NCBI GenBank assembly: GCA_947624415.1
Contig: CANQKH010000008.1
Location: forward strand, 1 to 57,492
DNA from: an uncultured Clostridia bacterium
Lineage (GTDB): Bacteria; Bacillota; Clostridia; Christensenellales; UBA1242
Reading direction: 5' to 3'
DNA length: 57,492 bases
This document shows, piece by piece, positions 1 through 57,492 of the stretch (positions are counted from its first letter, which is position 1; each line of letters begins with the position of its first letter). The translations under genes were made by a program, and so were the position numbers. The notes beneath the pieces were generated by a model that saw only the letters and a program-made list of their open reading frames with translations, had not been told where the DNA came from and did not search any database.

Positions 1-116
1 TTTTTCCAAGTCGTGTTTACAAACTTGTCATTTCCACAAAAGTCTTTAACTTTGATTTGTATGCCGTATGTTATATGTCCATCGCGCTTTGCGACTCTTT
101 TTTCATATGTTGCCAT
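1..116 (-). CDS. int: Tyrosine recombinase (integrase), N-terminal fragment cut by window edge
   Basis: Only the first 38 codons are visible. The peptide begins MATYEKRVAKRDGHITYGIQ and continues IKVKDF, a beta-rich stretch like the N-terminal arm-DNA-binding domain of phage and ICE tyrosine integrases. The start is set by AAAGGAG eight bases upstream. It overlaps the stop of the preceding gene by 14 bases, so the two are translated together. It is the last visible gene of a leftward operon headed by an excisionase-like gene, the usual xis-int order of site-specific integrating elements. A tRNA-Arg 3' fragment at the other end of the element supports an integrase here. The catalytic R-H-R-Y domain lies outside the window, so the family is inferred from a short N-terminus plus context. 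Confidence 0.6.
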   Translation of the reverse strand, partial: MATYEKRVAKRDGHITYGIQIKVKDFCGNDKFVNTTWK

Positions 117-540
117 TTATACAACTCCTTTTTTCATTTTCAATGCGTATTTTTCTATAAAATTCGTCATTTTGTTTTTCTTGTTCATTGTAAAAGGCAG
201 TCGCATTAAAACCAATGCTTTTCCTACCTATCTTTGTAAAACTGAAAGCAGCATCTTCAAACCGTATCAGTTTATAATAACCTTGCCCCAATCTGTCGTT
301 TACATATCTTACAAATCTTTTTAATACCCAAACTCCTATATGTTCACGACTTATATTTCTTGGGACGAATATGCGCTTTTTGAACAGTTCTACATTTCCT
401 GTTATCGTATTTCTAAATTGCACCAACATATAGAAAATCGGTGGCGAGCCAACCGCTTCCATAATGTCGTTTGTGTATGGTTTAATATACAACCTTATAT
501 TGTCAATTTTATCAATGTCAAAATTTTTTATTTTTTTCAT
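103..540 (-). CDS. Hypothetical protein of the integrative element
   Basis: This encodes a 145-residue basic soluble protein with no signal peptide or membrane segment. I do not recognise the family. It is rich in aromatic and Arg/Lys residues and has no Cys pair suggesting a metal site. AAAGGAG nine bases before the ATG sets the start. It lies 14 bases after the excisionase-like gene and overlaps the integrase start by 14 bases, so it belongs to the xis-int transcript. By position it may be a recombination accessory factor or part of the replication/transfer machinery, but nothing in the sequence proves this. It could also be cargo. Confidence 0.6.
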   Translation of the reverse strand: MKKIKNFDIDKIDNIRLYIKPYTNDIMEAVGSPPIFYMLVQFRNTITGNVELFKKRIFVPRNISREHIGVWVLKRFVRYVNDRLGQGYYKLIRFEDAAFSFTKIGRKSIGFNATAFYNEQEKQNDEFYRKIRIENEKRSCINGNI

Positions 541-554
541 AATTTTTAACTCCT

Positions 555-737
555 TTATAATTTTATTTGCAAAAAATCTTCAAGGCTTTTCATATTGATT
601 AAAACCTTGTTTCCTGTGTTCAAAACTTTAATTTTGCCAGACTTTGCTAAGCAACGTAGATAGTAAGCAGTTATTGCGCTGTTCCTATCACTTTTCTTTA
701 TAATTTCCAAAGCCTGCGATAAAGTCCTATAACCCAT
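555..737 (-). CDS. xis: Excisionase-like small HTH DNA-binding protein
   Basis: This 60-residue protein has the layout of MerR/excisionase-type helix-turn-helix proteins found beside Firmicute integrases. An N-terminal helix (GYRTLSQALEIIKKSDR) is followed by a recognition-type segment (ITAYYLRCLAKSGKIK) and a beta wing (VLNTGNKVLINMKSLEDFL). The frame extends 13 codons further upstream, but AAAGGAG lies 10 bases before the inner ATG at 737, so I take that start. Excisionases bend att DNA and steer the integrase toward excision. It is the first gene of the xis-unknown-int operon and has a leader of about 210 nt behind a consensus promoter, which suggests control at the RNA level. A plain transcriptional regulator is the alternative. 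Confidence 0.6.
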   Translation of the reverse strand: MGYRTLSQALEIIKKSDRNSAITAYYLRCLAKSGKIKVLNTGNKVLINMKSLEDFLQIKL

Positions 738-950
738 TTCCCCAATACTCCTTTTAATCGGGACGGCTGAATTCAATTATTAAAAAACTTTTCACTTCAA
801 AATAAAAGCGATTTTGGCTATTTTTTAAAATTTTTTTTCTCGGCTGTCCTTCAGCGTTATAGTAAAACCAAACCTTTGCAGGCTTACGTTTTTAAGTAAA
901 AGTACTATTATGCGTAGATGTGGCTAGCACGCTCTCCACTGATACTTTAC
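738..950 (-). promoter_or_regulatory. Long structured 5' leader of the xis-int operon
   Basis: No gene is seen in this stretch. A consensus promoter ends near 957, so the transcript should carry about 213 nt before the xis ATG. Two local hairpins are visible on the minus strand. The first, CACTG-TAAAGTAT-CAGTG, sits at the very 5' end. The second, GCTG-AAGGA-CAGC, holds a Shine-Dalgarno-like AAGGA in its loop. A third segment, GTG-CTAGC-CAC, could also fold. The leader matches no riboswitch family I know. Its length for a 60-residue protein suggests post-transcriptional control or a small RNA. Confidence 0.45.
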
Positions 951-956
951 AGTGCA

Positions 957-985
957 ATATTATTTTTATTAATTAAAGATGTCAA
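957..985 (-). promoter_or_regulatory. Consensus sigma-A promoter of the xis-int operon
   Basis: On the minus strand, TTGACA (985-980) is followed by a 17-base spacer and TAATAT (962-957). The predicted start is near 950. This is one of the strongest promoters in the window and points toward the xis and integrase genes. Confidence 0.7.
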
Positions 986-1074
986 CACTTTTTGTCAACT
1001 TTACCCACCACATGAATACGACAGGAGCGAAAATTTTTTGTCAAGGTTACATCACATGTAAACTACACAAAAAA

Positions 1075-1098
1075 CAAGCCCGCTTGGAAGCGGACTTT
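1075..1098. terminator. Bidirectional intrinsic terminator
   Basis: CCGC-TTGGAA-GCGG forms the stem, with outer AAG/CTT pairs. T tracts flank it on both sides (ACTTTTTC on the plus strand, GCTTGTTTTTTG on the minus strand). It separates the xis-int leader region from the gene ending at 1202. Confidence 0.6.
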
Positions 1099-1201
1099 TT
1101 CTTTCTATTATAGATTTTACATAAGTTTATGTTTTGCCTGATTTCGATACATTTAACGGCATTTGCAGGCATTTTGAGACTATTATTTATGCTGTATCTT
1201 T

Positions 1202-1576
1202 TTAAGGCTGCTCATTTTCTTTGTTTTTCTTTACTCTTGGCACGCCTTTTGCGATAAAATATAGCAGTGCAGCCACACCTAAAAGCACCATTTGGACTAT
1301 GCCAAGACCTACATAAGTTCCAAAATAAAATTGTATGCCGATAAAAGCAAGGTTGATGATTATTCCATAGATTATCAAATCAGATTTTGCCCGTCTGCCT
1401 GTGCAAGTGAATGCACCAAACAATATAAAACATATAGGGGCTAAAATTTGCACCATTTCCAACTTTAACCCAAAATACGCACCTAGTTTATTTAACCCTA
1501 GGCACACAGCCAACCAATAAGCGCCTGCTATTATTTCAAGCACGCCACCCGCTATTTGTAAACCGTCTTTTTTCAT
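1202..1576 (-). CDS. Small membrane protein (about 4 TM segments), unknown function
   Basis: This 124-residue hydrophobic protein has four likely transmembrane helices, at about residues 5-25, 35-55, 65-85 and 90-110. They are joined by short loops and followed by a basic C-terminal tail (PRVKKNKENEQ). The frame runs nine codons upstream, but AAAGGTGG precedes the ATG at 1576, so that start is used. It lies 13 bases downstream of the Nmad3-like gene and is probably co-transcribed with it. No transport motif is evident. By context it is cargo of the integrative element and could act with the Nmad3-like protein, but that is only adjacency. Confidence 0.6.
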   Translation of the reverse strand: MKKDGLQIAGGVLEIIAGAYWLAVCLGLNKLGAYFGLKLEMVQILAPICFILFGAFTCTGRRAKSDLIIYGIIINLAFIGIQFYFGTYVGLGIVQMVLLGVAALLYFIAKGVPRVKKNKENEQP

Positions 1577-1589
1577 ACACCACCTTTTC

Positions 1590-2447
1590 CTATCTCTTTG
1601 CATATTTTTTAATTAGGTTTTCAGCCCATTTTTGAGCCTTTTTGCTATCTTCTATAACTATCTCTTGATTTCGACTTGGGGCTCTATATTGACCTTGCTC
1701 ATTAAAGCAGTCTTTTTCATTTGCACCTTTTCTTGATGTTTTCAAGCCTGCAAGGGCAGGGACCTTCCAGCACGATTTTGTCCTTATATCGTCCGCAGTC
1801 AAATCTAGTGCTTTGTTATACTTAAACATACCATAGCCTTTGATTGCATTATCAAAAGTGCAAGACTCTTTCGCTATATAAATCGTGTTGTCATCATTTT
1901 CTGCATATTTGTCTTTGTTTTTCCAATGTGGTTGATATCTTAACCAAGGGTATTTCTTTTCATATTCTTTTCTTTGCTTTTCATTAAGTGTTGCAACTTT
2001 CAATATCTCGTCTATTTGCATATAACCAAAAAGCACATTTTTCCCGTCCGTGTGGACTTTGTCGGCTTTGTCCTTATACCAACCATAAAACAAAATCAAA
2101 TCGTCAACTTTGACATTTTGGCTTTCTAAATGTTTTTGAGCGCTCTTTATTTGTCCAAAACTACCTCTAAAATTTTCACTGTCAAAATAGTTGACAAGTT
2201 GCGGATCTAAATGGCAACGACTGTCTTTTGTGATTTCTACTTTTTTGTCATTTATGTAAAAAGTTCCGCCGACTAAAAATTTTAAGTTTTTCAGCAAATT
2301 GCTATTGCCTAGTTTGACCTGACTATACTTTAATTCTTGTTCTTCAACCGCTACAATAGGTATAAAAACTATTTCATCATCCACCATTAAAATAGGCTTT
2401 GAACTAAAACTGCTATCAAGTCCTTTTTTGCTCAAAATAACACTCAT
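1590..2447 (-). CDS. Nmad3-like (nucleotide-modification-associated domain 3) protein
   Basis: This is a 285-residue soluble protein starting MSVILSKKGLDSSFSSKPIL. That opening, with ILS-[KR]-KG-x-DSS and then an IPI strand (IVFIPIVAVEE), matches my memory of the Nmad3 family. Those proteins were predicted from genome context to take part in DNA base modification or its readout in phages and mobile elements. Later conserved-looking blocks are HLDPQL, LFYGWYKD and the Trp-rich WLRYQPHW. The start at 2447 follows GAGGTGT; the longer upstream frame is unlikely. It is divergent from an XRE repressor and lies in an integrative element, so it is probably regulated cargo. The family call is from recall of the N-terminal signature and needs a profile search. 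Confidence 0.6.
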   Translation of the reverse strand: MSVILSKKGLDSSFSSKPILMVDDEIVFIPIVAVEEQELKYSQVKLGNSNLLKNLKFLVGGTFYINDKKVEITKDSRCHLDPQLVNYFDSENFRGSFGQIKSAQKHLESQNVKVDDLILFYGWYKDKADKVHTDGKNVLFGYMQIDEILKVATLNEKQRKEYEKKYPWLRYQPHWKNKDKYAENDDNTIYIAKESCTFDNAIKGYGMFKYNKALDLTADDIRTKSCWKVPALAGLKTSRKGANEKDCFNEQGQYRAPSRNQEIVIEDSKKAQKWAENLIKKYAKR

Positions 2448-2461
2448 ATTACACCTCACAG

Positions 2462-2490
2462 CATAATAATAGCATATTTTGACATAAAAA
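2462..2490 (-). promoter_or_regulatory. Probable promoter of the Nmad3-like gene
   Basis: On the minus strand, TTGTTT, a 17-base spacer and TATTAT lie upstream of the start at 2447. The divergent XRE gene begins about 120 bases away, so its product could act here. I see no convincing palindromic operator. Confidence 0.45.
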
Positions 2491-2609
2491 ACAAACAAAT
2501 GCACTTATAAATGCAAATTTCCTTTCATAGTATGCAATTTTTACAATTACCACCCATAATACAAACGCCGATTTTGACCTATACTTTAATTATAAGTGAG
2601 GTGTGCATA

Positions 2610-2915
2610 ATGGATAAAAAGGACATTATAATCAGGATCGGTCAAATAAGACAAAGGGCAAATCTTTCTGCTCGTGATTTAAGTCTCAAAATTGGCAAAA
2701 ATAGTGCATGCATTTCAAGGTTAGAGTCCAAAGATAGTTTTGAGCCGTCCGTATCTGTTTTGCTTGATATAATCTCCGTTTGTGGTTCAACTGAAAGTGA
2801 GTTTTTCTACTATGATATTCAGCAATATCAAAAAGATAAAGAGATTATTGAGTTGTTAAAGACTGCCAGCCCTATCAAAAAAGACTCTATTATTAACTTG
2901 CTCAAAAACCGATAG
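2610..2915 (+). CDS. XRE/Cro-C1 family HTH transcriptional regulator
   Basis: This 101-residue protein has a classic lambda-repressor-like helix-turn-helix at residues 5-65. Its core runs IRQRANLSARDLSLKIG, then ISRLESK and PSVSVLLDIISVC. A short helical tail follows (KDKEIIELLKTA, IKKDSIINLL), typical of dimerising XRE repressors. GAGGTG sits six bases before the ATG at 2610; the longer upstream frame has no ribosome site. It is divergently transcribed from the Nmad3-like gene and probably controls that promoter and its own, keeping the element or its cargo quiet. Downstream is a 68-base gap before the convergent membrane/SH3 gene. Confidence 0.85.
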   Translation: MDKKDIIIRIGQIRQRANLSARDLSLKIGKNSACISRLESKDSFEPSVSVLLDIISVCGSTESEFFYYDIQQYQKDKEIIELLKTASPIKKDSIINLLKNR

Positions 2916-2983
2916 CATTTTTAAACCTTATTAACTACGATACCCGATCTGCCCACAAAAGCCAAATGATTTTGGCTTATTTT

Positions 2984-3751
2984 TTATGCAGCGACCGAGT
3001 ATTTTTTTCTAATATATCCTACTATACCTGTTTGATAGTCTTGTATCTTTAATTTTTCTTTATTTGCTTCCAAAACAATAACTATATCACCGACTTCTAA
3101 TTGTTGCAAAATTTTTCTCATTTTTACGCCTTTATAAATATAGGTTCGTTTTGTTATAACTCTTAACTCTTGTTCTATTCCTTCTTCCTGCTTGATTTGT
3201 TCAATTTCTTGCATGCTTTCTCTTATATAATATTGATTAGGATTAAAGTTTTGACTATAAAGCGGTGCAAATAAAAATAAAATGATTGTTAAAAGCGTTT
3301 CCAAACCATTTTTTACTAAAAATACAACAATATTGCGGATGATATGTCTTCGCTTTCTAGTTGTAAAATTAGTGTAGTTAATTTCTTTTGGCAGATCTAA
3401 AAGCCCTTCCGATAAGCCTTCTTTTGAATTTGGCAGTGTTTTTAAGTTGTTGTCTTTTAATATTGCATTTAAGTTTTCACTAGCCATCTTAATTGTGTCT
3501 AAATCTAGACTTTGAATTACTTGTTCTATTGCCGTGCTAATATTTCCAAAATTGTTTGGTATATTGCTCATTATTTGATTTATGGCTCGATATGTGGGCT
3601 GTAAATTTTCTGTAAGTTTTGCAACTGTTTCAAAGATAGGCTGCATTGTTTTAGTTATTTCTACTTGTTGTTTTCTAAAATTTTCTACAAGTTTACTTAT
3701 TGATTGCATTATATCATTTAAGCCACTCATCATATTATTGTCTTTTGTCAT
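2984..3751 (-). CDS. Coiled-coil / transmembrane / SH3-like protein, unknown function
   Basis: This is a 255-residue protein in three parts. Residues 1-125 are helical and heptad-rich with many Gln, Asn and Ile. A strongly basic TRKRRH motif at 131-136 precedes one long hydrophobic segment (about 138-166). The C-terminal 60 residues resemble a bacterial SH3 domain: paired strands around LEVGDIVIVLEA, KLKIQDYQT and GIVGYIRKKY. The topology could put the SH3-like domain outside, where such domains often bind cell wall, or inside, depending on orientation. AAGGAGA lies six bases before the ATG. I do not recognise the family. As cargo of an integrative element it could be an exclusion, envelope or defence protein; this is inference only. 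Confidence 0.6.
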   Translation of the reverse strand: MTKDNNMMSGLNDIMQSISKLVENFRKQQVEITKTMQPIFETVAKLTENLQPTYRAINQIMSNIPNNFGNISTAIEQVIQSLDLDTIKMASENLNAILKDNNLKTLPNSKEGLSEGLLDLPKEINYTNFTTRKRRHIIRNIVVFLVKNGLETLLTIILFLFAPLYSQNFNPNQYYIRESMQEIEQIKQEEGIEQELRVITKRTYIYKGVKMRKILQQLEVGDIVIVLEANKEKLKIQDYQTGIVGYIRKKYSVAA

Positions 3752-3770
3752 TGTAAGTCTCCTTGCACCT

Positions 3771-3779
3771 ATTATAGCA
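3771..3779 (-). promoter_or_regulatory. Extended -10 promoter of the membrane/SH3 gene
   Basis: The minus strand reads TGC-TATAAT. No good -35 is present, so this is an extended -10 promoter. The predicted start is near 3764, on the edge of the Shine-Dalgarno (3758-3764), so the mRNA would have almost no leader. Confidence 0.45.
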
Positions 3780-3888
3780 CACTTGCGCTTATGTTTATAT
3801 AAAAATTTAAAGTTTGGGGCGATTTTTTCGACTACTAATGTCCTGTAGCGTTATCTCCACTGCAAATGGCTCTATTTCTGTCGTTATA

Positions 3889-3919
3889 AACATTTAATAT
3901 ATTCCTTATATTAAATGTT
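3889..3919. repeat. 13-bp perfect inverted repeat with 5-base loop
   Basis: AACATTTAATATA and its exact complement flank a 5-base centre (TTCCT on plus, AGGAA on minus). It lies 12 bases beyond the rep stop codon. There is no T tract next to it, so a terminator role is doubtful. A replication-origin hairpin or a protein-binding site is possible in an element with a HUH replicase. Confidence 0.55.
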
Positions 3920-3930
3920 CAATGCGGTTT

Positions 3931-4794
3931 TTATATAGGCTTTCGCTTGCCAAGTGTGGTCGTTTCCTTTTCCTTCTTATAATAGCGCTTGCAATAATAT
4001 AGGTTATTGCCATTTGTAGTTTTCATAGGGTTGATATATACACTTTCTTTTTCAAGCACATATTTATTTTCATCAAGATATTTCTTTATATTTTCGTATG
4101 TGTCAGTGCGTATCACGGGCTTTTTAATCCCTTTTGAGTGTCTATAAAGTTTTGAATTTGCAGGCAGTTCCATTTGCAACAATGCTTTTTCGTGCAAATG
4201 ACTATTATTGTCATTGACTTCTTTTGATAGGTGCGGGGTTAGATAATAATAGTATCCAAAGTTTGTTGGCGCACCCACACTCACATCGCCCTTTTTCCAC
4301 GCTTTTAATATGGTTTCCACAGGCACAAAGACCTTTCTTGTGGACTCATTAAAAAACAAAATTGCGTGTATGTGATAGCCTTGCAAGTCCCTGTAAAATT
4401 CATAAACATTTATAAACTCAATGGTTCCAAACTCAACTACTTTTCTACGCAGACGCTTCATAAAAGCGTTAAAATCGTCGTCGATTTGCTCTGTGTCAAG
4501 TGTTTTATGCTTGTATGTCAATGTCAAAAGTAAAATCTTGTCGAGATTTATTGAATTTTCTTTAATCAAATCTTGCAGTTGCAAATTGCTTTGAATAAGT
4601 TGTTTTAAGTTCTCACCACGCTTAAGCGATTTCTTTTCATCTACAATTTCACCTGTGCTTAATATTGCGTGTTTGCCATTTCTTAATCTTTTAATAGTTT
4701 GTTTTCTATTGCAAGTGTTGATATTAGATATCATTATCTCTTCTTTTACGACTTTAACCTTTACCATGTCGCAAGGTTTAATAATTGTTTCCAT
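3931..4794 (-). CDS. rep: HUH-type rolling-circle replication initiator (Rep-like)
   Basis: This 287-residue protein has the ordered motifs of rolling-circle initiators. Motif I is the strand ILLLTLTYKH (about 87-96). Motif II is GYHIHAILFF with a metal-binding H-I-H (141-143). Motif III is a Tyr-rich helix (about 180-191) that should hold the nicking Tyr and a Lys. Such proteins nick one strand at the origin and stay covalently bound to the 5' end. AAAGGAG precedes the ATG at 4794. It is the last gene before the tRNA-Arg scar. Many small integrative or mobilisable elements carry such a gene so they can replicate once excised. The motif III assignment is less certain than motif II. Confidence 0.75.
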   Translation of the reverse strand: METIIKPCDMVKVKVVKEEIMISNINTCNRKQTIKRLRNGKHAILSTGEIVDEKKSLKRGENLKQLIQSNLQLQDLIKENSINLDKILLLTLTYKHKTLDTEQIDDDFNAFMKRLRRKVVEFGTIEFINVYEFYRDLQGYHIHAILFFNESTRKVFVPVETILKAWKKGDVSVGAPTNFGYYYYLTPHLSKEVNDNNSHLHEKALLQMELPANSKLYRHSKGIKKPVIRTDTYENIKKYLDENKYVLEKESVYINPMKTTNGNNLYYCKRYYKKEKETTTLGKRKPI

Positions 4795-5030
4795 TTTATA
4801 TCTCCTTTAATTTAACAGCCCCACAGTTCTGTTTTTTATATAAATTAAAGGTCAAAAATGGTCATTTCCATTTTTTATAATAGTCCATACCAAAAAGCCA
4901 TACGCATAGAACAAAAAATATTAAAAAGTTTTGATAAATCGCAACATTTCAAAAAATGCTTGCAAAATCTATTGAAAATATTTTATAATATTATTGATTT
5001 GAAAAGGTGCTAAGTGTTTCAAACGGGTTT
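4795..5030. other. Noncoding right end of the integrative element, possible origin region
   Basis: No gene is seen between rep and the attachment site. A perfect hairpin, AAAAATGG-TCATTT-CCATTTTT (4854-4875), lies about 60 bases upstream of the rep start. It could be an operator, part of the replication origin or a leader structure. The rest is very AT-rich. I find no clear promoter for rep. Confidence 0.35.
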
Positions 5031-5038
5031 GCGTGCCC

Positions 5039-5083
5039 CTACGGAACTGAAGGTTGGGGGTTCGATCCCCTCTGGGCGCACCA
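5039..5083 (+). repeat. Duplicated 3' half of tRNA-Arg(ACG): attachment-site scar
   Basis: The stretch starts with the anticodon loop CTACGGA (anticodon ACG, 5039-5045). It continues with the 3' anticodon stem, a T arm of GGGGG-TTCGATC-CCCTC, the acceptor strand TGGGCGC (5073-5079), A73 and an encoded CCA (5081-5083). The 5' half is absent: upstream bases give neither a GCGCCCA acceptor strand nor a matching anticodon stem. This is the standard signature left by integrases that recombine inside a tRNA anticodon loop. The intact tRNA should lie left of position 1, beyond the integrase. Confidence 0.8.
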
Positions 5084-5087
5084 AAGG

Positions 5088-5113
5088 CAACGATTTAATT
5101 CGTTGTTTTTTTT
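5088..5113 (+). terminator. tRNA-Arg terminator, now separated from its gene
   Basis: CAACGA (5088-5093), a 6-base loop and TCGTTG (5100-5105) precede an 8-base T run. It directly follows the tRNA 3' fragment and was presumably the chromosomal tRNA-Arg terminator before insertion. From here to about 5375 I see no gene. Confidence 0.75.
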
Positions 5114-5375
5114 GTATGATAAACCAAGTTTAGCTCCTTAAAAATTATTCTTAAAGTTGAATAAGTTTTTATTGAATATCAAAACAAATTGTTTACAAAC
5201 TCGACAAATAATCCTGCCTTAATAATATATAACAAATTTACTTTCACTATTAAAGTTTTAACTTAACTCCCCTTTTATCAATATTTTAGAAATCCATCAA
5301 AAAACTTTTCCACCCTTCAATTTAATAATAATTACAACAAATATAAACTTTATTTTTAAAATTTTTGTAAATTAG

Positions 5376-5404
5376 TTGACATATATTGCATAATATGATA
5401 TTAT
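5376..5404 (+). promoter_or_regulatory. Consensus promoter of the marR-ABC exporter operon
   Basis: TTGACA (5376-5381), a 17-base spacer and TATTAT (5399-5404). The start is predicted near 5411, inside the palindrome that follows. Confidence 0.75.
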
Positions 5405-5410
5405 TTGAAA

Positions 5411-5426
5411 AGTTCAATTTTGAACT
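5411..5426. promoter_or_regulatory. Probable MarR operator (7-2-7 palindrome)
   Basis: AGTTCAA-TT-TTGAACT is a perfect inverted repeat covering the predicted start point and lying 21 bases upstream of the MarR start codon. Size and place fit an autoregulatory MarR site. Confidence 0.65.
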
Positions 5427-5446
5427 ATTTTTTTTTGGAGTAAAAA

Positions 5447-5884
5447 ATGAAAAACAAAAACGAACTTTTAGAATTTGCACGCACGACATTTTGCTTGAAA
5501 CATAAAATTCATGAAAAAATAGCAAAAGAATATTCCATTGCCCCTATTGAGGTGGATATGCTTACATTTATTTATGTATATGGCGACAGTGCAACCGCTA
5601 CTAACATCGAAAAAGAGCGTAAAATTAAAAAAAATACCATTTCAATTCATGTGGAAAATCTCGTTCAAAAAAACCTGCTAATTAGACATGATGGTCAAGG
5701 CGACAGAAGAAAGGTTGAATTATCACTTACAGAAAAGGGTAAAATAATCGCAGAAAACTGTTTGAGTGAATATAAAGAGTTAGGAAATCAACTAAAAATT
5801 GGTCTTACTAAAGAGCAAATTGACACTCTTAATAATTGTTTTGAAGTTATAAACAAAAATGCTTTAAAATTACTAGATAAATAA
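5447..5884 (+). CDS. MarR-family transcriptional regulator
   Basis: This 145-residue protein has the MarR winged-helix plan. A dimerising N-terminal helix is followed by a core (residues 50-105) with a recognition segment IKKNTISIHVENLVQKNLL and the wing signature GQGDRRKVELSLTEKG. C-terminal dimer helices complete it. MarR proteins usually repress neighbouring efflux genes and release DNA on binding small lipophilic or phenolic ligands. GGAG precedes the ATG by six bases. The gene is 11 bases upstream of the first exporter half and shares its promoter. The palindrome at 5411-5426 over the predicted start point suggests direct autorepression of the whole operon. Confidence 0.9.
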   Translation: MKNKNELLEFARTTFCLKHKIHEKIAKEYSIAPIEVDMLTFIYVYGDSATATNIEKERKIKKNTISIHVENLVQKNLLIRHDGQGDRRKVELSLTEKGKIIAENCLSEYKELGNQLKIGLTKEQIDTLNNCFEVINKNALKLLDK

Positions 5885-5895
5885 CTGGAGGAATT

Positions 5896-7665
5896 ATGTT
5901 TAAAATTTTTAAATACTTAAAGTCTAAGGACTGGATATTTATTCTTATTAGTGTGGCTTTAATCGTTGTTCAAGTTTGGCTTGAAATTACAATGCCACAA
6001 TATACAAAAAATCTCTCATCCACCGTCTCGGCAGGAAGCATTCAAATGAAGGAAGTTTGGAAAAATGGCGGTCTTATGATTGCCTGTGCAGGCGGCAGTT
6101 TGGCGTGTGCTATTATTTGTGGATGGTTTGTTTCTCAGGTGGCGGCAAATTTTGCTAAAACTTTGCGTGAAAAGATGTTTGATAAAATTATAAGTTTTAG
6201 CAACACAGAAATTAACAGATTTTCTACACCAAGTCTTATTACTCGAACAACAAATGATATTGTTCAAATGCAAATGCTTATAGCAATGGGGCTGCAAGTT
6301 ATTGTTAAGGCTCCCGTTTTGGCAATTTGGGCTATATGTAAAATTTCAACTACAAATATTCGTTGGACTATCGCCGTTATAATAACTGTTTGTGCAATTA
6401 TTCTTATGCTCTCCATTCTTTTAAGCCTTTGTTATCCTAGATTTAAAAAAATTCAAAAGTTGACAGATGACCTTAATGAAGTTACAAGAGAAAATATTAG
6501 CGGCGTGAGAGTTGTCCGTGCTTATAATGCCGAAAATTATCAAGAAAACAAATTTGAAAATGTAAACAACGCCGTTACAAAAAATCACCTCTTTACTGCA
6601 CGAACTATGGGATTTATGTCCCCTGTTATGACTCTATGTATGAGCGGATTATCTCTTGCCATTTTCTGGATTGCAGCCGTGCTTATAAACGGTGTCGCAA
6701 AATCCAATATGGTGGAAACTGTTATGGAAAGAGCAAATATAATTGGCAGTATGATGGAATTTTCTCAATATGCACTTCAAGTTGTTGGTGCATTTATGAT
6801 GCTTATTATGATTTTTGTTATTTTGCCTCGAACCCTTGTTTCTGGAAAACGTGTAAATGAAGTCCTTGATACTATTCCTATAATAGAATATCCTCAAACC
6901 TCATCACTTACCGAAAAAACAGGTGAAGTTGAATTTAAAAATGTTTGCTTCGGTTATGCAGACGGCAATGAAAATTGTCTCGAAAATATTTCTTTTAAAA
7001 TCAATAAAGGTGAAACTTTTGCCATAATTGGTGCAACAGGCGCTGGGAAAACCACACTTATAAATCTTATTTCTCGTTTTTATGACGCATCCTCTGGTGA
7101 AGTGCTTATCGATGGTGAAAATATTAAAGATTTTTCAAAAGAAGAACTTCATAAAAAAGTTTCTCTCGCACCCCAAAAGGCTGCACTATTTAAGGGTGAT
7201 ATTAAATCAAATGTTACTTATGGCTCAAATGAAAATATTGACGACAACGACCAAAGAATTGCCCGTGCTTTGAAAATAGCAAAAGCAGATTTTGTGAGCG
7301 AACTTGAAGATAGAATCCATAGTGAAGTCGCCCAAGGCGGAACAAACTTCTCGGGCGGTCAAAAGCAACGTCTTTCCATTGCACGTGCCGTTTTTAAAGA
7401 TGCAGAAATAATTATATTTGATGATACCTTCTCTGCCCTTGATTATAAGACAGATATGCTTGTAAGAAAAGAATTAAAAGAAAATTTGCAAGGAACAACC
7501 GTTATTATAGTCGCCCAAAGAATTGGAACAATAAAAAATGCTGACCAAATTCTTGTCCTTGACAAGGGAAAGATAGCAGGGCTTGGAAAACATGAAGATT
7601 TACTTAATAACTGCGTCGTTTATAAAGAAATTGCCCTATCTCAATTAAATAAGGAGGAATTGTAA
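5896..7665 (+). CDS. ABC exporter half-transporter, subunit A (degenerate catalytic carboxylate)
   Basis: This 589-residue protein is a full ABC half-exporter: six TM helices (about residues 15-330), then a nucleotide-binding domain. Walker A is GATGAGKTT (379-387), the signature is NFSGGQKQR (from 484) and Walker B is IIFDD (506-510). Asp510 replaces the usual catalytic Glu, so its own Walker site is degenerate. It starts 11 bases after marR with GGAGG before the ATG. The next gene, two bases on, is its partner. Known heterodimeric multidrug exporters (BmrCD, LmrCD, TM287/288 type) show the same asymmetry. The substrate is unknown; MarR control suggests drug or metabolite efflux. Confidence 0.93.
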   Translation: MFKIFKYLKSKDWIFILISVALIVVQVWLEITMPQYTKNLSSTVSAGSIQMKEVWKNGGLMIACAGGSLACAIICGWFVSQVAANFAKTLREKMFDKIISFSNTEINRFSTPSLITRTTNDIVQMQMLIAMGLQVIVKAPVLAIWAICKISTTNIRWTIAVIITVCAIILMLSILLSLCYPRFKKIQKLTDDLNEVTRENISGVRVVRAYNAENYQENKFENVNNAVTKNHLFTARTMGFMSPVMTLCMSGLSLAIFWIAAVLINGVAKSNMVETVMERANIIGSMMEFSQYALQVVGAFMMLIMIFVILPRTLVSGKRVNEVLDTIPIIEYPQTSSLTEKTGEVEFKNVCFGYADGNENCLENISFKINKGETFAIIGATGAGKTTLINLISRFYDASSGEVLIDGENIKDFSKEELHKKVSLAPQKAALFKGDIKSNVTYGSNENIDDNDQRIARALKIAKADFVSELEDRIHSEVAQGGTNFSGGQKQRLSIARAVFKDAEIIIFDDTFSALDYKTDMLVRKELKENLQGTTVIIVAQRIGTIKNADQILVLDKGKIAGLGKHEDLLNNCVVYKEIALSQLNKEEL

Positions 7666-7666
7666 T

Positions 7667-9460
7667 ATGCCTGCTCATTTTGGAAGAATGAATAATTTGC
7701 CAAAAGAAAAATTTGATTTTAAATCCCTTAAAAAACTTGCCATCTTTTGCAAAAAATACATTCCATTTATAATTATTTCAATTATTTTTGCAGTTGGCGG
7801 TGCCATCTGCACAATAATTGGACCTGAAAAAATAGGCGAACTTACCACCCAACTCACATCAAGTATAACTAATTTGACGGGCGTTGACATGAGTGCTTTT
7901 ATTAAAGTTTGCGTAACTTTAATTATTATTTACTCAGTTGGGGCTTTTGTGGGCTATGGCAGTCAATTTATTATGGCAACTGTAACACAAAACGTTTCTA
8001 AAAAACTTCGCTCTTCTATTAACAAAAAGATAAACAAAGTCCCTTTGAATTATTTTGACTCGACAACTAAAGGCGATTTGCTTTCTCGAGTAACTAACGA
8101 CGTTGACATAATAAGCCAAACATTGGCATCAAGCACAGCAAACCTTGTAAGTGCTATGGCATTGTTTGTGGGTGTTATAATTAAAATGTTTGACACAAAT
8201 TGGATTCTCGCACTTGTAACAATAGGCACTTCCCTCCTCGGCTTTGCTTTTATGGGAATTGTGCTTGCTCGCTCGCAAAAGTATTTCAATCGTAAACAAA
8301 TTGACCTTGGAATTATGAATGGTCAAATAGAAGAAGTTTATACAAATCACAATGTTGTAACTTCTTTTGGTGGAAAAGTGCTGGAAAGAAAAAAATTTGA
8401 CAAAACTAATAACGATTTGTTTGTTGATAACAAAAAATCTCAATTTCTTTCAGGTATGATGATGCCTGCAATGAACTTTGTTGGAAATTTATCTTATGCA
8501 CTAATATTTATTGTTGGTATTGCCATTGCACTAAAAGGAAATACAACGCAAGTTCTTGGAACAATCTCTGCCTTTATACTCTATGCAAGGCTTTTCTCTC
8601 AACCTCTTTCCACTTTTGCCCAATCGATGACATCTTTACAACAATCTTCAGCAGCGTCAAAACGCGTTTTTGAATTTATTGAAACACCAGAAATGGATAG
8701 CGAGGAAGACAAAAACCAAAAACTCACTTCCGTCCGTGGCGACATTGAATTTAAAAATGTCCACTTTGGATATCTTGATGATAAGACAGTTATAAACGAC
8801 TTCTCTGCAAAATTAAAGGCAGGACAAAAAGTTGCAATAGTTGGCCCAACGGGGGCTGGAAAAACCACAATTGTAAATCTTCTTATGCGTTTCTATGAAT
8901 TTGAGGGCGATATTCTTATTGATAATGTCTCAACTAAATCAATGAAACGTGAAGATGTGCATGACCTTTTCGATATGATTCTTCAAGATACTTGGTTGTT
9001 TGAAGGAACTATACGTGAAAATCTTATTTACAACCAACATGACGTTTCAAATGAAAGGCTGGACCAAATCTGCGAAGCCGTGGGGCTTAAACATTTTATT
9101 GAAACATTGCCAAAAGGTTACGACACCAAAATATCAGATGCCCTAAACCTTTCAGAAGGACAAAAGCAACAACTAACAATTGCAAGAGCGATGATTAAAG
9201 ACTCTCCCCTCCTTATCCTTGATGAGGCAACCTCATCTGTTGACACTCGAACAGAACTTATAATTCAAAATGCCATGGATAAACTGACAGAAGGAAGAAC
9301 ATCTTTCATAATTGCTCATAGGCTTTCAACAATTAGAAATGCAGATATAATTCTTGTGATTAAAGATGGAGATATTGTAGAACAAGGCAAGCATGAACAA
9401 CTTTTGAAACAAAATGGTTTTTATGCCGAACTTTACAATAGTCAATTTGCAACAACATAA
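7667..9460 (+). CDS. ABC exporter half-transporter, subunit B (non-canonical signature)
   Basis: This 597-residue half-exporter pairs with the preceding gene. Six TM helices (about residues 30-340) lead into a nucleotide-binding domain with Walker A GPTGAGKTT (393-401) and Walker B LLILDEA, with Asp519 and catalytic Glu520. The signature is LSEGQ (from 495) instead of LSGGQ. Together with subunit A this gives one good site (B Walker motifs with A's SGGQ) and one degenerate site (A's D510 with B's LSEGQ). AAGGAGG precedes the ATG, which comes one base after the previous stop. A terminator follows at about 9497. The N-terminal extension before TM1 is typical of the B-type subunit. Confidence 0.93.
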   Translation: MPAHFGRMNNLPKEKFDFKSLKKLAIFCKKYIPFIIISIIFAVGGAICTIIGPEKIGELTTQLTSSITNLTGVDMSAFIKVCVTLIIIYSVGAFVGYGSQFIMATVTQNVSKKLRSSINKKINKVPLNYFDSTTKGDLLSRVTNDVDIISQTLASSTANLVSAMALFVGVIIKMFDTNWILALVTIGTSLLGFAFMGIVLARSQKYFNRKQIDLGIMNGQIEEVYTNHNVVTSFGGKVLERKKFDKTNNDLFVDNKKSQFLSGMMMPAMNFVGNLSYALIFIVGIAIALKGNTTQVLGTISAFILYARLFSQPLSTFAQSMTSLQQSSAASKRVFEFIETPEMDSEEDKNQKLTSVRGDIEFKNVHFGYLDDKTVINDFSAKLKAGQKVAIVGPTGAGKTTIVNLLMRFYEFEGDILIDNVSTKSMKREDVHDLFDMILQDTWLFEGTIRENLIYNQHDVSNERLDQICEAVGLKHFIETLPKGYDTKISDALNLSEGQKQQLTIARAMIKDSPLLILDEATSSVDTRTELIIQNAMDKLTEGRTSFIIAHRLSTIRNADIILVIKDGDIVEQGKHEQLLKQNGFYAELYNSQFATT

Positions 9461-9496
9461 AATTGCTTGAAGGCAAAATTTAACAAAAATAAAAAA

Positions 9497-9528
9497 TTGA
9501 GTTCGGTTTTTGGCCGTGCTCATTTTTT
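9497..9528 (+). terminator. Terminator of the marR-exporter operon
   Basis: An imperfect GAG-CGG / CCG-CTC hairpin with a TTTTTGG loop is followed by ATTTTTTT. It separates the exporter genes from the next promoter. Confidence 0.55.
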
Positions 9529-9579
9529 TAGCAATATAATATTTATCTATAAATTAATATAATTTCTTGTCAAATTTGA

Positions 9580-9608
9580 TTGAAAAAAATAACGTTTGAT
9601 AGTATAAT
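9580..9608 (+). promoter_or_regulatory. Promoter of the DUF4874/DUF4832 operon
   Basis: TTGAAA (9580-9585), a 17-base spacer and TATAAT (9603-9608). The start is predicted near 9615, just upstream of the ribosome site GGAG. Confidence 0.7.
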
Positions 9609-9626
9609 TAATTTATTGGAGATATA

Positions 9627-11063
9627 ATGAAAAAATTAAAGATTATCCTGCCTATAATACTCGCAGCAGTTCTTATAGTCGCCATATGTTTTGTGTGCGG
9701 TATTCATTTCCCACAAAAGAATAAAGACAAAGTTCAATCTTATCTGCAAAATATCGATTATAGTGAAATTTCCTCTATTGTCAGCAACCCCGACAATGGT
9801 TTTTATAAAGCAGAAATTTTTACACTTAATCCTAACGGAATAACATATTCTTCAAACAAAGATTTCTCACAATATAATTTTTCAAAATATACCAATCAAA
9901 TTTATCATTTGCGTCTTGATATTAGTGCTTTCTCTATGGCAAACAATGGAGTCGAAGATATGCAATTAACCGAAAAAGTTTTAAATGATTTTGAAGCCCT
10001 TTTAAACAATGTTAAATCGGCTCAAAAAAATGCAATAATTAGATTTTGCTACGATGAAGGTTTCTCGGGCGATAAAGACAAAGAACCCTCCCTTGAAATT
10101 ATGGAAAAACATATTAAACAACTTTCCCCTATTATAAATAAATTTTACTCCACTATAACAGCAATAGAGGCTGGAATGATTGGACGATGGGGAGAAATGA
10201 ATGGAAGTGCCATAACTGATGATCCTCAAGTCGTAAATGCCATTCTTGACGCATGGCTTGATAACACAAGTAATATAGCAATTTTAACAAGGCAGCCTCA
10301 ACATATTTATAATTATCTGGGAATTGAATATGAAGATATAGATAACTACACTATTACAAATAATGAAAAGGCTTACAGGTTGGGAATATTTGACGACAGT
10401 TACCTTGGAAGCGAAAGTGATTGCGGAACTTTTAATTATGACAGAAATAAAGAAATTGATTGGATATCCAAACAAACAAGTCATCTGCCTTTTGGTGGTG
10501 AAGCAACTTTTCAAAACGCATCATCCGCACTATATCATGTGGAAGATGGCTGTCTCGAAAACATGAAAAAACTTCACTTATCATATCTTAATTATCATTA
10601 CAATAATGATGTTACATCCTATTGGAAAAATGTAATTTATTCTAAGGAATTTGGAGATGACAATCTTTTCTATGGTGAAAGCATTTATGACTATATTGCC
10701 GCACATCTTGGATACCGTTTCGTCTTAAACAAATCTGTTTTTGAATACAATAAAAACGCCTCAAAATTTAAAGCAAAATTGAATTTTACCAACAAGGGAT
10801 TTGGATCTCTTACAAAAGAGAAAGACCTCCAATTAATAATTATCGATAGCGAAAATAATGTTGTCGAAAGAAGAAATGTTGGTAAATTTAAAGAAAATCT
10901 TGAATTTAGCACCAATTTATCATTAAAAACAGGCAATTATAAGGTTTATCTTGCCGTTTGCTCGTTGGAAAATGACTCGCAGGCTTACTCAATTTCATTT
11001 GCAAACAACCTCTATAACAACGATTTACAAGCAAATCTTATAGGCAAGATTGAAATAAAATAA
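9627..11063 (+). CDS. Secreted or membrane-anchored DUF4874/DUF4832 protein
   Basis: This 478-residue protein has an N-terminal hydrophobic segment (residues 5-26), a signal anchor or uncleaved signal, so the rest should be outside the cell. Residues 55-220 match the DUF4874 pattern: NPDNGFY, an LRLDIS strand, then AIEAGMIGRWGEMNG. The following region with HLSYLNYHYNNDV and IYDYIAAHLGYRFVL matches DUF4832. The pair is thought to form a TIM-barrel-like glycoside-hydrolase fold and is often found with surface-polysaccharide genes. The last ~110 residues look like an Ig-type beta domain. GGAG and a strong promoter precede it, and a SemiSWEET-like gene follows directly. The carbohydrate role is family inference; no catalytic residues are assigned. 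Confidence 0.75.
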   Translation: MKKLKIILPIILAAVLIVAICFVCGIHFPQKNKDKVQSYLQNIDYSEISSIVSNPDNGFYKAEIFTLNPNGITYSSNKDFSQYNFSKYTNQIYHLRLDISAFSMANNGVEDMQLTEKVLNDFEALLNNVKSAQKNAIIRFCYDEGFSGDKDKEPSLEIMEKHIKQLSPIINKFYSTITAIEAGMIGRWGEMNGSAITDDPQVVNAILDAWLDNTSNIAILTRQPQHIYNYLGIEYEDIDNYTITNNEKAYRLGIFDDSYLGSESDCGTFNYDRNKEIDWISKQTSHLPFGGEATFQNASSALYHVEDGCLENMKKLHLSYLNYHYNNDVTSYWKNVIYSKEFGDDNLFYGESIYDYIAAHLGYRFVLNKSVFEYNKNASKFKAKLNFTNKGFGSLTKEKDLQLIIIDSENNVVERRNVGKFKENLEFSTNLSLKTGNYKVYLAVCSLENDSQAYSISFANNLYNNDLQANLIGKIEIK

Positions 11064-11074
11064 TGGAGGAAATG

Positions 11075-11350
11075 ATGTTAGAAAATATATTACTAGGAAT
11101 AGTCTCTGTTTGCACTTTTATATCTTACTTTCCACAAATTGTTAAAAGTCTTAAAACTAAAAAAGCAGAAGACCTTAGCATTTGGTCGTGGATTTTGTGG
11201 GTTATAAGCTCACTATCTTATACCCTTTATGCAATTCTTTGCACAAATAGTTTTATGCTTATTTTTGAAACTTCTATGGAACTATTTTTCTGTGCAGTTA
11301 TATTGCTATGTTCAATAATTTTTAGAAAAAATAAAACAAAGGAGAATTAA
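11075..11350 (+). CDS. SemiSWEET / PQ-loop small transporter
   Basis: This 91-residue protein has three TM helices. The first carries the PQ-loop signature SYFPQIVKSLKTKKAEDLS before IWSWILWVISSL. SemiSWEETs dimerise to make a sugar uniporter, and some PQ-loop relatives move other small solutes. The frame can start at 11063, but GGAGG (11065-11069) lies inside those first codons and is best spaced for the ATG at 11075, so I use that. It follows the DUF4832 gene and ends one base before the NUDIX gene, so the three form one operon. A link between cell-surface sugar chemistry and sugar transport is plausible but unproven. Confidence 0.8.
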   Translation: MLENILLGIVSVCTFISYFPQIVKSLKTKKAEDLSIWSWILWVISSLSYTLYAILCTNSFMLIFETSMELFFCAVILLCSIIFRKNKTKEN

Positions 11351-11351
11351 T

Positions 11352-11927
11352 ATGAGTAAAACTATTGAAATGATTAAAAACTATATCCCAAACAATGAAC
11401 AAGAGGAAAAAGATAAGCAATTTTTTATAGATTGCGAAAAACAAAATCAAATTTTAACAAGAGATAATGAGTTGTGCCACCTTTCAAGTTCGGCAATTAT
11501 TTTAAATAAAAGCCATGATAAGGTTTTGTGTATATTTCACAATATTTATAATTCTTGGGCATGGGTTGGCGGTCATGCGGACGGAGATGACGATATGGAA
11601 TATGTTGCATTAAAGGAAGCAAAAGAAGAAACCTCTCTTCAAAATATTAAACCCCTGCTTGGACACCCCGTCTCAATTGAAAGTCTGCCCGTGCTTGGGC
11701 ACTTTAAACGAGGTAAATTTGTATCAGCCCATATACACCTTAACGTAACTTATCTTTTAGAGGCAGATGAAAATGAACCTACACACATAAAAAAAGATGA
11801 AAACAGTGGCGTTGCATGGTTGAAATTTGACGAATTGCTAGAAAAATCTACCGAACCTTATATGGTAAATGTTTATAAGAAGATTTTTGACCGCGTTCAA
11901 ATTCTTAAACAAGAAGGCGTTTTATAA
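11352..11927 (+). CDS. NUDIX hydrolase
   Basis: This 191-residue protein has a NUDIX fold with the box beginning at GGHADG (about residue 74) and ending KEAKEETSL. The box deviates from consensus: Lys replaces the usual Arg in REUXEE and Ser replaces the late Gly, but the metal-binding Glu pair is intact. An N-terminal extension of about 40 residues precedes the first strand. Such enzymes hydrolyse nucleoside diphosphates linked to another group, so the substrate cannot be read from sequence. GGAG precedes the ATG. It is the last gene of the DUF4832 operon and converges on the kinase/Ham1 fusion, which is also nucleotide-directed, through a shared terminator. Confidence 0.88.
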   Translation: MSKTIEMIKNYIPNNEQEEKDKQFFIDCEKQNQILTRDNELCHLSSSAIILNKSHDKVLCIFHNIYNSWAWVGGHADGDDDMEYVALKEAKEETSLQNIKPLLGHPVSIESLPVLGHFKRGKFVSAHIHLNVTYLLEADENEPTHIKKDENSGVAWLKFDELLEKSTEPYMVNVYKKIFDRVQILKQEGVL

Positions 11928-11972
11928 AACGCCTCGAAAATAAGGTCAAGTCAAAACTTGAAGTTATTGCAT

Positions 11973-12002
11973 AAAAAAAGATTGCCAATGCAATCTTTTT
12001 TT
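11973..12002. terminator. Bidirectional terminator between NUDIX and kinase/Ham1 genes
   Basis: A perfect 13-bp stem (AAAAAAAGATTGC and its complement) around a CAAT loop gives a T7 tract in both directions. It overlaps the stop codon of the minus-strand gene. Confidence 0.85.
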
Positions 12003-13110
12003 ATGCTAATATTTCCTTTATAAAAGCACGCTGTTCTTCTAGTGCACCACCTTCAGCCTTATTGGCTTCCTCAATCGACATTTCGCTCATATACTTATTA
12101 TATTCCTTGTTGAAATCTAGCGAACGAAGTGGCAACCCTTTTGATATAACTGGGCTTGGCTTTGCAACCATATATCTATAACTTTTAAAAAGTTTTTGAT
12201 GATAAACTCCCTCTCTATCACATATAACCAAAGCCACATTAAAATAACTATCACTGCTTCCACCAACATCTTCAAGTTTTTTAGAAAAAATTCTTATAGT
12301 TTCTTCGTCGCTTAATTCCCTTCCACCATACCTTCTTACAAAAACTCCTGGCTGTTCCTCTTTTGAAAACTTTTCTATTATCAATCCACTATCGTTTGAA
12401 ATTACAGGCAATCCTGTCGCTTTATGATATGCCTCCGCCTTAATTTGTGCATTTTCCAACTCAGTTTCGCCATTTTCCTCAACCTTTATATGTGGATTTA
12501 AGTCTAAAAGTGAACAATGAGGAATTTTTAACTCTTCAAGTATTTGTGCATAAATCGCAACCTTTCCTTGGTTTGTCGAAGCAACCAATATTTGGCTCTC
12601 CTCTTTTACCAACTTGCCATCTTGATATGTATTAATTTGATGAAATCCCTCTTTTAAATTAGGCTTTCCACTTTCCAAGCGGGCTTTGTAAATATTAAGA
12701 GACTTTCTTGGATTTTCTATAATATGGATGTTTGCATCGTTCTTCTCTCTTTGCAAAATTCTTTCAAGGCATTTATCATCATCAAGAAGGAGTAGTTCAC
12801 CCTGCAACTTATATCCAAATTCCTGTCCTATATTAATAATAGGTTGACGTGCTGAAGATGGAATATTCGTTGAATCAATAATAATATTTTTGCCCTCCTG
12901 TGCCAACTTGCGAGCCCTTTCATGTAAAACTCCAAATACAAGTGGATTATATTTAGAATCATATTTTTGAGGTATTTTCCCCTCTAAAACTAGTTCCTTT
13001 CTAATTTCATCGCTTGATAAAATTTCACCACCAAATTGCTCTTTTAATTTCTTTGCATGAGTGCTTTTTCCCACGCCAATCACGCCCATTAAAATAAATA
13101 TCGTTTTCAT
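12001..13110 (-). CDS. Fusion of a P-loop polynucleotide-kinase-like domain and a Ham1/RdgB-type NTP pyrophosphatase
   Basis: This 369-residue protein has two domains. Residues 1-160 are an AAA_33/zeta-like P-loop kinase: Walker A GVIGVGKST (9-17), SSDEIRKEL after the second strand, an IIIDSTN strand and a lid with Arg residues near 118-122. Residues 173-369 match the Ham1/RdgB house-cleaning pyrophosphatase: ILVASTNQGK (174-183), ENAQIKA (219-225), SNDSGL (238-243) and PGVFVRRYGG (254-263). RdgB enzymes cleave ITP, XTP and dITP to monophosphates. The usual C-terminal SHR motif appears altered (NKAEGGAL). No Shine-Dalgarno is present, and a consensus promoter ends six bases before the ATG. 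The domain joining looks genuine, as one uninterrupted frame. Confidence 0.85.
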   Translation of the reverse strand: MKTIFILMGVIGVGKSTHAKKLKEQFGGEILSSDEIRKELVLEGKIPQKYDSKYNPLVFGVLHERARKLAQEGKNIIIDSTNIPSSARQPIINIGQEFGYKLQGELLLLDDDKCLERILQREKNDANIHIIENPRKSLNIYKARLESGKPNLKEGFHQINTYQDGKLVKEESQILVASTNQGKVAIYAQILEELKIPHCSLLDLNPHIKVEENGETELENAQIKAEAYHKATGLPVISNDSGLIIEKFSKEEQPGVFVRRYGGRELSDEETIRIFSKKLEDVGGSSDSYFNVALVICDREGVYHQKLFKSYRYMVAKPSPVISKGLPLRSLDFNKEYNKYMSEMSIEEANKAEGGALEEQRAFIKEILA

Positions 13111-13116
13111 GGCAAT

Positions 13117-13145
13117 ATTATAACAAAATACAAATAAATTGTCAA
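13117..13145 (-). promoter_or_regulatory. Consensus promoter giving a predicted leaderless mRNA
   Basis: On the minus strand, TTGACA (13145-13140), a 17-base spacer and TATAAT (13122-13117). The -10 ends six bases before the ATG of the kinase/Ham1 gene, so the seventh base is the A of the start codon. No ribosome site fits in the gap. Confidence 0.75.
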
Positions 13146-13161
13146 AGAATTAAAATTAAAT

Positions 13162-13187
13162 AAAAAAAAGGATGGTTTATTCCATCC
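13162..13187 (-). terminator. Terminator of the SPFH/zinc-ribbon operon
   Basis: GGATGG-TTTATT-CCATCC (13170-13187) is followed on the minus strand by T8. It overlaps the last codons of the membrane zinc-ribbon gene. Confidence 0.75.
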
Positions 13188-13572
13188 CTTGTATTTCCTT
13201 TCCACAGTTTGGACAAACTTTATCGTTTTCTTCGAGTTCATGTCCACATTTATCGCAAAGTTTTACGTTTGCCATCCCCTTTGCACTGTTTCCGTCTTTT
13301 ACGCTTCCTTGGTCAACATTTATCATCCCACAACTAACTAAAAGCATACCTATACCTGTTCCGCCGAGACAAAGACCAATCAAAATCATAATTACTCCAA
13401 AAACAATTTTTAACGCAATCCCTGCCGCACTTTGTGCTTTACATCCAAAAACAACAAGAGTTATTCCACCTGCCAATATGCAAAGTCCAATTACAAGTAA
13501 AATAGTTGCAAATATTATAAGATGCCTTTTCTTCAACCTTGTTTCTTGATAAACATTTTTATTTATACTCAT
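13177..13572 (-). CDS. Membrane protein with C-terminal zinc ribbon
   Basis: This 131-residue protein starts with a short cytoplasmic segment and has two strongly hydrophobic helices (about 19-43 and 50-82) rich in Gly, Ile and Leu. A C-terminal zinc ribbon follows, CDKCG(x8)VCPNCG, with four Cys at about residues 105-123. It is the third gene of the operon, one base after the TFIIB-ribbon gene. Zinc ribbons of this kind usually mediate protein contacts rather than catalysis. Both termini are probably cytoplasmic. With its partners it may form a membrane-associated complex, but its own role is unknown. Confidence 0.7.
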   Translation of the reverse strand: MSINKNVYQETRLKKRHLIIFATILLVIGLCILAGGITLVVFGCKAQSAAGIALKIVFGVIMILIGLCLGGTGIGMLLVSCGMINVDQGSVKDGNSAKGMANVKLCDKCGHELEENDKVCPNCGKEIQGME

Positions 13573-13573
13573 T

Positions 13574-14632
13574 TTAACCTCCCAACATCATCGCTAATAC
13601 TATCGCCAGCGGTATCCCAACAACAAGCAAACCAATAAAAATTGAAAATAATGCAATTTTAAGTTTGGAAGTTGGAAAATTTCCACCAACATTCCCATTT
13701 TGACCATTCATAATATTTAAGTAATCTTTATCCTTAAATTTATAATTTATAAAGTATATAGGCACTAATAGATATGAAAATTTTTGATTTGTGTAAGTTG
13801 TGTTGACCTGTAATGAAACAACCCTAGTTTTTGCACCAGTATATTCTCCACTAATCATTGAATACAGTTTTTCATCCGCTATCGCCTGTGCCCTCTTTAA
13901 ACCATCATCAACACTTTGATTATAATAGCCGACTGAATACCCCTTCAAATAATCGGGATTAAATTCACGCACTTCTTTGTAATTATAAGGCAATATCATG
14001 TTTATTTGTGTCTGGGAAATCATATCGCTTGATTCAACTATTAAATCTCCAAAATCAAACATTTTATTCCCAGTAAATGGCACTCTCACAGTATATTCTT
14101 CTATATTCCCCTCACCATTTGTCCTTTTACGCGTTTCTTCCTGTATTCCTCTATAACGTGAAAAGGAGTGAAATGAATAGTCAAAAGATGATATATATGT
14201 AGCACCAAGTTCTAACTTTGGTAAATTTTTAACAAATTTTCGAGATATAAACATTTTATGCTTAACTCTTGATGAAAATTCTGCCTTTGCCTGCTCTTTT
14301 GTAATCCTAAAAGGAATTATTCCGTCCGGTTTTAATCCTGGCAATTCATCTGTTGGAATCAAAGATGAGGTGTTGCAATATTGACATTTTGTGGACATCT
14401 CATATCTATTTAAAACTATCTTCGCACCACAATTTGTGCATTGATATGAGCGACTTGTCCCTTCCCAGTCTTTGTATCCTTCATCATTTAAAGCATCTGT
14501 TACAAGTCTTTTGACAACAAAATTTCCGGCATTTATTGGAAAAATGTGTTGGCATTTTACACACTTTAAGGCATTATCGCTTGGACTAAACTCAACTTTT
14601 CCTCCACAAGTTGGGCAATTATTTATATTCAT
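13574..14632 (-). CDS. TFIIB-type zinc-ribbon protein (YdjG-like) with C-terminal TM segment
   Basis: This 352-residue protein has two N-terminal zinc ribbons (CPTCGG...CVKCQ and CTNCGA...CQYCN, residues 5-90). A large soluble beta-rich domain follows, and a single hydrophobic segment (about 325-348) ends the chain, as in a tail anchor. The layout resembles Bacillus YdjG, which sits in one operon with YdjI and a PspA homologue in membrane-stress contexts. I start it at the ATG at 14632, which overlaps the upstream stop as TAATG. The six-codon-longer frame would run into the previous gene. It probably acts with the SPFH protein encoded just upstream. Confidence 0.75.
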   Translation of the reverse strand: MNINNCPTCGGKVEFSPSDNALKCVKCQHIFPINAGNFVVKRLVTDALNDEGYKDWEGTSRSYQCTNCGAKIVLNRYEMSTKCQYCNTSSLIPTDELPGLKPDGIIPFRITKEQAKAEFSSRVKHKMFISRKFVKNLPKLELGATYISSFDYSFHSFSRYRGIQEETRKRTNGEGNIEEYTVRVPFTGNKMFDFGDLIVESSDMISQTQINMILPYNYKEVREFNPDYLKGYSVGYYNQSVDDGLKRAQAIADEKLYSMISGEYTGAKTRVVSLQVNTTYTNQKFSYLLVPIYFINYKFKDKDYLNIMNGQNGNVGGNFPTSKLKIALFSIFIGLLVVGIPLAIVLAMMLGG

Positions 14633-15741
14633 TATAATTTTTCTCCACATTCAGGGCAAAATTTTGCATTACCTTTAATTGTTGCTCCACATTTTGGGCA
14701 TTTATTTTCAGTAACAATTTTCTCGCCACAATTTATACAATACTTTGCATTTGGTGATACTTCCTTGCCACACTTTGGGCATAAGGTAACTTGACTTGCA
14801 CCACATTCTGGACAAAATTTGGTTTCCTTGTCTATGCTTGCACCACACTTAACACACTTCTTCTTTGGAGTTTCATCTTTTACGCTTGCAATAGACTCCC
14901 CAAACATACGACCTATTGTCGTGCCTGCTCCAAGTCCTACACCTAACCCTGCAAAATTTCCACCGTTAGGATTTTGTGCCGCATCTCTCATCGCCTGAGC
15001 CGCTTGATACTGAGCATAAGAACCCATTTTATCACCAAGGATTCCAAGTTTGCTCCTCTCATCGAGAACTTTTTCTACTTCTTCTGGAAGAGATAAATTT
15101 TCCACAACAACTTGGCATAGTTTTAACCCCATCTTGCTGTAATCTTTATTGGCAACCTCTAAAATCTTGTCTGCAATTTCACGATAATTTGAAACAAGGT
15201 CAAGAGCAGAAACTCCACTTTCACCTATTGCATCGGAAATGTTCTGTATTAAAATTGAACGACATTGATTTGCAACATCTTCAACTTTATATAGCCCGTT
15301 TGTTCCAAAAACCTCTTTCATGAACAACTTTGCGTCATCAACTTTAAATGCAAAAGTTCCATAACCCCTTAGACGAATTGAACCAAAATCGGCATCTCTC
15401 ATCATTATTGGATTTTGTGTGCCCCATTTTTGTCCAATGAATTGTTTGGTGTTTACAAAATAAACTTCCGCCTTGATTCTAGAATTAAACCCTGTTGGCA
15501 ATGACAATAATTTTGTCAAAAAAGGTATGTTTTCAGTGTTCAATTTGTATGTTCCTGGTCCAAAAACATCGGCAATCTCTCCCTTATGAACAAATAGTGC
15601 AACCTGTGATTCCCTTACAACCAGTGTCGAACTGTTCATAATTTCTTCCCGTTTGTCAACTGGATGTCTGTATACAATAATATCCTTTGACTCATCTTTC
15701 CATTCAAGAACTGATAATAATTGCTTTGAAAATAATCCCAT
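14632..15741 (-). CDS. SPFH-domain protein with C-terminal zinc ribbons (YdjI-like)
   Basis: This 369-residue protein starts MGLFSKQLLSVLEWKDE, the usual opening of the YdjI/virion-core-like SPFH family. The SPFH/band-7 region covers about residues 20-255. A Gly/Ala linker (near 260-285) leads to three tandem zinc ribbons with CxxCG...CPECG patterns (about residues 295-369). YdjI-type proteins are linked with PspA-like membrane stress responses, where the SPFH part associates with membrane and the ribbons with partners. It is the first gene of a three-gene operon ending at the 13162 terminator. There is no TM segment of its own, so membrane binding would be peripheral. Function in this organism is inferred. 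Confidence 0.82.
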   Translation of the reverse strand: MGLFSKQLLSVLEWKDESKDIIVYRHPVDKREEIMNSSTLVVRESQVALFVHKGEIADVFGPGTYKLNTENIPFLTKLLSLPTGFNSRIKAEVYFVNTKQFIGQKWGTQNPIMMRDADFGSIRLRGYGTFAFKVDDAKLFMKEVFGTNGLYKVEDVANQCRSILIQNISDAIGESGVSALDLVSNYREIADKILEVANKDYSKMGLKLCQVVVENLSLPEEVEKVLDERSKLGILGDKMGSYAQYQAAQAMRDAAQNPNGGNFAGLGVGLGAGTTIGRMFGESIASVKDETPKKKCVKCGASIDKETKFCPECGASQVTLCPKCGKEVSPNAKYCINCGEKIVTENKCPKCGATIKGNAKFCPECGEKL

Positions 15742-15833
15742 ATTTAAATCTCCTATATTTTATATTATATAATAAATATCATAAAATAGCAAATAAACTT
15801 GATTATTTTATTAAAATATTGTAATATTCAAAT

Positions 15834-16175
15834 ATGATAAATCTAAACAAATTTAAAAACTCAAAATTTAGGTCTAAATTTATTTTAAGAGAAAAAGAAT
15901 TGCAATATATTCAGGAAAAAGGAATGGACACTATTAAAAATCACGCAAAGGACTTTATAACAACACGGCTTGCTCCCCCTTTTCCATTAAATGACGGAAA
16001 ACAAACCCCATTTCGCGGGCATCCCGTTTTTATCGCACAACACGCAACCGCAACTTGTTGCCGCGGATGTCTTGAAAAATGGTGGAAAATTGAGCGTGGA
16101 CGTCAATTGACAGAAAATGAAATAGATTTTATTGTCGAAATTATTATGACTTGGATTGAAAATCAAAAAAAATAG
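15834..16175 (+). CDS. DUF4186 family protein
   Basis: This 113-residue protein carries the DUF4186 hallmark: GHPVFIAQHATATCCRGCLE followed by KWWKIERGR, with a C-C-x-x-C cluster and an invariant-looking His. The Cys/His set suggests a metal site, possibly zinc, but the function of the family is not known to me. It stands alone between divergent and convergent neighbours and has only AT-rich sequence and no clear ribosome site directly before the ATG (15834). That makes the exact start less certain; the conserved core begins near residue 60. A terminator hairpin follows at about 16173. Confidence 0.85.
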   Translation: MINLNKFKNSKFRSKFILREKELQYIQEKGMDTIKNHAKDFITTRLAPPFPLNDGKQTPFRGHPVFIAQHATATCCRGCLEKWWKIERGRQLTENEIDFIVEIIMTWIENQKK

Positions 16176-16204
16176 GGAGATATAAATCATCTTCCTATTT
16201 TTAT
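16173..16204. terminator. Terminator between DUF4186 and transglutaminase-like genes
   Basis: AATAGGGAGAT and ATCTTCCTATT pair with one mismatch around ATAAATC and are followed by T5. It can serve both converging genes. Confidence 0.6.
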
Positions 16205-16207
16205 TCT

Positions 16208-18034
16208 CTACATCATTAAATCGTCTTCATCATCCTTGTTTTTTTGCTCATATTCATTTAAAAGTTCTTCAAAAGACTTTTCTTCTTGGTCTGGTTGCAT
16301 CCCAACTAATTCCTCAAATGATTTCTCCTCTTGGTCTGGTTGCATTCCAACAAGTTCTTCAAATGTAGGTTCTTTTTGCGTTTCCACACCAAATATTGAA
16401 TTTATTTCATCCATTATATCAAAACTTGCATCTTTTTGGTTTGAATCTTGTATGCTCTCCACATTTGCTTGATTATCTTTCGCTTTTTTCGATTCTTCAA
16501 TTGCTCGTGCCACATCATTATTGAAGTTTTCTTCAATTTCTTTTAACTCTTCCTCGCTCTTTCCTTCTTGTAATGAGTGTGCATATTCTTTTTCTTGTTC
16601 AGGCGTCCAATACTTTCTTCTTGCACAAGAATATGCAACCGCCTCCTCCTCAGTTTTTCCCATTGCGAGTCCAACCTGTTTTAATACATTTGAAAGTAAT
16701 TCATTTTTCTCTGTCTGTTGCAACTCAACACCTAAGGCAAGGTTATTGTATTTCTCATTTGCCCTTTTTACCTTTTTTCGTTCATTCTCGCCTGCTTTTA
16801 TATAACTTTTCCCAAAAATATATTTACATACTTCATCGTCGCTCAAATGTGATAAGCCATCAATTTTTTTCATTATTTCCTTGTGTATTTGATAAGGATT
16901 AACATTCTTATTTTTAAGCAATTTTCTGGCCTCATCTCCCAATCCAGCCATTAAATCTAAATATGCTGTATTTTCATTTCTTTCATATAATAGACCCTCT
17001 CTCCAAAAGTCATATTGAAGGGATTTAAGTAATTCCTTTGTGAAATTGTCCATCTTTTTTTCTGGCTTAGAATTATTTGTAGCATTTAAATCAAACCCTC
17101 TATTAGTTGCATCCTCAATTTTCAATAGTTCCAAAAACAGACAATTTGATAAATGATAATCGTTGCAATATTCTCTGAAAACCTTTATAAATTCCTCTTG
17201 TTTCTTTCTGTTTTGTGCATCTTCCTGTGAATTACAAACTATCTTTCCTTCTTTTGAGGAAATTTTGCCAGATTCTAGAAGTAGTCCGGAAAGTGATTGT
17301 TGCTCTCTGTCAATCTGTTGATTATTATTGCGATAAATTTCTTCTCCATCACTAAATGGAATAGTTGAACCACCAAACGCCCTTCTAAGTTCTTCATTCT
17401 TTGGACAACCCATTGTTGGATCTGAATAAATTACTCCATTCAAATTGTATTTAGGATCTTCAATCTCAACCAAGCACAACATATGTCCAGTTTGAATTCT
17501 GTTATCTTTTTTCAACTCTATTGGAGAAGTTGTTACTGTTTTGCATGGAATATCCAATCTATCACACAATTCTTTTAAAAGATTGGCAAAGCCTGCACAG
17601 ACAATTTTGTCGCCATTTAATACTCTCACCACATTACGCGATTCATTGTCATCTTTGTTGTCGCTTGGCTTATAAATGTATTGTGATGCAATTTCATAAG
17701 CATATAAATATTTCTCATAAGGAGACAATTCTTCCCCATTTACTTTTGCCGATTTTATCTCATCAGCCCAAGTTGAAAGTTTTCTGCTTGAATCGATTGC
17801 CTGCTCAGGAGTGAAGCCCTCTTTAAAACGGCAATCTGCTCCCCCTTCCCTTAACGCATTGACTGCATCAGCAAAAACTTGAGTCTGCTCCTCGGTGAGG
17901 CCGACAGAATATCCCGCACCTGTAAGTTCAAGGCTCTCGCCACTTTCCTTTATTTGCTGAATGCGTTTATTAAATTTACTCTTATTCTTTTGATAATCCT
18001 CTAAAAAACTATCAATATCACAGGCTAAAGCCAT
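16208..18034 (-). CDS. Large transglutaminase-like protein with C-terminal tandem repeats
   Basis: This 608-residue protein has a transglutaminase/cysteine-protease-like core with a Cys146 (VCAGFANLLKEL), His184 (TGHMLCLVEI), Asp205 (IYSDPTMG) triad. No signal peptide is visible, so it appears cytoplasmic. The middle is helical and charged. The acidic C-terminus contains tandem copies of a 15-residue unit, FEELVGMQPDQEEKS, coded by nearly identical 45-base repeats (about 16264-16370). Such Firmicute families are uncharacterised; protein crosslinking, amidase or protease activity are all possible. GAGGAGG precedes the ATG, behind a TTGACG-17-TATAAT promoter. The repeats suggest recent slippage expansion or a binding-peptide array. 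Confidence 0.7.
   Translation of the reverse strand: MALACDIDSFLEDYQKNKSKFNKRIQQIKESGESLELTGAGYSVGLTEEQTQVFADAVNALREGGADCRFKEGFTPEQAIDSSRKLSTWADEIKSAKVNGEELSPYEKYLYAYEIASQYIYKPSDNKDDNESRNVVRVLNGDKIVCAGFANLLKELCDRLDIPCKTVTTSPIELKKDNRIQTGHMLCLVEIEDPKYNLNGVIYSDPTMGCPKNEELRRAFGGSTIPFSDGEEIYRNNNQQIDREQQSLSGLLLESGKISSKEGKIVCNSQEDAQNRKKQEEFIKVFREYCNDYHLSNCLFLELLKIEDATNRGFDLNATNNSKPEKKMDNFTKELLKSLQYDFWREGLLYERNENTAYLDLMAGLGDEARKLLKNKNVNPYQIHKEIMKKIDGLSHLSDDEVCKYIFGKSYIKAGENERKKVKRANEKYNNLALGVELQQTEKNELLSNVLKQVGLAMGKTEEEAVAYSCARRKYWTPEQEKEYAHSLQEGKSEEELKEIEENFNNDVARAIEESKKAKDNQANVESIQDSNQKDASFDIMDEINSIFGVETQKEPTFEELVGMQPDQEEKSFEELVGMQPDQEEKSFEELLNEYEQKNKDDEDDLMM
16264..16370 (-). repeat. Tandem 45-base repeats coding FEELVGMQPDQEEKS units
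   Basis: Two nearly identical in-frame copies and a partial third occur near the 3' end of the transglutaminase-like gene. The differences are mostly third-position changes, so selection appears to keep the peptide. Confidence 0.75.
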
Positions 18035-18131
18035 TCTCTCCTCCTCTATTTTACAAAAAGATTATTTAAACATCATAAATTGTGGTTATTGTTTGGCATT
18101 CGATAAATTTATCTTTTGTATTTTCAAAATT

Positions 18132-18160
18132 ATTATATCATTTTTTATTATTTACGTCAA
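18132..18160 (-). promoter_or_regulatory. Promoter of the transglutaminase-like gene
   Basis: On the minus strand, TTGACG (18160-18155), a 17-base spacer and TATAAT (18137-18132). The leader is about 90 nt. Confidence 0.7.
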
Positions 18161-18183
18161 TATTAGAAATAAAAATTATTTAT

Positions 18184-18810
18184 TTATTTTCTGCATATGG
18201 CTTCAATTTCAATTAATACTTTCTTTTTTTCATATCTTTCCATTGTCCCCTCTTGCACCTGACAATTTCCAATTATACCAAAATAATTATTTGCATCTTT
18301 TTCATCAAAGAATCTTTTATTATATCCCTCCACAAAATAATAATTATCTTCAATTTTATCTCCCTGTCCTGCACCGTGATTTAAATCCTTTACAGAATTT
18401 ACCCTCGCAAAAAGCCTTCCTCCATTTTTTAAAACTCTTTTTATCTCATTCATTACTTTTATTGTCGTTTCGCTGCTAAAATAATGCAAACACAAGTCGG
18501 CAATTATTATGTCAAAACTATTATCATCAAATGGAAAGGGTTTTGTTAAATCTAAAATTCTTACATCTGTTTGCGGAATTTGTTTCTTAACGTATTCGAT
18601 TGCCACATTAGATAAATCAGTCGCAACCTCATAAAAATTATGTTCTGCAAGATATTTTGTATTATTCCCAAGCCCACAACCTAGTTCCAATATTTTGCTT
18701 TCTTTATTTATATATTTCATATATTTTTCAAGCCAGTTATCATATTTTATATCATCGTTTATTCTCTGTAAATAATTTTTATTCCACATATCATTAAATG
18801 TTTTTTCCAT
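18184..18810 (-). CDS. Class I SAM-dependent methyltransferase
   Basis: This 208-residue protein has a Rossmann methyltransferase fold with motif I ILELGCGLGNNT (about residues 40-51) binding SAM. Motif II follows (VATDLSNVAI), with an acidic residue for the ribose, and then DIIIADLCLHYFS as motif IV. The closing sheet includes LKNGGRLFARVNS. The small TehB/UbiE-like size suggests a small-molecule substrate; nothing shows which. AAGGAG lies before the ATG. It stands between the holin-like gene and the transglutaminase-like gene with spacers on both sides, so it is probably monocistronic. Confidence 0.85.
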   Translation of the reverse strand: MEKTFNDMWNKNYLQRINDDIKYDNWLEKYMKYINKESKILELGCGLGNNTKYLAEHNFYEVATDLSNVAIEYVKKQIPQTDVRILDLTKPFPFDDNSFDIIIADLCLHYFSSETTIKVMNEIKRVLKNGGRLFARVNSVKDLNHGAGQGDKIEDNYYFVEGYNKRFFDEKDANNYFGIIGNCQVQEGTMERYEKKKVLIEIEAICRK

Positions 18811-18821
18811 TCTTTCTCCTT

Positions 18822-18852
18822 AAAAAATGCCCATGCAAATATACATGGACAT
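18822..18852 (-). terminator. Terminator after the holin-like gene
   Basis: ATGTCCATG and CATGGGCAT pair (one G-T) around an 8-base loop, with a T6 run on the minus strand. It lies upstream of the methyltransferase start. Confidence 0.65.
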
Positions 18853-18875
18853 TTTATCAAATTTTTATAAAAAAG

Positions 18876-19199
18876 TCAATTTGTAGGCTTGTCTTTATTA
18901 TTTACTTCTTTTGTGAGATTTATAAGGTCTTCAATCACCTTCTCAACTTTTTGTGAATCAAATTTTATACCCTCATCAGCACAAAAATTCTCAGCCATTT
19001 TTAAAACCTGACATTTCTTTTCCTCGCCATTACATTGGGTAAGTTTTTCAGCCTCTATAATAAAATTTTGTAGCGCCGAGCATAAATCATTCCATTTTCT
19101 GTTTTTAATTGCTTTAATTATTGCAATTATTAATCCTGAAAGTGATATGAGGAGTGATATAGATAATGTTATCAGTCTTATTATTTCATTTGTTGTCAT
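18876..19199 (-). CDS. Holin-LLH-like small membrane protein
   Basis: This 107-residue protein has one N-terminal TM segment (about residues 5-28) and a charged helical tail. The tail contains EAEKLTQCNGEEKKCQVLKM, the pattern EAE-x-G-EEKK-x-x-VL common in phage holins of the LLH superfamily and in mobile-element relatives. The ATG at 19199 follows GGGAGGAG; the longer frame is unsupported. No lysin or other phage gene is adjacent, so it is an orphan. It could be a prophage remnant or a domesticated membrane protein. A terminator follows. Confidence 0.55.
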   Translation of the reverse strand: MTTNEIIRLITLSISLLISLSGLIIAIIKAIKNRKWNDLCSALQNFIIEAEKLTQCNGEEKKCQVLKMAENFCADEGIKFDSQKVEKVIEDLINLTKEVNNKDKPTN

Positions 19200-19243
19200 A
19201 TTCTCCTCCCAATAACATTTTATGAAAAATATTGCTTTTAGAA

Positions 19244-19276
19244 ACAAAAAAAGGCTTTTTTTAGCCCTTTTTTAAA
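19244..19276 (-). terminator. Terminator of the lipoprotein gene
   Basis: AAAAGGGCT-AAAAAA-AGCCTTTTTTT on the minus strand: GGGCT pairs with AGCC(T) and a T7 run follows. It overlaps the end of the lipoprotein gene. Confidence 0.6.
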
Positions 19277-21254
19277 GATTTTTTACAAAATCACAAATTA
19301 TTTTTGTTATAAGTTCAAATTGTCCTTCACTGTTTTGAATATAATAATGCCCATTTGTCAATGTCATCTTTTTCGTTATAACTATTCCATCATTGCTCTG
19401 CGACATACTGCCACCATTATCGGCAATTATACTCGTTTGAGGGGTAACTTCTTTGTTATCACAAAAATATGTTATTTTCATTCCCCAAGTATACTCATTC
19501 CCCCATGAAGTATTTTGAAGTGTCGTTAAAACTGAAAAATCAATTTTCTCTTGTTTTGATGCGTAAACTGTAACCTTGTCGTCTACAATTCCACCAAGGG
19601 AACTTGTTTGAGCATACTCCCATTGTGATGTTTGAAAGTCGCTGCTTTTAAACTCCAATGAAAAGGCTATTTTCCTTCCACTTATTTCAATATTTGCACC
19701 ATTAAAACTTGAACATCGGTTTCCTTCATAAGTCGCATCAATATAAACCTTTTTGTCTTGAACACTATATCTTATAGTTGTTACAACACCCTCTACACTT
19801 TCACTTGCCATCACTTCATCACTAAATTCAACGTCTTCTTCACTATTTAATAAACTTAAAATGTCAACTTCGTTTAATGTATAGTTGTTTCCCATAAAAG
19901 TAAAACTAATATTTATTTGACTATAAATAGAGGTCAAAAGATTATAATTAGATGTAAACTGAACTTTATTTCTTGGACTTAGTCCTGATGCATAAATTGA
20001 TGATTTTACATAATTTTCATTTATATCAAACTTAAATTCATTTATCTTTTCATCATCAAAATATAGCGAGTTTTCAAATCCTGTCTCCGCCTGAATTGCG
20101 TAAGACAAATAACCATTCTTTAATTGCAAATTGCGAACTGAAAAATTAAATTTATTATCATTTATATAATAATCAATTGGCAAATCTGTGTTTTGTAAAG
20201 TAAATGTAAGGACATCTTCAATATCATCATAATGTGTCGCTGTCGCCTTATCACCAACATAAACTGTAACACGTGATAGGTCAAGCATATTTAAAACTGC
20301 CCCCTCTTCTTGTGTTGAATGTGTTCTATCTAGTTTCAATTTATATGTTTTTGCCTTCCCAAAGGTCTTTTTAAAGTTTGTTTTAAAGTCTTCATCCTCT
20401 TTGGCAGAAACTAATTTGAATTTGTATATGCTTTCATCACTTTCATACTCATTGTTTATGTCAAAAACCAAATAGTTTTGGGAGTCTTGCAATAATTCAA
20501 AATCTAATTTTACATTAGATTGAAAAAGTGTATAATTTGTGGAAGTTAAGTTTATAGAAAATGTGTAAAGACAAACGTCATTATTATCTTGTGCACAATT
20601 AAAATACATTCCCTCTCCTATGCTTAGAAATTTGTTTAATGCTGAGTTTGTAAGCATATTTGGCATTTTAATTTGAACTCTTGCCTTTTGTTCTGTTAAG
20701 TCAAAAACTATCTTATATTGTCCTAAATTATCTTCTTTGAAGTTTGTTAGTGGATAAAAGTCATAGGCATTGTTGTGGCAGGCATAAATCTTTAATTCAG
20801 ACATCAAATCTCTCCCAAAATTCTCAAGTCCTTCCTCTTCAAATTCCACCCCAACCTCTTCAACCATTTTTCGTGGTTCGGTTATTATAAGATTGTATGT
20901 TTTATCCTCTGTTGGAGTAAACACAACAACTATTTTCCACCATGCGTCTTCTCCCTTTATCTTCTTTACCTCAACATTTTTGTCTGTTCCATTTATGTAA
21001 ATATCTGTTATATCATAACCATTTTTATAGACTATTTCAAACTGATATTGCTTTGATACAACGATGCTTTCTCTATACTGAGTAACTGAATCGTCATCTG
21101 TCTTATTAAGAGTTATGCTTGAAATATACTCCTCGTCAAGTCCGCCAGAAAGCATTATATTTATTTTATGCTTTTTCCCGCATGAACAAAATAGAAGCCC
21201 TGGAAGCAACAAAAAAATTGAAAATATTATTAAAAATAATCTGTTTTTTCTCAT
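19272..21254 (-). CDS. Large surface lipoprotein, unknown function
   Basis: This 660-residue protein begins with a basic n-region, a hydrophobic core and the Cys-rich end LLPGLLFCSCGKK, a lipobox-like FCSC. It should therefore be exported and lipid-anchored. The mature part is beta-rich, full of Asn, Thr, Asp and aromatic residues, with no Cys cluster or enzyme motif I recognise. AAAGGAT precedes the ATG. It sits 15 bases downstream of the APH-like kinase gene, so it may be in the adhE transcript. A lipoprotein of similar build (765 residues) lies at 40048-42345. I see no clear sequence identity beyond the signal and general composition. Confidence 0.7.
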   Translation of the reverse strand: MRKNRLFLIIFSIFLLLPGLLFCSCGKKHKINIMLSGGLDEEYISSITLNKTDDDSVTQYRESIVVSKQYQFEIVYKNGYDITDIYINGTDKNVEVKKIKGEDAWWKIVVVFTPTEDKTYNLIITEPRKMVEEVGVEFEEEGLENFGRDLMSELKIYACHNNAYDFYPLTNFKEDNLGQYKIVFDLTEQKARVQIKMPNMLTNSALNKFLSIGEGMYFNCAQDNNDVCLYTFSINLTSTNYTLFQSNVKLDFELLQDSQNYLVFDINNEYESDESIYKFKLVSAKEDEDFKTNFKKTFGKAKTYKLKLDRTHSTQEEGAVLNMLDLSRVTVYVGDKATATHYDDIEDVLTFTLQNTDLPIDYYINDNKFNFSVRNLQLKNGYLSYAIQAETGFENSLYFDDEKINEFKFDINENYVKSSIYASGLSPRNKVQFTSNYNLLTSIYSQINISFTFMGNNYTLNEVDILSLLNSEEDVEFSDEVMASESVEGVVTTIRYSVQDKKVYIDATYEGNRCSSFNGANIEISGRKIAFSLEFKSSDFQTSQWEYAQTSSLGGIVDDKVTVYASKQEKIDFSVLTTLQNTSWGNEYTWGMKITYFCDNKEVTPQTSIIADNGGSMSQSNDGIVITKKMTLTNGHYYIQNSEGQFELITKIICDFVKNL

Positions 21255-21268
21255 TTTTATCCTTTTTT

Positions 21269-22027
21269 TTATTGAAAATCTACAACATCAATCCATTTAT
21301 TTAAAAATTCTTGTTCTTCTTCTCTGCCTTTTGTTTTTTGAGTCGCTGCTACTATTGGCACCCATCTTAATATATTACTTTTAGCAATTCCACTTTTTGA
21401 AGAAAATAAATCAAGATATTTTCCAGCAAGTTTATCTTTGCCATTCATTGAAAAAAGCAAAAATGTCCTTGCAACATCTGCTGATGCATTGCCTTGTGTT
21501 ACGTGTGCCCAATCAATTATATAGTGTTTTCCATCACCCGATATTATAATATTGCTTGGAACAAAGTCTCCATGACATAACTTTTTGTGATTTTTCATTC
21601 CTTCAAGTCTTTGCAAAAGTTCATATCTTGTGTTTTCATCAATATTCTGGGCTTCTGTGAGTTTTGTCTTAAATTTATCCTTTATTCTATTTAAAAGTGG
21701 TGCTTCATAAGACAAAACCTCTAATTGAATATTTACAAAAAGTTCAAGATATTCATCTTCCCTCTCTGGATATTTTTCCATAAGTTCACTTAAAGTCATG
21801 CCATCGATATATTCATAGACAAGTGCCCACCTTTTCCCTATCAAAGACACCTCTAATAGTTTTGGAATATTAAGGTCGGTCGCCTCTTCTACTTTGGCTT
21901 GATTTAATGCCTCGTTTAAAATATTTGATTTTTTGTAATTTTCGACAAATAATTTGATTTTTTTATCGCCATCACGATAAACAACCTTATTTTCACGTCT
22001 TGCAATCTCTTCTTTTAGATTTAACAT
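21269..22027 (-). CDS. APH-family phosphotransferase (aminoglycoside-phosphotransferase-like kinase)
   Basis: This 252-residue protein has a protein-kinase-like APH fold. The catalytic loop is HGDFVPSNIII (about residues 155-165), with Asp as base and Asn binding metal. The second metal Asp is in YIIDWAHVTQGN, the counterpart of DFG. The hinge ALVYEYIDG is upstream. Relatives phosphorylate choline, fructosamine, amino acids or aminoglycosides; nothing here picks the substrate, and resistance should not be assumed. Its ATG lies inside the last codons of adhE with GGAGGTG upstream, a strict translational coupling. That suggests a link to AdhE metabolism or simply shared expression. Confidence 0.82.
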   Translation of the reverse strand: MLNLKEEIARRENKVVYRDGDKKIKLFVENYKKSNILNEALNQAKVEEATDLNIPKLLEVSLIGKRWALVYEYIDGMTLSELMEKYPEREDEYLELFVNIQLEVLSYEAPLLNRIKDKFKTKLTEAQNIDENTRYELLQRLEGMKNHKKLCHGDFVPSNIIISGDGKHYIIDWAHVTQGNASADVARTFLLFSMNGKDKLAGKYLDLFSSKSGIAKSNILRWVPIVAATQKTKGREEEQEFLNKWIDVVDFQ

Positions 22028-24630
22028 TTCTTTGCACCTCCATAATATGCATTTAAATACATTTGTTTTATTTCACTCATAAGTGGATATCGTGGATTTG
22101 CCCCAGTGCATTGATCGTCAAAGGCTTGCTCGGTCATCTCCTCTAATGTTTCAAGGAATTTTCTCTCTTCAACACCATAATCTCTTATAGTTTTCTTTAT
22201 CCCTATTTGCTCCTTAAGTTCATCTATTTTTTTAATTAAGTTTTCAAGTTTCTCTTTGTCTGTGTTTCCACCTAAATTTAGTCTCTCTGCAATCTCTGCA
22301 TATCGTCTTAAAGTGTGAGGATAACTATACTGTGGAAATGTCCCCATCTTTACTGGAACTTCCTCGCTGTTATATCTTAAAACCTCATCAATCATAAGTG
22401 CATTTGCAATTCCATGAGGAATATGGTGGAATGCTCCCAATTTATGTGCCATTGAGTGGCAAACCCCAAGAAAAGCATTCGCAAAAGCCATACCCGCAAT
22501 TGTAGCCGCATTTGCCATTTTTTCTCTTGCTTCAACGTCATTTGCACCATTATTGTATGCCCTAGGCAGATATTCAAATATAATTTGAAGTGCCTCTATT
22601 GCAAGGGCATCGGTAAACTCAGTCGCCATCATTGATGCATAGGCTTCAAGGGCGTGCGACACCGCATCAATTCCTGATGCAGAGGTTAAACCTTTTGGAG
22701 CATTCAGCATCATGTTTGCGTCTACTATCGCCATTTTTGGCAAAAGTTCATAGTCGGCAAGTGGATATTTTATTCCCGTCTTCTCATCAGTTATGACTGC
22801 AAATGGAGTAACTTCTGAGCCAGTTCCTGCAGATGTTGGCACGGCAATAAAATACGCCTTTTCTCCCATCTTAGGGAAAGTATAAACTCTTTTTCTTATA
22901 TCCATAAATCTCATTGCCATATCCATAAAATCCACTTCTGGATGCTCATACAAAACCCACATTATTTTGCCAGCATCCATTGCTGAACCACCACCAATAG
23001 CAATAATACAGTCGGGCTTGAAAATTTGCATTGCCTTTGTCCCTTCTTTCGCACTTGCAAGTGTTGGGTCGGGAGCAACATTTGAGAATGTTGTATGCTC
23101 AATTCCAAGTTCATCAAGTTTATCTGTTATACATTTTGTGTAACCATTTTCAAACAAGAAAGTGTCAGTTACTATAAACACCCTCTTCTTGTCTAAAACA
23201 TATTTTAATTCTTCAAGTGCAACCTGCAAGCACCCTCTTTTAAGAAATACCTTTTCAGGCGTCCTAAACCAAAGCATATTTTCTCTCCTTTCTGCAACGG
23301 TTTTTATATTTAATAGGTGTTTTACACCAACATTCTCTGAAATTGAGTTACCTCCCCATGTTCCACAACCCAGCGTCAATGATGGAGACAATTTGAAATT
23401 GTATAAATCTCCAATTCCTCCCTGTGAAGATGGAGTGTTTATAAGCACTCTGCAAGTCTTCATAAGTGATGAGAATTTGTCAATCTTTTCTTTTTCACGC
23501 AAGTCAACATACAATGATGAGGTATGTCCCACTCCGCCATCTAAGATTAATGCGTGGGCTTTATTTAATGCATCTTCAAAGTTTTTCGCCTTATACATAG
23601 CAAGCACAGGTGAAAGTTTTTCATGGGCAAATTCCTCTGAAATATCAACTTTTTCCACTTCGCCAATAAGTATTTTTGTGTTTTGCGGAACTTCTACGTT
23701 TGCAAGTTTTGCAATATTAACCGCAGTCTGTCCAACAATTTTTGCATTTAATGCACCATTTATAATTATTGTTTTGCGAACCTTGTCAATCTCCTCACCT
23801 TTTAGAAAATAGCAACCTCGTTTTTCAAATTCATCTTTTACTTTTTTGTAAATTTTTTGGTCAACAATAACTGACTGTTCTGAGGCACAAATCATACCAT
23901 TATCAAATGTTTTTGAATGAATTATCGAATTTACTGCAAGAATAACATCAGCACTTTCATCAATTACCGCTGGGGTGTTCCCTGCTCCTACTCCAAGTGC
24001 TGGCTTTCCGCTTGAATATGCCGATTTAACCATGCCTGGCCCACCAGTCGCAAGAATTAAATCTACTGATTGCATAAGCAATGTTGTATTTTCAAGTGAA
24101 GGAACATCAATCCATGCAATAATATTTTGTGGTGCACCTGCCTTGACGGCAGCCTCCAAAACTATCTTTGCAGCCTCTATTGTTGATTTCTTTGCTCTTG
24201 GATGAGGACTTATTATTATTCCATTTCTTGTTTTTAATGCCAAAAGTGTTTTGAATATTGCTGTAGATGTGGGATTTGTGGTTGGTATAACCGCACCTAT
24301 AACCCCAACAGGCTCTGCAATTCTCTTATATCCATAGGCTCTGTCATCTTCAATAACTCCACAAGTTTTTTCATTTTTATACTTGTTGTAGATGTATTCG
24401 CTTGCGTAGTGATTTTTGATAACCTTATCTTCAACCACTCCCATGCCCGTTTCTTCAACTGCAAGTTTTGCAAGTGGAATTCTTGCATTGTTTGCAGCGA
24501 TTACCGCTGCTTTAAAAATTTCATCCACTTTTTCCTGTGAAAATGTAGAAAACTCTTCTTGTGCTTTTCTTACTTTTTCTATGGCTTTTTCAAGTGTTTC
24601 TGCATTATTTACAATACTATATTTCTCCAT
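22021..24630 (-). CDS. adhE: Bifunctional acetaldehyde-CoA / alcohol dehydrogenase
   Basis: This 869-residue protein has both AdhE halves. The N-terminal aldehyde dehydrogenase (1-440) has the catalytic Cys in NGMICASEQSVIVD and PTTNPTSTAIFK near the cofactor site. The C-terminal iron alcohol dehydrogenase (450-869) has GGGSAMDAGK and metal-binding His residues in GVCHSMAHKLGAFHHIPHG. It reduces acetyl-CoA to ethanol through acetaldehyde, oxidising two NADH, which balances redox in fermentation. AdhE typically forms long filaments (spirosomes). AGGGGGT precedes the ATG, and a TTGTTT-17-TATACT promoter lies at 24707-24735. No clean Rex palindrome is seen there. The length matches the family. 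Confidence 0.97.
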   Translation of the reverse strand: MEKYSIVNNAETLEKAIEKVRKAQEEFSTFSQEKVDEIFKAAVIAANNARIPLAKLAVEETGMGVVEDKVIKNHYASEYIYNKYKNEKTCGVIEDDRAYGYKRIAEPVGVIGAVIPTTNPTSTAIFKTLLALKTRNGIIISPHPRAKKSTIEAAKIVLEAAVKAGAPQNIIAWIDVPSLENTTLLMQSVDLILATGGPGMVKSAYSSGKPALGVGAGNTPAVIDESADVILAVNSIIHSKTFDNGMICASEQSVIVDQKIYKKVKDEFEKRGCYFLKGEEIDKVRKTIIINGALNAKIVGQTAVNIAKLANVEVPQNTKILIGEVEKVDISEEFAHEKLSPVLAMYKAKNFEDALNKAHALILDGGVGHTSSLYVDLREKEKIDKFSSLMKTCRVLINTPSSQGGIGDLYNFKLSPSLTLGCGTWGGNSISENVGVKHLLNIKTVAERRENMLWFRTPEKVFLKRGCLQVALEELKYVLDKKRVFIVTDTFLFENGYTKCITDKLDELGIEHTTFSNVAPDPTLASAKEGTKAMQIFKPDCIIAIGGGSAMDAGKIMWVLYEHPEVDFMDMAMRFMDIRKRVYTFPKMGEKAYFIAVPTSAGTGSEVTPFAVITDEKTGIKYPLADYELLPKMAIVDANMMLNAPKGLTSASGIDAVSHALEAYASMMATEFTDALAIEALQIIFEYLPRAYNNGANDVEAREKMANAATIAGMAFANAFLGVCHSMAHKLGAFHHIPHGIANALMIDEVLRYNSEEVPVKMGTFPQYSYPHTLRRYAEIAERLNLGGNTDKEKLENLIKKIDELKEQIGIKKTIRDYGVEERKFLETLEEMTEQAFDDQCTGANPRYPLMSEIKQMYLNAYYGGAKKC

Positions 24631-24706
24631 TTTACCCCCTGTTGTTTGCTATTTTTATTTTATGTATAAAATTAATGTGTTGTCTTTAAAAATAGCCCCT
24701 TCTTTT

Positions 24707-24735
24707 TTAGTATAACATTATTTTAATTTAAAAAC
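24707..24735 (-). promoter_or_regulatory. Probable adhE promoter
   Basis: On the minus strand, TTGTTT, a 17-base spacer and TATACT lie roughly 80 bases upstream of the adhE start. No convincing Rex operator is visible in the surrounding AT-rich sequence. Confidence 0.5.
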
Positions 24736-24839
24736 AAATTTTTAAACAAACATACGTAAAAATATTAATATTTTAAATCTTTATATTCTGTAAAAAATAA
24801 GTGGGCTTAATTTTTATTGTTTTTTCCCACATTTCTACA

Positions 24840-24863
24840 AAAAACAAGAAACATTTTGTTTCT
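24840..24863 (-). terminator. Terminator of the DUF6273/LRR gene pair
   Basis: AGAAACA-AAA-TGTTTCT is followed on the minus strand by TGTTTTTTG. It ends the transcript of the two LRR paralogues before adhE. Confidence 0.6.
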
Positions 24864-24868
24864 CGCTT

Positions 24869-25906
24869 TTATTCTAAACCTATATAATTCCCGCCATTTT
24901 CAAAGAGTTTATGCAGTTCCCTGCCATAAAAGAAATCAAATTTAAAAATTTCGTTTACCTGTTTCTTTAAATTTTTCTTGTCAAATTTATATCTTTGGCA
25001 AGTATTTTCAAGTGCTTGGTCAATATATGGCGACCATATCATATGCTTTTTGTCTTCTGTAACATATATATATTTAAAATCAGTTCCGTCAAGTGCATGA
25101 GGGTCTAATCTTAATTCCTCATTCCCCCTTTCAAAAATTAATTGTGTGTTTAAGCATCCTGAAAATGCACATTTGCCTATATACTTAATTTGAGTGGGAA
25201 TTAAAATCTTTTTAAGTCCCACGCATCCCTCAAAAGCAGAATCGCTAACTTCATCAGCATATTGTGGAATTTTATAGTTTGTTACAGGTGGTCTTGTCAT
25301 ATTTAATGCTTGATACAAAAAGCCTTCATTCCTAAAATCAAAATTCTTTATTGGCTTGTATCCCTCTGGCATATCCAAATCCTCAGTTTGCGTGCTGTTT
25401 AAAAATGCCCTTAAAAGCGAGCCTGCCCAAATATGTGCTTTACTAGGAATATTAGGACTATTGTATGGAAATTGTGGCATTGCCATAACTATCTCCTCGC
25501 AAGTTAAAATAAGTTCATTTGTCCCATTTTCAAGTTCATCATAATTTGTAATTTCAAATTTTAAAGATTCAACTTTTGCCCAAACCTTCGCATAATTGCC
25601 ATTTCTGCTTTCAACTGAGGACTGTGCCCCGCTTTTGTATTGTTTGAAAGTATTACATTTTTCTATAGTCCGAACATATCTTTTGCCTTTATACAAAAAT
25701 TCTGCATTTTGTTGTGGGAAAAAATTGTAATGCCTTAAATTACCATTAAACCCATTCGTGGTGTAAAGTCTTCCCGTGCATTCCATTCCATTTTGCAAAT
25801 GGCCGCCATTATACGCCTCTTCTAGTTCTTTTCCAAGTTTTACATTAACCTTTGTTTGAGGATAAGAGCCAAGTTCTAAGAAATAAGAATTTTTGTCCAA
25901 TCGCAA
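24869..25906 (-). CDS. DUF6273-like / BspA-type LRR protein, short paralogue with doubtful start
   Basis: This 345-residue protein begins with a DUF6273-like module (ELGSYPQTKVNV, YKGKRYVRT, KVWAKVESLKFEI) followed by a BspA-type LRR (SAFEGCVGLKKILIP, KYIGKCAFSGC). It matches residues from about 140 onward of its upstream neighbour and lacks that N-terminal part. The only in-frame start is TTG at 25906, 22 bases from the good ribosome site AAAGGAGAAGG. A TTG at ideal spacing lies in another frame, so a one-base frameshift near the 5' end is likely, or the start is weak. There is no signal peptide. The function is unknown; BspA LRRs usually bind proteins. Confidence 0.6.
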   Translation of the reverse strand: MRLDKNSYFLELGSYPQTKVNVKLGKELEEAYNGGHLQNGMECTGRLYTTNGFNGNLRHYNFFPQQNAEFLYKGKRYVRTIEKCNTFKQYKSGAQSSVESRNGNYAKVWAKVESLKFEITNYDELENGTNELILTCEEIVMAMPQFPYNSPNIPSKAHIWAGSLLRAFLNSTQTEDLDMPEGYKPIKNFDFRNEGFLYQALNMTRPPVTNYKIPQYADEVSDSAFEGCVGLKKILIPTQIKYIGKCAFSGCLNTQLIFERGNEELRLDPHALDGTDFKYIYVTEDKKHMIWSPYIDQALENTCQRYKFDKKNLKKQVNEIFKFDFFYGRELHKLFENGGNYIGLE

Positions 25907-25944
25907 ATTCTTTTCGCCAAAACGCCTTCTCCTTTTAAATTAAA

Positions 25945-27447
25945 TTACTCCAATTCCTCATACAAGCCATTTCCATAATTTTTATTGGCTTGCTTTTTTG
26001 ATTGTTCTGTGGATTTTTTAGTGGAAGTTTGTGATCCTTTAGTTTTAGACGCTTCTGCACTTTCTTGTTTTGAATCTACATTTGTTTTATCTGGATTTAA
26101 AGAATTTACATAGAAGGTATACAATTTTTTTATGGTTCCAAGGCTACGCCCTTGCTGCTCTATATAATTCTCTTCAAGGCTTTCATCTTCATATTTGGAA
26201 AATATCACATCTGAGCCATCTTTTGCAATATACACATATGGGAAATCGCAATCATAATCCTTATCCAAATCCCAACAACGCTTAACATTCATAATATTTT
26301 CAAATTTTACTTGGTCGCATGAATTAAAAACAGGACCGTCAATTGAAATAACACTTGCAGGAATAAATATCTTTTTTAATTTGCTATCAGCATCTCTCCA
26401 GCTTGCAAAAGCATACTTACCAATATATTTTACACCAGGCAATATATTTACTTTTTCTATATTATCGCAATAATGTAAAGCATGCTCTGCAATTAACTCG
26501 CCCTCTCCATTTCCACCAAAAGTAACTTCTCTTAATGGCTCGCGTGCTTGATTAAATGCTTCATATAATAGTCCGCACTTTGAAAAATCCCAATCTAAAG
26601 GTGCCATACATCTTGGATCTTTTTCAAGGTTATATGAATTTGCACTATTAATAAAGGCTCTAATCATTGAATTTTGCCATTTTGCACAATTTTGATGAAG
26701 AAAATTTGGATAATAAGGAAGACCCGCAAAAAGTTTATCACATACAAGATCAAGTTTGTGTGCATTTTTTATCTCTTTCATTGTCATGTCATAAATTCTA
26801 AACTTTAATGGCTCAACTTTAAAAAATGAGCCATATAGTGGGCGAGGATCGTAAACATATCTTTGACCTTTATATTCAATCTCTGGAAGCCTAAGCATAT
26901 TAAATATATTAGTATTTCTGTTATATTGAATTACAGTATATACTTTCCCAGTTTGAGTAATTTGTTTGTCTCTGTCAATAAATTTTTTGTGCAATTCCAT
27001 CCATTCGTCTTTACTAAGTGTTGATTGTGGATAAGCACCAACATTGATTGTATGATAAACTACATCCCCATCTTTAACCTCTTCTATTTTTCCAAAAATT
27101 GACTTTCCTTTAAATGAACCAACTTTAAATGGAAGTTCTAATGTGAGTGTTGGGCAATAGGAATAGGCGAGCTCGGAAACCTTTGCTGACCTATCTAATG
27201 GAACAAAACCATCGCTTACCATTTTTGTGCTTACATCATCATATTCCTTTCTTAGTCTGTAAGCATAAGAATAATCACGGTCATCAATAAATTCTTTATC
27301 GAACTTGCTTAATGATTTATGCGCTAAACTATTTTTTCTTTCACAATTATCTAATATTGAAATTTTATCTGTAATTGTGCATCCATTTTCTGTTATCTTT
27401 TGTGGAACTATATACTGTGTAAAATCTATATCTTTTGCTTTTGCCAT
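25945..27447 (-). CDS. DUF6273-like / BspA-type LRR protein, long paralogue
   Basis: This 500-residue protein has no signal peptide. Residues 1-135 are a unique N-terminal region. A DUF6273-like module spans about 135-285 (NVGAYPQSTL, YKGQRYVYD, FKVEPLKFRIYD). LRR/BspA strands follow (KVNILPGVKYIGKYAFASW, KKIFIPASVISIDG). The C-terminal 55 residues are a Lys/Ser/Thr/Gln-rich tail. TAAGGAGT precedes the ATG, behind a TTTACA-17-TAATAT promoter. Its paralogue lies 38 bases downstream, so the pair arose by tandem duplication. The lack of an export signal argues for a cytoplasmic role or a non-classical export route. Function unknown. Confidence 0.7.
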   Translation of the reverse strand: MAKAKDIDFTQYIVPQKITENGCTITDKISILDNCERKNSLAHKSLSKFDKEFIDDRDYSYAYRLRKEYDDVSTKMVSDGFVPLDRSAKVSELAYSYCPTLTLELPFKVGSFKGKSIFGKIEEVKDGDVVYHTINVGAYPQSTLSKDEWMELHKKFIDRDKQITQTGKVYTVIQYNRNTNIFNMLRLPEIEYKGQRYVYDPRPLYGSFFKVEPLKFRIYDMTMKEIKNAHKLDLVCDKLFAGLPYYPNFLHQNCAKWQNSMIRAFINSANSYNLEKDPRCMAPLDWDFSKCGLLYEAFNQAREPLREVTFGGNGEGELIAEHALHYCDNIEKVNILPGVKYIGKYAFASWRDADSKLKKIFIPASVISIDGPVFNSCDQVKFENIMNVKRCWDLDKDYDCDFPYVYIAKDGSDVIFSKYEDESLEENYIEQQGRSLGTIKKLYTFYVNSLNPDKTNVDSKQESAEASKTKGSQTSTKKSTEQSKKQANKNYGNGLYEELE

Positions 27448-27468
27448 TATAAACTCCTTAATAATATA

Positions 27469-27497
27469 ATATTATCATAATTCTATTTAATTGTAAA
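27469..27497 (-). promoter_or_regulatory. Promoter of the DUF6273/LRR gene pair
   Basis: On the minus strand, TTTACA (27497-27492), a 17-base spacer and TAATAT (27474-27469). Confidence 0.65.
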
Positions 27498-27503
27498 GGG
27501 GAA

Positions 27504-27534
27504 AAATAAAAAAAGCCCCTAATTGTTTGGGGGC
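27504..27534 (-). terminator. Terminator of the M28 peptidase gene
   Basis: GCCCC and GGGGC (27515-27534) form a GC stem, with a T run on the minus strand. It lies four bases past the stop codon. Confidence 0.8.
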
Positions 27535-27537
27535 AGT

Positions 27538-28776
27538 TCAGTTTTGAGGGCGTTTTTTGCGGCGATAATAATAATCTAATTCATCAAGCATATTTTGAGG
27601 AATTACCTTTGAAACAGGAAAGGCAACAGACTCATCCATTCTTTTTACAAACTCACATATGAATTTACCTGATTTTTCAAAACTATCTCTTGATAAATTT
27701 TCTATTTTATCGTATCGGCAATGAATTTGCGCACCACCTATTGGCGACCTGTTTAAAAATGATATTGCAGGAACACCTTTGTCGGCAAATGATGTGCCAT
27801 CCGATGAATATATTGTTTGGCTTGTCTCAATAGCAACCCCCTTTTCATATCCAAGATATTTCACATAATTTACAAGTTCTTTCTCGGCTGTTATTTCTGC
27901 ACAAAAAGTCCCAAGTGTAACACCTATCATATCTACATTTACGCATAATCTTATTCTTGACAATTCATTTTCATGCTTCTCTACATATTTATTAGAACCA
28001 ACAAGCCCTATTTCTTCACTTCCAAACCATATAAACCTCATACTTCTCTTTGGACGATTGTCTAAAAAATAATCAAGGATTTTCATTATCATTGCACACC
28101 CTGAAGCATTGTCATAAGAACCCTTGGAAAATGGAACTGAATCATAATGGGCAGTAAAAACAATCTCTTCTTCTGGACGTTCACTCCCTGTCAATTTTGT
28201 TATGATATTATAACTTTTAGCCTCGCTTCTCTCAGGTTGGCTTATAAGTTTTACCAATTGGGGCATTTGTTTGACCAATCTATCGCCATCCTTTATGGCA
28301 ATAAAAACTACAGGGAATTTGCTAAAATCATTATGCTTTGAACCAAATGGACTAATCTCTGTTTCATCATCGTCAATTTTGCCAGAACATAACAGCAGTC
28401 CACCAATTTGCTTTTCTGTAAGTATTTTTATAATGTTTTCGTCAATATATCTTCTGTGATAAAGACAAATTTTACCCTTCAACTCTTGCAGGAAAGCATC
28501 CATATATGAAGTTATGTAAGCAAATCCACCCTCAACTCCTTCTCCTCCTGTTGATGCACTGTTCACTGCACTAACAACTTGACAAAACTCCTTGCCATCA
28601 ACGAGAAGTTGGCTTTTCTTTGACTTTGCACCATCAATAGTAAACGCCTCCTTCTCCACCTTTAACCCACGCACTTGAAGTTCATTGACAATTATATCTC
28701 TTGCCTTGTGTTCCTCCTCGCTTCCGCAAATTCTTTCAAAATAAAGTTTTTCTATTAAATTAAAATTATCTTTCAT
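27538..28776 (-). CDS. M28-family zinc aminopeptidase-like protein
   Basis: This 412-residue protein has the M28 metal ligands in order. His/Asp are in FTAHYDSVP, the bridging Asp is in GSYDNASGC, and the Glu pair is in WFGSEEIGLVGS. Asp is in CVNVDMIGVT, and a late His sits in GAQIHCRYDKI. A PA-like insert (about residues 100-180) lies before the metal centre. M28 enzymes remove N-terminal residues from peptides. There is no signal peptide, so it is likely cytoplasmic, perhaps for peptide catabolism. AGGAG precedes the ATG and a terminator follows. The complete ligand set indicates an active enzyme. Confidence 0.9.
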   Translation of the reverse strand: MKDNFNLIEKLYFERICGSEEEHKARDIIVNELQVRGLKVEKEAFTIDGAKSKKSQLLVDGKEFCQVVSAVNSASTGGEGVEGGFAYITSYMDAFLQELKGKICLYHRRYIDENIIKILTEKQIGGLLLCSGKIDDDETEISPFGSKHNDFSKFPVVFIAIKDGDRLVKQMPQLVKLISQPERSEAKSYNIITKLTGSERPEEEIVFTAHYDSVPFSKGSYDNASGCAMIMKILDYFLDNRPKRSMRFIWFGSEEIGLVGSNKYVEKHENELSRIRLCVNVDMIGVTLGTFCAEITAEKELVNYVKYLGYEKGVAIETSQTIYSSDGTSFADKGVPAISFLNRSPIGGAQIHCRYDKIENLSRDSFEKSGKFICEFVKRMDESVAFPVSKVIPQNMLDELDYYYRRKKRPQN

Positions 28777-28878
28777 ATCCTCTCCTTAAAAATAATTTTC
28801 CCTACAACTTGTCCATTTATTTTTTCAAAAAGTGCATCACTAAGATTGACCTGTCAAGAAAGACTTAAATCACTTGTT

Positions 28879-29766
28879 CTACTTAAAATCTCCCTTAAAA
28901 TAAAAAGCCCCTACAATTATAAGCACAATTATAAATATAACACTGAAACTACCTATAATAATTTTCTCTATTTTCTTTTTCTCGCTGGCAGTTTTAAAGG
29001 TTTTTTGCGTTTTTACTTTGTTTTTTTGCGTTTTTTCTTGAAAATTTCCCTGTTTTTTCTTTATTTTCTGATATTTTTGCTTTGACCTATTGTTTTGATT
29101 TGAAGTTGAGTCCTTATTATTTTCATCTAAAAGTTCATAATATTTTTTCGCCACATCATTAAAATTTTTATTTTTGCAAGCCTGTGCAAAACCTTTAATC
29201 TCTTTATTGAATGGAATAATGTCAGTATATAGTCCCAAAATATTTTCAAAAATTTGGTCGCATTTTAATAAGTCATTGCCTCCAAATATAGTCGCACAAT
29301 TTGTTAAACTCACCATGAAAAATTTTGTTATTTTCTCTCTTTTCTCATTATCCAAACTAAATATTATTTCTTTCAAAAGGCTTAAATCCTTCATGTTTTT
29401 AATATAAAACTGCAAATCTTTTTCATTTTTACATCTAAGTTCTATTAAAAATTCATTCATTAACAGCCTTGCATCAACATTAAATTTGCTTTTATATTGC
29501 TCCACATATTCCTTGGCATAAATAAATCTGCCTTTATTTATAAGATAGGCAATAAAATAATTATATTTCTCTTCTAAATATTCTTGATTTTTTAAAAAAC
29601 TATCAAATATTTCCTTCTCATTCTCAAGGTTGTCTTCTATAAAAAGCCGATTACAATTCGAGCATCTATACAAGTGATATTCTCTATCTCGAATAATATT
29701 TTTTTGTATTAATTTTAAATTATTATTACACTTTGGACATTTGTGAATTTGACTGTTTTGCGACAT
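28879..29766 (-). CDS. Zinc-ribbon protein with C-terminal tail anchor
   Basis: This 295-residue protein has an N-terminal zinc ribbon (CPKCNNNLK...CSNCNRLF, residues 9-40). A long all-helical region (about 45-210) follows, resembling TPR-like helical pairs without a clear consensus. After it come a Lys/Gln/Asn-rich linker and a single TM helix near the C-terminus (about 268-290). This topology leaves the ribbon and helices in the cytoplasm. I do not recognise the family. It is one of several zinc-ribbon plus membrane proteins in the window. GGGGAG precedes the ATG. Downstream is about 100 bases of AT-rich sequence with no obvious terminator. Confidence 0.65.
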   Translation of the reverse strand: MSQNSQIHKCPKCNNNLKLIQKNIIRDREYHLYRCSNCNRLFIEDNLENEKEIFDSFLKNQEYLEEKYNYFIAYLINKGRFIYAKEYVEQYKSKFNVDARLLMNEFLIELRCKNEKDLQFYIKNMKDLSLLKEIIFSLDNEKREKITKFFMVSLTNCATIFGGNDLLKCDQIFENILGLYTDIIPFNKEIKGFAQACKNKNFNDVAKKYYELLDENNKDSTSNQNNRSKQKYQKIKKKQGNFQEKTQKNKVKTQKTFKTASEKKKIEKIIIGSFSVIFIIVLIIVGAFYFKGDFK

Positions 29767-29865
29767 AGATGCTCCCCTTTAGTAACCTCAAATTTTAAAT
29801 TTGCATTAAATTTTTACAAAATCATTAAAATAATAGCATTTTATTCTCAAAATAGCAAATAAAAA

Positions 29866-30921
29866 TTAAATTTTTTCTATTATTGCATAAATACTTGAAT
29901 ATGTTATGCCAGTTAAAGTTGTGTTCATTATAATAACCGTCCCACTTTGCTCCATTGTCAACAAATAATCACCATAAACCTGTGTCGTCCCATTTGCCAC
30001 ACCATATCGTCTCGATGCCTGTATTGTTGATGTCGTGTAAAGATAAATTTCTGGAACCATTGATGTCGAATTTGTTATTGTCGCTGAAAATCTTACAAGA
30101 TATGTCCCCGCAGTCAAATTTATTGAATTTGTGCCTTGAGAAATTATGTCTCCCTGCCCTGTAGGATAGGAATTTACAGTATTAAAACTAAATGCACCCG
30201 GTGTATTATTTGCAGACAAAAAGGCCGCAGAAATCACACCCCTTGGTCCTGCAGGTCCCATTTCTCCCTTTGGTCCAGGTGGTCCTTCTTCTCCTCGTGG
30301 CCCAGCCTCACCTCGTGGCCCTTCTTCTCCTCGTGGCCCTTGTGGTCCTTCATCACCCTTTGGCCCTTGTGGACCAGCCACGCCTTGTGGTCCTTGCGGT
30401 CCTTCTTCTCCTTGCAGGCCACGTTCTCCCTGTATTCCCTGTTTTCCCTCAGCACCTGTTGCACCTTGAGGACCTCTCTCTCCTCTAGGACCTGTTGCAC
30501 CTTTCTCGCCAACTGCACCTGTTACACCTTGCAAGCCACGTTCTCCTCTTGGAATTATAAATTTTAAAAAGTGAACCCCTTCCTGCATTGTATCTATAAC
30601 TTCTGGTTGACTTTCTGGAGATGTCGCCTCAACCCCAACTATTTCTATCTGTTGGGGAGGCATTACTATTCCACTTGCACCTTTGGGAATGAAAAAATCC
30701 AACACAGTTTCATCACCAATATAACTTACCTTTACTTCTGCATTTTCATCTGGCTGTGTAGTGGTTACAGAACCTATAACAATTTTGCCTCCTCCCGGTG
30801 CACCAGTTGCCCCAGTTGCACCTGTCGCCCCTGTCGCCCCTTTTGAACCTTTTAATGCAAAAAGTATTTTGTCATAATAGTTTGCATCTGTTGTTAAATT
30901 AAAGCAATTATATCTTTTCAT
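29866..30921 (-). CDS. Collagen-like triple-helix repeat protein
   Basis: This 351-residue protein has two Gly-X-Y tracts. A short one ([17 protein letters not shown], about 31-47) and a long one (about 126-228, with GERGPQG, GPQGPKG and GPPGPKG units) flank a beta module (KIVIGSVTT...[17 protein letters not shown]). The last 120 residues are a beta-rich trimerising domain like those capping BclA-type and phage-fibre collagens. No classical signal peptide or LPXTG anchor is present. It could be a spore-surface filament, where signal-less collagen proteins are normal, or a fibre from a mobile element. AAAGGA precedes the ATG. No phage genes are near, which favours a spore or surface role. Confidence 0.85.
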
Positions 30922-30969
30922 CTTATTTTCCTTTCTTCATAAACATGATATGAAAAAAGTATTTTTATG

Positions 30970-30995
30970 TTAAAAAAGATATGTTTTCACATATC
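30970..30995 (-). terminator. Hairpin terminator upstream of the collagen gene
   Basis: GATATG-TGAAAA-CATATC is followed on the minus strand by TTTTTT. It probably ends the transcript from 31151-32260, or attenuates readthrough into the collagen gene. The rest of 30996-31150 is AT-rich with nothing else visible. Confidence 0.5.
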
Positions 30996-31150
30996 CTAAA
31001 TTTAAAATTTAATTCTTTATTCTTTATAGATTTTTTAATAATTTAATAAAATTCTTGTAATTTTGGGTAAAAATAGCCAAAATTTATTAATTTTTATGCA
31101 AATTTTGAAAAAAATGTCATTTTTTATTGTGTTGCAACTATATGTTTTGC

Positions 31151-31681
31151 TTAATCATTGATGGGCAAATTTATAATTTTTTTAACTCTCGCTCTTCCCT
31201 GAAACAACCATTCATAAAGCCCAGTGTCAGCCTCGCCTTTCCAATAAGTAGTTATTCCCTCAATATGCTTTTCTATTGACACATTTTCCTTTTTCTCATC
31301 GGGCGTGCAAGAACATTTATGCAATTTCCCATATAATTCAACTTCATAAATTTTTAATGGCTTTATATTAAATCTTGCCCATTTTTTTGAAAGAGCAAGA
31401 CACTCATCTAAACTTTCAAATACAACTATACTCGCTTGACGACTTGGCAAATCCTTGTTTATATTTTTACGAATTTTTTCATGTAATTTTTCAATTTTTA
31501 ATATTTTCTTTTGTCGTTTTGTTTTATTTATGCTAAAAAATGCCTTTCTATAAGCAAACCTTTTTGAATTGTGCCTTTTGCCTGCCTCAAAAATTTCACC
31601 CTCATCATAATTATTATATTTCCTGTCAAATGAAGTATCTTGCACAATATAATACATTTTTCTATTTTCCACAATTTCCAT
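31151..31681 (-). CDS. Hypothetical protein, possibly DUF2441-like
   Basis: This 176-residue soluble protein has no signal peptide or membrane segment. The first half is basic and Tyr-rich. The second half has ASIVVFESLDECLALSKKW, then IYEVELYGKLHKCSC and a YWKGE block. This order reminds me of DUF2441, whose members are sometimes fused to ADP-ribosyl-type toxin or sensor domains, but the match is from memory and weak. It lies 18 bases downstream of a histidine-phosphatase gene and is probably co-transcribed. AAAGGGAT precedes the ATG. Its two close Cys residues (KCSC) could bind metal or be incidental. Confidence 0.5.
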   Translation of the reverse strand: MEIVENRKMYYIVQDTSFDRKYNNYDEGEIFEAGKRHNSKRFAYRKAFFSINKTKRQKKILKIEKLHEKIRKNINKDLPSRQASIVVFESLDECLALSKKWARFNIKPLKIYEVELYGKLHKCSCTPDEKKENVSIEKHIEGITTYWKGEADTGLYEWLFQGRARVKKIINLPIND

Positions 31682-31699
31682 ATTTATCCCTTTGCATAT

Positions 31700-32260
31700 C
31701 TATTTATCTTTAAAACTTAATATTAATGGCTTCCCATTTGGTATCTCAAATTTTAAGTAATCTCCATCTGCCGGAACTCCTTTAAAATAACTTGCTAGTA
31801 TAAGCCCAACACCACCATGCGATACTATTAGTGTGTCGCTATTTAAATCATTCTTTAACTCTTCAAGCAAATCAAAAACTCTTTTTTCAACTTCTTCGAT
31901 GCTTTCTGCCTTTGCATATTTTTGTTTTGATTTAGAATTCCAAAAACCATTGAAATCAAATTGAGATCTAGTAAGCCCCTCAAATTCTCCAAAATCTCTT
32001 TCAATAACCCTGTCATCAAATTGTATTGGTTTGTCCCCATGATATATTATTTCACAAGTTTGACGAGCCCGAAGTAGCGGACTGCAAATGACTTTTGAAA
32101 AATTTTTTGTTTGCAAAAACTTTGCAGTTTCTTCTGCCTGCTTTATTCCCTTTTCATTTAAAGGAATGTCGCTTCTTCCCTGACATTTTGGGTCTTTATT
32201 GCCATTCCCATCTAAATTATCATTCCAATCTGTAGAGCCATGCCTTACAAAATAAATCAT
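31700..32260 (-). CDS. Histidine phosphatase (phosphoglycerate-mutase superfamily)
   Basis: This 186-residue protein starts MIYFVRHGSTDWN, the RHG catalytic motif with the phosphohistidine His (residue 7) and its Arg. SPLLRARQTCEII carries the second Arg, the acid is in FGEFEGLTRSQ, and the second His is in LIVSHGGVG. The size fits the cobC/GpmB branch, which dephosphorylates small phosphorylated metabolites; cofactor-dependent glycolytic mutase is less likely at this length. The ribosome site is weak (GGGGT). It heads a two-gene unit with the hypothetical protein downstream. The substrate cannot be read from sequence. Confidence 0.88.
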   Translation of the reverse strand: MIYFVRHGSTDWNDNLDGNGNKDPKCQGRSDIPLNEKGIKQAEETAKFLQTKNFSKVICSPLLRARQTCEIIYHGDKPIQFDDRVIERDFGEFEGLTRSQFDFNGFWNSKSKQKYAKAESIEEVEKRVFDLLEELKNDLNSDTLIVSHGGVGLILASYFKGVPADGDYLKFEIPNGKPLILSFKDK

Positions 32261-32357
32261 ATTTTTACCCCATTTTATAACATTTTTATTCTTTAATTCT
32301 CTTTTTTATGCAGTTTTGTTATTATTTCCATTTTGTTATTGCTTTTGCCTTAGTTTT

Positions 32358-33044
32358 TCACATTTTTAATATAAAATCAATAGATTTTTTTAAAATATCT
32401 TTACCTATCAATCTTATCTTTTTAAAATCGCTTTTAAGTGTGTCCAACATCTCTTTTTCAATATGTCTATTAAAAATATAATAACCTATGATTTTAAAGG
32501 CATCATAACCATTAAGCCTCTCTGTTTTAACTTTTTCTATGTCGTCCAATATATTCATGTCAAAATCTTCAATTTTTATATTTTTGCAAGTGTTTTTTAA
32601 ATCTTGTAGGCTTAATTCTTGTTGCGAACCATCTAAGTAAGTTGCAAAACTCTCGTCAAGCCATCGAACCCTTGGAATATCATATTTTTTATATACATAG
32701 TTATCAAAATACAAATGGACAGTTTCATGTAAAAGAGTATGCTCTTTAAATTTCACCTCTTTTTCATTTTTCACATTAACATACACTTGTATTTCATTAT
32801 TGTAAAAGCACCCACTAGCCCAATTTGGAGGCTGATTGCCACCTGAAATTGATTTTATGTGATTTACAAAATCATCCCTGTTTGAAAAGTAAGATGCCTT
32901 TAAAATCATCAAATCATCATCGCAATCAAATAGTTTGTTAAGTGTAATCCTGCCCTTTTCGGCAATTCCTATTGAATTTACAACACAACTTTTTACTTTT
33001 TCATCATAGCAAACTTCATAATGTTTTGCATTTATTTTCTCCAT
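32358..33044 (-). CDS. Gluzincin-like (M1-type) metallopeptidase domain protein
   Basis: This 228-residue protein has LLHETVHLYFDNYV, an HExxH zinc motif. A downstream Glu in RWLDESFATYLDG sits about 20 residues on, the spacing of gluzincins (HExxH-18-E). A beta-rich front half with WASGCFYNNEIQVYV resembles the substrate-strand region of M1 catalytic cores. The N-terminal sheet domains of true M1 aminopeptidases are missing, so this is a minimal catalytic domain. No signal peptide is seen. GGGAG precedes the ATG, 24 bases after the GNAT-like gene. The metal site looks complete; substrate and biological role are unknown. Confidence 0.75.
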   Translation of the reverse strand: MEKINAKHYEVCYDEKVKSCVVNSIGIAEKGRITLNKLFDCDDDLMILKASYFSNRDDFVNHIKSISGGNQPPNWASGCFYNNEIQVYVNVKNEKEVKFKEHTLLHETVHLYFDNYVYKKYDIPRVRWLDESFATYLDGSQQELSLQDLKNTCKNIKIEDFDMNILDDIEKVKTERLNGYDAFKIIGYYIFNRHIEKEMLDTLKSDFKKIRLIGKDILKKSIDFILKM

Positions 33045-33068
33045 CTTTCTCCCTATCTCAAAAGACGT

Positions 33069-33575
33069 TTATATTGATGTATCCAAATTACTGCCATAAA
33101 CTCGCACATCTTTTTGAGGGTTTGCCACACCCACTAATTTTAAAACTTTCTCCGCCATTCTGTGCCCTTCTTGCGAAACAGTTATGGCAACCAAATTGTT
33201 TTTCGTCTGCACTTCCTTATATAGACGTTCTAAAAGAGGAAGTGAAAAACGACGATATTCTTGCTTTACAAGAACAGACGGAATATAAAAACATCCACTT
33301 TTACAATTCCATTCCTGTGGAGGAAAATCATAATCGTGGTCATGTTTCAACCTTAAAATATCATCATAAAGTGATTTTGAAATTTCTACAATAAGAAAAT
33401 ACCCGACAATGTTGCCATCAACAACCAAAAGAAAAGCATCATTTTTATCACTATATCTTTCAAAATACCACGATGAATCTGAATAATCAAAATTTGTATA
33501 GAACTCTTTGTCTATTTCTAAAATTGACATTATTACATCATCAGTCATTTTTACTTTTTTGACTTCTACTTGCAC
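33069..33575 (-). CDS. GNAT-like N-acetyltransferase
   Basis: This 168-residue protein has the GNAT order. An N-terminal helix pair leads to strands NDAFLLVVDGNIVGYFLIVEI, and then a strand-loop-helix (YIPSVLVKQEYRRFSLPLLERL) takes the place of the acetyl-CoA loop. Late strands (NLVAITVSQEGHRMAEKVL) close the fold. The CoA loop lacks the full Q/R-x-x-G-x-G/A motif, so activity is not assured. I start it at GTG 33575, where GGAGG sits six bases upstream; the longer frame would overlap the tRNA-Gly gene. It leads the two-gene operon with the gluzincin-like protein. The substrate is unknown. Confidence 0.7.
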   Translation of the reverse strand: MQVEVKKVKMTDDVIMSILEIDKEFYTNFDYSDSSWYFERYSDKNDAFLLVVDGNIVGYFLIVEISKSLYDDILRLKHDHDYDFPPQEWNCKSGCFYIPSVLVKQEYRRFSLPLLERLYKEVQTKNNLVAITVSQEGHRMAEKVLKLVGVANPQKDVRVYGSNLDTSI

Positions 33576-33606
33576 TTTAAACCTCCAAGCACCGATGTAA
33601 TTTATC

Positions 33607-33680
33607 TGGAGCAGGCGACGGGAATCGGACCCGCGAATCACGCTTGGGAAGCGTACATTTTACCACTAAATCACGCCTGC
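33607..33680 (-). tRNA. tRNA-Gly(CCC) with unusual T loop
   Basis: A complete cloverleaf folds on the minus strand: acceptor GCAGGCG/CGCCTGC (7 bp), D arm ATTT-AGTGGTA-AAAT, anticodon arm TACGC-TTCCCAA-GCGTG with anticodon CCC, a 4-base variable loop and encoded CCA. The T arm is GCGGG-TCCGATT-CCCGT, so position 55 is C where almost all elongator tRNAs have U (pseudouridine). G18 and G19 are present. The discriminator is U. The promoter at 33730-33758 drives it. The body resembles E. coli tRNA-Gly(CCC). The C55 change is real in this sequence but could be a sequencing error. Confidence 0.93.
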
Positions 33681-33729
33681 ATATTTTGAAATTCTACCAC
33701 ATCATTGATATTTGCTCAAATTCTTTATT

Positions 33730-33758
33730 ATTATATCATAAAAAAAATTTTATTGCAA
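33730..33758 (-). promoter_or_regulatory. tRNA-Gly promoter with palindromic -35 shared with the divergent gene
   Basis: On the minus strand, TTGCAA (33758-33753), a 17-base spacer and TATAAT (33735-33730). TTGCAA is its own complement. On the plus strand the same hexamer has CATATT (33777-33782) 18 bases downstream, seven bases before the ATG at 33790. One -35 may serve both directions, which would make the two promoters mutually exclusive. Confidence 0.6.
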
Positions 33759-33789
33759 CTTTTTATTAAAAGTTTTCATATTCTATATT

Positions 33790-34413
33790 ATGACAAAATT
33801 TTTAAACAAAAGCAGTTGTTACATAGGAGAAAATGTGATATTTGGCAAAAATGTCGTGCTTTATGAGAATAATCACCTCGAAAATTGTCAAATTGGCGAT
33901 AATACCATTCTTCTTCCTAATAATTTTATTTCAAATTCAATTGTTGGAAATAATTGTAAAATTCATAATAGTGTCATTGAAGACAGCCAAATTGAAAATT
34001 ATGTCAATATCGGCCCTTTTGCTAGGTTGCGTCCAAACTGCAAAGTATGTTCTTATGTAAAAATTGGCAACTTCGTCGAAATTAAAAATAGTTTTATTGG
34101 TCAAGGAACAAAAATTAGCCATCTCGCTTATGTTGGAGATAGTGAAATAGGTGAAAACTGCAATATTGGCTGCGGCGTTATTTTTGCAAACTATGACGGA
34201 AAAACAAAACACAAAATTAAAGTTGGAAATCATGTTTTTATTGGTTCTAATTGCAACCTTATCTCTCCTCTTAATATTGAAGACGATAGTTATATATGTG
34301 CAGGAACAACTGTTACAGAAAATGTCGAAAAAGAAGACTTTGTAATTGGAAGAGTTCGGCAGCAAGTAAAAAAGAATGGTGCAAAAAAATATTGGAATCG
34401 GGAGGAAAAATGA
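33790..34413 (+). CDS. Stand-alone GlmU-type acetyltransferase (left-handed beta-helix) domain
   Basis: This 207-residue protein is built of hexapeptide repeats forming a left-handed beta helix. It carries GlmU C-terminal signatures: GPFARLRP, KIGNFVEIKNS, SHLAYVGDSEIG, GCGVIFANYDGK and HVFIGSN. In full GlmU this half acetylates glucosamine-1-phosphate with acetyl-CoA before uridylylation. The N-terminal uridylyltransferase half is absent, so another gene must supply it. The gene overlaps glmM (ATGA), which makes the substrate, so function as the GlcN-1-P acetyltransferase is well supported. No ribosome site precedes the ATG and a promoter ends seven bases upstream, so it may be a leaderless mRNA. 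Confidence 0.85.
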   Translation: MTKFLNKSSCYIGENVIFGKNVVLYENNHLENCQIGDNTILLPNNFISNSIVGNNCKIHNSVIEDSQIENYVNIGPFARLRPNCKVCSYVKIGNFVEIKNSFIGQGTKISHLAYVGDSEIGENCNIGCGVIFANYDGKTKHKIKVGNHVFIGSNCNLISPLNIEDDSYICAGTTVTENVEKEDFVIGRVRQQVKKNGAKKYWNREEK

Positions 34414-35711
34414 GTATATATTTTGGAACAGACGGGTTTCGAGGCGTTTATGGCGAGGTCATTTCCCCTTCAATCGCCTTTAAAGTGGGAAATAGTCTTG
34501 GAGGTCTTTGCTCAAAAGGGAAAATTTTGATTGGAAGAGATACACGGCGTAGCGGAAGTCTCCTAACCCTTTCTTTTGCGAGTGGAATAATGAGTCATGG
34601 AATCAATGTTGTGGATATTGGCATTGCCCCAACCCCTGTAATTGCCTATCTTACAAAACTTTTGAATTACGATTTTGGTGTCGTCATAAGTGCCAGTCAT
34701 AACCCTAAAAATTATAACGGCATAAAAATATTCGATAACGAAGGCTTTAAAATAAAAGAAGATTTGGAAAGTGAAATTGAAAGAAAAATTCTTTATTCAA
34801 GTGAAATAGGTTACGATAAAGTTGGAAGATATACCTCGCGTCCTCAATTAATAAAATATTACAAAAATAATATTTACAATAATTTTTCATCTCTTGCCGG
34901 CTTAAAGGTGGTTCTTGACCTTGCAAATGGTGCTTCTTATTCAATTGCAAAAGAGATGTTTTCAAAACTTGGTGCTAAGGTTGTCGCCTTAAACAATGGC
35001 AAAAATGGTAAAAAGATAAATGTGAAATGCGGTGCTTTGTATCCTGATGTTTTGGCATCAGCAGTAAAATATTACAATGCCGATGTTGGATTTTCATTTG
35101 ACGGTGATGCAGACAGAATTATTGCCTGCGATGAAAAAGGAGTGATTTTAGATGGCGATGATATTCTATTCCTCTTGGCAAAATACACTCACCCATCAAG
35201 CGTTGTTGGAACAAGCATGACAAACAAAGGTTTGGAAGTTGCCCTTTCACACCAAGGCATAAATTTGCTACGTGCCGACGTTGGAGATAAATATGTTGTT
35301 GAAATGATGAAAAACAAAAACTCTCCTCTCGGTGGCGAGCCTTCTGGGCATATTATTAATTTTAAATATTCAACAACTGGTGATGGAGTGCTTACAGCAT
35401 TGACAATCGCAAGTATTATAAAGAAAGAAAAAAAATCTATCTCTAAATTAATAACCCTTAAACATTATCCACAAATAATTAAAAATGTTGAAGTGGTTGA
35501 CAAGTATCGAATTTTAAATTCCGACCAACTTTCAGCTAAAGTTATTGAGTGTCAAAAACTCTTTGGGCAAAGTGGCAGAGTGCTTGTTCGAGCGAGTGGA
35601 ACAGAAAGCAAGATTAGAGTCATGTGCGAACACAAAAATCGTGAAATTGCAGAAAATTGGGCTGAAATCATAGAAAATTTAATAAAAAACATCGAAAAAA
35701 ATTATATTTAA
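34410..35711 (+). CDS. glmM: Phosphoglucosamine mutase
   Basis: This 433-residue protein has all four signatures of alpha-phosphohexomutases. The catalytic Ser96 is in ISASHNPKNYNG, the Mg site is FDGDADR, the sugar loop is GGEPSGHII and the phosphate-binding site is RASGTESKIRV. The opening YFGTDGFRG is typical of GlmM. It converts glucosamine-6-phosphate to glucosamine-1-phosphate for UDP-GlcNAc and so for peptidoglycan. GGAGG precedes the ATG, which overlaps the upstream stop as ATGA. Pairing with the acetyltransferase makes a two-step route to GlcNAc-1-P. A terminator follows at 35760. The slightly short length is within family range. Confidence 0.95.
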   Translation: MSIYFGTDGFRGVYGEVISPSIAFKVGNSLGGLCSKGKILIGRDTRRSGSLLTLSFASGIMSHGINVVDIGIAPTPVIAYLTKLLNYDFGVVISASHNPKNYNGIKIFDNEGFKIKEDLESEIERKILYSSEIGYDKVGRYTSRPQLIKYYKNNIYNNFSSLAGLKVVLDLANGASYSIAKEMFSKLGAKVVALNNGKNGKKINVKCGALYPDVLASAVKYYNADVGFSFDGDADRIIACDEKGVILDGDDILFLLAKYTHPSSVVGTSMTNKGLEVALSHQGINLLRADVGDKYVVEMMKNKNSPLGGEPSGHIINFKYSTTGDGVLTALTIASIIKKEKKSISKLITLKHYPQIIKNVEVVDKYRILNSDQLSAKVIECQKLFGQSGRVLVRASGTESKIRVMCEHKNREIAENWAEIIENLIKNIEKNYI

Positions 35712-35754
35712 GTAAGAAAACATCTAGTAAACGCACCATTGTTCTTGCGCTTCT

Positions 35755-35790
35755 AAAAAAAAGACGGAATTCCCCGTCTTTTAATTTTTA
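35755..35790. terminator. Terminator after glmM
   Basis: AAAAGACGG-AATTCC-CCGTCTTTT forms a stem with flanking A and T tracts and can work in both directions. Confidence 0.7.
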
Positions 35791-35821
35791 TAGAATAGTT
35801 TAATTTTTATGCACAAAAAGT

Positions 35822-37171
35822 TTATTCTTCAAGTTGAGGATAATAATTATCATCAATTGTTTGCTCTGTTTTTGGAGTGTCAATCAATAAATTCATTTCG
35901 TTCACAAGGTCATTTGCAAGCAAAACTTCAATGTCAGATAGAACTTTACCCTCTTTCAAATCTGTGCAAACTTTTTCTTTCGAAGTTACAAATTCAAGCA
36001 AGTCTAATGACTTTATAAGATTTGTAAAAATCCTGTTTGGTTCATTTTCATATAAATGTAATTCGCTTGCCCTGTCAAACCATTTTTTTATGTCTCTTCC
36101 GCAACGTAAATCTTGGGTGCTTAAATATTCTCTTATTAAATTCTCTGGGTCTTGAAATAAATTTTCATTATTTCTTGATCTTGCCTTCATTACCAAAAAT
36201 GGCATTCCAAAATCATTGTGTTCTTGAAGGTTTCTTTGAAGTTGCCCTTTATTTAACTTGTCAAGTTTCTTTAAATATTGTTTAAGATGTGGACAATCTA
36301 TTGCATTACATCTCCCTGTTCTATATTTTATCTTCCCTTCATTAGTTTTGAATTTCCTTAAACATAACAAACTATCCTCTTCATTTTGAAAATGAAAATG
36401 AGGTGCTGACGCCGTATCTCCAAACACAACTCTTCGTGGATCATCTCCAAGAAAAACATTGTGGTGTGGAACTATATCATTATCATATCTCATAATAGGC
36501 ATAGCCGCATTCGGATTTGCATCAAGCAATGCATACATTGATATTGACAAACTTCTTGTATATAAAAATTTGTCTAATAGAATTGCATCTTTGTCTATGT
36601 CGGGGTGGGCATCTATTTCATCTCTTAAAAGTTTTAACGATACCGGCTTAAATTTTAAGTTTACTAATTTTGCATACATTGATTGCCCTTGATTTGGATG
36701 GTGGCCGGCATAAAACCTTATATCAGTTTTGACCTGCTCTTGATTTATTTCATATTTTGACTTACTATCAGCAAATGTTACGCTGTTTGCAAAATCATAG
36801 AGTGGCTTTTCATAATTATATCTTTTAAATTTTACGTGATATTTGCAAGTAGATTGCATTTTCCTGTATTCATCATCGCGAATATAATATGGAACATATT
36901 TCCATTCACGCTTGATAAAGTCGCTGGCATTAAAATTTTTTATCATTTTGTAGAAAGGTGCATAATGTTCAACACGTCCCTCTCTTCCACCTTGTTGACG
37001 CATATAAGTATAAAGTTCTTGTTTTAAAATAGCCTTAATCTCTTCGAAATCATATTCTTGAAGATTTTTGGATAAGGTTAAAAATGCTTTCTCACGTTTT
37101 CCTCGCAAATAATTGAGGACACTTGTCTCAATAAGGTTCATTTCGTCATTTTCATTTGTTTGTTTTTTCAT
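35822..37171 (-). CDS. Hypothetical 449-residue protein, unknown family
   Basis: This soluble protein has no signal peptide. Residues 1-110 are helical and basic. The central part (about 150-330) has the motifs RFYAGHHPNQGQSMY, AMPIMRYDNDIVPHHNVFLGDD, APHFHFQNEEDS and RCNAIDCPHLKQYL. The close set of His, Cys and Asp residues suggests a metal site, possibly an enzyme, but I recognise no family. The C-terminal third is helical and acidic. GAGGGG five bases before the ATG at 37171 sets the start. A TTGAAA-16-TACAAT promoter drives it and it is monocistronic. It could be a nuclease-like or structural protein; I assign no function. Confidence 0.7.
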   Translation of the reverse strand: MKKQTNENDEMNLIETSVLNYLRGKREKAFLTLSKNLQEYDFEEIKAILKQELYTYMRQQGGREGRVEHYAPFYKMIKNFNASDFIKREWKYVPYYIRDDEYRKMQSTCKYHVKFKRYNYEKPLYDFANSVTFADSKSKYEINQEQVKTDIRFYAGHHPNQGQSMYAKLVNLKFKPVSLKLLRDEIDAHPDIDKDAILLDKFLYTRSLSISMYALLDANPNAAMPIMRYDNDIVPHHNVFLGDDPRRVVFGDTASAPHFHFQNEEDSLLCLRKFKTNEGKIKYRTGRCNAIDCPHLKQYLKKLDKLNKGQLQRNLQEHNDFGMPFLVMKARSRNNENLFQDPENLIREYLSTQDLRCGRDIKKWFDRASELHLYENEPNRIFTNLIKSLDLLEFVTSKEKVCTDLKEGKVLSDIEVLLANDLVNEMNLLIDTPKTEQTIDDNYYPQLEE

Positions 37172-37188
37172 TATCACCCCTCATTATT

Positions 37189-37216
37189 ATTGTAACATAA
37201 AATTAAAAATTTTCAA
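37189..37216 (-). promoter_or_regulatory. Promoter of the 449-residue hypothetical gene
   Basis: On the minus strand, TTGAAA (37216-37211), a 16-base spacer ending in TGT, and TACAAT (37194-37189). Confidence 0.6.
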
Positions 37217-37264
37217 GTGTTTTTTTATTTTTTTTATTATAACTAAAAAGTTTTAATTTTACTC

Positions 37265-37293
37265 TTGACAAATACATCAATTCATATTAAAAT
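37265..37293 (+). promoter_or_regulatory. Promoter of the glycosyltransferase operon
   Basis: TTGACA (37265-37270), a 17-base spacer and TAAAAT (37288-37293). The start is predicted near 37300, giving a leader of about 115 nt without a ribosome site. Confidence 0.7.
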
Positions 37294-37300
37294 AAAAACG

Positions 37301-37384
37301 GAAAATTTATCAAAAATCAATAAATTTTCACATTTTTTATCAAAAAAACATTAAAAATTTTAAAATTATGCGTGTTTATCGCAT
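37301..37384 (+). promoter_or_regulatory. Structured leader of the glycosyltransferase operon
   Basis: GAAAATTTAT (37301-37310) pairs exactly with ATAAATTTTC (37320-37329), right at the predicted 5' end, and a T6 run follows. Further on is ATGCG-TGTTTAT-CGCAT (37368-37384). The first could stabilise the RNA or attenuate it; the second could be an operator. No Shine-Dalgarno precedes the ATG at 37416. Confidence 0.4.
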
Positions 37385-37415
37385 GAAAACATTTTAAAAA
37401 CGAAAAAATAAAATT

Positions 37416-38555
37416 ATGAAGATAACTATTGTTTGTGATATACTCGGCAAAAAGAATAATGGAACGTCTATTGCCGCATATAATTTGATTAATTATTTAA
37501 AAAATAAAGGACATATCGTCAAGGTGCTTTGTTGCGACTGTGATAAAAGTGGAGACGATGATTTTATCGTTCTTGACAAACTTAATCTTGGAATTTTAAA
37601 TAAAATTCTTGATAAAAATGGCATCTCTCTGCCAAAAACTGACAAGAAAATTATACGTGATGCTTTAATTGATTGTGATATTGTCCATATAATGCTCCCC
37701 TTCCCAATGGGCAAAAAGGCTTGCAAACTCGCAAAGAAATTGGGCAAACCTGTAACTGCCGGTTTTCATTGCCAAGCAGAACTTGTTACAAGTCATTTCG
37801 GACTTATGAATGCCACTCTTGTAAACAAATACGTTTACAAAAACTTCTATAATTCATTTTACAAAAAATGCGATGCCATTCATTACCCAACAAGTTTTAT
37901 AAGAGATACTTTTGAAAATGTTGCCGGAAAAACAAATGGATATATAATCTCAAATGGCGTCAATAATGAAATAACCTTTAAAGAAGTTGAAAAGCCAGAA
38001 GAATTTAAAGGCAAGTTTGTAATTTTAACGACAGGTCGTCTTTGCAAGGAAAAATCTCATGACGTTCTTTTAAAGGCAATCGCTCATTCAAAATATAATG
38101 ACAAAATACAACTTATAATTGCTGGACAAGGTCCACTATTTAATAAAATTAAAAATTATGGAAATAAGCATTTAAATAACCCACCTATTATAAAATATTT
38201 TTCTCGTAAAGAAATGATTGACATATTAAATTTTGCAGATTTGTATTGTCATCCTGCCGAAGTTGAACTTGAAGGTATTGCTTGCCTTGAAGCCTGCGTT
38301 TGCGGACTTGTCCCAATTGTTTCAGACTCAAATCGTGCCGCAACAAAAAATTTTGCTTTAACTGAAAATAACATATTTAAAAATAGAGATTATAATGACC
38401 TTAAAAATAAAATAGAATTTTTCATTGAACATCCAGATGAAAAACTTCTTATTAAAGGTCAATATCTTAACTATGGAAAAACCTTTGACCTCGATTCTTG
38501 TATGGCAAAAATGGAAGAAATGTTTGAAGAAGTCTTAAATTCTTCAAGGAAATAA
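37416..38555 (+). CDS. Family 4 glycosyltransferase
   Basis: This 379-residue GT-B enzyme has an N-terminal Rossmann half (ITIVCDILGKKNNGTS at the acceptor side) and a C-terminal donor half. The donor half has VILTTGRLCKEKSHDVLLKA, IIAGQGPL and PAEVELEGIACLEAC, the last being the E-x7-E sugar-nucleotide motif. Relatives make glucosyl- or galactosyl-diacylglycerol, or add sugars to surface polymers. The third gene of the operon is a metallo-beta-lactamase-fold protein and the second a membrane protein, which fits envelope glycolipid work. No ribosome site is visible before the ATG despite a long leader. The donor and acceptor cannot be deduced. Confidence 0.9.
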   Translation: MKITIVCDILGKKNNGTSIAAYNLINYLKNKGHIVKVLCCDCDKSGDDDFIVLDKLNLGILNKILDKNGISLPKTDKKIIRDALIDCDIVHIMLPFPMGKKACKLAKKLGKPVTAGFHCQAELVTSHFGLMNATLVNKYVYKNFYNSFYKKCDAIHYPTSFIRDTFENVAGKTNGYIISNGVNNEITFKEVEKPEEFKGKFVILTTGRLCKEKSHDVLLKAIAHSKYNDKIQLIIAGQGPLFNKIKNYGNKHLNNPPIIKYFSRKEMIDILNFADLYCHPAEVELEGIACLEACVCGLVPIVSDSNRAATKNFALTENNIFKNRDYNDLKNKIEFFIEHPDEKLLIKGQYLNYGKTFDLDSCMAKMEEMFEEVLNSSRK

Positions 38556-38560
38556 TTATA

Positions 38561-39301
38561 ATGTCGCTTTATCAAAAGTTTAAGTCTTACATTAAAAAAC
38601 CTTATGTCCATAAGGCAACCTTTTCTAATAAAATTTCCATGACTTATAATTTAATATGGGCTATTATTAAATTGGTTGGTGCTTACATACTTTCATCAAT
38701 ATTCATCTCGCTAAGTGGATTTTATACTATTTTTATTGGACTTGCCAAAATGGCATACTTTGATGGTAGACGAAATTCAAAATCTTTTGCCGATGAAAAA
38801 ATCTACTACAAGAGAATTGCTTTTGCACTTTTTACTGCCGGACTTTTATATTTATTCTATTTCCTTGAATTTTTTAATTATGATAGGTCTAACACCTATT
38901 ATGACATTATTGTCTGCATAGTAATCGCTCTTATTTCCTGTCTTGAAATTATATTTTCAGTGCGAGGTCTTATTAAGTCAAAGAAAACTAATGACTTTCT
39001 GTTGACAGGATTAAAATTTATAAACCTTTGCAGTGCCTTGTCGAGCGTTGTGCTTACACAAATTGCCATTCTTTCCATTCAAGTTGAGGAAAGTTCATCT
39101 GTATTTTATAATACTTTAATTGGAACAATTGTCGGCATTGCAACAATTGGAATTGCAATTTATATGTTTATAAGTTCAAAATATCACATTAAAAAAATCT
39201 ATCCAGTTTTGAAAAATAAAACAATTTTAACGTTAAAATCACAAAAAAATGCGAAAAAATGCTTAAATTTCCATTTTAAAGGAGGAAATAATGAAAATTG
39301 A
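38561..39301 (+). CDS. Polytopic membrane protein, unknown function
   Basis: This 246-residue protein has about six TM helices. They include NLIWAIIKLVGAYILSSIFI, IAFALFTAGLLYLFYFL, IIVCIVIALISCLEIIF and IGTIVGIATIGIAIYMFI. The N-terminus and the ~30-residue C-terminus are basic and should be cytoplasmic. I see no transporter or enzyme signature. It starts five bases after the glycosyltransferase stop and overlaps the MBL gene by 11 bases, so the three are translationally coupled. By context it may be a scaffold or transporter for the glycosyltransferase product, but this is only neighbourhood inference. Confidence 0.75.
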   Translation: MSLYQKFKSYIKKPYVHKATFSNKISMTYNLIWAIIKLVGAYILSSIFISLSGFYTIFIGLAKMAYFDGRRNSKSFADEKIYYKRIAFALFTAGLLYLFYFLEFFNYDRSNTYYDIIVCIVIALISCLEIIFSVRGLIKSKKTNDFLLTGLKFINLCSALSSVVLTQIAILSIQVEESSSVFYNTLIGTIVGIATIGIAIYMFISSKYHIKKIYPVLKNKTILTLKSQKNAKKCLNFHFKGGNNEN

Positions 39302-40001
39302 TGTTGTTGGAAGTATGTGCACTTGGGTTTTAGATTTGTCGACAAGTTATATTATAAACGATGAATTTCTTTTTGATGCACCTCAGGGCTCTTTTAAAAC
39401 TTTAATGAATGTTTATGATTTATCTAAAATTAAATATATAATAATTTCACATTTCCATAGCGACCATTTTATGGATTTGCATCTAGTAATAGATTTTATT
39501 GCTCACCACTCAAATGTTCCCAAAATCAAAATTATTGCACCAAAAGGATGCAAGGAACGTCTTATAACTCTTTTCCGCTTAATTGAAATTAGTTACTTAG
39601 AAGAAGAATTAAATAAAAAATATGAATTTATTGATGCTGAAAACAACAAAATTATTAAATTTGATGGATATAAAATTAAATGCTTTAAAATGCTACATAA
39701 CAATCTTGATAGTTTTGGCTTTTTAATTGAAAAGGATGGAGTCTGCGTGGGATTTAGTGGCGATACTGCAAACTGCAACAACGTTCGTAAAATAATTTCA
39801 AAAAGCAAAGCGGTGTTTATCGACACCTCGAATGTTGCACAAAACAACAAACATTTATCTATAGGCGAAGTTGCCACGCTTGCAAATGAGTTTACAGATT
39901 GCAAATTCTATGCAATACATCTTTCTGTTTATTCTCTTAACGAATTAAAAAATCACCCCGCCCTTTATCATCCAAAACAGGGAGAAGTTATAATTGTATA
40001 A
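39291..40001 (+). CDS. Metallo-beta-lactamase-fold hydrolase
   Basis: This 236-residue protein has the MBL zinc motif HFHSDH (residues 54-59) and the Asp of GFSGDTANC, with late His in YAIHLS. It lacks the extra regions of RNase Z and glyoxalase II, so it belongs to the broad MBL hydrolase group. Some members are phosphodiesterases for nucleotides or lipids. GGAGG precedes the ATG, which overlaps the preceding membrane protein. As the last gene of the glycosyltransferase operon it may act on a related phosphodiester, but no substrate is evident. A strong terminator follows. Confidence 0.88.
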   Translation: MKIDVVGSMCTWVLDLSTSYIINDEFLFDAPQGSFKTLMNVYDLSKIKYIIISHFHSDHFMDLHLVIDFIAHHSNVPKIKIIAPKGCKERLITLFRLIEISYLEEELNKKYEFIDAENNKIIKFDGYKIKCFKMLHNNLDSFGFLIEKDGVCVGFSGDTANCNNVRKIISKSKAVFIDTSNVAQNNKHLSIGEVATLANEFTDCKFYAIHLSVYSLNELKNHPALYHPKQGEVIIV

Positions 40002-40008
40002 AAACAAT

Positions 40009-40049
40009 AAAAAAAACATATTGATGTATTTCAATATGTTATTTTTTTT
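40009..40049. terminator. Bidirectional terminator between MBL and lipoprotein genes
   Basis: AACATATTGA and TCAATATGTT (40015-40040) make a perfect 10-bp stem around TGTATT, with A8/T8 flanks. The genes converge here. Confidence 0.85.
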
Positions 40050-42345
40050 AACTCAAAGTTAACTCAACATTATACGACAATAGTCCATATGGTATTCCTG
40101 TAATTTTATACAAAAGTTCTCCAAATGATATTGTATTTGTTAATTTTGGATTATCTTTAATTTGAAGCAAGAGTTTGCAGTATGCTTTCCCATCTTCAAC
40201 CTTCTCTACTTTTACCTTTATAACTTTAAAATTGATATCTTCTTCAATCCCCTTATTGTTTGTAAAAGTAGTTGACGTCATGCCATCACTGTAAGTAATT
40301 TCTGTTGCAGTTAAAACAATATCTTTAAGATTTTCTATATCATTCGTCGTGAAGGTTTCCTTTAAAAAAGCAAACTCCCCTGTTATATCAACTATAGTTG
40401 GATGAGCAGAATTATATAAATTTTCAAGATTTTTGCCATTTTTATCAAAAAATTCGCCATTTTCGTTTGAAATTACACAATTTCTTTCAATATTATTAAA
40501 TTTAAATGTAATTTGAGTAATTTCATCAGCACTGCCCAAAATCAACTCATCTAACTTTATTGGTAAAACAATATTCATATATTTTCTTATAGTTCCCTCT
40601 TCATATTCTTTAATTTTGCTACGAAGATTTTGAATGTTAAATGTTTTTCCATGCTCATCATCAATAATGTTTTCTTTTAAACTTTTTGATGCCTCTTCTC
40701 CAATCAAACTGAAAATAAAATCTGTTATAACTTTATCGCTGGCAACACCACTATTCAGTTGCATTGACGCATTTAGTAAATTCAAAAGCAAAGTATAAAT
40801 ATAATTTTTAATCTTTCTGTTTTGATTTAATTCATCAAGAGGATCATTATATGGTTCTTTTAAATTTGCAAGTTCACTTAAATCAAAACTATGATTTACA
40901 TAATATTCCAATGTGAAAACTGATTCGGGTTGATACAATCCAACATAAACTAATGCTTTTGAACCATACTTTTTAGAATCTATAAGTATATTTATATAAT
41001 CTTTTGATGACTTATGCCTCTCTTCTTGTTGAATTCTACCCTCTTCTGTTTCATCTTCAATAAGTGTGATTTTAAAATTTAAAAACCCTAAATTTCCCCA
41101 ATCGACTTTCTCTAAATCGCCATCTCCAATAAGCAATGCCGTTGGATTAAGGTCAGCATAAAGTTGAATACTGTAATTATCAATAATTTCGCTTTGATTT
41201 TTAAAATACATATTCCCGTCTAAATTAAAATTCAATATACGTTGGTCAGGTGTTGGAAATGTTTCAAAATTGTCATCAGGCCCCTCATCTCCAAAATTAT
41301 ACTCTATGTCTTTTATCATTAGTTCCATAGTTGATTTTGGAATGACGACCTCTTTTTCATTTATTACTATGTAATACTTTCGAGGAATTTCAATTTTTAT
41401 ATTTATTTCTTTTATACATTCTTTATCATCTTTATTTTCATATTCAACATTATATTTCAAAATTATGTCTGGAATTATAGTTTGTGTATAATGTTTTGTT
41501 AAAATTTCTATTAATTTATTAAATATTGGATTTGATTTAATAAAAGTTGAATTATTTTTGAAAAATGTTAACATTCTGCCTAAATTTAATTCCAAAATCG
41601 TATTTGTATCATTATTTTCAGCATTCAATACAATTCCTAACGTGTTCTTTGAATCTAAGTTTATTTTAAAAAATTGCTCTAACTTTTCACTAAATACATT
41701 CTCTATTGTCCACGTTTCAGTATAATTTTCAAGTTCTGTCCAAATACTTGAAATCAAACTTAAATCTTTATATGCACTTTTCTCTCCATTATTGTTGATA
41801 TATAAATTCGCAGTTTGTGTGTCATCTGCGTATATAACTTCAAAATTAGTTGTCTTGAAAGATAACTCTATTCCCTCGCCAGCAAAACTCACAAATCCCC
41901 TAAACTTTCCGTTATCTCCTTTTACCATTTCATCATCACAATAATTAAACTTGAAATTTGTTTTGATATCATAATAATCACCCTGCATTTTACTGCCTAA
42001 AACGTAATTATTATAAAGGGCTGCAAGTGTTCTGTCTGTAGATTGATATCCACTCGAGACAAACTTTGCAACGATTTCTCTCGGCATTGAATTTGTAATT
42101 TTTAACTCCTGTTTATCTTCAATTTTGTTGTTCCCATTATACCATCCAACAAAATCATACCACTTATTTGGAGTTGCAACATAATACGTTGTATCATCTT
42201 CTTCATGTTTTGTAACACTGCCACTACCACTAATAGTTATAACTATTTTATCATCTTCATTTCCGCAAGCACATAGTATGCCCATTGTAAGAAAAAGCAG
42301 GGCTATTATTATTATCAAAAATAAATTTTTCTTTGTTTTTGTCAT
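40048..42345 (-). CDS. Large surface lipoprotein with InlB B-repeat-like N-terminus
   Basis: This 765-residue protein starts with a lipoprotein signal ending GILCACGNE, where LCAC is the likely lipobox. The first 70 mature residues look like a divergent InlB B-repeat/bacterial-repeat module (VITISGSGSVTK...YVATPNKWYDFVGWYNG). The remainder is beta-rich and Asn/Asp/Thr-rich with no enzyme motif. It should be anchored on the outer face of the membrane. The TAGACA-17-TATACT promoter (42362-42390) and GAGGT before the ATG define the gene. It is similar in build to the lipoprotein at 19272-21254. Adhesion, substrate binding or a structural role are all possible. Confidence 0.75.
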   Translation of the reverse strand: MTKTKKNLFLIIIIALLFLTMGILCACGNEDDKIVITISGSGSVTKHEEDDTTYYVATPNKWYDFVGWYNGNNKIEDKQELKITNSMPREIVAKFVSSGYQSTDRTLAALYNNYVLGSKMQGDYYDIKTNFKFNYCDDEMVKGDNGKFRGFVSFAGEGIELSFKTTNFEVIYADDTQTANLYINNNGEKSAYKDLSLISSIWTELENYTETWTIENVFSEKLEQFFKINLDSKNTLGIVLNAENNDTNTILELNLGRMLTFFKNNSTFIKSNPIFNKLIEILTKHYTQTIIPDIILKYNVEYENKDDKECIKEINIKIEIPRKYYIVINEKEVVIPKSTMELMIKDIEYNFGDEGPDDNFETFPTPDQRILNFNLDGNMYFKNQSEIIDNYSIQLYADLNPTALLIGDGDLEKVDWGNLGFLNFKITLIEDETEEGRIQQEERHKSSKDYINILIDSKKYGSKALVYVGLYQPESVFTLEYYVNHSFDLSELANLKEPYNDPLDELNQNRKIKNYIYTLLLNLLNASMQLNSGVASDKVITDFIFSLIGEEASKSLKENIIDDEHGKTFNIQNLRSKIKEYEEGTIRKYMNIVLPIKLDELILGSADEITQITFKFNNIERNCVISNENGEFFDKNGKNLENLYNSAHPTIVDITGEFAFLKETFTTNDIENLKDIVLTATEITYSDGMTSTTFTNNKGIEEDINFKVIKVKVEKVEDGKAYCKLLLQIKDNPKLTNTISFGELLYKITGIPYGLLSYNVELTLS

Positions 42346-42361
42346 TTTTACCTCTTATAAA

Positions 42362-42390
42362 AGTATAGCATTATTTTTGACTTATGTCTA
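42362..42390 (-). promoter_or_regulatory. Promoter of the 765-residue lipoprotein gene
   Basis: On the minus strand, TAGACA (42390-42385), a 17-base spacer ending in the extended element TGC, and TATACT (42367-42362). Confidence 0.6.
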
Positions 42391-42400
42391 GAATTTTAAT

Positions 42401-42427
42401 AAAAAAAGGATAATTTTATCCTTTTTT
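42401..42427 (-). terminator. Terminator of the 45749-42426 operon
   Basis: AAAAAAGGATAA and TTATCCTTTTTT pair around TT and overlap the pepF stop codon. Confidence 0.75.
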
Positions 42428-44201
42428 AATTTATTTGTTCCCAACTTTTCAACATATCTCGTAAATATTTAAAGCATTTGTCAAATGTTTCATTATCTTG
42501 TAGATTGCAACCTGACTTTCTTAAAATTGCACAAGGTGCATCGCTATCACCTGCTGATAAAAACTTAAAATAGTCTTTTCGTGCCTTTTCATCACCTGAC
42601 AAAATCCGCTGTGCAAAGGTTATTGCACTAATCATGCCTGTCGCATACTTGTAAACATAAAATGCTGTGAAAAAGTGAGGAATTCTCGCCCACTCGTATT
42701 TTATTTCATCAATAAGTTTTACCTGCCCAAAATATTTTTCATTTAATGAATAGTAAAAGTTACATATCTTATCCTTTGTGAGCCCCTCTCCTTCCTGTTG
42801 CATCCTGTGAACACCCTCTTCAAATTCCGCAAACATAGTTTGTCTGTAAATTGTGCCTTTCACCTCTTCAAAAAGTTTATTGTATAGTGATGCTTTCTCA
42901 TTTTTATCCTTGGAATTATTCAAAAGATAATTCAGTAATAAAATTTCATTTGTTGTGCTTGCAATTTCTGCTAAAAATATAGTATAACTTGCCTTCGACA
43001 TTGGTTGATTCTTATTTGAAAAATATGAGTGCATTGCATGACCAAGTTCATGAGCCAATGTAAAAATACTATCAAGGTCGCCTTCAAAATTTGTTAAAAC
43101 ATATGGATGAAAACCAAAAATACCGCTCTCATATGCCCCCGAACGCTTACCCCTGTTATGATATACATCAATCCAGCGTTCATCTTTTGCCCGTTGTAAT
43201 AATTCCACATATTCTGTGCCTAAAGGAGAAAGTGCCTTTTTTATTATTTCTATTGCCTCATCATAAGTATATTTTTTCTCGCTTCCACTATCTGTCGATG
43301 CCATTGCGTCATAAATATAAAAATCTTTTAACCCCATCTTTTTCTGTTTTAACTTGAAATATTCAAATAAAAGGTCTAAATTCTCATTTACCATTTTTAC
43401 TAGTGTGTAATATACCTCGGGTTCTACTTCTTCACTAAAAAGTGCCGCACTTAATGCCCCTTGATATTTCCTCATTTTGGCAAAATAACAATTTGCCTTC
43501 ACCTCATTTATATAGTTGCTTGCAAGAGTGTTAATCATTTCACCAAATTTGCCATTTAAACGTTCAAATGTTGCTTTTCTTAGCGTCCTATCTCCACTTC
43601 GCATCAATTTTCCATAATTGGATTGATTTAAAACATATCTCTTTCCTTTTGAATCCTTAACACTGCCAAATTTTAAATCAAGGTCGGCAATATTTCTCAT
43701 GTTATCGCTGTAACCGTCAAGAAAATCCATGCCGGCCAGTAGTTTCTCCTCCCCTTTTGAAAGTTTATGTTTTTTTGAACGTTTTATATCTTCAAACATT
43801 CTGTCATAATCCTTGAAATCTTTATCTTTTATAATGTCGTCAAGCAGGTCATCATCTAGTTCATGCAATTCCGATGATGCAAAAGAAGTCTCTATACTAT
43901 ATTCATTTAATATTGATGAAAGTTTTTCATTCATCTCATTATACCTTTCATCATCAAGACATTCATCTCTCTTTAAATAACTATATTCTATGGCTGGTTC
44001 TATCAATTTAGTAACTTGTTCATCTAATTTTAAAAATTCCAAAATTTTGCTTTTTGTGCATAATTTACCCTCAAATGCTGTAATTTGTGGCAAAAAAGCC
44101 TTAAATTCCTTCAATTTTTGATAAAACTCCTCGTCGTCCTTGCATAATGGGGTTAAATCCCATTTGTATTTTTCGTTTATATCTTTTCTTTCTTTTACCA
44201 T
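42426..44201 (-). CDS. pepF: Oligoendopeptidase F (M3B metallopeptidase)
   Basis: This 591-residue protein has the M3 zinc site FTLAHELGHAMHSYF: HExxH at His384, Glu385, His388. The third ligand Glu lies in the following helix (FLAEIASTTNEILL). A helical N-terminal half forms the deep peptide channel. PepF cleaves peptides of about 7-17 residues in the cytoplasm and helps recycle peptides. No signal peptide is present and the length matches the family. AAAGGAG precedes the ATG, 11 bases after the pseudouridine-synthase gene, so it is the third gene of an operon with two RNA-modification enzymes. A terminator overlaps its end. Confidence 0.95.
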   Translation of the reverse strand: MVKERKDINEKYKWDLTPLCKDDEEFYQKLKEFKAFLPQITAFEGKLCTKSKILEFLKLDEQVTKLIEPAIEYSYLKRDECLDDERYNEMNEKLSSILNEYSIETSFASSELHELDDDLLDDIIKDKDFKDYDRMFEDIKRSKKHKLSKGEEKLLAGMDFLDGYSDNMRNIADLDLKFGSVKDSKGKRYVLNQSNYGKLMRSGDRTLRKATFERLNGKFGEMINTLASNYINEVKANCYFAKMRKYQGALSAALFSEEVEPEVYYTLVKMVNENLDLLFEYFKLKQKKMGLKDFYIYDAMASTDSGSEKKYTYDEAIEIIKKALSPLGTEYVELLQRAKDERWIDVYHNRGKRSGAYESGIFGFHPYVLTNFEGDLDSIFTLAHELGHAMHSYFSNKNQPMSKASYTIFLAEIASTTNEILLLNYLLNNSKDKNEKASLYNKLFEEVKGTIYRQTMFAEFEEGVHRMQQEGEGLTKDKICNFYYSLNEKYFGQVKLIDEIKYEWARIPHFFTAFYVYKYATGMISAITFAQRILSGDEKARKDYFKFLSAGDSDAPCAILRKSGCNLQDNETFDKCFKYLRDMLKSWEQIN

Positions 44202-44211
44202 AATTTCTCCT

Positions 44212-44910
44212 TTAAATCCCAGAATTTATATACTTCTTCATATAAAAATTTGACCACGGTTGAACATCGTCTGGCGGGCAAACAAACTTCATTTTTTCCT
44301 TAGTGGTTGGATGAATTAATTCAAGTCTCCCAGCCCATAATCCCAAATTTTTCGTGTATGACCTTTCTTTTCCATACTTATTATCTCCATACAATGGACA
44401 GTTAATCCCGGCAAGTTGCACCCTTATTTGATGCCCTCGCCCAGTTAATGGATTTACCTGTAATAATGCCAACTCGCCATTTGTTTCAAGAACCTTATAG
44501 TCTAATTCTGCCTTTTTTGCACCATCATCGCTTAACGATACAATTTTAACCTTATTTTCTTTTTCATCCTTTTTTAGATAATTTATTAAATGCCCCATCT
44601 TTGCGTTTGGCACTGCGTTTGTTATGGCAAAGTAGGTTTTTTGTATTGTATGTTGAGCAAATTGCTGTGAAAGCCTTGATGCAGACTTGGAATTTCTTGC
44701 AAACACCATTATACCTCCTGTTGGACGGTCTAATCTATGAACAAGGCCTATGAATGCTTCTCCCTCCTTATTATATTTCTCCTTCACATAAGCTTTTACC
44801 ATTGTAAGTAAATCCATATCACCCGATTCATCTTCTTGTGTTGGAACATTTTGAGGCTTTATAACTACAATAATTTGATTATCCTCATATAAAACATTTA
44901 ATTTTTCCAT
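44212..44910 (-). CDS. RluA-family RNA pseudouridine synthase
   Basis: This 232-residue protein carries the catalytic VHRLDRPTGGIMVFA motif with the Asp that attacks the target uridine. RluA-type landmarks follow: FAITNAVP, then LLQVNPLTGRGHQIRVQLA and CPLYGDNKYG. There is no S4 domain at the N-terminus, as in the short RluC/D relatives or RluA itself. It isomerises uridine to pseudouridine in rRNA or tRNA; the site cannot be read from sequence. Its ATG lies inside the end of the methyltransferase gene with GAGG upstream, so the two RNA-modifying enzymes are translationally coupled. Confidence 0.9.
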   Translation of the reverse strand: MEKLNVLYEDNQIIVVIKPQNVPTQEDESGDMDLLTMVKAYVKEKYNKEGEAFIGLVHRLDRPTGGIMVFARNSKSASRLSQQFAQHTIQKTYFAITNAVPNAKMGHLINYLKKDEKENKVKIVSLSDDGAKKAELDYKVLETNGELALLQVNPLTGRGHQIRVQLAGINCPLYGDNKYGKERSYTKNLGLWAGRLELIHPTTKEKMKFVCPPDDVQPWSNFYMKKYINSGI

Positions 44911-45749
44911 ACTTTTAATCCTCTTGCGCCTGATGGCAAAACTATTTTTTCATCTGTTGGCAGTCCTATTTCATCAGCATCAATGTCTCCCTCTCCAAAT
45001 ACAAGGCTTAAAATATTTGATAGAACGCTTGCTTGCAAACCTGTTGTATATGATGAAATTAACACAAATAATGGCGAATTTGACAAAACTTTCCTTGTAA
45101 GTTCAACAAAATCAAATAAATTATCTTCAAGTTTCCACATCTCGCCATTTGTTCCTCTACCATAACTTGGAGGGTCCATTATTATTGCATCATAAAAGTT
45201 CCCTCGCCTTATCTCCCTATTTATAAACTTTTCGCAATCATCAACTATATATCGAATAGTGTTTATATCATTGAGATTTGCATTTTCTTTCGCTCGCTCA
45301 ACCATTCCCTTACTTGCATCAACATGGGTTACTTTTGCCCCCGCTTTTGCACAAACAACACTCGCCGCACCTGTATATGCAAAAAGGTTTAACACTTTTA
45401 TTTCCCTGTTTGCACCTTTTATGAGTTTCGTTATATCTTCCCAATTTACCGCCTGCTCTGGGAATATACCTGTATGTTTAAAACCCATTGGCTTTACAAT
45501 AAACGATATATCCTTATATTTTATATTCCATCTCTCTGGAATACTTTCATTATATTCCCATTTCCCACCGCCAGAATTGGAACGCATATAATGTGCAGAA
45601 ATACCTTTATAGTCTGCAAGTGGCTGTTTTGCGTGCCAAATTATCTGTGGGTCTGGTCTTAAAAGTGTATACTTTCCCCATTTTTCAAGTTTTTCACCAT
45701 CGCCTGTGGCTATTACCCTATAATCTTTCCATTCAGTTGCTAATTTCAT
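44898..45749 (-). CDS. SAM-dependent rRNA-type methyltransferase (RlmI/RlmK-like)
   Basis: This 283-residue protein has a Rossmann domain with VLNLFAYTGAASVVCAKAGA (motif I), VTHVDASKGMV (motif II) and the catalytic AIIMDPPSYGRG (motif IV). The DPPSYG form is typical of the RlmK/RlmI and RlmL-like rRNA methyltransferases. An N-terminal beta region (about 1-100) with QIIWHAKQPLADYKG resembles the substrate-domain strand set. No PUA domain is complete. Co-translation with an RluA enzyme supports an RNA substrate, probably 23S rRNA. GGAG precedes the ATG. Specific base and position are not deducible. Confidence 0.85.
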   Translation of the reverse strand: MKLATEWKDYRVIATGDGEKLEKWGKYTLLRPDPQIIWHAKQPLADYKGISAHYMRSNSGGGKWEYNESIPERWNIKYKDISFIVKPMGFKHTGIFPEQAVNWEDITKLIKGANREIKVLNLFAYTGAASVVCAKAGAKVTHVDASKGMVERAKENANLNDINTIRYIVDDCEKFINREIRRGNFYDAIIMDPPSYGRGTNGEMWKLEDNLFDFVELTRKVLSNSPLFVLISSYTTGLQASVLSNILSLVFGEGDIDADEIGLPTDEKIVLPSGARGLKVWKN

Positions 45750-45805
45750 ACTTTCTCCACAATATTGTATTTTAACAAACTATTCTAAATTTTGCAAATT
45801 AATAT

Positions 45806-45831
45806 TAAAAAAATTCCATCAACGATGGAAT
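45806..45831 (-). terminator. Terminator of the 992-residue LRR gene
   Basis: ATTCCATC-AAC-GATGGAAT (45813-45831) is followed on the minus strand by TTTTTTT, just past the stop codon. Confidence 0.8.
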
Positions 45832-45835
45832 CTTT

Positions 45836-48814
45836 TTATTCTTTTTCCTCATTTTCCCAAACTATATATTGTCGCCTTGAACTATCTCCATCCCAATTTC
45901 CACCAAATTCACGATAATGAAGTGCTCCTAATGGATTTATTTCAAATTTATCTTTCTTTGTTATTACAGACTCTAAATCATTATTGCCCATTCCAACTGT
46001 AATCTTTGAAATTGGCTTGTCTGGATTTTCTTGATTATATTTATTTGCAAATACCACTGTCGCAAGTTTAAATTTTTCATGTATTTTTAAAAGCATATCA
46101 CTGTCAACATAATGATTAACTTCAACGTTATTGAAAACTCCATAACCTTCTTCTCTGTTGACATAAAGCGTTGATTTTGCAATTATATTGCCATAATAAT
46201 CTTTTAAGACAAGATTTTGAACGTCTGGGTGAACAATGCTTGCATGCATTATTCCATACCCTGCACCCTCAAGATGAGCACAACAATCACAAAGTTTGCC
46301 CAAAATATAGTTTTTAGGATCACTCTTGTTTAGCCAGTCTGCAACTATTTCTGTATCAGACATCTCGGCAACCATTTTTGTTGTTTTTGAAGCTGAAAGT
46401 TTAATTTTTTCTGAATATTGTTTGATATAATCAAAAACATCTTGATCTTGAACAGGATTTTTTAATATATTATCAGGAATATTTAATTTTTGTTTCTCCT
46501 CATATATTTGAACTGCTTTTTCAAATGTTGATTGTTGTGCGAAATATGGTGCAATAGTTCTTGCTATATTTGCAGTTTTACTTGTTACCCCTTTGAAAGT
46601 TTCATTTCTAAAAAATTCAACAAATTTTTTTACCGTTGGTTTTAGTTGTCTTTGTCCACCACGATTTGAAGTGTTTGTCTTCTGCACCTCTTCAAATCTG
46701 TTATAACATGAAGCAATAAAACCTGGGTTGTTTGCCTCTTCTTGAAGCATCTCTTCAAAATTATTTGGATCTAATAAAAATTTTGTAAATTCAGGCTTAT
46801 TACCATCCAATGGCATATTTTCTAACTTTTCAACCAAATTGCCAATATTTCTAGCATTGCTTGCAAGTTGTTCTCTAAAAAATTCCCCCGTTCGTTGTGC
46901 ATAGTCAACTGTAACTTCTATTTCCTTTCCGCTTTTTGATATTCGCTTTTCCTTTTGTGGCTGATCAAATCCACCTAAATTATAGTAAAGCGTGCAAAAT
47001 TGTTTGCTCATTTGACCAATTGGAGTTCTCATTGGATTGTTTGTGTCAATCATTTTTAAAACAGACATTTTTTTATAAAATGTGAGATTTGCATTCTTCA
47101 TAAAATCCTCAAACTCTTCAGTTGGTAATTTTTGTTGCAAATTTTCAAACATATACACATAAAAATCTCTAATTTCCGCTTTTTTAATATCGCTCTCCAA
47201 TTTGTTTCTTTTGTCCCAAAGCAATTTTATACACAAAGGGTCTACTCCTTTAAAGTCTCTTATGCTTACCCAATCTTCACAACCTTGCAACTGTGAATTT
47301 TTGTTTGAAAAAATAAAGCCATCTTTATCCTTTTGTATGCTTTCAAAATCTTCATTTACTATGTCTAATGTTCCTTTTAAATGACATTTTTCAGCTACTT
47401 TAATATAATCAAGGTTCTCACAATCAATTAAATTCATTAAATCAAAAGAAGGTGTTTGGATTTCAATACCTTTCAGTCTTGAACAATTCGCAAACGTTTG
47501 ATTGCCTTCTAAAATTATATCTTGAGGCAATGAAACATATTCCAGCCCTGTGTTTGTAAACGATGCATTCCCAAGTGTGTGAATTCCGCCTGAAAAATCA
47601 AAACTCTTTAAACTTTCGCAATTTCTAAAGCACCACAGGCCTAATTTTTCGCATACAGGAGGTATTTTCGCATCTCTAAGATTGACACAATTTTGAAATG
47701 TTCCAAAAGGCAGTTCTTTAAGTTGGCCTTGACTTATATCTGCACTTTTCAATTTATAGCAGTCATGAAAAGCACAATCCTCGATATTTTTTATTTTCGA
47801 TAATTTTACAGATTGAATATTGACACAATCCTCAAATGCATATTTCCCTATTGATTCAACATTTTCAGCAAAACTTACGTCTTTTAACGATTTACAGCGG
47901 GAAAAGCAACTTTTTTGAATATCTTTTAAACTTTCACCACCGGTTATTTTCCTTAATTTAAAGCACGCCGAAAAAGTTTCTTCAGGAAGTTCAGTTACAT
48001 TATTTAAATCTACCCTTCTTAATTTTTCGCAACCGCCAAATACCCTTTCCCCAAAATTTGATAACGAATTGGGAAGTTGGACTTCCATTAAATTCGAATT
48101 TGCAAACGCAAATTTCTCTATATTTTTAATACTATCCGAAAAATGAACTTTTCTTATAGGACTAAATGCAAAAGCATCCACACCAACATGCTTTACCCTG
48201 TCCAAACTAATTTCACCTCTTAATGAACATCTAAAAGCATCATCTTGAATGTCTTCTATATTTGATAAATCTATTGACGTTAAACTTGGACAACCCATGA
48301 AAGCACCAGTTTCTATTGTCGTCATTTCTTTTGGTAAGGTAACTTTCCGTAATGAATTGCACCCGATAAACATTTTTCTTGGAGTTGCTGGCAATTTCGC
48401 CTCAATATTTGCTTCAACCAATTTCCTGCAATCCATAAATATACCTTCCCCAGCCTTTTTTAACGATGCTGGCAATTTCACCTTTGTAATTAAAGTAGAT
48501 TTAAAAGCATATTCATCTATAGATTGTATATTTTCTGGCAAGTCTGCTTTTTTTAAATATTTACAATCTTCAAATGCTGACTTTCCAATAATTTTTAAAC
48601 TTTTTGGGAATTTCACCTTCTTTATTAAACTTGATTTAAAGGCAGCATCGCCAATTTCCTCAACACCTTCTTCCATTTCAACTTCATCAAGAATATATGT
48701 ATCAGAAAAATTACATGTTGAAGATATTTTCTTAACACTTGAAGGAATTACAATCTTCCCATTTACTATATCTGACTCATCTATACTAATTAAAACGCCG
48801 TCTTTTATTTCCAT
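45836..48814 (-). CDS. Giant BspA-type LRR protein with Cys-rich GNAT-like C-terminal domain
   Basis: This 992-residue protein has no signal peptide. Residues 1-470 hold about 18-20 BspA-type LRRs of about 23 residues (IGKSAFEDCKYLKKADLP, IEKFAFANSNLMEVQLP). Residues 500-830 are helical. The C-terminal ~150 residues contain LCDCCAHLEGAGYGIMHASI, then NLVLKDYYGNIIAKSTLYVN and GVFNNVEVNHYV. Paired strands after a Cys/His cluster suggest an acetyltransferase-like or metal domain I cannot assign. BspA LRRs usually bind proteins, so this may recognise a target and act on it. No ribosome site is present; TATAAT ends six bases before the ATG, predicting a leaderless mRNA. Function unknown. Confidence 0.75.
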   Translation of the reverse strand: MEIKDGVLISIDESDIVNGKIVIPSSVKKISSTCNFSDTYILDEVEMEEGVEEIGDAAFKSSLIKKVKFPKSLKIIGKSAFEDCKYLKKADLPENIQSIDEYAFKSTLITKVKLPASLKKAGEGIFMDCRKLVEANIEAKLPATPRKMFIGCNSLRKVTLPKEMTTIETGAFMGCPSLTSIDLSNIEDIQDDAFRCSLRGEISLDRVKHVGVDAFAFSPIRKVHFSDSIKNIEKFAFANSNLMEVQLPNSLSNFGERVFGGCEKLRRVDLNNVTELPEETFSACFKLRKITGGESLKDIQKSCFSRCKSLKDVSFAENVESIGKYAFEDCVNIQSVKLSKIKNIEDCAFHDCYKLKSADISQGQLKELPFGTFQNCVNLRDAKIPPVCEKLGLWCFRNCESLKSFDFSGGIHTLGNASFTNTGLEYVSLPQDIILEGNQTFANCSRLKGIEIQTPSFDLMNLIDCENLDYIKVAEKCHLKGTLDIVNEDFESIQKDKDGFIFSNKNSQLQGCEDWVSIRDFKGVDPLCIKLLWDKRNKLESDIKKAEIRDFYVYMFENLQQKLPTEEFEDFMKNANLTFYKKMSVLKMIDTNNPMRTPIGQMSKQFCTLYYNLGGFDQPQKEKRISKSGKEIEVTVDYAQRTGEFFREQLASNARNIGNLVEKLENMPLDGNKPEFTKFLLDPNNFEEMLQEEANNPGFIASCYNRFEEVQKTNTSNRGGQRQLKPTVKKFVEFFRNETFKGVTSKTANIARTIAPYFAQQSTFEKAVQIYEEKQKLNIPDNILKNPVQDQDVFDYIKQYSEKIKLSASKTTKMVAEMSDTEIVADWLNKSDPKNYILGKLCDCCAHLEGAGYGIMHASIVHPDVQNLVLKDYYGNIIAKSTLYVNREEGYGVFNNVEVNHYVDSDMLLKIHEKFKLATVVFANKYNQENPDKPISKITVGMGNNDLESVITKKDKFEINPLGALHYREFGGNWDGDSSRRQYIVWENEEKE

Positions 48815-48820
48815 AGATTT

Positions 48821-48849
48821 ATTATAACACTTTATAATTTAAAAATCAA
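48821..48849 (-). promoter_or_regulatory. Promoter giving a predicted leaderless mRNA for the LRR gene
   Basis: On the minus strand, TTGATT (48849-48844), a 17-base spacer and TATAAT (48826-48821), six bases from the ATG. The same geometry is seen at the kinase/Ham1 gene. Confidence 0.7.
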
Positions 48850-48865
48850 TATATATTATTTTAAA

Positions 48866-48895
48866 ATAAAAAGGATATCATTGCGATACCCTTTT
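48866..48895 (-). terminator. Terminator of the ABC-2 transporter operon
   Basis: AAAAGG-TATC and GATA-CCTTTT pair with one mismatch around ATTGC, with a T run on the minus strand. Confidence 0.65.
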
Positions 48896-48919
48896 GATAA
48901 TATTTTTTGTTTTCTTTAA

Positions 48920-50503
48920 TTATAATGGCAAATCCTTCTTTACAAAATGTATAGAACCAACGACATAGCCTATTATTCCAAGCACTAATAATATTGCAAA
49001 TTTCCACAAAAATGTCAAAGTCCCGTCTATTATTGAAATTGCATCAAAGAATGTTATTACTGTCGCATAGTTAAAATTATTTAATGCTTTTAGTCTTACA
49101 ATTGTTGGAATTACCTTACTTCCAAAGAGGCCAAGCATTGCGGCAACGAGAGCGAATATGCTAAGCCCACCGCCAATCGCCATTGAACGCTTGCTCCTAT
49201 CAAACCAACAAGATGTGAAGAAGCATAGCCCTGAAAGGGCAAATAATACTAGAAATGCACCCAGATTGAATAAAAGCACTTGCCCATATGTAAGTTCGGC
49301 AACCGTCTCACCCACTATAGCAAGACATATACAACTTGTTACCGAAGTAAGTGCAAACATTGTAAATAATGAGGCAATCAAGAAGGTAGCCTGAGTGAAA
49401 ACAACAGTTTGTCGTTTCGTTGATGATGAAAGAACATATGCCATTGACCCACTATCAACCTGTCCTGCAATAAGGTTGTTTGAGACCATAATCATGTAAA
49501 TTATAGGTAGAAGAAGTCCTGCCAATCTAAAGAAAATAGAACCTACAACAATACCATAAAGATTGAGTTGACCTATTTCTTCAAAAGCAGAAGAGACATC
49601 TTTTGGCAATGAGGACAAAAAACTTGATGAAATGTCCCCTGCCAGTGCCATTTTTATTTGTGCAACTTTCTGCTCGTAGTCTTCCTGTGTTTTGTCCAAT
49701 TTCTCTAATTCTTTTTCAAGTCTTGCACAATATGTGGTAATGGTGTTTACAGAATTTTGTTTTACCTTTGAATATGTATATCCCAAACTTGCAAATTCTT
49801 CTGGACTTATGTCGTATTTGCTTAATTGAGCAAGCATTTTGTCAACATTTGCTTGACTTGTCATGTTTCCTGCCAAGAATATTGGTGCACAATCTTGACT
49901 TCGATTGGAAATAAATTGCAATCTCTCTTCGCTTGAAAAATATGAAGAAAGGTCTGTTATGTGTGATAGAACCTCATTCCTATCAAAATATGCCCCCGGA
50001 ACTGTTTCATTATGTAAAATGTAAAACCAATCAAACATTCCCTTTGTTGTATCATTGGGATTTGGAGGATTTATTGCATAAATTACACATCCAATTATTT
50101 CCTGTGCCTCATCGCTTTCTGGAGTATATGCGGGATTTATTCCCTGTGCTTTTGTTATAAGATATTCTTGAAGTTCAGTCATGGCATCTGTATATGCAAC
50201 ACTGTCTGCCGTCTGAATATTGCCTAAGCTTATCTGCTTTTGAAGATTCTTCGCAAAAAGTTCATCAAAAACTTTCATGCCTTCTAATTGAGTTTCATAA
50301 TAATTTATAGCCCTCGCCTCAATTTCAACATCGATTTCTTGCTGAACGATAGTGTTTTTTACCGCTTCAATTGTGGTGTCTATTCCCCCTCTGCCACTTA
50401 TTAACATAACGCAGGCAAGCATAAAGCATTCGGCAAATGTTATTATCGCCCACATCATTCTGTTTGCTTTGAAAGACTGTTTAAATAATGCTTTACTAAA
50501 CAT
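48920..50503 (-). CDS. ABC-2-type transporter permease
   Basis: This 527-residue permease has one N-terminal TM helix (about 15-35) and a large extracytoplasmic or loop region (about 40-310) with many charged residues. At least five C-terminal TM helices follow (LYGIVVGSIFFRLAGLLLPII, LIASLFTMFALTSVTSCICLA, VLLFNLGAFLVLFALSG, IFALVAAMLGLFG, FAILLVLGIIGYVVG). This layout fits lipid, peptide or drug exporters that use separate ATPases. The ribosome site AAGGAG is too close to the ATG at 50512, so I use 50503, which overlaps the ATPase gene by eight bases. It is the third gene of a TetR-controlled operon. Confidence 0.85.
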   Translation of the reverse strand: MFSKALFKQSFKANRMMWAIITFAECFMLACVMLISGRGGIDTTIEAVKNTIVQQEIDVEIEARAINYYETQLEGMKVFDELFAKNLQKQISLGNIQTADSVAYTDAMTELQEYLITKAQGINPAYTPESDEAQEIIGCVIYAINPPNPNDTTKGMFDWFYILHNETVPGAYFDRNEVLSHITDLSSYFSSEERLQFISNRSQDCAPIFLAGNMTSQANVDKMLAQLSKYDISPEEFASLGYTYSKVKQNSVNTITTYCARLEKELEKLDKTQEDYEQKVAQIKMALAGDISSSFLSSLPKDVSSAFEEIGQLNLYGIVVGSIFFRLAGLLLPIIYMIMVSNNLIAGQVDSGSMAYVLSSSTKRQTVVFTQATFLIASLFTMFALTSVTSCICLAIVGETVAELTYGQVLLFNLGAFLVLFALSGLCFFTSCWFDRSKRSMAIGGGLSIFALVAAMLGLFGSKVIPTIVRLKALNNFNYATVITFFDAISIIDGTLTFLWKFAILLVLGIIGYVVGSIHFVKKDLPL

Positions 50504-51407
50504 TTTCGTCATCTCCTTGTTTATTTATTAAAATATTTTTAAAATGTTTCTCAAGAGTGTATGGAATTTGAGAAATAAATTTTACAGAATAGCCACTGAG
50601 CAACTTTAAAAGCACGCCCATCTCATCGCCAGGAATACGAATTGTTACCTGATTATATTGCTCTTGTCTGCGAATAATCTTAAATTTTTCATTTAAAAAC
50701 CTATTGTAATCATCCGCACTTTGAAATTCAATTTTAAAGTCTTTCACTGGACGATTTCGCAAAGCATTCATATCTGCAACGTCAACTATATGACCATTGT
50801 TTATTAATGCCACTCTGTCGCAAGTTGTTTCAAGTTCTTCATACAAGTGGCTGCTTATAAAAATCGTCTTCCCTTTTGCGTGCTCTTCTTTAAGTATTTC
50901 AAGAAATGTAACTCGCATAAGTGGGTCTAAGCCCGTTGTCGGCTCATCCAATATAATTATTGGGAGATCTGTCATTAACGCCGCCACTAATGCTGTTTTT
51001 TGCTTCATTCCCTTACTCATACGTTTTAAATTTGCTCGTGGGTCAAGTTGAAGTCTTTCAATAAGCGAATTTGCATATGACATATCTTTAACCCCTAAAA
51101 AATCTGCCTGGCTTTTCAAAAAATTAACACCTGTTTTAAGGTCTGGAAAAGCGATTTCACCTGGAACATACCCGATATTTTTTAATATTTTGCTTGAATG
51201 TTCCCATGAGGTCAGTCCATCAACTTGTGCACTTCCGCTTGTTGGCTTTATAAAACCAAGAATGCTTCTAATAGTTGTAGTTTTTCCGCTTCCATTTGTG
51301 CCAACAAAACCTACCATTTCTCCTTGTTCAATTTTTAAGTTTATATCAAAAATTCCTCGTCCGTCCCCATAATCTTTTGTAAGGCCATTTGTTTCAATTA
51401 AACTCAT
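50496..51407 (-). CDS. ABC transporter ATP-binding protein, second subunit
   Basis: This 303-residue ATPase has Walker A GTNGSGKTT (about residues 36-44), the ABC signature as MSKGMKQK, a non-LSGGQ form common in ABC-2 ATPases, and Walker B IIILDEPTTGLDP with intact Glu. A C-terminal domain of about 80 residues follows the core. Its ATG overlaps the first ATPase gene by four bases and its end overlaps the permease. Two different ATPases in one operon suggest a heterodimeric motor for the single permease, or two alternates. The substrate is unknown. Confidence 0.92.
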   Translation of the reverse strand: MSLIETNGLTKDYGDGRGIFDINLKIEQGEMVGFVGTNGSGKTTTIRSILGFIKPTSGSAQVDGLTSWEHSSKILKNIGYVPGEIAFPDLKTGVNFLKSQADFLGVKDMSYANSLIERLQLDPRANLKRMSKGMKQKTALVAALMTDLPIIILDEPTTGLDPLMRVTFLEILKEEHAKGKTIFISSHLYEELETTCDRVALINNGHIVDVADMNALRNRPVKDFKIEFQSADDYNRFLNEKFKIIRRQEQYNQVTIRIPGDEMGVLLKLLSGYSVKFISQIPYTLEKHFKNILINKQGDDENV

Positions 51408-52336
51408 GACAATGCACCTCCAAAATCTTTTTCTTCCTTATAAAATTTCATAAAATAATCTTCAAGCGACTCGCGTCTATTACTAAATTCCTCAACCTCA
51501 TAACCTGATAAAAGAGATATTGTAGCGTTCATATCTTCGTCCCTTATTGAAAGAGATAATTTATTGCCGTCAGTCTTTAAAATTGTGAGAGATTCTATTT
51601 TTTTTGCATTTTTTACAAAATTCGCAGCATTTTTGGCAGAATTAAAGCCTATTTCATAAAATTTTAATGAAGCGTGCTTTAAATCATCTGCTACAAATTG
51701 CGATACAATCTTGCCATCTTTTATTATTGCAATTCTATCACAAGTCGCATCAACCTCAGAAAAAATATGGCTTGAAAGTAAAATCGTCTTCCCCCTCTTC
51801 TTCTCTTCTCGAACAAATTCTATAAAATTATTTTGCATAACAGGGTCAAGACCGCTTGTTGGCTCATCAAGAATAAGTACATCGGGATCGTGCATAAATG
51901 CCACAACAACAGCCAACTTCCTTTTTTCACCCAGGCTCATACGCTTTGTCTCGCTTTTTAATGTCGCCTGGCTAAGTTTAAACAAATCTAGCATTTTATC
52001 AAGAAGTTGTGAGTTGTGAACTTTTTGCATATCTTGCATCATTTTTATAAACTCAAAACCAGTAATACCAACAGGCAATGCAATCTCACCAGGAATATAT
52101 CCAACGTGATTTAAAATTTTTGAATATTCATCAAATGTTGGCTTTCCAAATAAAAGTGTATCTCCACTGTCTGGTTTTGAAAAACCCATAAGATGACGAA
52201 TAGTTGTTGATTTTCCTGCACCATTTGGCCCTAAAAAGCCAAATACCTCACCTTCATTTACAGAAAAACTCACATCAAAAACACCACGACCACTGCCATA
52301 ATCTTTCGTTAAATTTTTAACTTCAATTACCTGCAT
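51404..52336 (-). CDS. ABC transporter ATP-binding protein, first subunit
   Basis: This 310-residue ATPase has Walker A GPNGAGKST, the signature MSLGEKRKLAVV and Walker B VLILDEPTSGLDP with Glu present. A C-terminal extension similar in length to its paralogue follows. The frame runs 12 codons further upstream, but GGAGG lies before the ATG at 52336, so I start there. It leads the operon and ends overlapping the next ATPase. About 35% of residues look shared with that neighbour by eye, so the two probably arose by duplication. The face-to-face promoter region with the TetR gene controls it. Confidence 0.92.
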   Translation of the reverse strand: MQVIEVKNLTKDYGSGRGVFDVSFSVNEGEVFGFLGPNGAGKSTTIRHLMGFSKPDSGDTLLFGKPTFDEYSKILNHVGYIPGEIALPVGITGFEFIKMMQDMQKVHNSQLLDKMLDLFKLSQATLKSETKRMSLGEKRKLAVVVAFMHDPDVLILDEPTSGLDPVMQNNFIEFVREEKKRGKTILLSSHIFSEVDATCDRIAIIKDGKIVSQFVADDLKHASLKFYEIGFNSAKNAANFVKNAKKIESLTILKTDGNKLSLSIRDEDMNATISLLSGYEVEEFSNRRESLEDYFMKFYKEEKDFGGALS

Positions 52337-52376
52337 AGCTCCTCCAAAATTATACTTAGTAAAAATCTTCACATTG

Positions 52377-52405
52377 TTGACATTTATTATCTATTAGATT
52401 ATAAT
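52377..52405 (+). promoter_or_regulatory. Perfect consensus promoter of the tetR gene
   Basis: TTGACA (52377-52382), exactly 17 bases, and TATAAT (52400-52405). The start is near 52412. A minus-strand TATAAT overlaps at 52398-52403 and could serve the divergent ABC operon, though I see no good -35 for it. Confidence 0.8.
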
Positions 52406-52444
52406 AAAAAACGACAAAAAATGAAAGCACAAAATTAATAACAC

Positions 52445-52460
52445 TGTAAATATATTTACA
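52445..52460. promoter_or_regulatory. Probable TetR operator (16-bp perfect palindrome)
   Basis: TGTAAATA-TATTTACA is self-complementary and lies between the two divergent genes, 34 bases before the TetR start codon. Position and symmetry fit a TetR-family site. Confidence 0.65.
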
Positions 52461-52493
52461 ATTTTATTAAATGTGTATAAAAAAGGATTATTT

Positions 52494-53063
52494 ATGAAAG
52501 TTAAAAATTTAAACAATTCATCTGCCAAAACACGTAAACTTATTAGGGATACATTCATTCAAATGCTTTCTGAAAAGAAAGAAATTAATAAAATAACTGT
52601 TAGTGCCCTCACCTCCCGTGCAAATATAAGCCGTGCCACTTTTTATTTGCATTTTGATGATATTTACGGAGTAGTTAAAGATTTTGAAGAAGAACTTATA
52701 AATGCTTTTTTCACCAATGCAAAACTTTATGCAACAGATGATTGTGAAAAATTTTTTGATGCAATTTTTTCATTTATGAAAGAAAATGATGAAAATTATA
52801 AAATGGTTTGCAAATCAAATGACGTGCTATTCTCAGCCGAACGTCTTTCCATTGTTGCGACTAATAAATTATTGGAACTTGTAAACAATGACAAACGCAT
52901 TAAAAACAGAGACCATATCGAACTTGATATAAATATTTTCCTTGCAGGAAGCATTTGCGAATATGTTAAATACTGTCGTGGTCAATCTGCTTTTACTCTC
53001 GATGACCTTTATATTTTTACAAAACAATGGTATCACAGATTTATGAAAGAACGTTGTTTATAA
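52494..53063 (+). CDS. TetR-family transcriptional regulator
   Basis: This 189-residue protein has an N-terminal TetR HTH (residues 8-55). RKLIRDTFIQMLSEKKEINK, then ITVSALTSRANISRATFYLHFDDI show the canonical recognition-helix pattern ending T-F-Y-x-H-F. The rest is the all-helical ligand and dimer domain. The best start is ATG 52494 after AAAGGATT. It is divergent from the ABC-2 operon and shares the intergenic region holding the 16-bp palindrome. It very likely represses the transporter and itself, releasing them on binding a transported compound. A perfect consensus promoter drives it. Strong evidence for family, none for ligand. Confidence 0.9.
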   Translation: MKVKNLNNSSAKTRKLIRDTFIQMLSEKKEINKITVSALTSRANISRATFYLHFDDIYGVVKDFEEELINAFFTNAKLYATDDCEKFFDAIFSFMKENDENYKMVCKSNDVLFSAERLSIVATNKLLELVNNDKRIKNRDHIELDINIFLAGSICEYVKYCRGQSAFTLDDLYIFTKQWYHRFMKERCL

Positions 53064-53095
53064 TTGCAAAATTTATTCTGTTTAATAACATCAAT

Positions 53096-53134
53096 AAAAA
53101 AATCATATCACGTCTCGTGGTGATATGATTTTTT
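53096..53134. terminator. Terminator after the tetR gene
   Basis: ATCATATCAC and GTGATATGAT (53102-53129) pair around an 8-base loop, with A and T tracts. It also faces the 3' end of ileS. The rest of 53135-53267 is AT-rich with no gene. Confidence 0.8.
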
Positions 53135-53267
53135 ATAAATATTTAAAATTTTTTGTGTTTTTTGCGAAAAAATCAAAAAATTTAATCAATTTTACTTAAT
53201 TTTACGCAAAAATATTGAAATTAATTAAAAATTAAAATTTTTAAACGCCTTCTTTTTCAACAAAATG

Positions 53268-56200
53268 CTAAATTTTGGTTATATAAACATTTAATTCACC
53301 CTCTTCAACAGACATTGAAGTGTTGTAATCTCCATTGTTGCCAAGTCCAAATTGGTCGGCAAGAAGAGTTTTGGATATGCTTTCTTTATTTGAAATTATA
53401 ACTTTTTCAAGAATCTCATTTCCCCTTACTTCTACCATTATATGGTCAGTTACTTCAAGACCACTATCCTTTCTAAGATTTTGAACTTTGCTTACAAATT
53501 CTGCAACTATCCCTCTTTCCTTTAATCTTTGATCAATAAGGGTGTCAAGAATTACAGTTATTTCACCATTAGTATCTGAATAATAGCCCTCTTTATTCTT
53601 TAATGAAATCAATAAGTCATCAATTGTCAATTCTATATCCACACCACTTGGAGTCGTGAAATGAACACTACCTAATTTTGCATTGTGAACAAGTTCGTTT
53701 TGATTGCATTTATTTAAATACTCTTTTATATCGTTGAGTTGTTTCCCATATTTTGGCCCTAATGTTTTAAGTTGGGGCTTAACCTCAAATGCAACATATT
53801 CATCGGCATTATCTAAAAACTCAATAGTTTCGACATTTAATTCATCCTTTATCAAATTTAAAAGTGAATCATCAAGTGTTAATTCCTTTGTAGAACAAAT
53901 TAAAACTTTTGACAAAGGTTGACGATTTTTAACACCGCTTGATGCTCGAGTTGTTCTGCCAAGATTTACTATTTCAAGCACCTTGTCCATACCTTCATTT
54001 AGTGATGTGTCAATCATATTTTCGTTTGCCACTGGAAATTCACAAAAATGAACGCTTTCTGGAGCATTTTCATCTAAACTTCTTACTAAATTTTGATAAA
54101 TTTCTTCAGAAAGAAATGGTATAAAAGGTGCTAAAAGTTTGGATAACCCAACTAGAACCTCATATAAAGTTTTATATGCTGCCCTCTTTTCTGGTGTATC
54201 CTCGCTTTGCCAGAATCTCTCCCTTGAACGGCGAACATACCAATTTGAAAGTTTATCAACAAATAATGTTATTTCCCTAGATGCTGCTAAAATATCAAGT
54301 TTTTCAAGATTTTCATCAACAAATTTGACAAGTGCATTAAAATCTGACAAAAGCCATTTATCAAGGAATGTGAGTTCGCAATCATTAAATGTAAACTTTG
54401 TTGGGTCTATTTTATCTATTTCAGCATAAAGAACATAAAAGGCATACACGTTCCATAATGTGCCCATAAACTTTCTTTGCAAATCTATAAGATTGTCTTC
54501 GTTAAATGCAATGCCCTGTCCTGGAACACAACTATTATAGAAATACCACCTTAACGCATCCGCACCCTCTTTATCTAATATTGACCATGGCTCAATACCA
54601 TTTCCAAGCGATTTTGACATCTTTAACCCATGCTTATCAAGCACAAGTCCAAGCAAATTGCATGATTTATATGGTGATTTATTGAAAAGTGCAGTGTTTA
54701 CTGCTTGTAATGTATAGAACCACCCCCTTGTTTGGTCAATCGCTTCGCTTATATAGTCGGCTGGGAATGATTTTTCAAATTTTTCCTTATTTTCAAAAGG
54801 ATAATGATATTGTGCAAATGGCATTGCTCCGCTGTCAAACCAACAATCCATAACCTCAGGCGTTCTCTTCATCTCAGCCTTACAAACTGGGCATGGAAAT
54901 TTTATTTTATCAAGGCAAGGTTTATGCAAATCGTCAGGTCGAACCCCAGACAATTTTTCAAGTTCATCCACGCTTCCTACAACATGAATATGACCATTTG
55001 GACATACCCAGAAAGGAAGAGGCGTGCCCCAGTATCGATTTCGAGAAATACCCCAATCAATATTATTTGCAAGAAAGTTTCCCATTCTTCCCTTCTTTAT
55101 ATGGTCTGGACACCAATAAACACTATTGTTGTTTGCAATCATGTCGTCCTTTATGGCAGTTGTTTTTATAAACCATGTATCCTTAGCATAATAAAGCAGT
55201 GGGCTTTTACATCTCCAGCAATGAGGATATGAATGCTCAAAAGGCAAAACTTTGAACATCTTGTCTTGGGCTTTTAACATTTCAATTATATGTTTATCAG
55301 CATCTTTTACAAATAATCCGCCAAAATCGGTCTTGTCTGACATTTTGCCAGCCTCGTCGACTAATTGAACAAAATCTATATCATACTTACGGCAAGCATT
55401 ATAATCATCCTCTCCAAATGCAGGTGCTATATGAACTATACCCGTTCCATCTTCAGTTGTTACATAGTCGTCTACAATTACAAAATATCCTTTTTTAACT
55501 TCATCTTTAACATAATCAAATAAAGGCTGATATTTGTGATATTCAAACTCCTTCCCCTTCTTTTTGTAAAGCACTTTGTAATTGCCCTCTTCAAACAATG
55601 TTGGAACAAGTTTTTCAAGCATAATATAATTTTTGCCTTCACTTTCAAGTTTTACATACTCCTCATCTGGATTCATACACAATGCAACATTTGAAGGTAA
55701 TGTCCAAGGAGTGGTTGTCCATACAAGAAAATATGTGTTTTCTTCTTGTAGGCTCTTAAATTTAACATATACTGAATTTTCCTTTAAAGTTTTGTAATTG
55801 TCTCCATTTTCTAGTTCCATTTTTGACAAGGTTGTTCCACAGCGAGGGCAATATGGCATAATTTTATAGCCCTTATATACAAGCCCCTTCTTGTCCATTT
55901 CCTTTAAAGCCCAAAATATGCTTTCAATATAATTGTTATCATATGTTATATAGGCATTGTCCATATCAACCCAATATCCAACACGTTTGGTGAATTTTTC
56001 CCACATTTCCTTATATTCCCAAACAGAGGAACGGCAAAGATTGATAAACTTATCAACACCATATTTTTCTATATCCTGTTTACCATTAAGTCCAAGTTTC
56101 TTCTCAATTTCAACTTCAACAGGAAGTCCGTGTGTATCCCAACCTGCTTTGCGATAAATATAATACCCTTTCATCGATTTGAATCTTGGCAAAATATCCT

Positions 56201-56396
56201 TCATCGCCCTTGTGAGCAAGTGTCCAATATGAGGCTTACCATTTGCAGTTGGAGGTCCATCATAAAGGCAATAACTTTTATCACTCCCTTCATGGAGTTT
56301 TAATGCTTTGTCAATTATTTGATTTTTCTCCCAAAATTCAAGAATTTTTTTCTCATTTCCTAAAAAATCTAGTTTTGTTTCAACTTTTTTATACAT
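53268..56396 (-). CDS. ileS: Isoleucyl-tRNA synthetase, long (IleS2-like) form
   Basis: This 1042-residue enzyme has HIGH (residues 56-59, in NGKPHIGHLL) and KMSKS (592-596). A CWRCKSPLLY motif sits in the editing/zinc region, with further Cys pairs (CPRCG, CPVCKAEM). It charges tRNA-Ile. Its length and motif set fit the eukaryote-like type 2 found in many clostridia. Type 2 enzymes are generally less sensitive to mupirocin, so this is a prediction only. AAGGAGT precedes the ATG at 56396; the longer frame would run through the T-box terminator. It is controlled by an Ile-specific T-box leader and a strong promoter. Confidence 0.97.
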   Translation of the reverse strand: MYKKVETKLDFLGNEKKILEFWEKNQIIDKALKLHEGSDKSYCLYDGPPTANGKPHIGHLLTRAMKDILPRFKSMKGYYIYRKAGWDTHGLPVEVEIEKKLGLNGKQDIEKYGVDKFINLCRSSVWEYKEMWEKFTKRVGYWVDMDNAYITYDNNYIESIFWALKEMDKKGLVYKGYKIMPYCPRCGTTLSKMELENGDNYKTLKENSVYVKFKSLQEENTYFLVWTTTPWTLPSNVALCMNPDEEYVKLESEGKNYIMLEKLVPTLFEEGNYKVLYKKKGKEFEYHKYQPLFDYVKDEVKKGYFVIVDDYVTTEDGTGIVHIAPAFGEDDYNACRKYDIDFVQLVDEAGKMSDKTDFGGLFVKDADKHIIEMLKAQDKMFKVLPFEHSYPHCWRCKSPLLYYAKDTWFIKTTAIKDDMIANNNSVYWCPDHIKKGRMGNFLANNIDWGISRNRYWGTPLPFWVCPNGHIHVVGSVDELEKLSGVRPDDLHKPCLDKIKFPCPVCKAEMKRTPEVMDCWFDSGAMPFAQYHYPFENKEKFEKSFPADYISEAIDQTRGWFYTLQAVNTALFNKSPYKSCNLLGLVLDKHGLKMSKSLGNGIEPWSILDKEGADALRWYFYNSCVPGQGIAFNEDNLIDLQRKFMGTLWNVYAFYVLYAEIDKIDPTKFTFNDCELTFLDKWLLSDFNALVKFVDENLEKLDILAASREITLFVDKLSNWYVRRSRERFWQSEDTPEKRAAYKTLYEVLVGLSKLLAPFIPFLSEEIYQNLVRSLDENAPESVHFCEFPVANENMIDTSLNEGMDKVLEIVNLGRTTRASSGVKNRQPLSKVLICSTKELTLDDSLLNLIKDELNVETIEFLDNADEYVAFEVKPQLKTLGPKYGKQLNDIKEYLNKCNQNELVHNAKLGSVHFTTPSGVDIELTIDDLLISLKNKEGYYSDTNGEITVILDTLIDQRLKERGIVAEFVSKVQNLRKDSGLEVTDHIMVEVRGNEILEKVIISNKESISKTLLADQFGLGNNGDYNTSMSVEEGELNVYITKI

Positions 56397-56414
56397 TTTG
56401 CACTCCTTTTTTAA

Positions 56415-56641
56415 TAAAAAAAACCTCAACAAGACACAAGAGCCTTGTGAGGCTTTATAACCACTTGTAATCTTAGTGGGCAAACACCCACGCCTTCTAT
56501 TACGGGAAGTCCCGACAAAAGTTACTCCAATTTCCCCTTTGCAACTCCAAAAGTGATAATTTTCTCAACTCTTTATTGTTTTTCACCAACCAACAACTCT
56601 CTGAAAAGTAATTTGAGAAAATCTTGTCTTTTATCAACGTT
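56415..56641 (-). ncRNA. T-box riboswitch (Ile) upstream of ileS
   Basis: The leader has a Stem I start (CAGAGAGTTGTTGGTTGGTG), an ATC specifier at 56557-56555 and a classic switch. Antiterminator ACAAG/CTTGT (56468-56464 with 56440-56436) encloses an AGCCT-CACA-AGGCT hairpin (56454-56441). Its bulge holds UGGU (56463-56460), matching ACCA of uncharged tRNA-Ile. The competing terminator pairs CCTCACAAG with CTTG-T-TGAGG (56452-56424) and a T run follows. Low Ile charging should favour antitermination. Confidence 0.9.
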
Positions 56642-56647
56642 TTTGTT

Positions 56648-56677
56648 ATTATACCACAATAAAAATTTCTTTGTCAA
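56648..56677 (-). promoter_or_regulatory. ileS promoter
   Basis: On the minus strand, TTGACA (56677-56672), an 18-base spacer and TATAAT (56653-56648). The -35 overlaps the stop codon of the CBS gene. Confidence 0.8.
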
Positions 56678-57402
56678 TAATTTTCTAATATATTTTGTGC
56701 CTGAGCCACATTTGCCCCAGTCATAATTCCAAGAGGCATCTCGTTTTCATTCCCATTTTTTGTGAAAAGTATTGCCAATAGTTTATGATTGTTGTTAAAT
56801 TCATTTAGTGCCTCTTCAACTGTGCAATCCGCTTTTTTAACAACATAGTATATACTATTTGCAAGGCTTTGAAGCATATCCTCAATTTGAACATTATCCA
56901 AAAATGCCTCAGCCGTTCCCCCAGCAATCAAAAATTGTCCTAAAGAGTGTAATATCTTTTGCCCATTTGCCACTCCCAGCAATACATTATCTTTATACAC
57001 CGGAATATTGCTGAAACCTGAAGATGCAATAAGGGTTATAACTTCTCGCATACTTTTTCCTGCATATGTTACCATAACATTTTTCCTTGCTACTGTTTCA
57101 AGTGCCAACGGTGGGGTCGTAAGCAACTTCTCAATGTGCTCAATGCTTTCAACCACTTGTTCATGAGGCTCTGCAATTATTATATCCTCATTGTTGCTAT
57201 GAATTATAGCATTACGCAATCTTCCATAGTCAATAAGTTCATCTTCATATTTTCTGACAACATAATTTATTGTAACAGCCTTTCTTATAAGGTCAGAAAA
57301 CCCCATAGAACGATTTATTCCATATCTTGTTTTTAAAGCATAATCTATATTATTGTATGCATCCAAAAATCGCTTCGCATTACTTTGTTTTTCCTTTTCC
57401 AT
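56674..57402 (-). CDS. CBS-domain protein, unknown function
   Basis: This 242-residue protein has a helical N-terminal region (about 1-95) with a GRLRNAIIHS motif and then two CBS-like motifs (about 100-240). The first reads VMVTYAGKSMREVITLIASSGFSNIPVYKDNVLLGVANG and the second is built around CTVEEALNEFNNNHKLLAILFT, ending PLGIMTGANVA. CBS pairs usually bind adenosine ligands. The N-terminal half resembles HEPN-like helical modules that read small RNA or nucleotide signals, but I cannot confirm it. AAGGAG precedes the ATG. It ends over the ileS promoter, so its transcript could read into ileS. Confidence 0.75.
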   Translation of the reverse strand: MEKEKQSNAKRFLDAYNNIDYALKTRYGINRSMGFSDLIRKAVTINYVVRKYEDELIDYGRLRNAIIHSNNEDIIIAEPHEQVVESIEHIEKLLTTPPLALETVARKNVMVTYAGKSMREVITLIASSGFSNIPVYKDNVLLGVANGQKILHSLGQFLIAGGTAEAFLDNVQIEDMLQSLANSIYYVVKKADCTVEEALNEFNNNHKLLAILFTKNGNENEMPLGIMTGANVAQAQNILENY

Positions 57403-57492
57403 AACACTCCTTCTATTAATTATAACAAAAATTACAAAATCTTACAACTTTATTATAATATTTTATTGTATTTTTTATAATTTTGTGCTATA

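Follow-up and report, generated by a model that had tools for sequence, protein, structure and literature searches.

A kinase domain joined to a Ham1 domain in one protein is a new domain architecture; the Ham1 part comes from an ITPase-family branch that is uncharacterised and re-tooled. In an open-access literature search, outside whose reach most subscription papers lie, no report of such a kinase-Ham1 fusion was found. The gene was analysed within a stretch of 57,492 nucleotides from an uncultured Clostridia bacterium (the window), where it occupies positions 12001..13110 of the reverse strand and encodes 369 amino acids; the ORF listing gives it an ATG start and no internal stops, and full-length homologues occur in 10 further genomes. 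We hypothesize, with a probability of about 0.5, that the product would be a bifunctional enzyme of nucleotide metabolism (house-cleaning or salvage), in which an NTP pyrophosphatase with a rebuilt base pocket is combined with a Pnkp-like kinase.

Domains of the fusion protein and its kinase half

The Pnkp-type AAA_33 kinase domain covers residues 5-139 (12694..13098, reverse strand) and was detected by Pfam at E 2.5e-22, with 80.2 bits against a cut-off of 27. The divergent Ham1/ITPase-fold domain covers residues 173-369 (12004..12594, reverse strand); the Pfam family Ham1p_like matches it at residues 174-304 (E 1.4e-19, 71.2 bits against a cut-off of 22.5), spanning only profile positions 1-127 of 186. 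In a sequence search of the PDB, residues 4-136 matched the kinase-domain chains 4gp6 and 4jst, which we take to be Clostridium thermocellum Pnkp, and residues 173-309 matched the ITPase/RdgB chains 3tqu, 4bnq and 1k7k. The sequence-only reading of this DNA had proposed a kinase and a Ham1 domain fused in a single intact frame; with both domains above their Pfam cut-offs, the fusion is borne out and neither domain is spurious.

The P-loop of the kinase, GVIGVGKST, lies at residues 9-17 (13060..13086, reverse strand). By aligning the fusions, G9, G14, K15 and T17 were found in all ten, so that G14 and K15, earlier singled out for mutation, hold as part of the kinase core, and S16 was found in nine (S16T once). 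The Pnkp-type features of the aligned fusions comprise the P-loop GxxGxGKS/T, the DxxR motif and the lid arginines: K15, D34, R37 and R117 are present in 10/10 and R121 in 9/10 (R121L once). In the computed alignment these five residues correspond to what we take to be K21, D38, R41, R116 and R120 of Pnkp. A profile of the 11 kinase rows matched Pnkp kinase chains with up to 95.7 bits, followed by two fungal-type kinases (58.8 and 51.6 bits), Pnkp1 (45.9 bits) and, further down, seryl-tRNA(Sec) kinase (45.6 bits) and T4 polynucleotide kinase (42.8 bits). Moreover, the kinase matched phrog_505, 'polynucleotide kinase', at E 1e-16. The earlier label of a zeta/AAA_33-type kinase is therefore right in its AAA_33 part and wrong in its zeta part: Zeta_toxin reached 20.0 bits in the window protein, below the Pfam cut-off of 22.3, and a zeta-toxin reading was rejected in favour of a Pnkp-like kinase. 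The kinase core and the analogy with Pnkp argue for an enzyme that would transfer phosphate from an NTP to the 5'-hydroxyl of a nucleoside, a nucleotide or a nucleic-acid end.

As the nearest relatives of the kinase are polynucleotide kinases, the protein could also be imagined to process the 5' ends of nucleic acids. The kinase would then act on 5'-hydroxyl ends and an opened Ham1 domain, whose changed recognition motifs could admit a polynucleotide, would take pyrophosphate off 5'-triphosphate ends, both leaving 5'-monophosphate ends for decay or repair. If true, this 5'-end normaliser would be, to our knowledge, the first ITPase-fold enzyme acting on polynucleotides. We consider it highly improbable, because Pfam detects no nucleic-acid-binding domain in the fusion protein, the Ham1 variant is mostly standalone or joined to small-molecule enzymes, and no RNA-repair partner was seen among PF09414 matches. 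An RNA-repair reading was rejected on the last count, since the sole RNA_ligase (PF09414) match of the window genome is an NHEJ LigD adjoining Ku and a LigD primase. Judged from their length, the other PF09414 matches of 470-500 aa are probably LigD too and those of 650-670 aa probably NAD ligases, and those of about 306 aa would be another ligase. Genes for Ku, LigD ligase and LigD primase stand in a row at 2005-5165 of locus L278 (G000:C1), a bacterial NHEJ system in a small gut Clostridia genome.

A divergent Ham1 branch with changed recognition motifs

The Ham1 half belongs to a divergent, uncharacterised clade mainly of Clostridia. A scan of 84,980 species genomes yielded 264 relatives by one pattern, and the best 80 of these were kept; they come from the genus of the window organism itself, from many Lachnospiraceae and some Oscillospiraceae, and isolated members occur elsewhere, for example in Enterococcus aquimarinus and a Treponema MAG. 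The residue counts given here rest on 83 variant rows, namely 78 of the 80 loci together with the window, L002, L017, L031 and L032; L116 (truncated) and L149 (NUDIX at its N-terminus) were dropped before counting. When 61 rows were placed in a quick maximum-likelihood tree, the variants grouped as a single clade of 47 rows with an SH-aLRT of 99 and a stem of 1.13 changes per site, apart from seven canonical rows and from a second group of Ham1 proteins of the same genus that also do not carry SHR. This second divergent group has YGWSWD-like or WSDLWY-like loops and was found at loci L066-L071, L073 and L074 (G043, G006, G044, G048, G047, G050 and G009). In G215, a variant gene is directly followed by a second, different Ham1 gene of the YGWSWD/WSDLWY-loop kind.

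The residues N10, K13, E41, G43, K53, D69 and G71 of E. coli RdgB are identical in all 83 variant rows. They include the catalytic aspartate D240 of the window protein (12391..12393, reverse strand), which aligns with RdgB D69, was singled out earlier for mutation and is Asp in 83/83. The lysines K13 and K53, with R87, belong to the triphosphate site of RdgB (PMC3899018). The R87 column is the variable one: it holds Arg in 43/83 rows, although an Arg stands at column 86 or 87 in every row, and at both in the window. The recognition motifs differ throughout. At the aligned place SHR is found in none of the 83 variant rows and in all seven canonical rows; the string occurs once among the variants, as the last three residues of L145, and the window protein reads E-G-L there. 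The suspicion of an altered SHR-like end was thus well founded, as is also seen from the Pfam match that stops at profile position 127. RdgB G155 is replaced by Pro, and Y156 by Leu, Met or Ile, in 83/83 rows. The loop residues F154 and D157 are each kept in 65/83, but unevenly so: the genus clade, with 15 rows, has the loop Phe in a single row and the loop Asp in none (L and R, respectively, replace them in 13 rows each), and among the other 68 rows they are kept in 64 and 65. The window protein has KGLPLRS at residues 324-330 (12121..12141, reverse strand) in place of GGFGYDP of E. coli RdgB, so that its LPLRS against FGYDP retains neither the Phe nor the Asp.

SHR is tied to ITP binding and substrate specificity, and changing SHR to SAA in human ITPase is reported, second-hand, to abolish ITP specificity or activity (PMC6640186). 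Likewise, F149 and R178 of the human enzyme are counted among the residues for catalysis and substrate discrimination (PMC9016069), and F149 is probably the loop Phe. Taken together, the cutting site is mostly kept, and the recognition site is changed throughout the variant clade and changed further in the fused clade. The conserved phosphate and metal residues argue for cleavage of an NTP to NMP and PPi. On the other hand, the changed recognition motifs argue against ITP and XTP as substrates, the fused clade being the clearest case. In the wider subfamily, recognition may still be partly purine-like, because F154 and D157 are each retained in most of its rows. The fused form, with its loop Phe and Asp also changed, may be a further specialised branch.

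The window protein scores 64.1 bits with TIGR00042, against 145.35 required, and 87.7 with PRK14822, against 234; it and five other variants stay below the cut-off of every NCBIfam RdgB/ITPase model. In the PDB no structure from the subfamily was found, the best profile match being a canonical enzyme at 78.5 bits. Annotation would probably label the variant branch 'non-canonical purine NTP pyrophosphatase' despite its changed recognition motifs.

The presence of canonical RdgB bears on the same question. Among class-level genomes outside the genus that carry the variant by score, 10 of 11 have canonical RdgB alongside it; these 11 come from 15 genomes picked by hand among 70 class-level matches. 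The class tally itself, 70/391, overstates the variant, as G337, G134, G109 and G121 are canonical by score; the order-level match L282 carries SHR. Within the genus, 3 of 61 genomes have both genes, 10 the variant only, 16 the canonical gene only and 32 neither (p 0.74). With the contig-end copy of G051 added, the numbers become 4, 10, 15 and 32 (p 1.0). Canonical RdgB and the variant are thus neither exclusive nor linked within the genus, and a simple replacement of RdgB there was rejected for want of mutual exclusion.

The cleavage of ITP and XTP that had been assigned to the second domain from the sequence alone therefore loses its footing on three sides: SHR is missing and the FGYDP loop changed, no RdgB/ITPase cut-off of NCBIfam is reached, and a true RdgB is mostly retained beside the variant outside the genus. 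The corresponding alternative, that the protein is a diverged RdgB which still cleaves ITP and XTP in place of a lost rdgB, with the kinase attached by chance, appears quite unlikely to us. It would fit the window genome, whose only PF01725 match is the fusion protein, the 10 of 13 variant-carrying genus genomes that have no canonical RdgB, and the loop Phe and Asp kept by most rows outside the genus clade. However, more than half of the genus genomes (32/61) have neither gene, so rdgB loss is common there anyway, and the alternative also has to face the replacement of G155 and Y156 throughout, the further replacement of loop Phe and Asp in the clade of the window, the coexistence with canonical RdgB in other Clostridia and the reported effect of SAA in the human enzyme.

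Spread, expression and surroundings of the fusion

Of the 112 genomes searched in the genus, a group of gut Clostridia with small genomes, 11 encode both domains as a single frame (G047, G486, G055, G492, G000, G038, G043, G004, G517, G026 and G049). The fusion is therefore neither a misassembly nor confined to one genome. A close Ham1 half without an intact kinase was found in six more genus genomes (G483, G059, G032, G021, G033 and G056, the G056 copy ending at a contig end), a more distant variant copy interrupted by a contig end in G051, and a close kinase alone, without the Ham1 half, in G001. Sampling was extended to 391 genomes of the class, 347 of the order and 398 of the phylum, and among these no full-length fusion match lay outside the genus. 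These samples include some genus members and were searched with the same profile as the genus, mostly by scoring five first-look candidates per genome, at which a weak fusion could be missed.

The genus clade comprises 18 rows of the quick tree (SH-aLRT 98). The most diverged fusions, G026 and G049, fall outside a group of 15 rows (SH-aLRT 91), and the standalone and kinase-less forms nest within that group. This is most simply explained by a single old fusion whose kinase was later lost or decayed in parts of the clade, the direction of gain and loss being what we infer from the tree. The proteins of G059 and G032 are 294 aa long, with a short N-terminus that has no P-loop and whose ends resemble the kinase ends. 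The G059 N-terminus matches the kinase profile at E 5e-4, a score that comes from its two ends; when the first 70 residues are taken separately the E-value is 0.044, near the 0.064 reached by the best among 200 shuffled sequences. For the G483 homologue the kinase profile gives a weak match (E 3.9e-5), and Pfam detects only Ham1 in it. Since the score of those 70 residues is near that of shuffles and G483 has no Pfam kinase, these N-termini are graded as probable kinase remnants only.

In all 45 pairs of ten fusions, conservation is higher in the Ham1 half than in the kinase; Ham1-domain identity among these fusions is as low as 49%. For the window and G047, dN/dS of the kinase part is 0.15/1.06 and the Ham1 dS is saturated; for G055 and G492, the values are 0.12/1.00 for the kinase and 0.06/1.96 for Ham1. 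The fusion is under purifying selection in these closest pairs; many other fusion-pair dS values are saturated or not computable. These data bear on the possibility that the domains became fused neutrally as the genome shrank and that each still serves its old function, unrelated to the other. The restriction of the fusion to one genus, the later loss or decay of the kinase and the variable surroundings all suit such an origin, which is moreover compatible with the best explanation of each half, and we regard it as a tentative possibility. Against it stands one intact frame kept in 11 species, over a Ham1 divergence down to 49% identity and with dN far below dS in the closest pairs.

The fusion gene is preceded by a promoter-like TTGACA-17-TATAAT, a 12/12 match at 13117..13145 (reverse strand), that ends 6 nt before the ATG. 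In 9 of the 11 fusion genes, pattern matching places the end of a -10 hexamer (at least 5/6) 6-8 nt upstream of the ATG and shows no Shine-Dalgarno sequence; these are the window, L002, L184, L087-L089, L091, L093 and L096. The promoter deviates in G517, with a poor -35 (3/6), and in G043, with a 15-nt spacer. The relatives with a shortened N-terminus, G032 and G059, have the same placement, again without Shine-Dalgarno by pattern. The outermost fusions, G049 and G026, have a Shine-Dalgarno by pattern and no abutting promoter, as do the two standalone genes and one kinase gene tested. Among the 44 genes of the window, 29 have a Shine-Dalgarno by a simple pattern and three look leaderless. Thus, the fusion mRNA is likely leaderless, and the gene, whose promoter directly adjoins the start codon, is a simple clostridial example of probable leaderless expression. 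A possible second leaderless gene, encoding a 992-aa protein of BspA-type leucine-rich repeats, was noticed at 45836-48814 of the window, where a TATAAT stops 6 nt short of the ATG and a Shine-Dalgarno is absent.

The gene surroundings vary between fusions. In the window, a NUDIX gene (11352..11927, forward strand; Pfam NUDIX 40.2 bits) converges with the fusion gene, and a terminator-like hairpin with a 17-pair stem and a T run lies between the two (11969..12006, no strand assigned). Homologues of this NUDIX neighbour stand beside the fusion in G047 and G517, and in G302, of another family, one stands directly upstream of a standalone variant (49% identity, NUDIX 52 bits). An SPFH/zinc-ribbon gene and two zinc-ribbon genes follow in a row at 13177-15741 of the window, and homologues occur upstream of the fusion in G047, G517, G043 and G038; they were rejected as partners, since the surroundings of the other fusions differ. 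Elsewhere in the window, at 3931-4794, a rolling-circle-type replication protein (REP_ORF2-G2P, 43.5 bits) may be a remnant of a small mobile element.

Searches of mobile and defence genes returned little. Neither the phage nor the plasmid collection contained a place covering 80% of the fusion protein, and viral contigs scanned with the full-length protein gave no relative, so a mobile-element reading of the fusion was rejected. With the Ham1-variant profile, one viral contig carrying a standalone copy was found. Two phage-collection records labelled 'Bacteriophage sp.' (MT837823.1 and MT838937.1) hold ABC transporter, methyltransferase and Ham1 genes and look like fragments of bacterial chromosomes. 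In PADLOC, the fusion protein has just two weak, partial matches (E 0.004-0.005), on which ground the defence role once suggested for it was dropped.

In other genomes the variant is joined to a range of partners. Pfam found NUDIX (L102, L149), HD (L144), HAD (L148) and GNAT (L151, L152) domains among the ten long proteins scanned. In L101 a nucleoside 2-deoxyribosyltransferase-like domain, below the Pfam cut-off, is fused to the variant; the L135 variant runs on into a sensor kinase, and an unmatched extension is present in L114 and L136. Among adjacent co-directional genes, NUDIX was found in 5/75 and the main GNAT family in 9/75, and among genes at least 3.5 kb away each in at most 1/75 (neither is among the 25 listed families). 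Fisher tests of near against far genes gave p 0.018 for GNAT and 0.21 for NUDIX, values that are optimistic, as the rows are non-independent; near-identical GNAT genes, for example, occur in L113/L119 and L137/L140. Near genes were co-directional and within 150 bp, and far genes faced no such demand but were longer; 14/89 near neighbours and 44/119 far genes were removed by hand before the scans. In L052 (G019), a canonical Ham1 carries a C-terminal GNAT, so GNAT partners occur outside the variant subfamily as well.

These partners can be read in two ways. HcgB is an ITPase-fold guanylyltransferase, and the Ham1 half might similarly no longer hydrolyse nucleotides but catalyse a different nucleotidyl or small-molecule reaction, with the kinase acting on a non-nucleotide substrate. 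The GNAT neighbours and fusions would suit this, as would the functional breadth of AAA_33-type kinases, the seryl-tRNA(Sec) kinase among the profile matches and a weak Pfam match of HcgB (E 0.1). Yet that match is below its cut-off and straddles the domain boundary, K13, E41, K53 and D69 of RdgB are retained in every variant row, and the NUDIX, HD and HAD partners suit nucleotide metabolism, which makes the reading rather doubtful.

Proposed function and comparison with known systems

According to the bifunctional reading that we prefer, the Ham1 half would bind Mg2+ and the triphosphate in an RdgB-like manner and would cut the alpha-beta bond, and its rebuilt base pocket would select a nucleotide other than ITP or XTP. 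If the acceptor of the kinase were a nucleoside, both halves would yield a nucleoside 5'-monophosphate. The Ham1 half would be the conserved core, and the kinase an accessory that a single genus acquired and that some of its members have since lost. We infer the reactions of both halves from their conserved and changed residues. Some points speak against this explanation: the R87 column of the triphosphate site varies, and the GNAT partners are not nucleotide enzymes and occur with canonical Ham1 as well. Moreover, a nucleoside kinase and an NTP pyrophosphatase form no sequential pathway, so that linkage brings no obvious benefit, and the loss or decay of the kinase in relatives means that the two activities are not obligately coupled. 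The substrate of the variant would reveal what damaged or modified nucleotide, apart from ITP and XTP, has to be removed in these bacteria, and the kinase, NUDIX, HD, HAD and deoxyribosyltransferase-like partners supply ready hypotheses on it.

By comparison with the RdgB/HAM1/ITPase family (XTP/dITP diphosphatase, PF01725, TIGR00042), the variant shares the fold, as seen by profile, together with N10, K13, E41, K53 and D69. It differs in the absence of SHR, in the replacement of G155 and Y156, in the variable R87 and in forming a separate clade. The Maf nucleotide pyrophosphatases offer a precedent for re-tooled specificity (PMC3899018), although no Maf family is among the Pfam matches of the window protein. 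The RNase PH-RdgB fusions (L040 and L060) are a precedent for an N-terminal enzyme domain joined to Ham1; there, however, the partner is another one and the Ham1 domain is canonical by score (213.6 and 221.4 bits). The Pnkp kinase domain (4gp6/4jst) is the nearest solved relative of the kinase half and shares with it the P-loop, the DxxR motif and the lid arginines, whereas the fusion protein has no phosphatase, ligase or Hen1 domain and carries a Ham1 domain in their stead.
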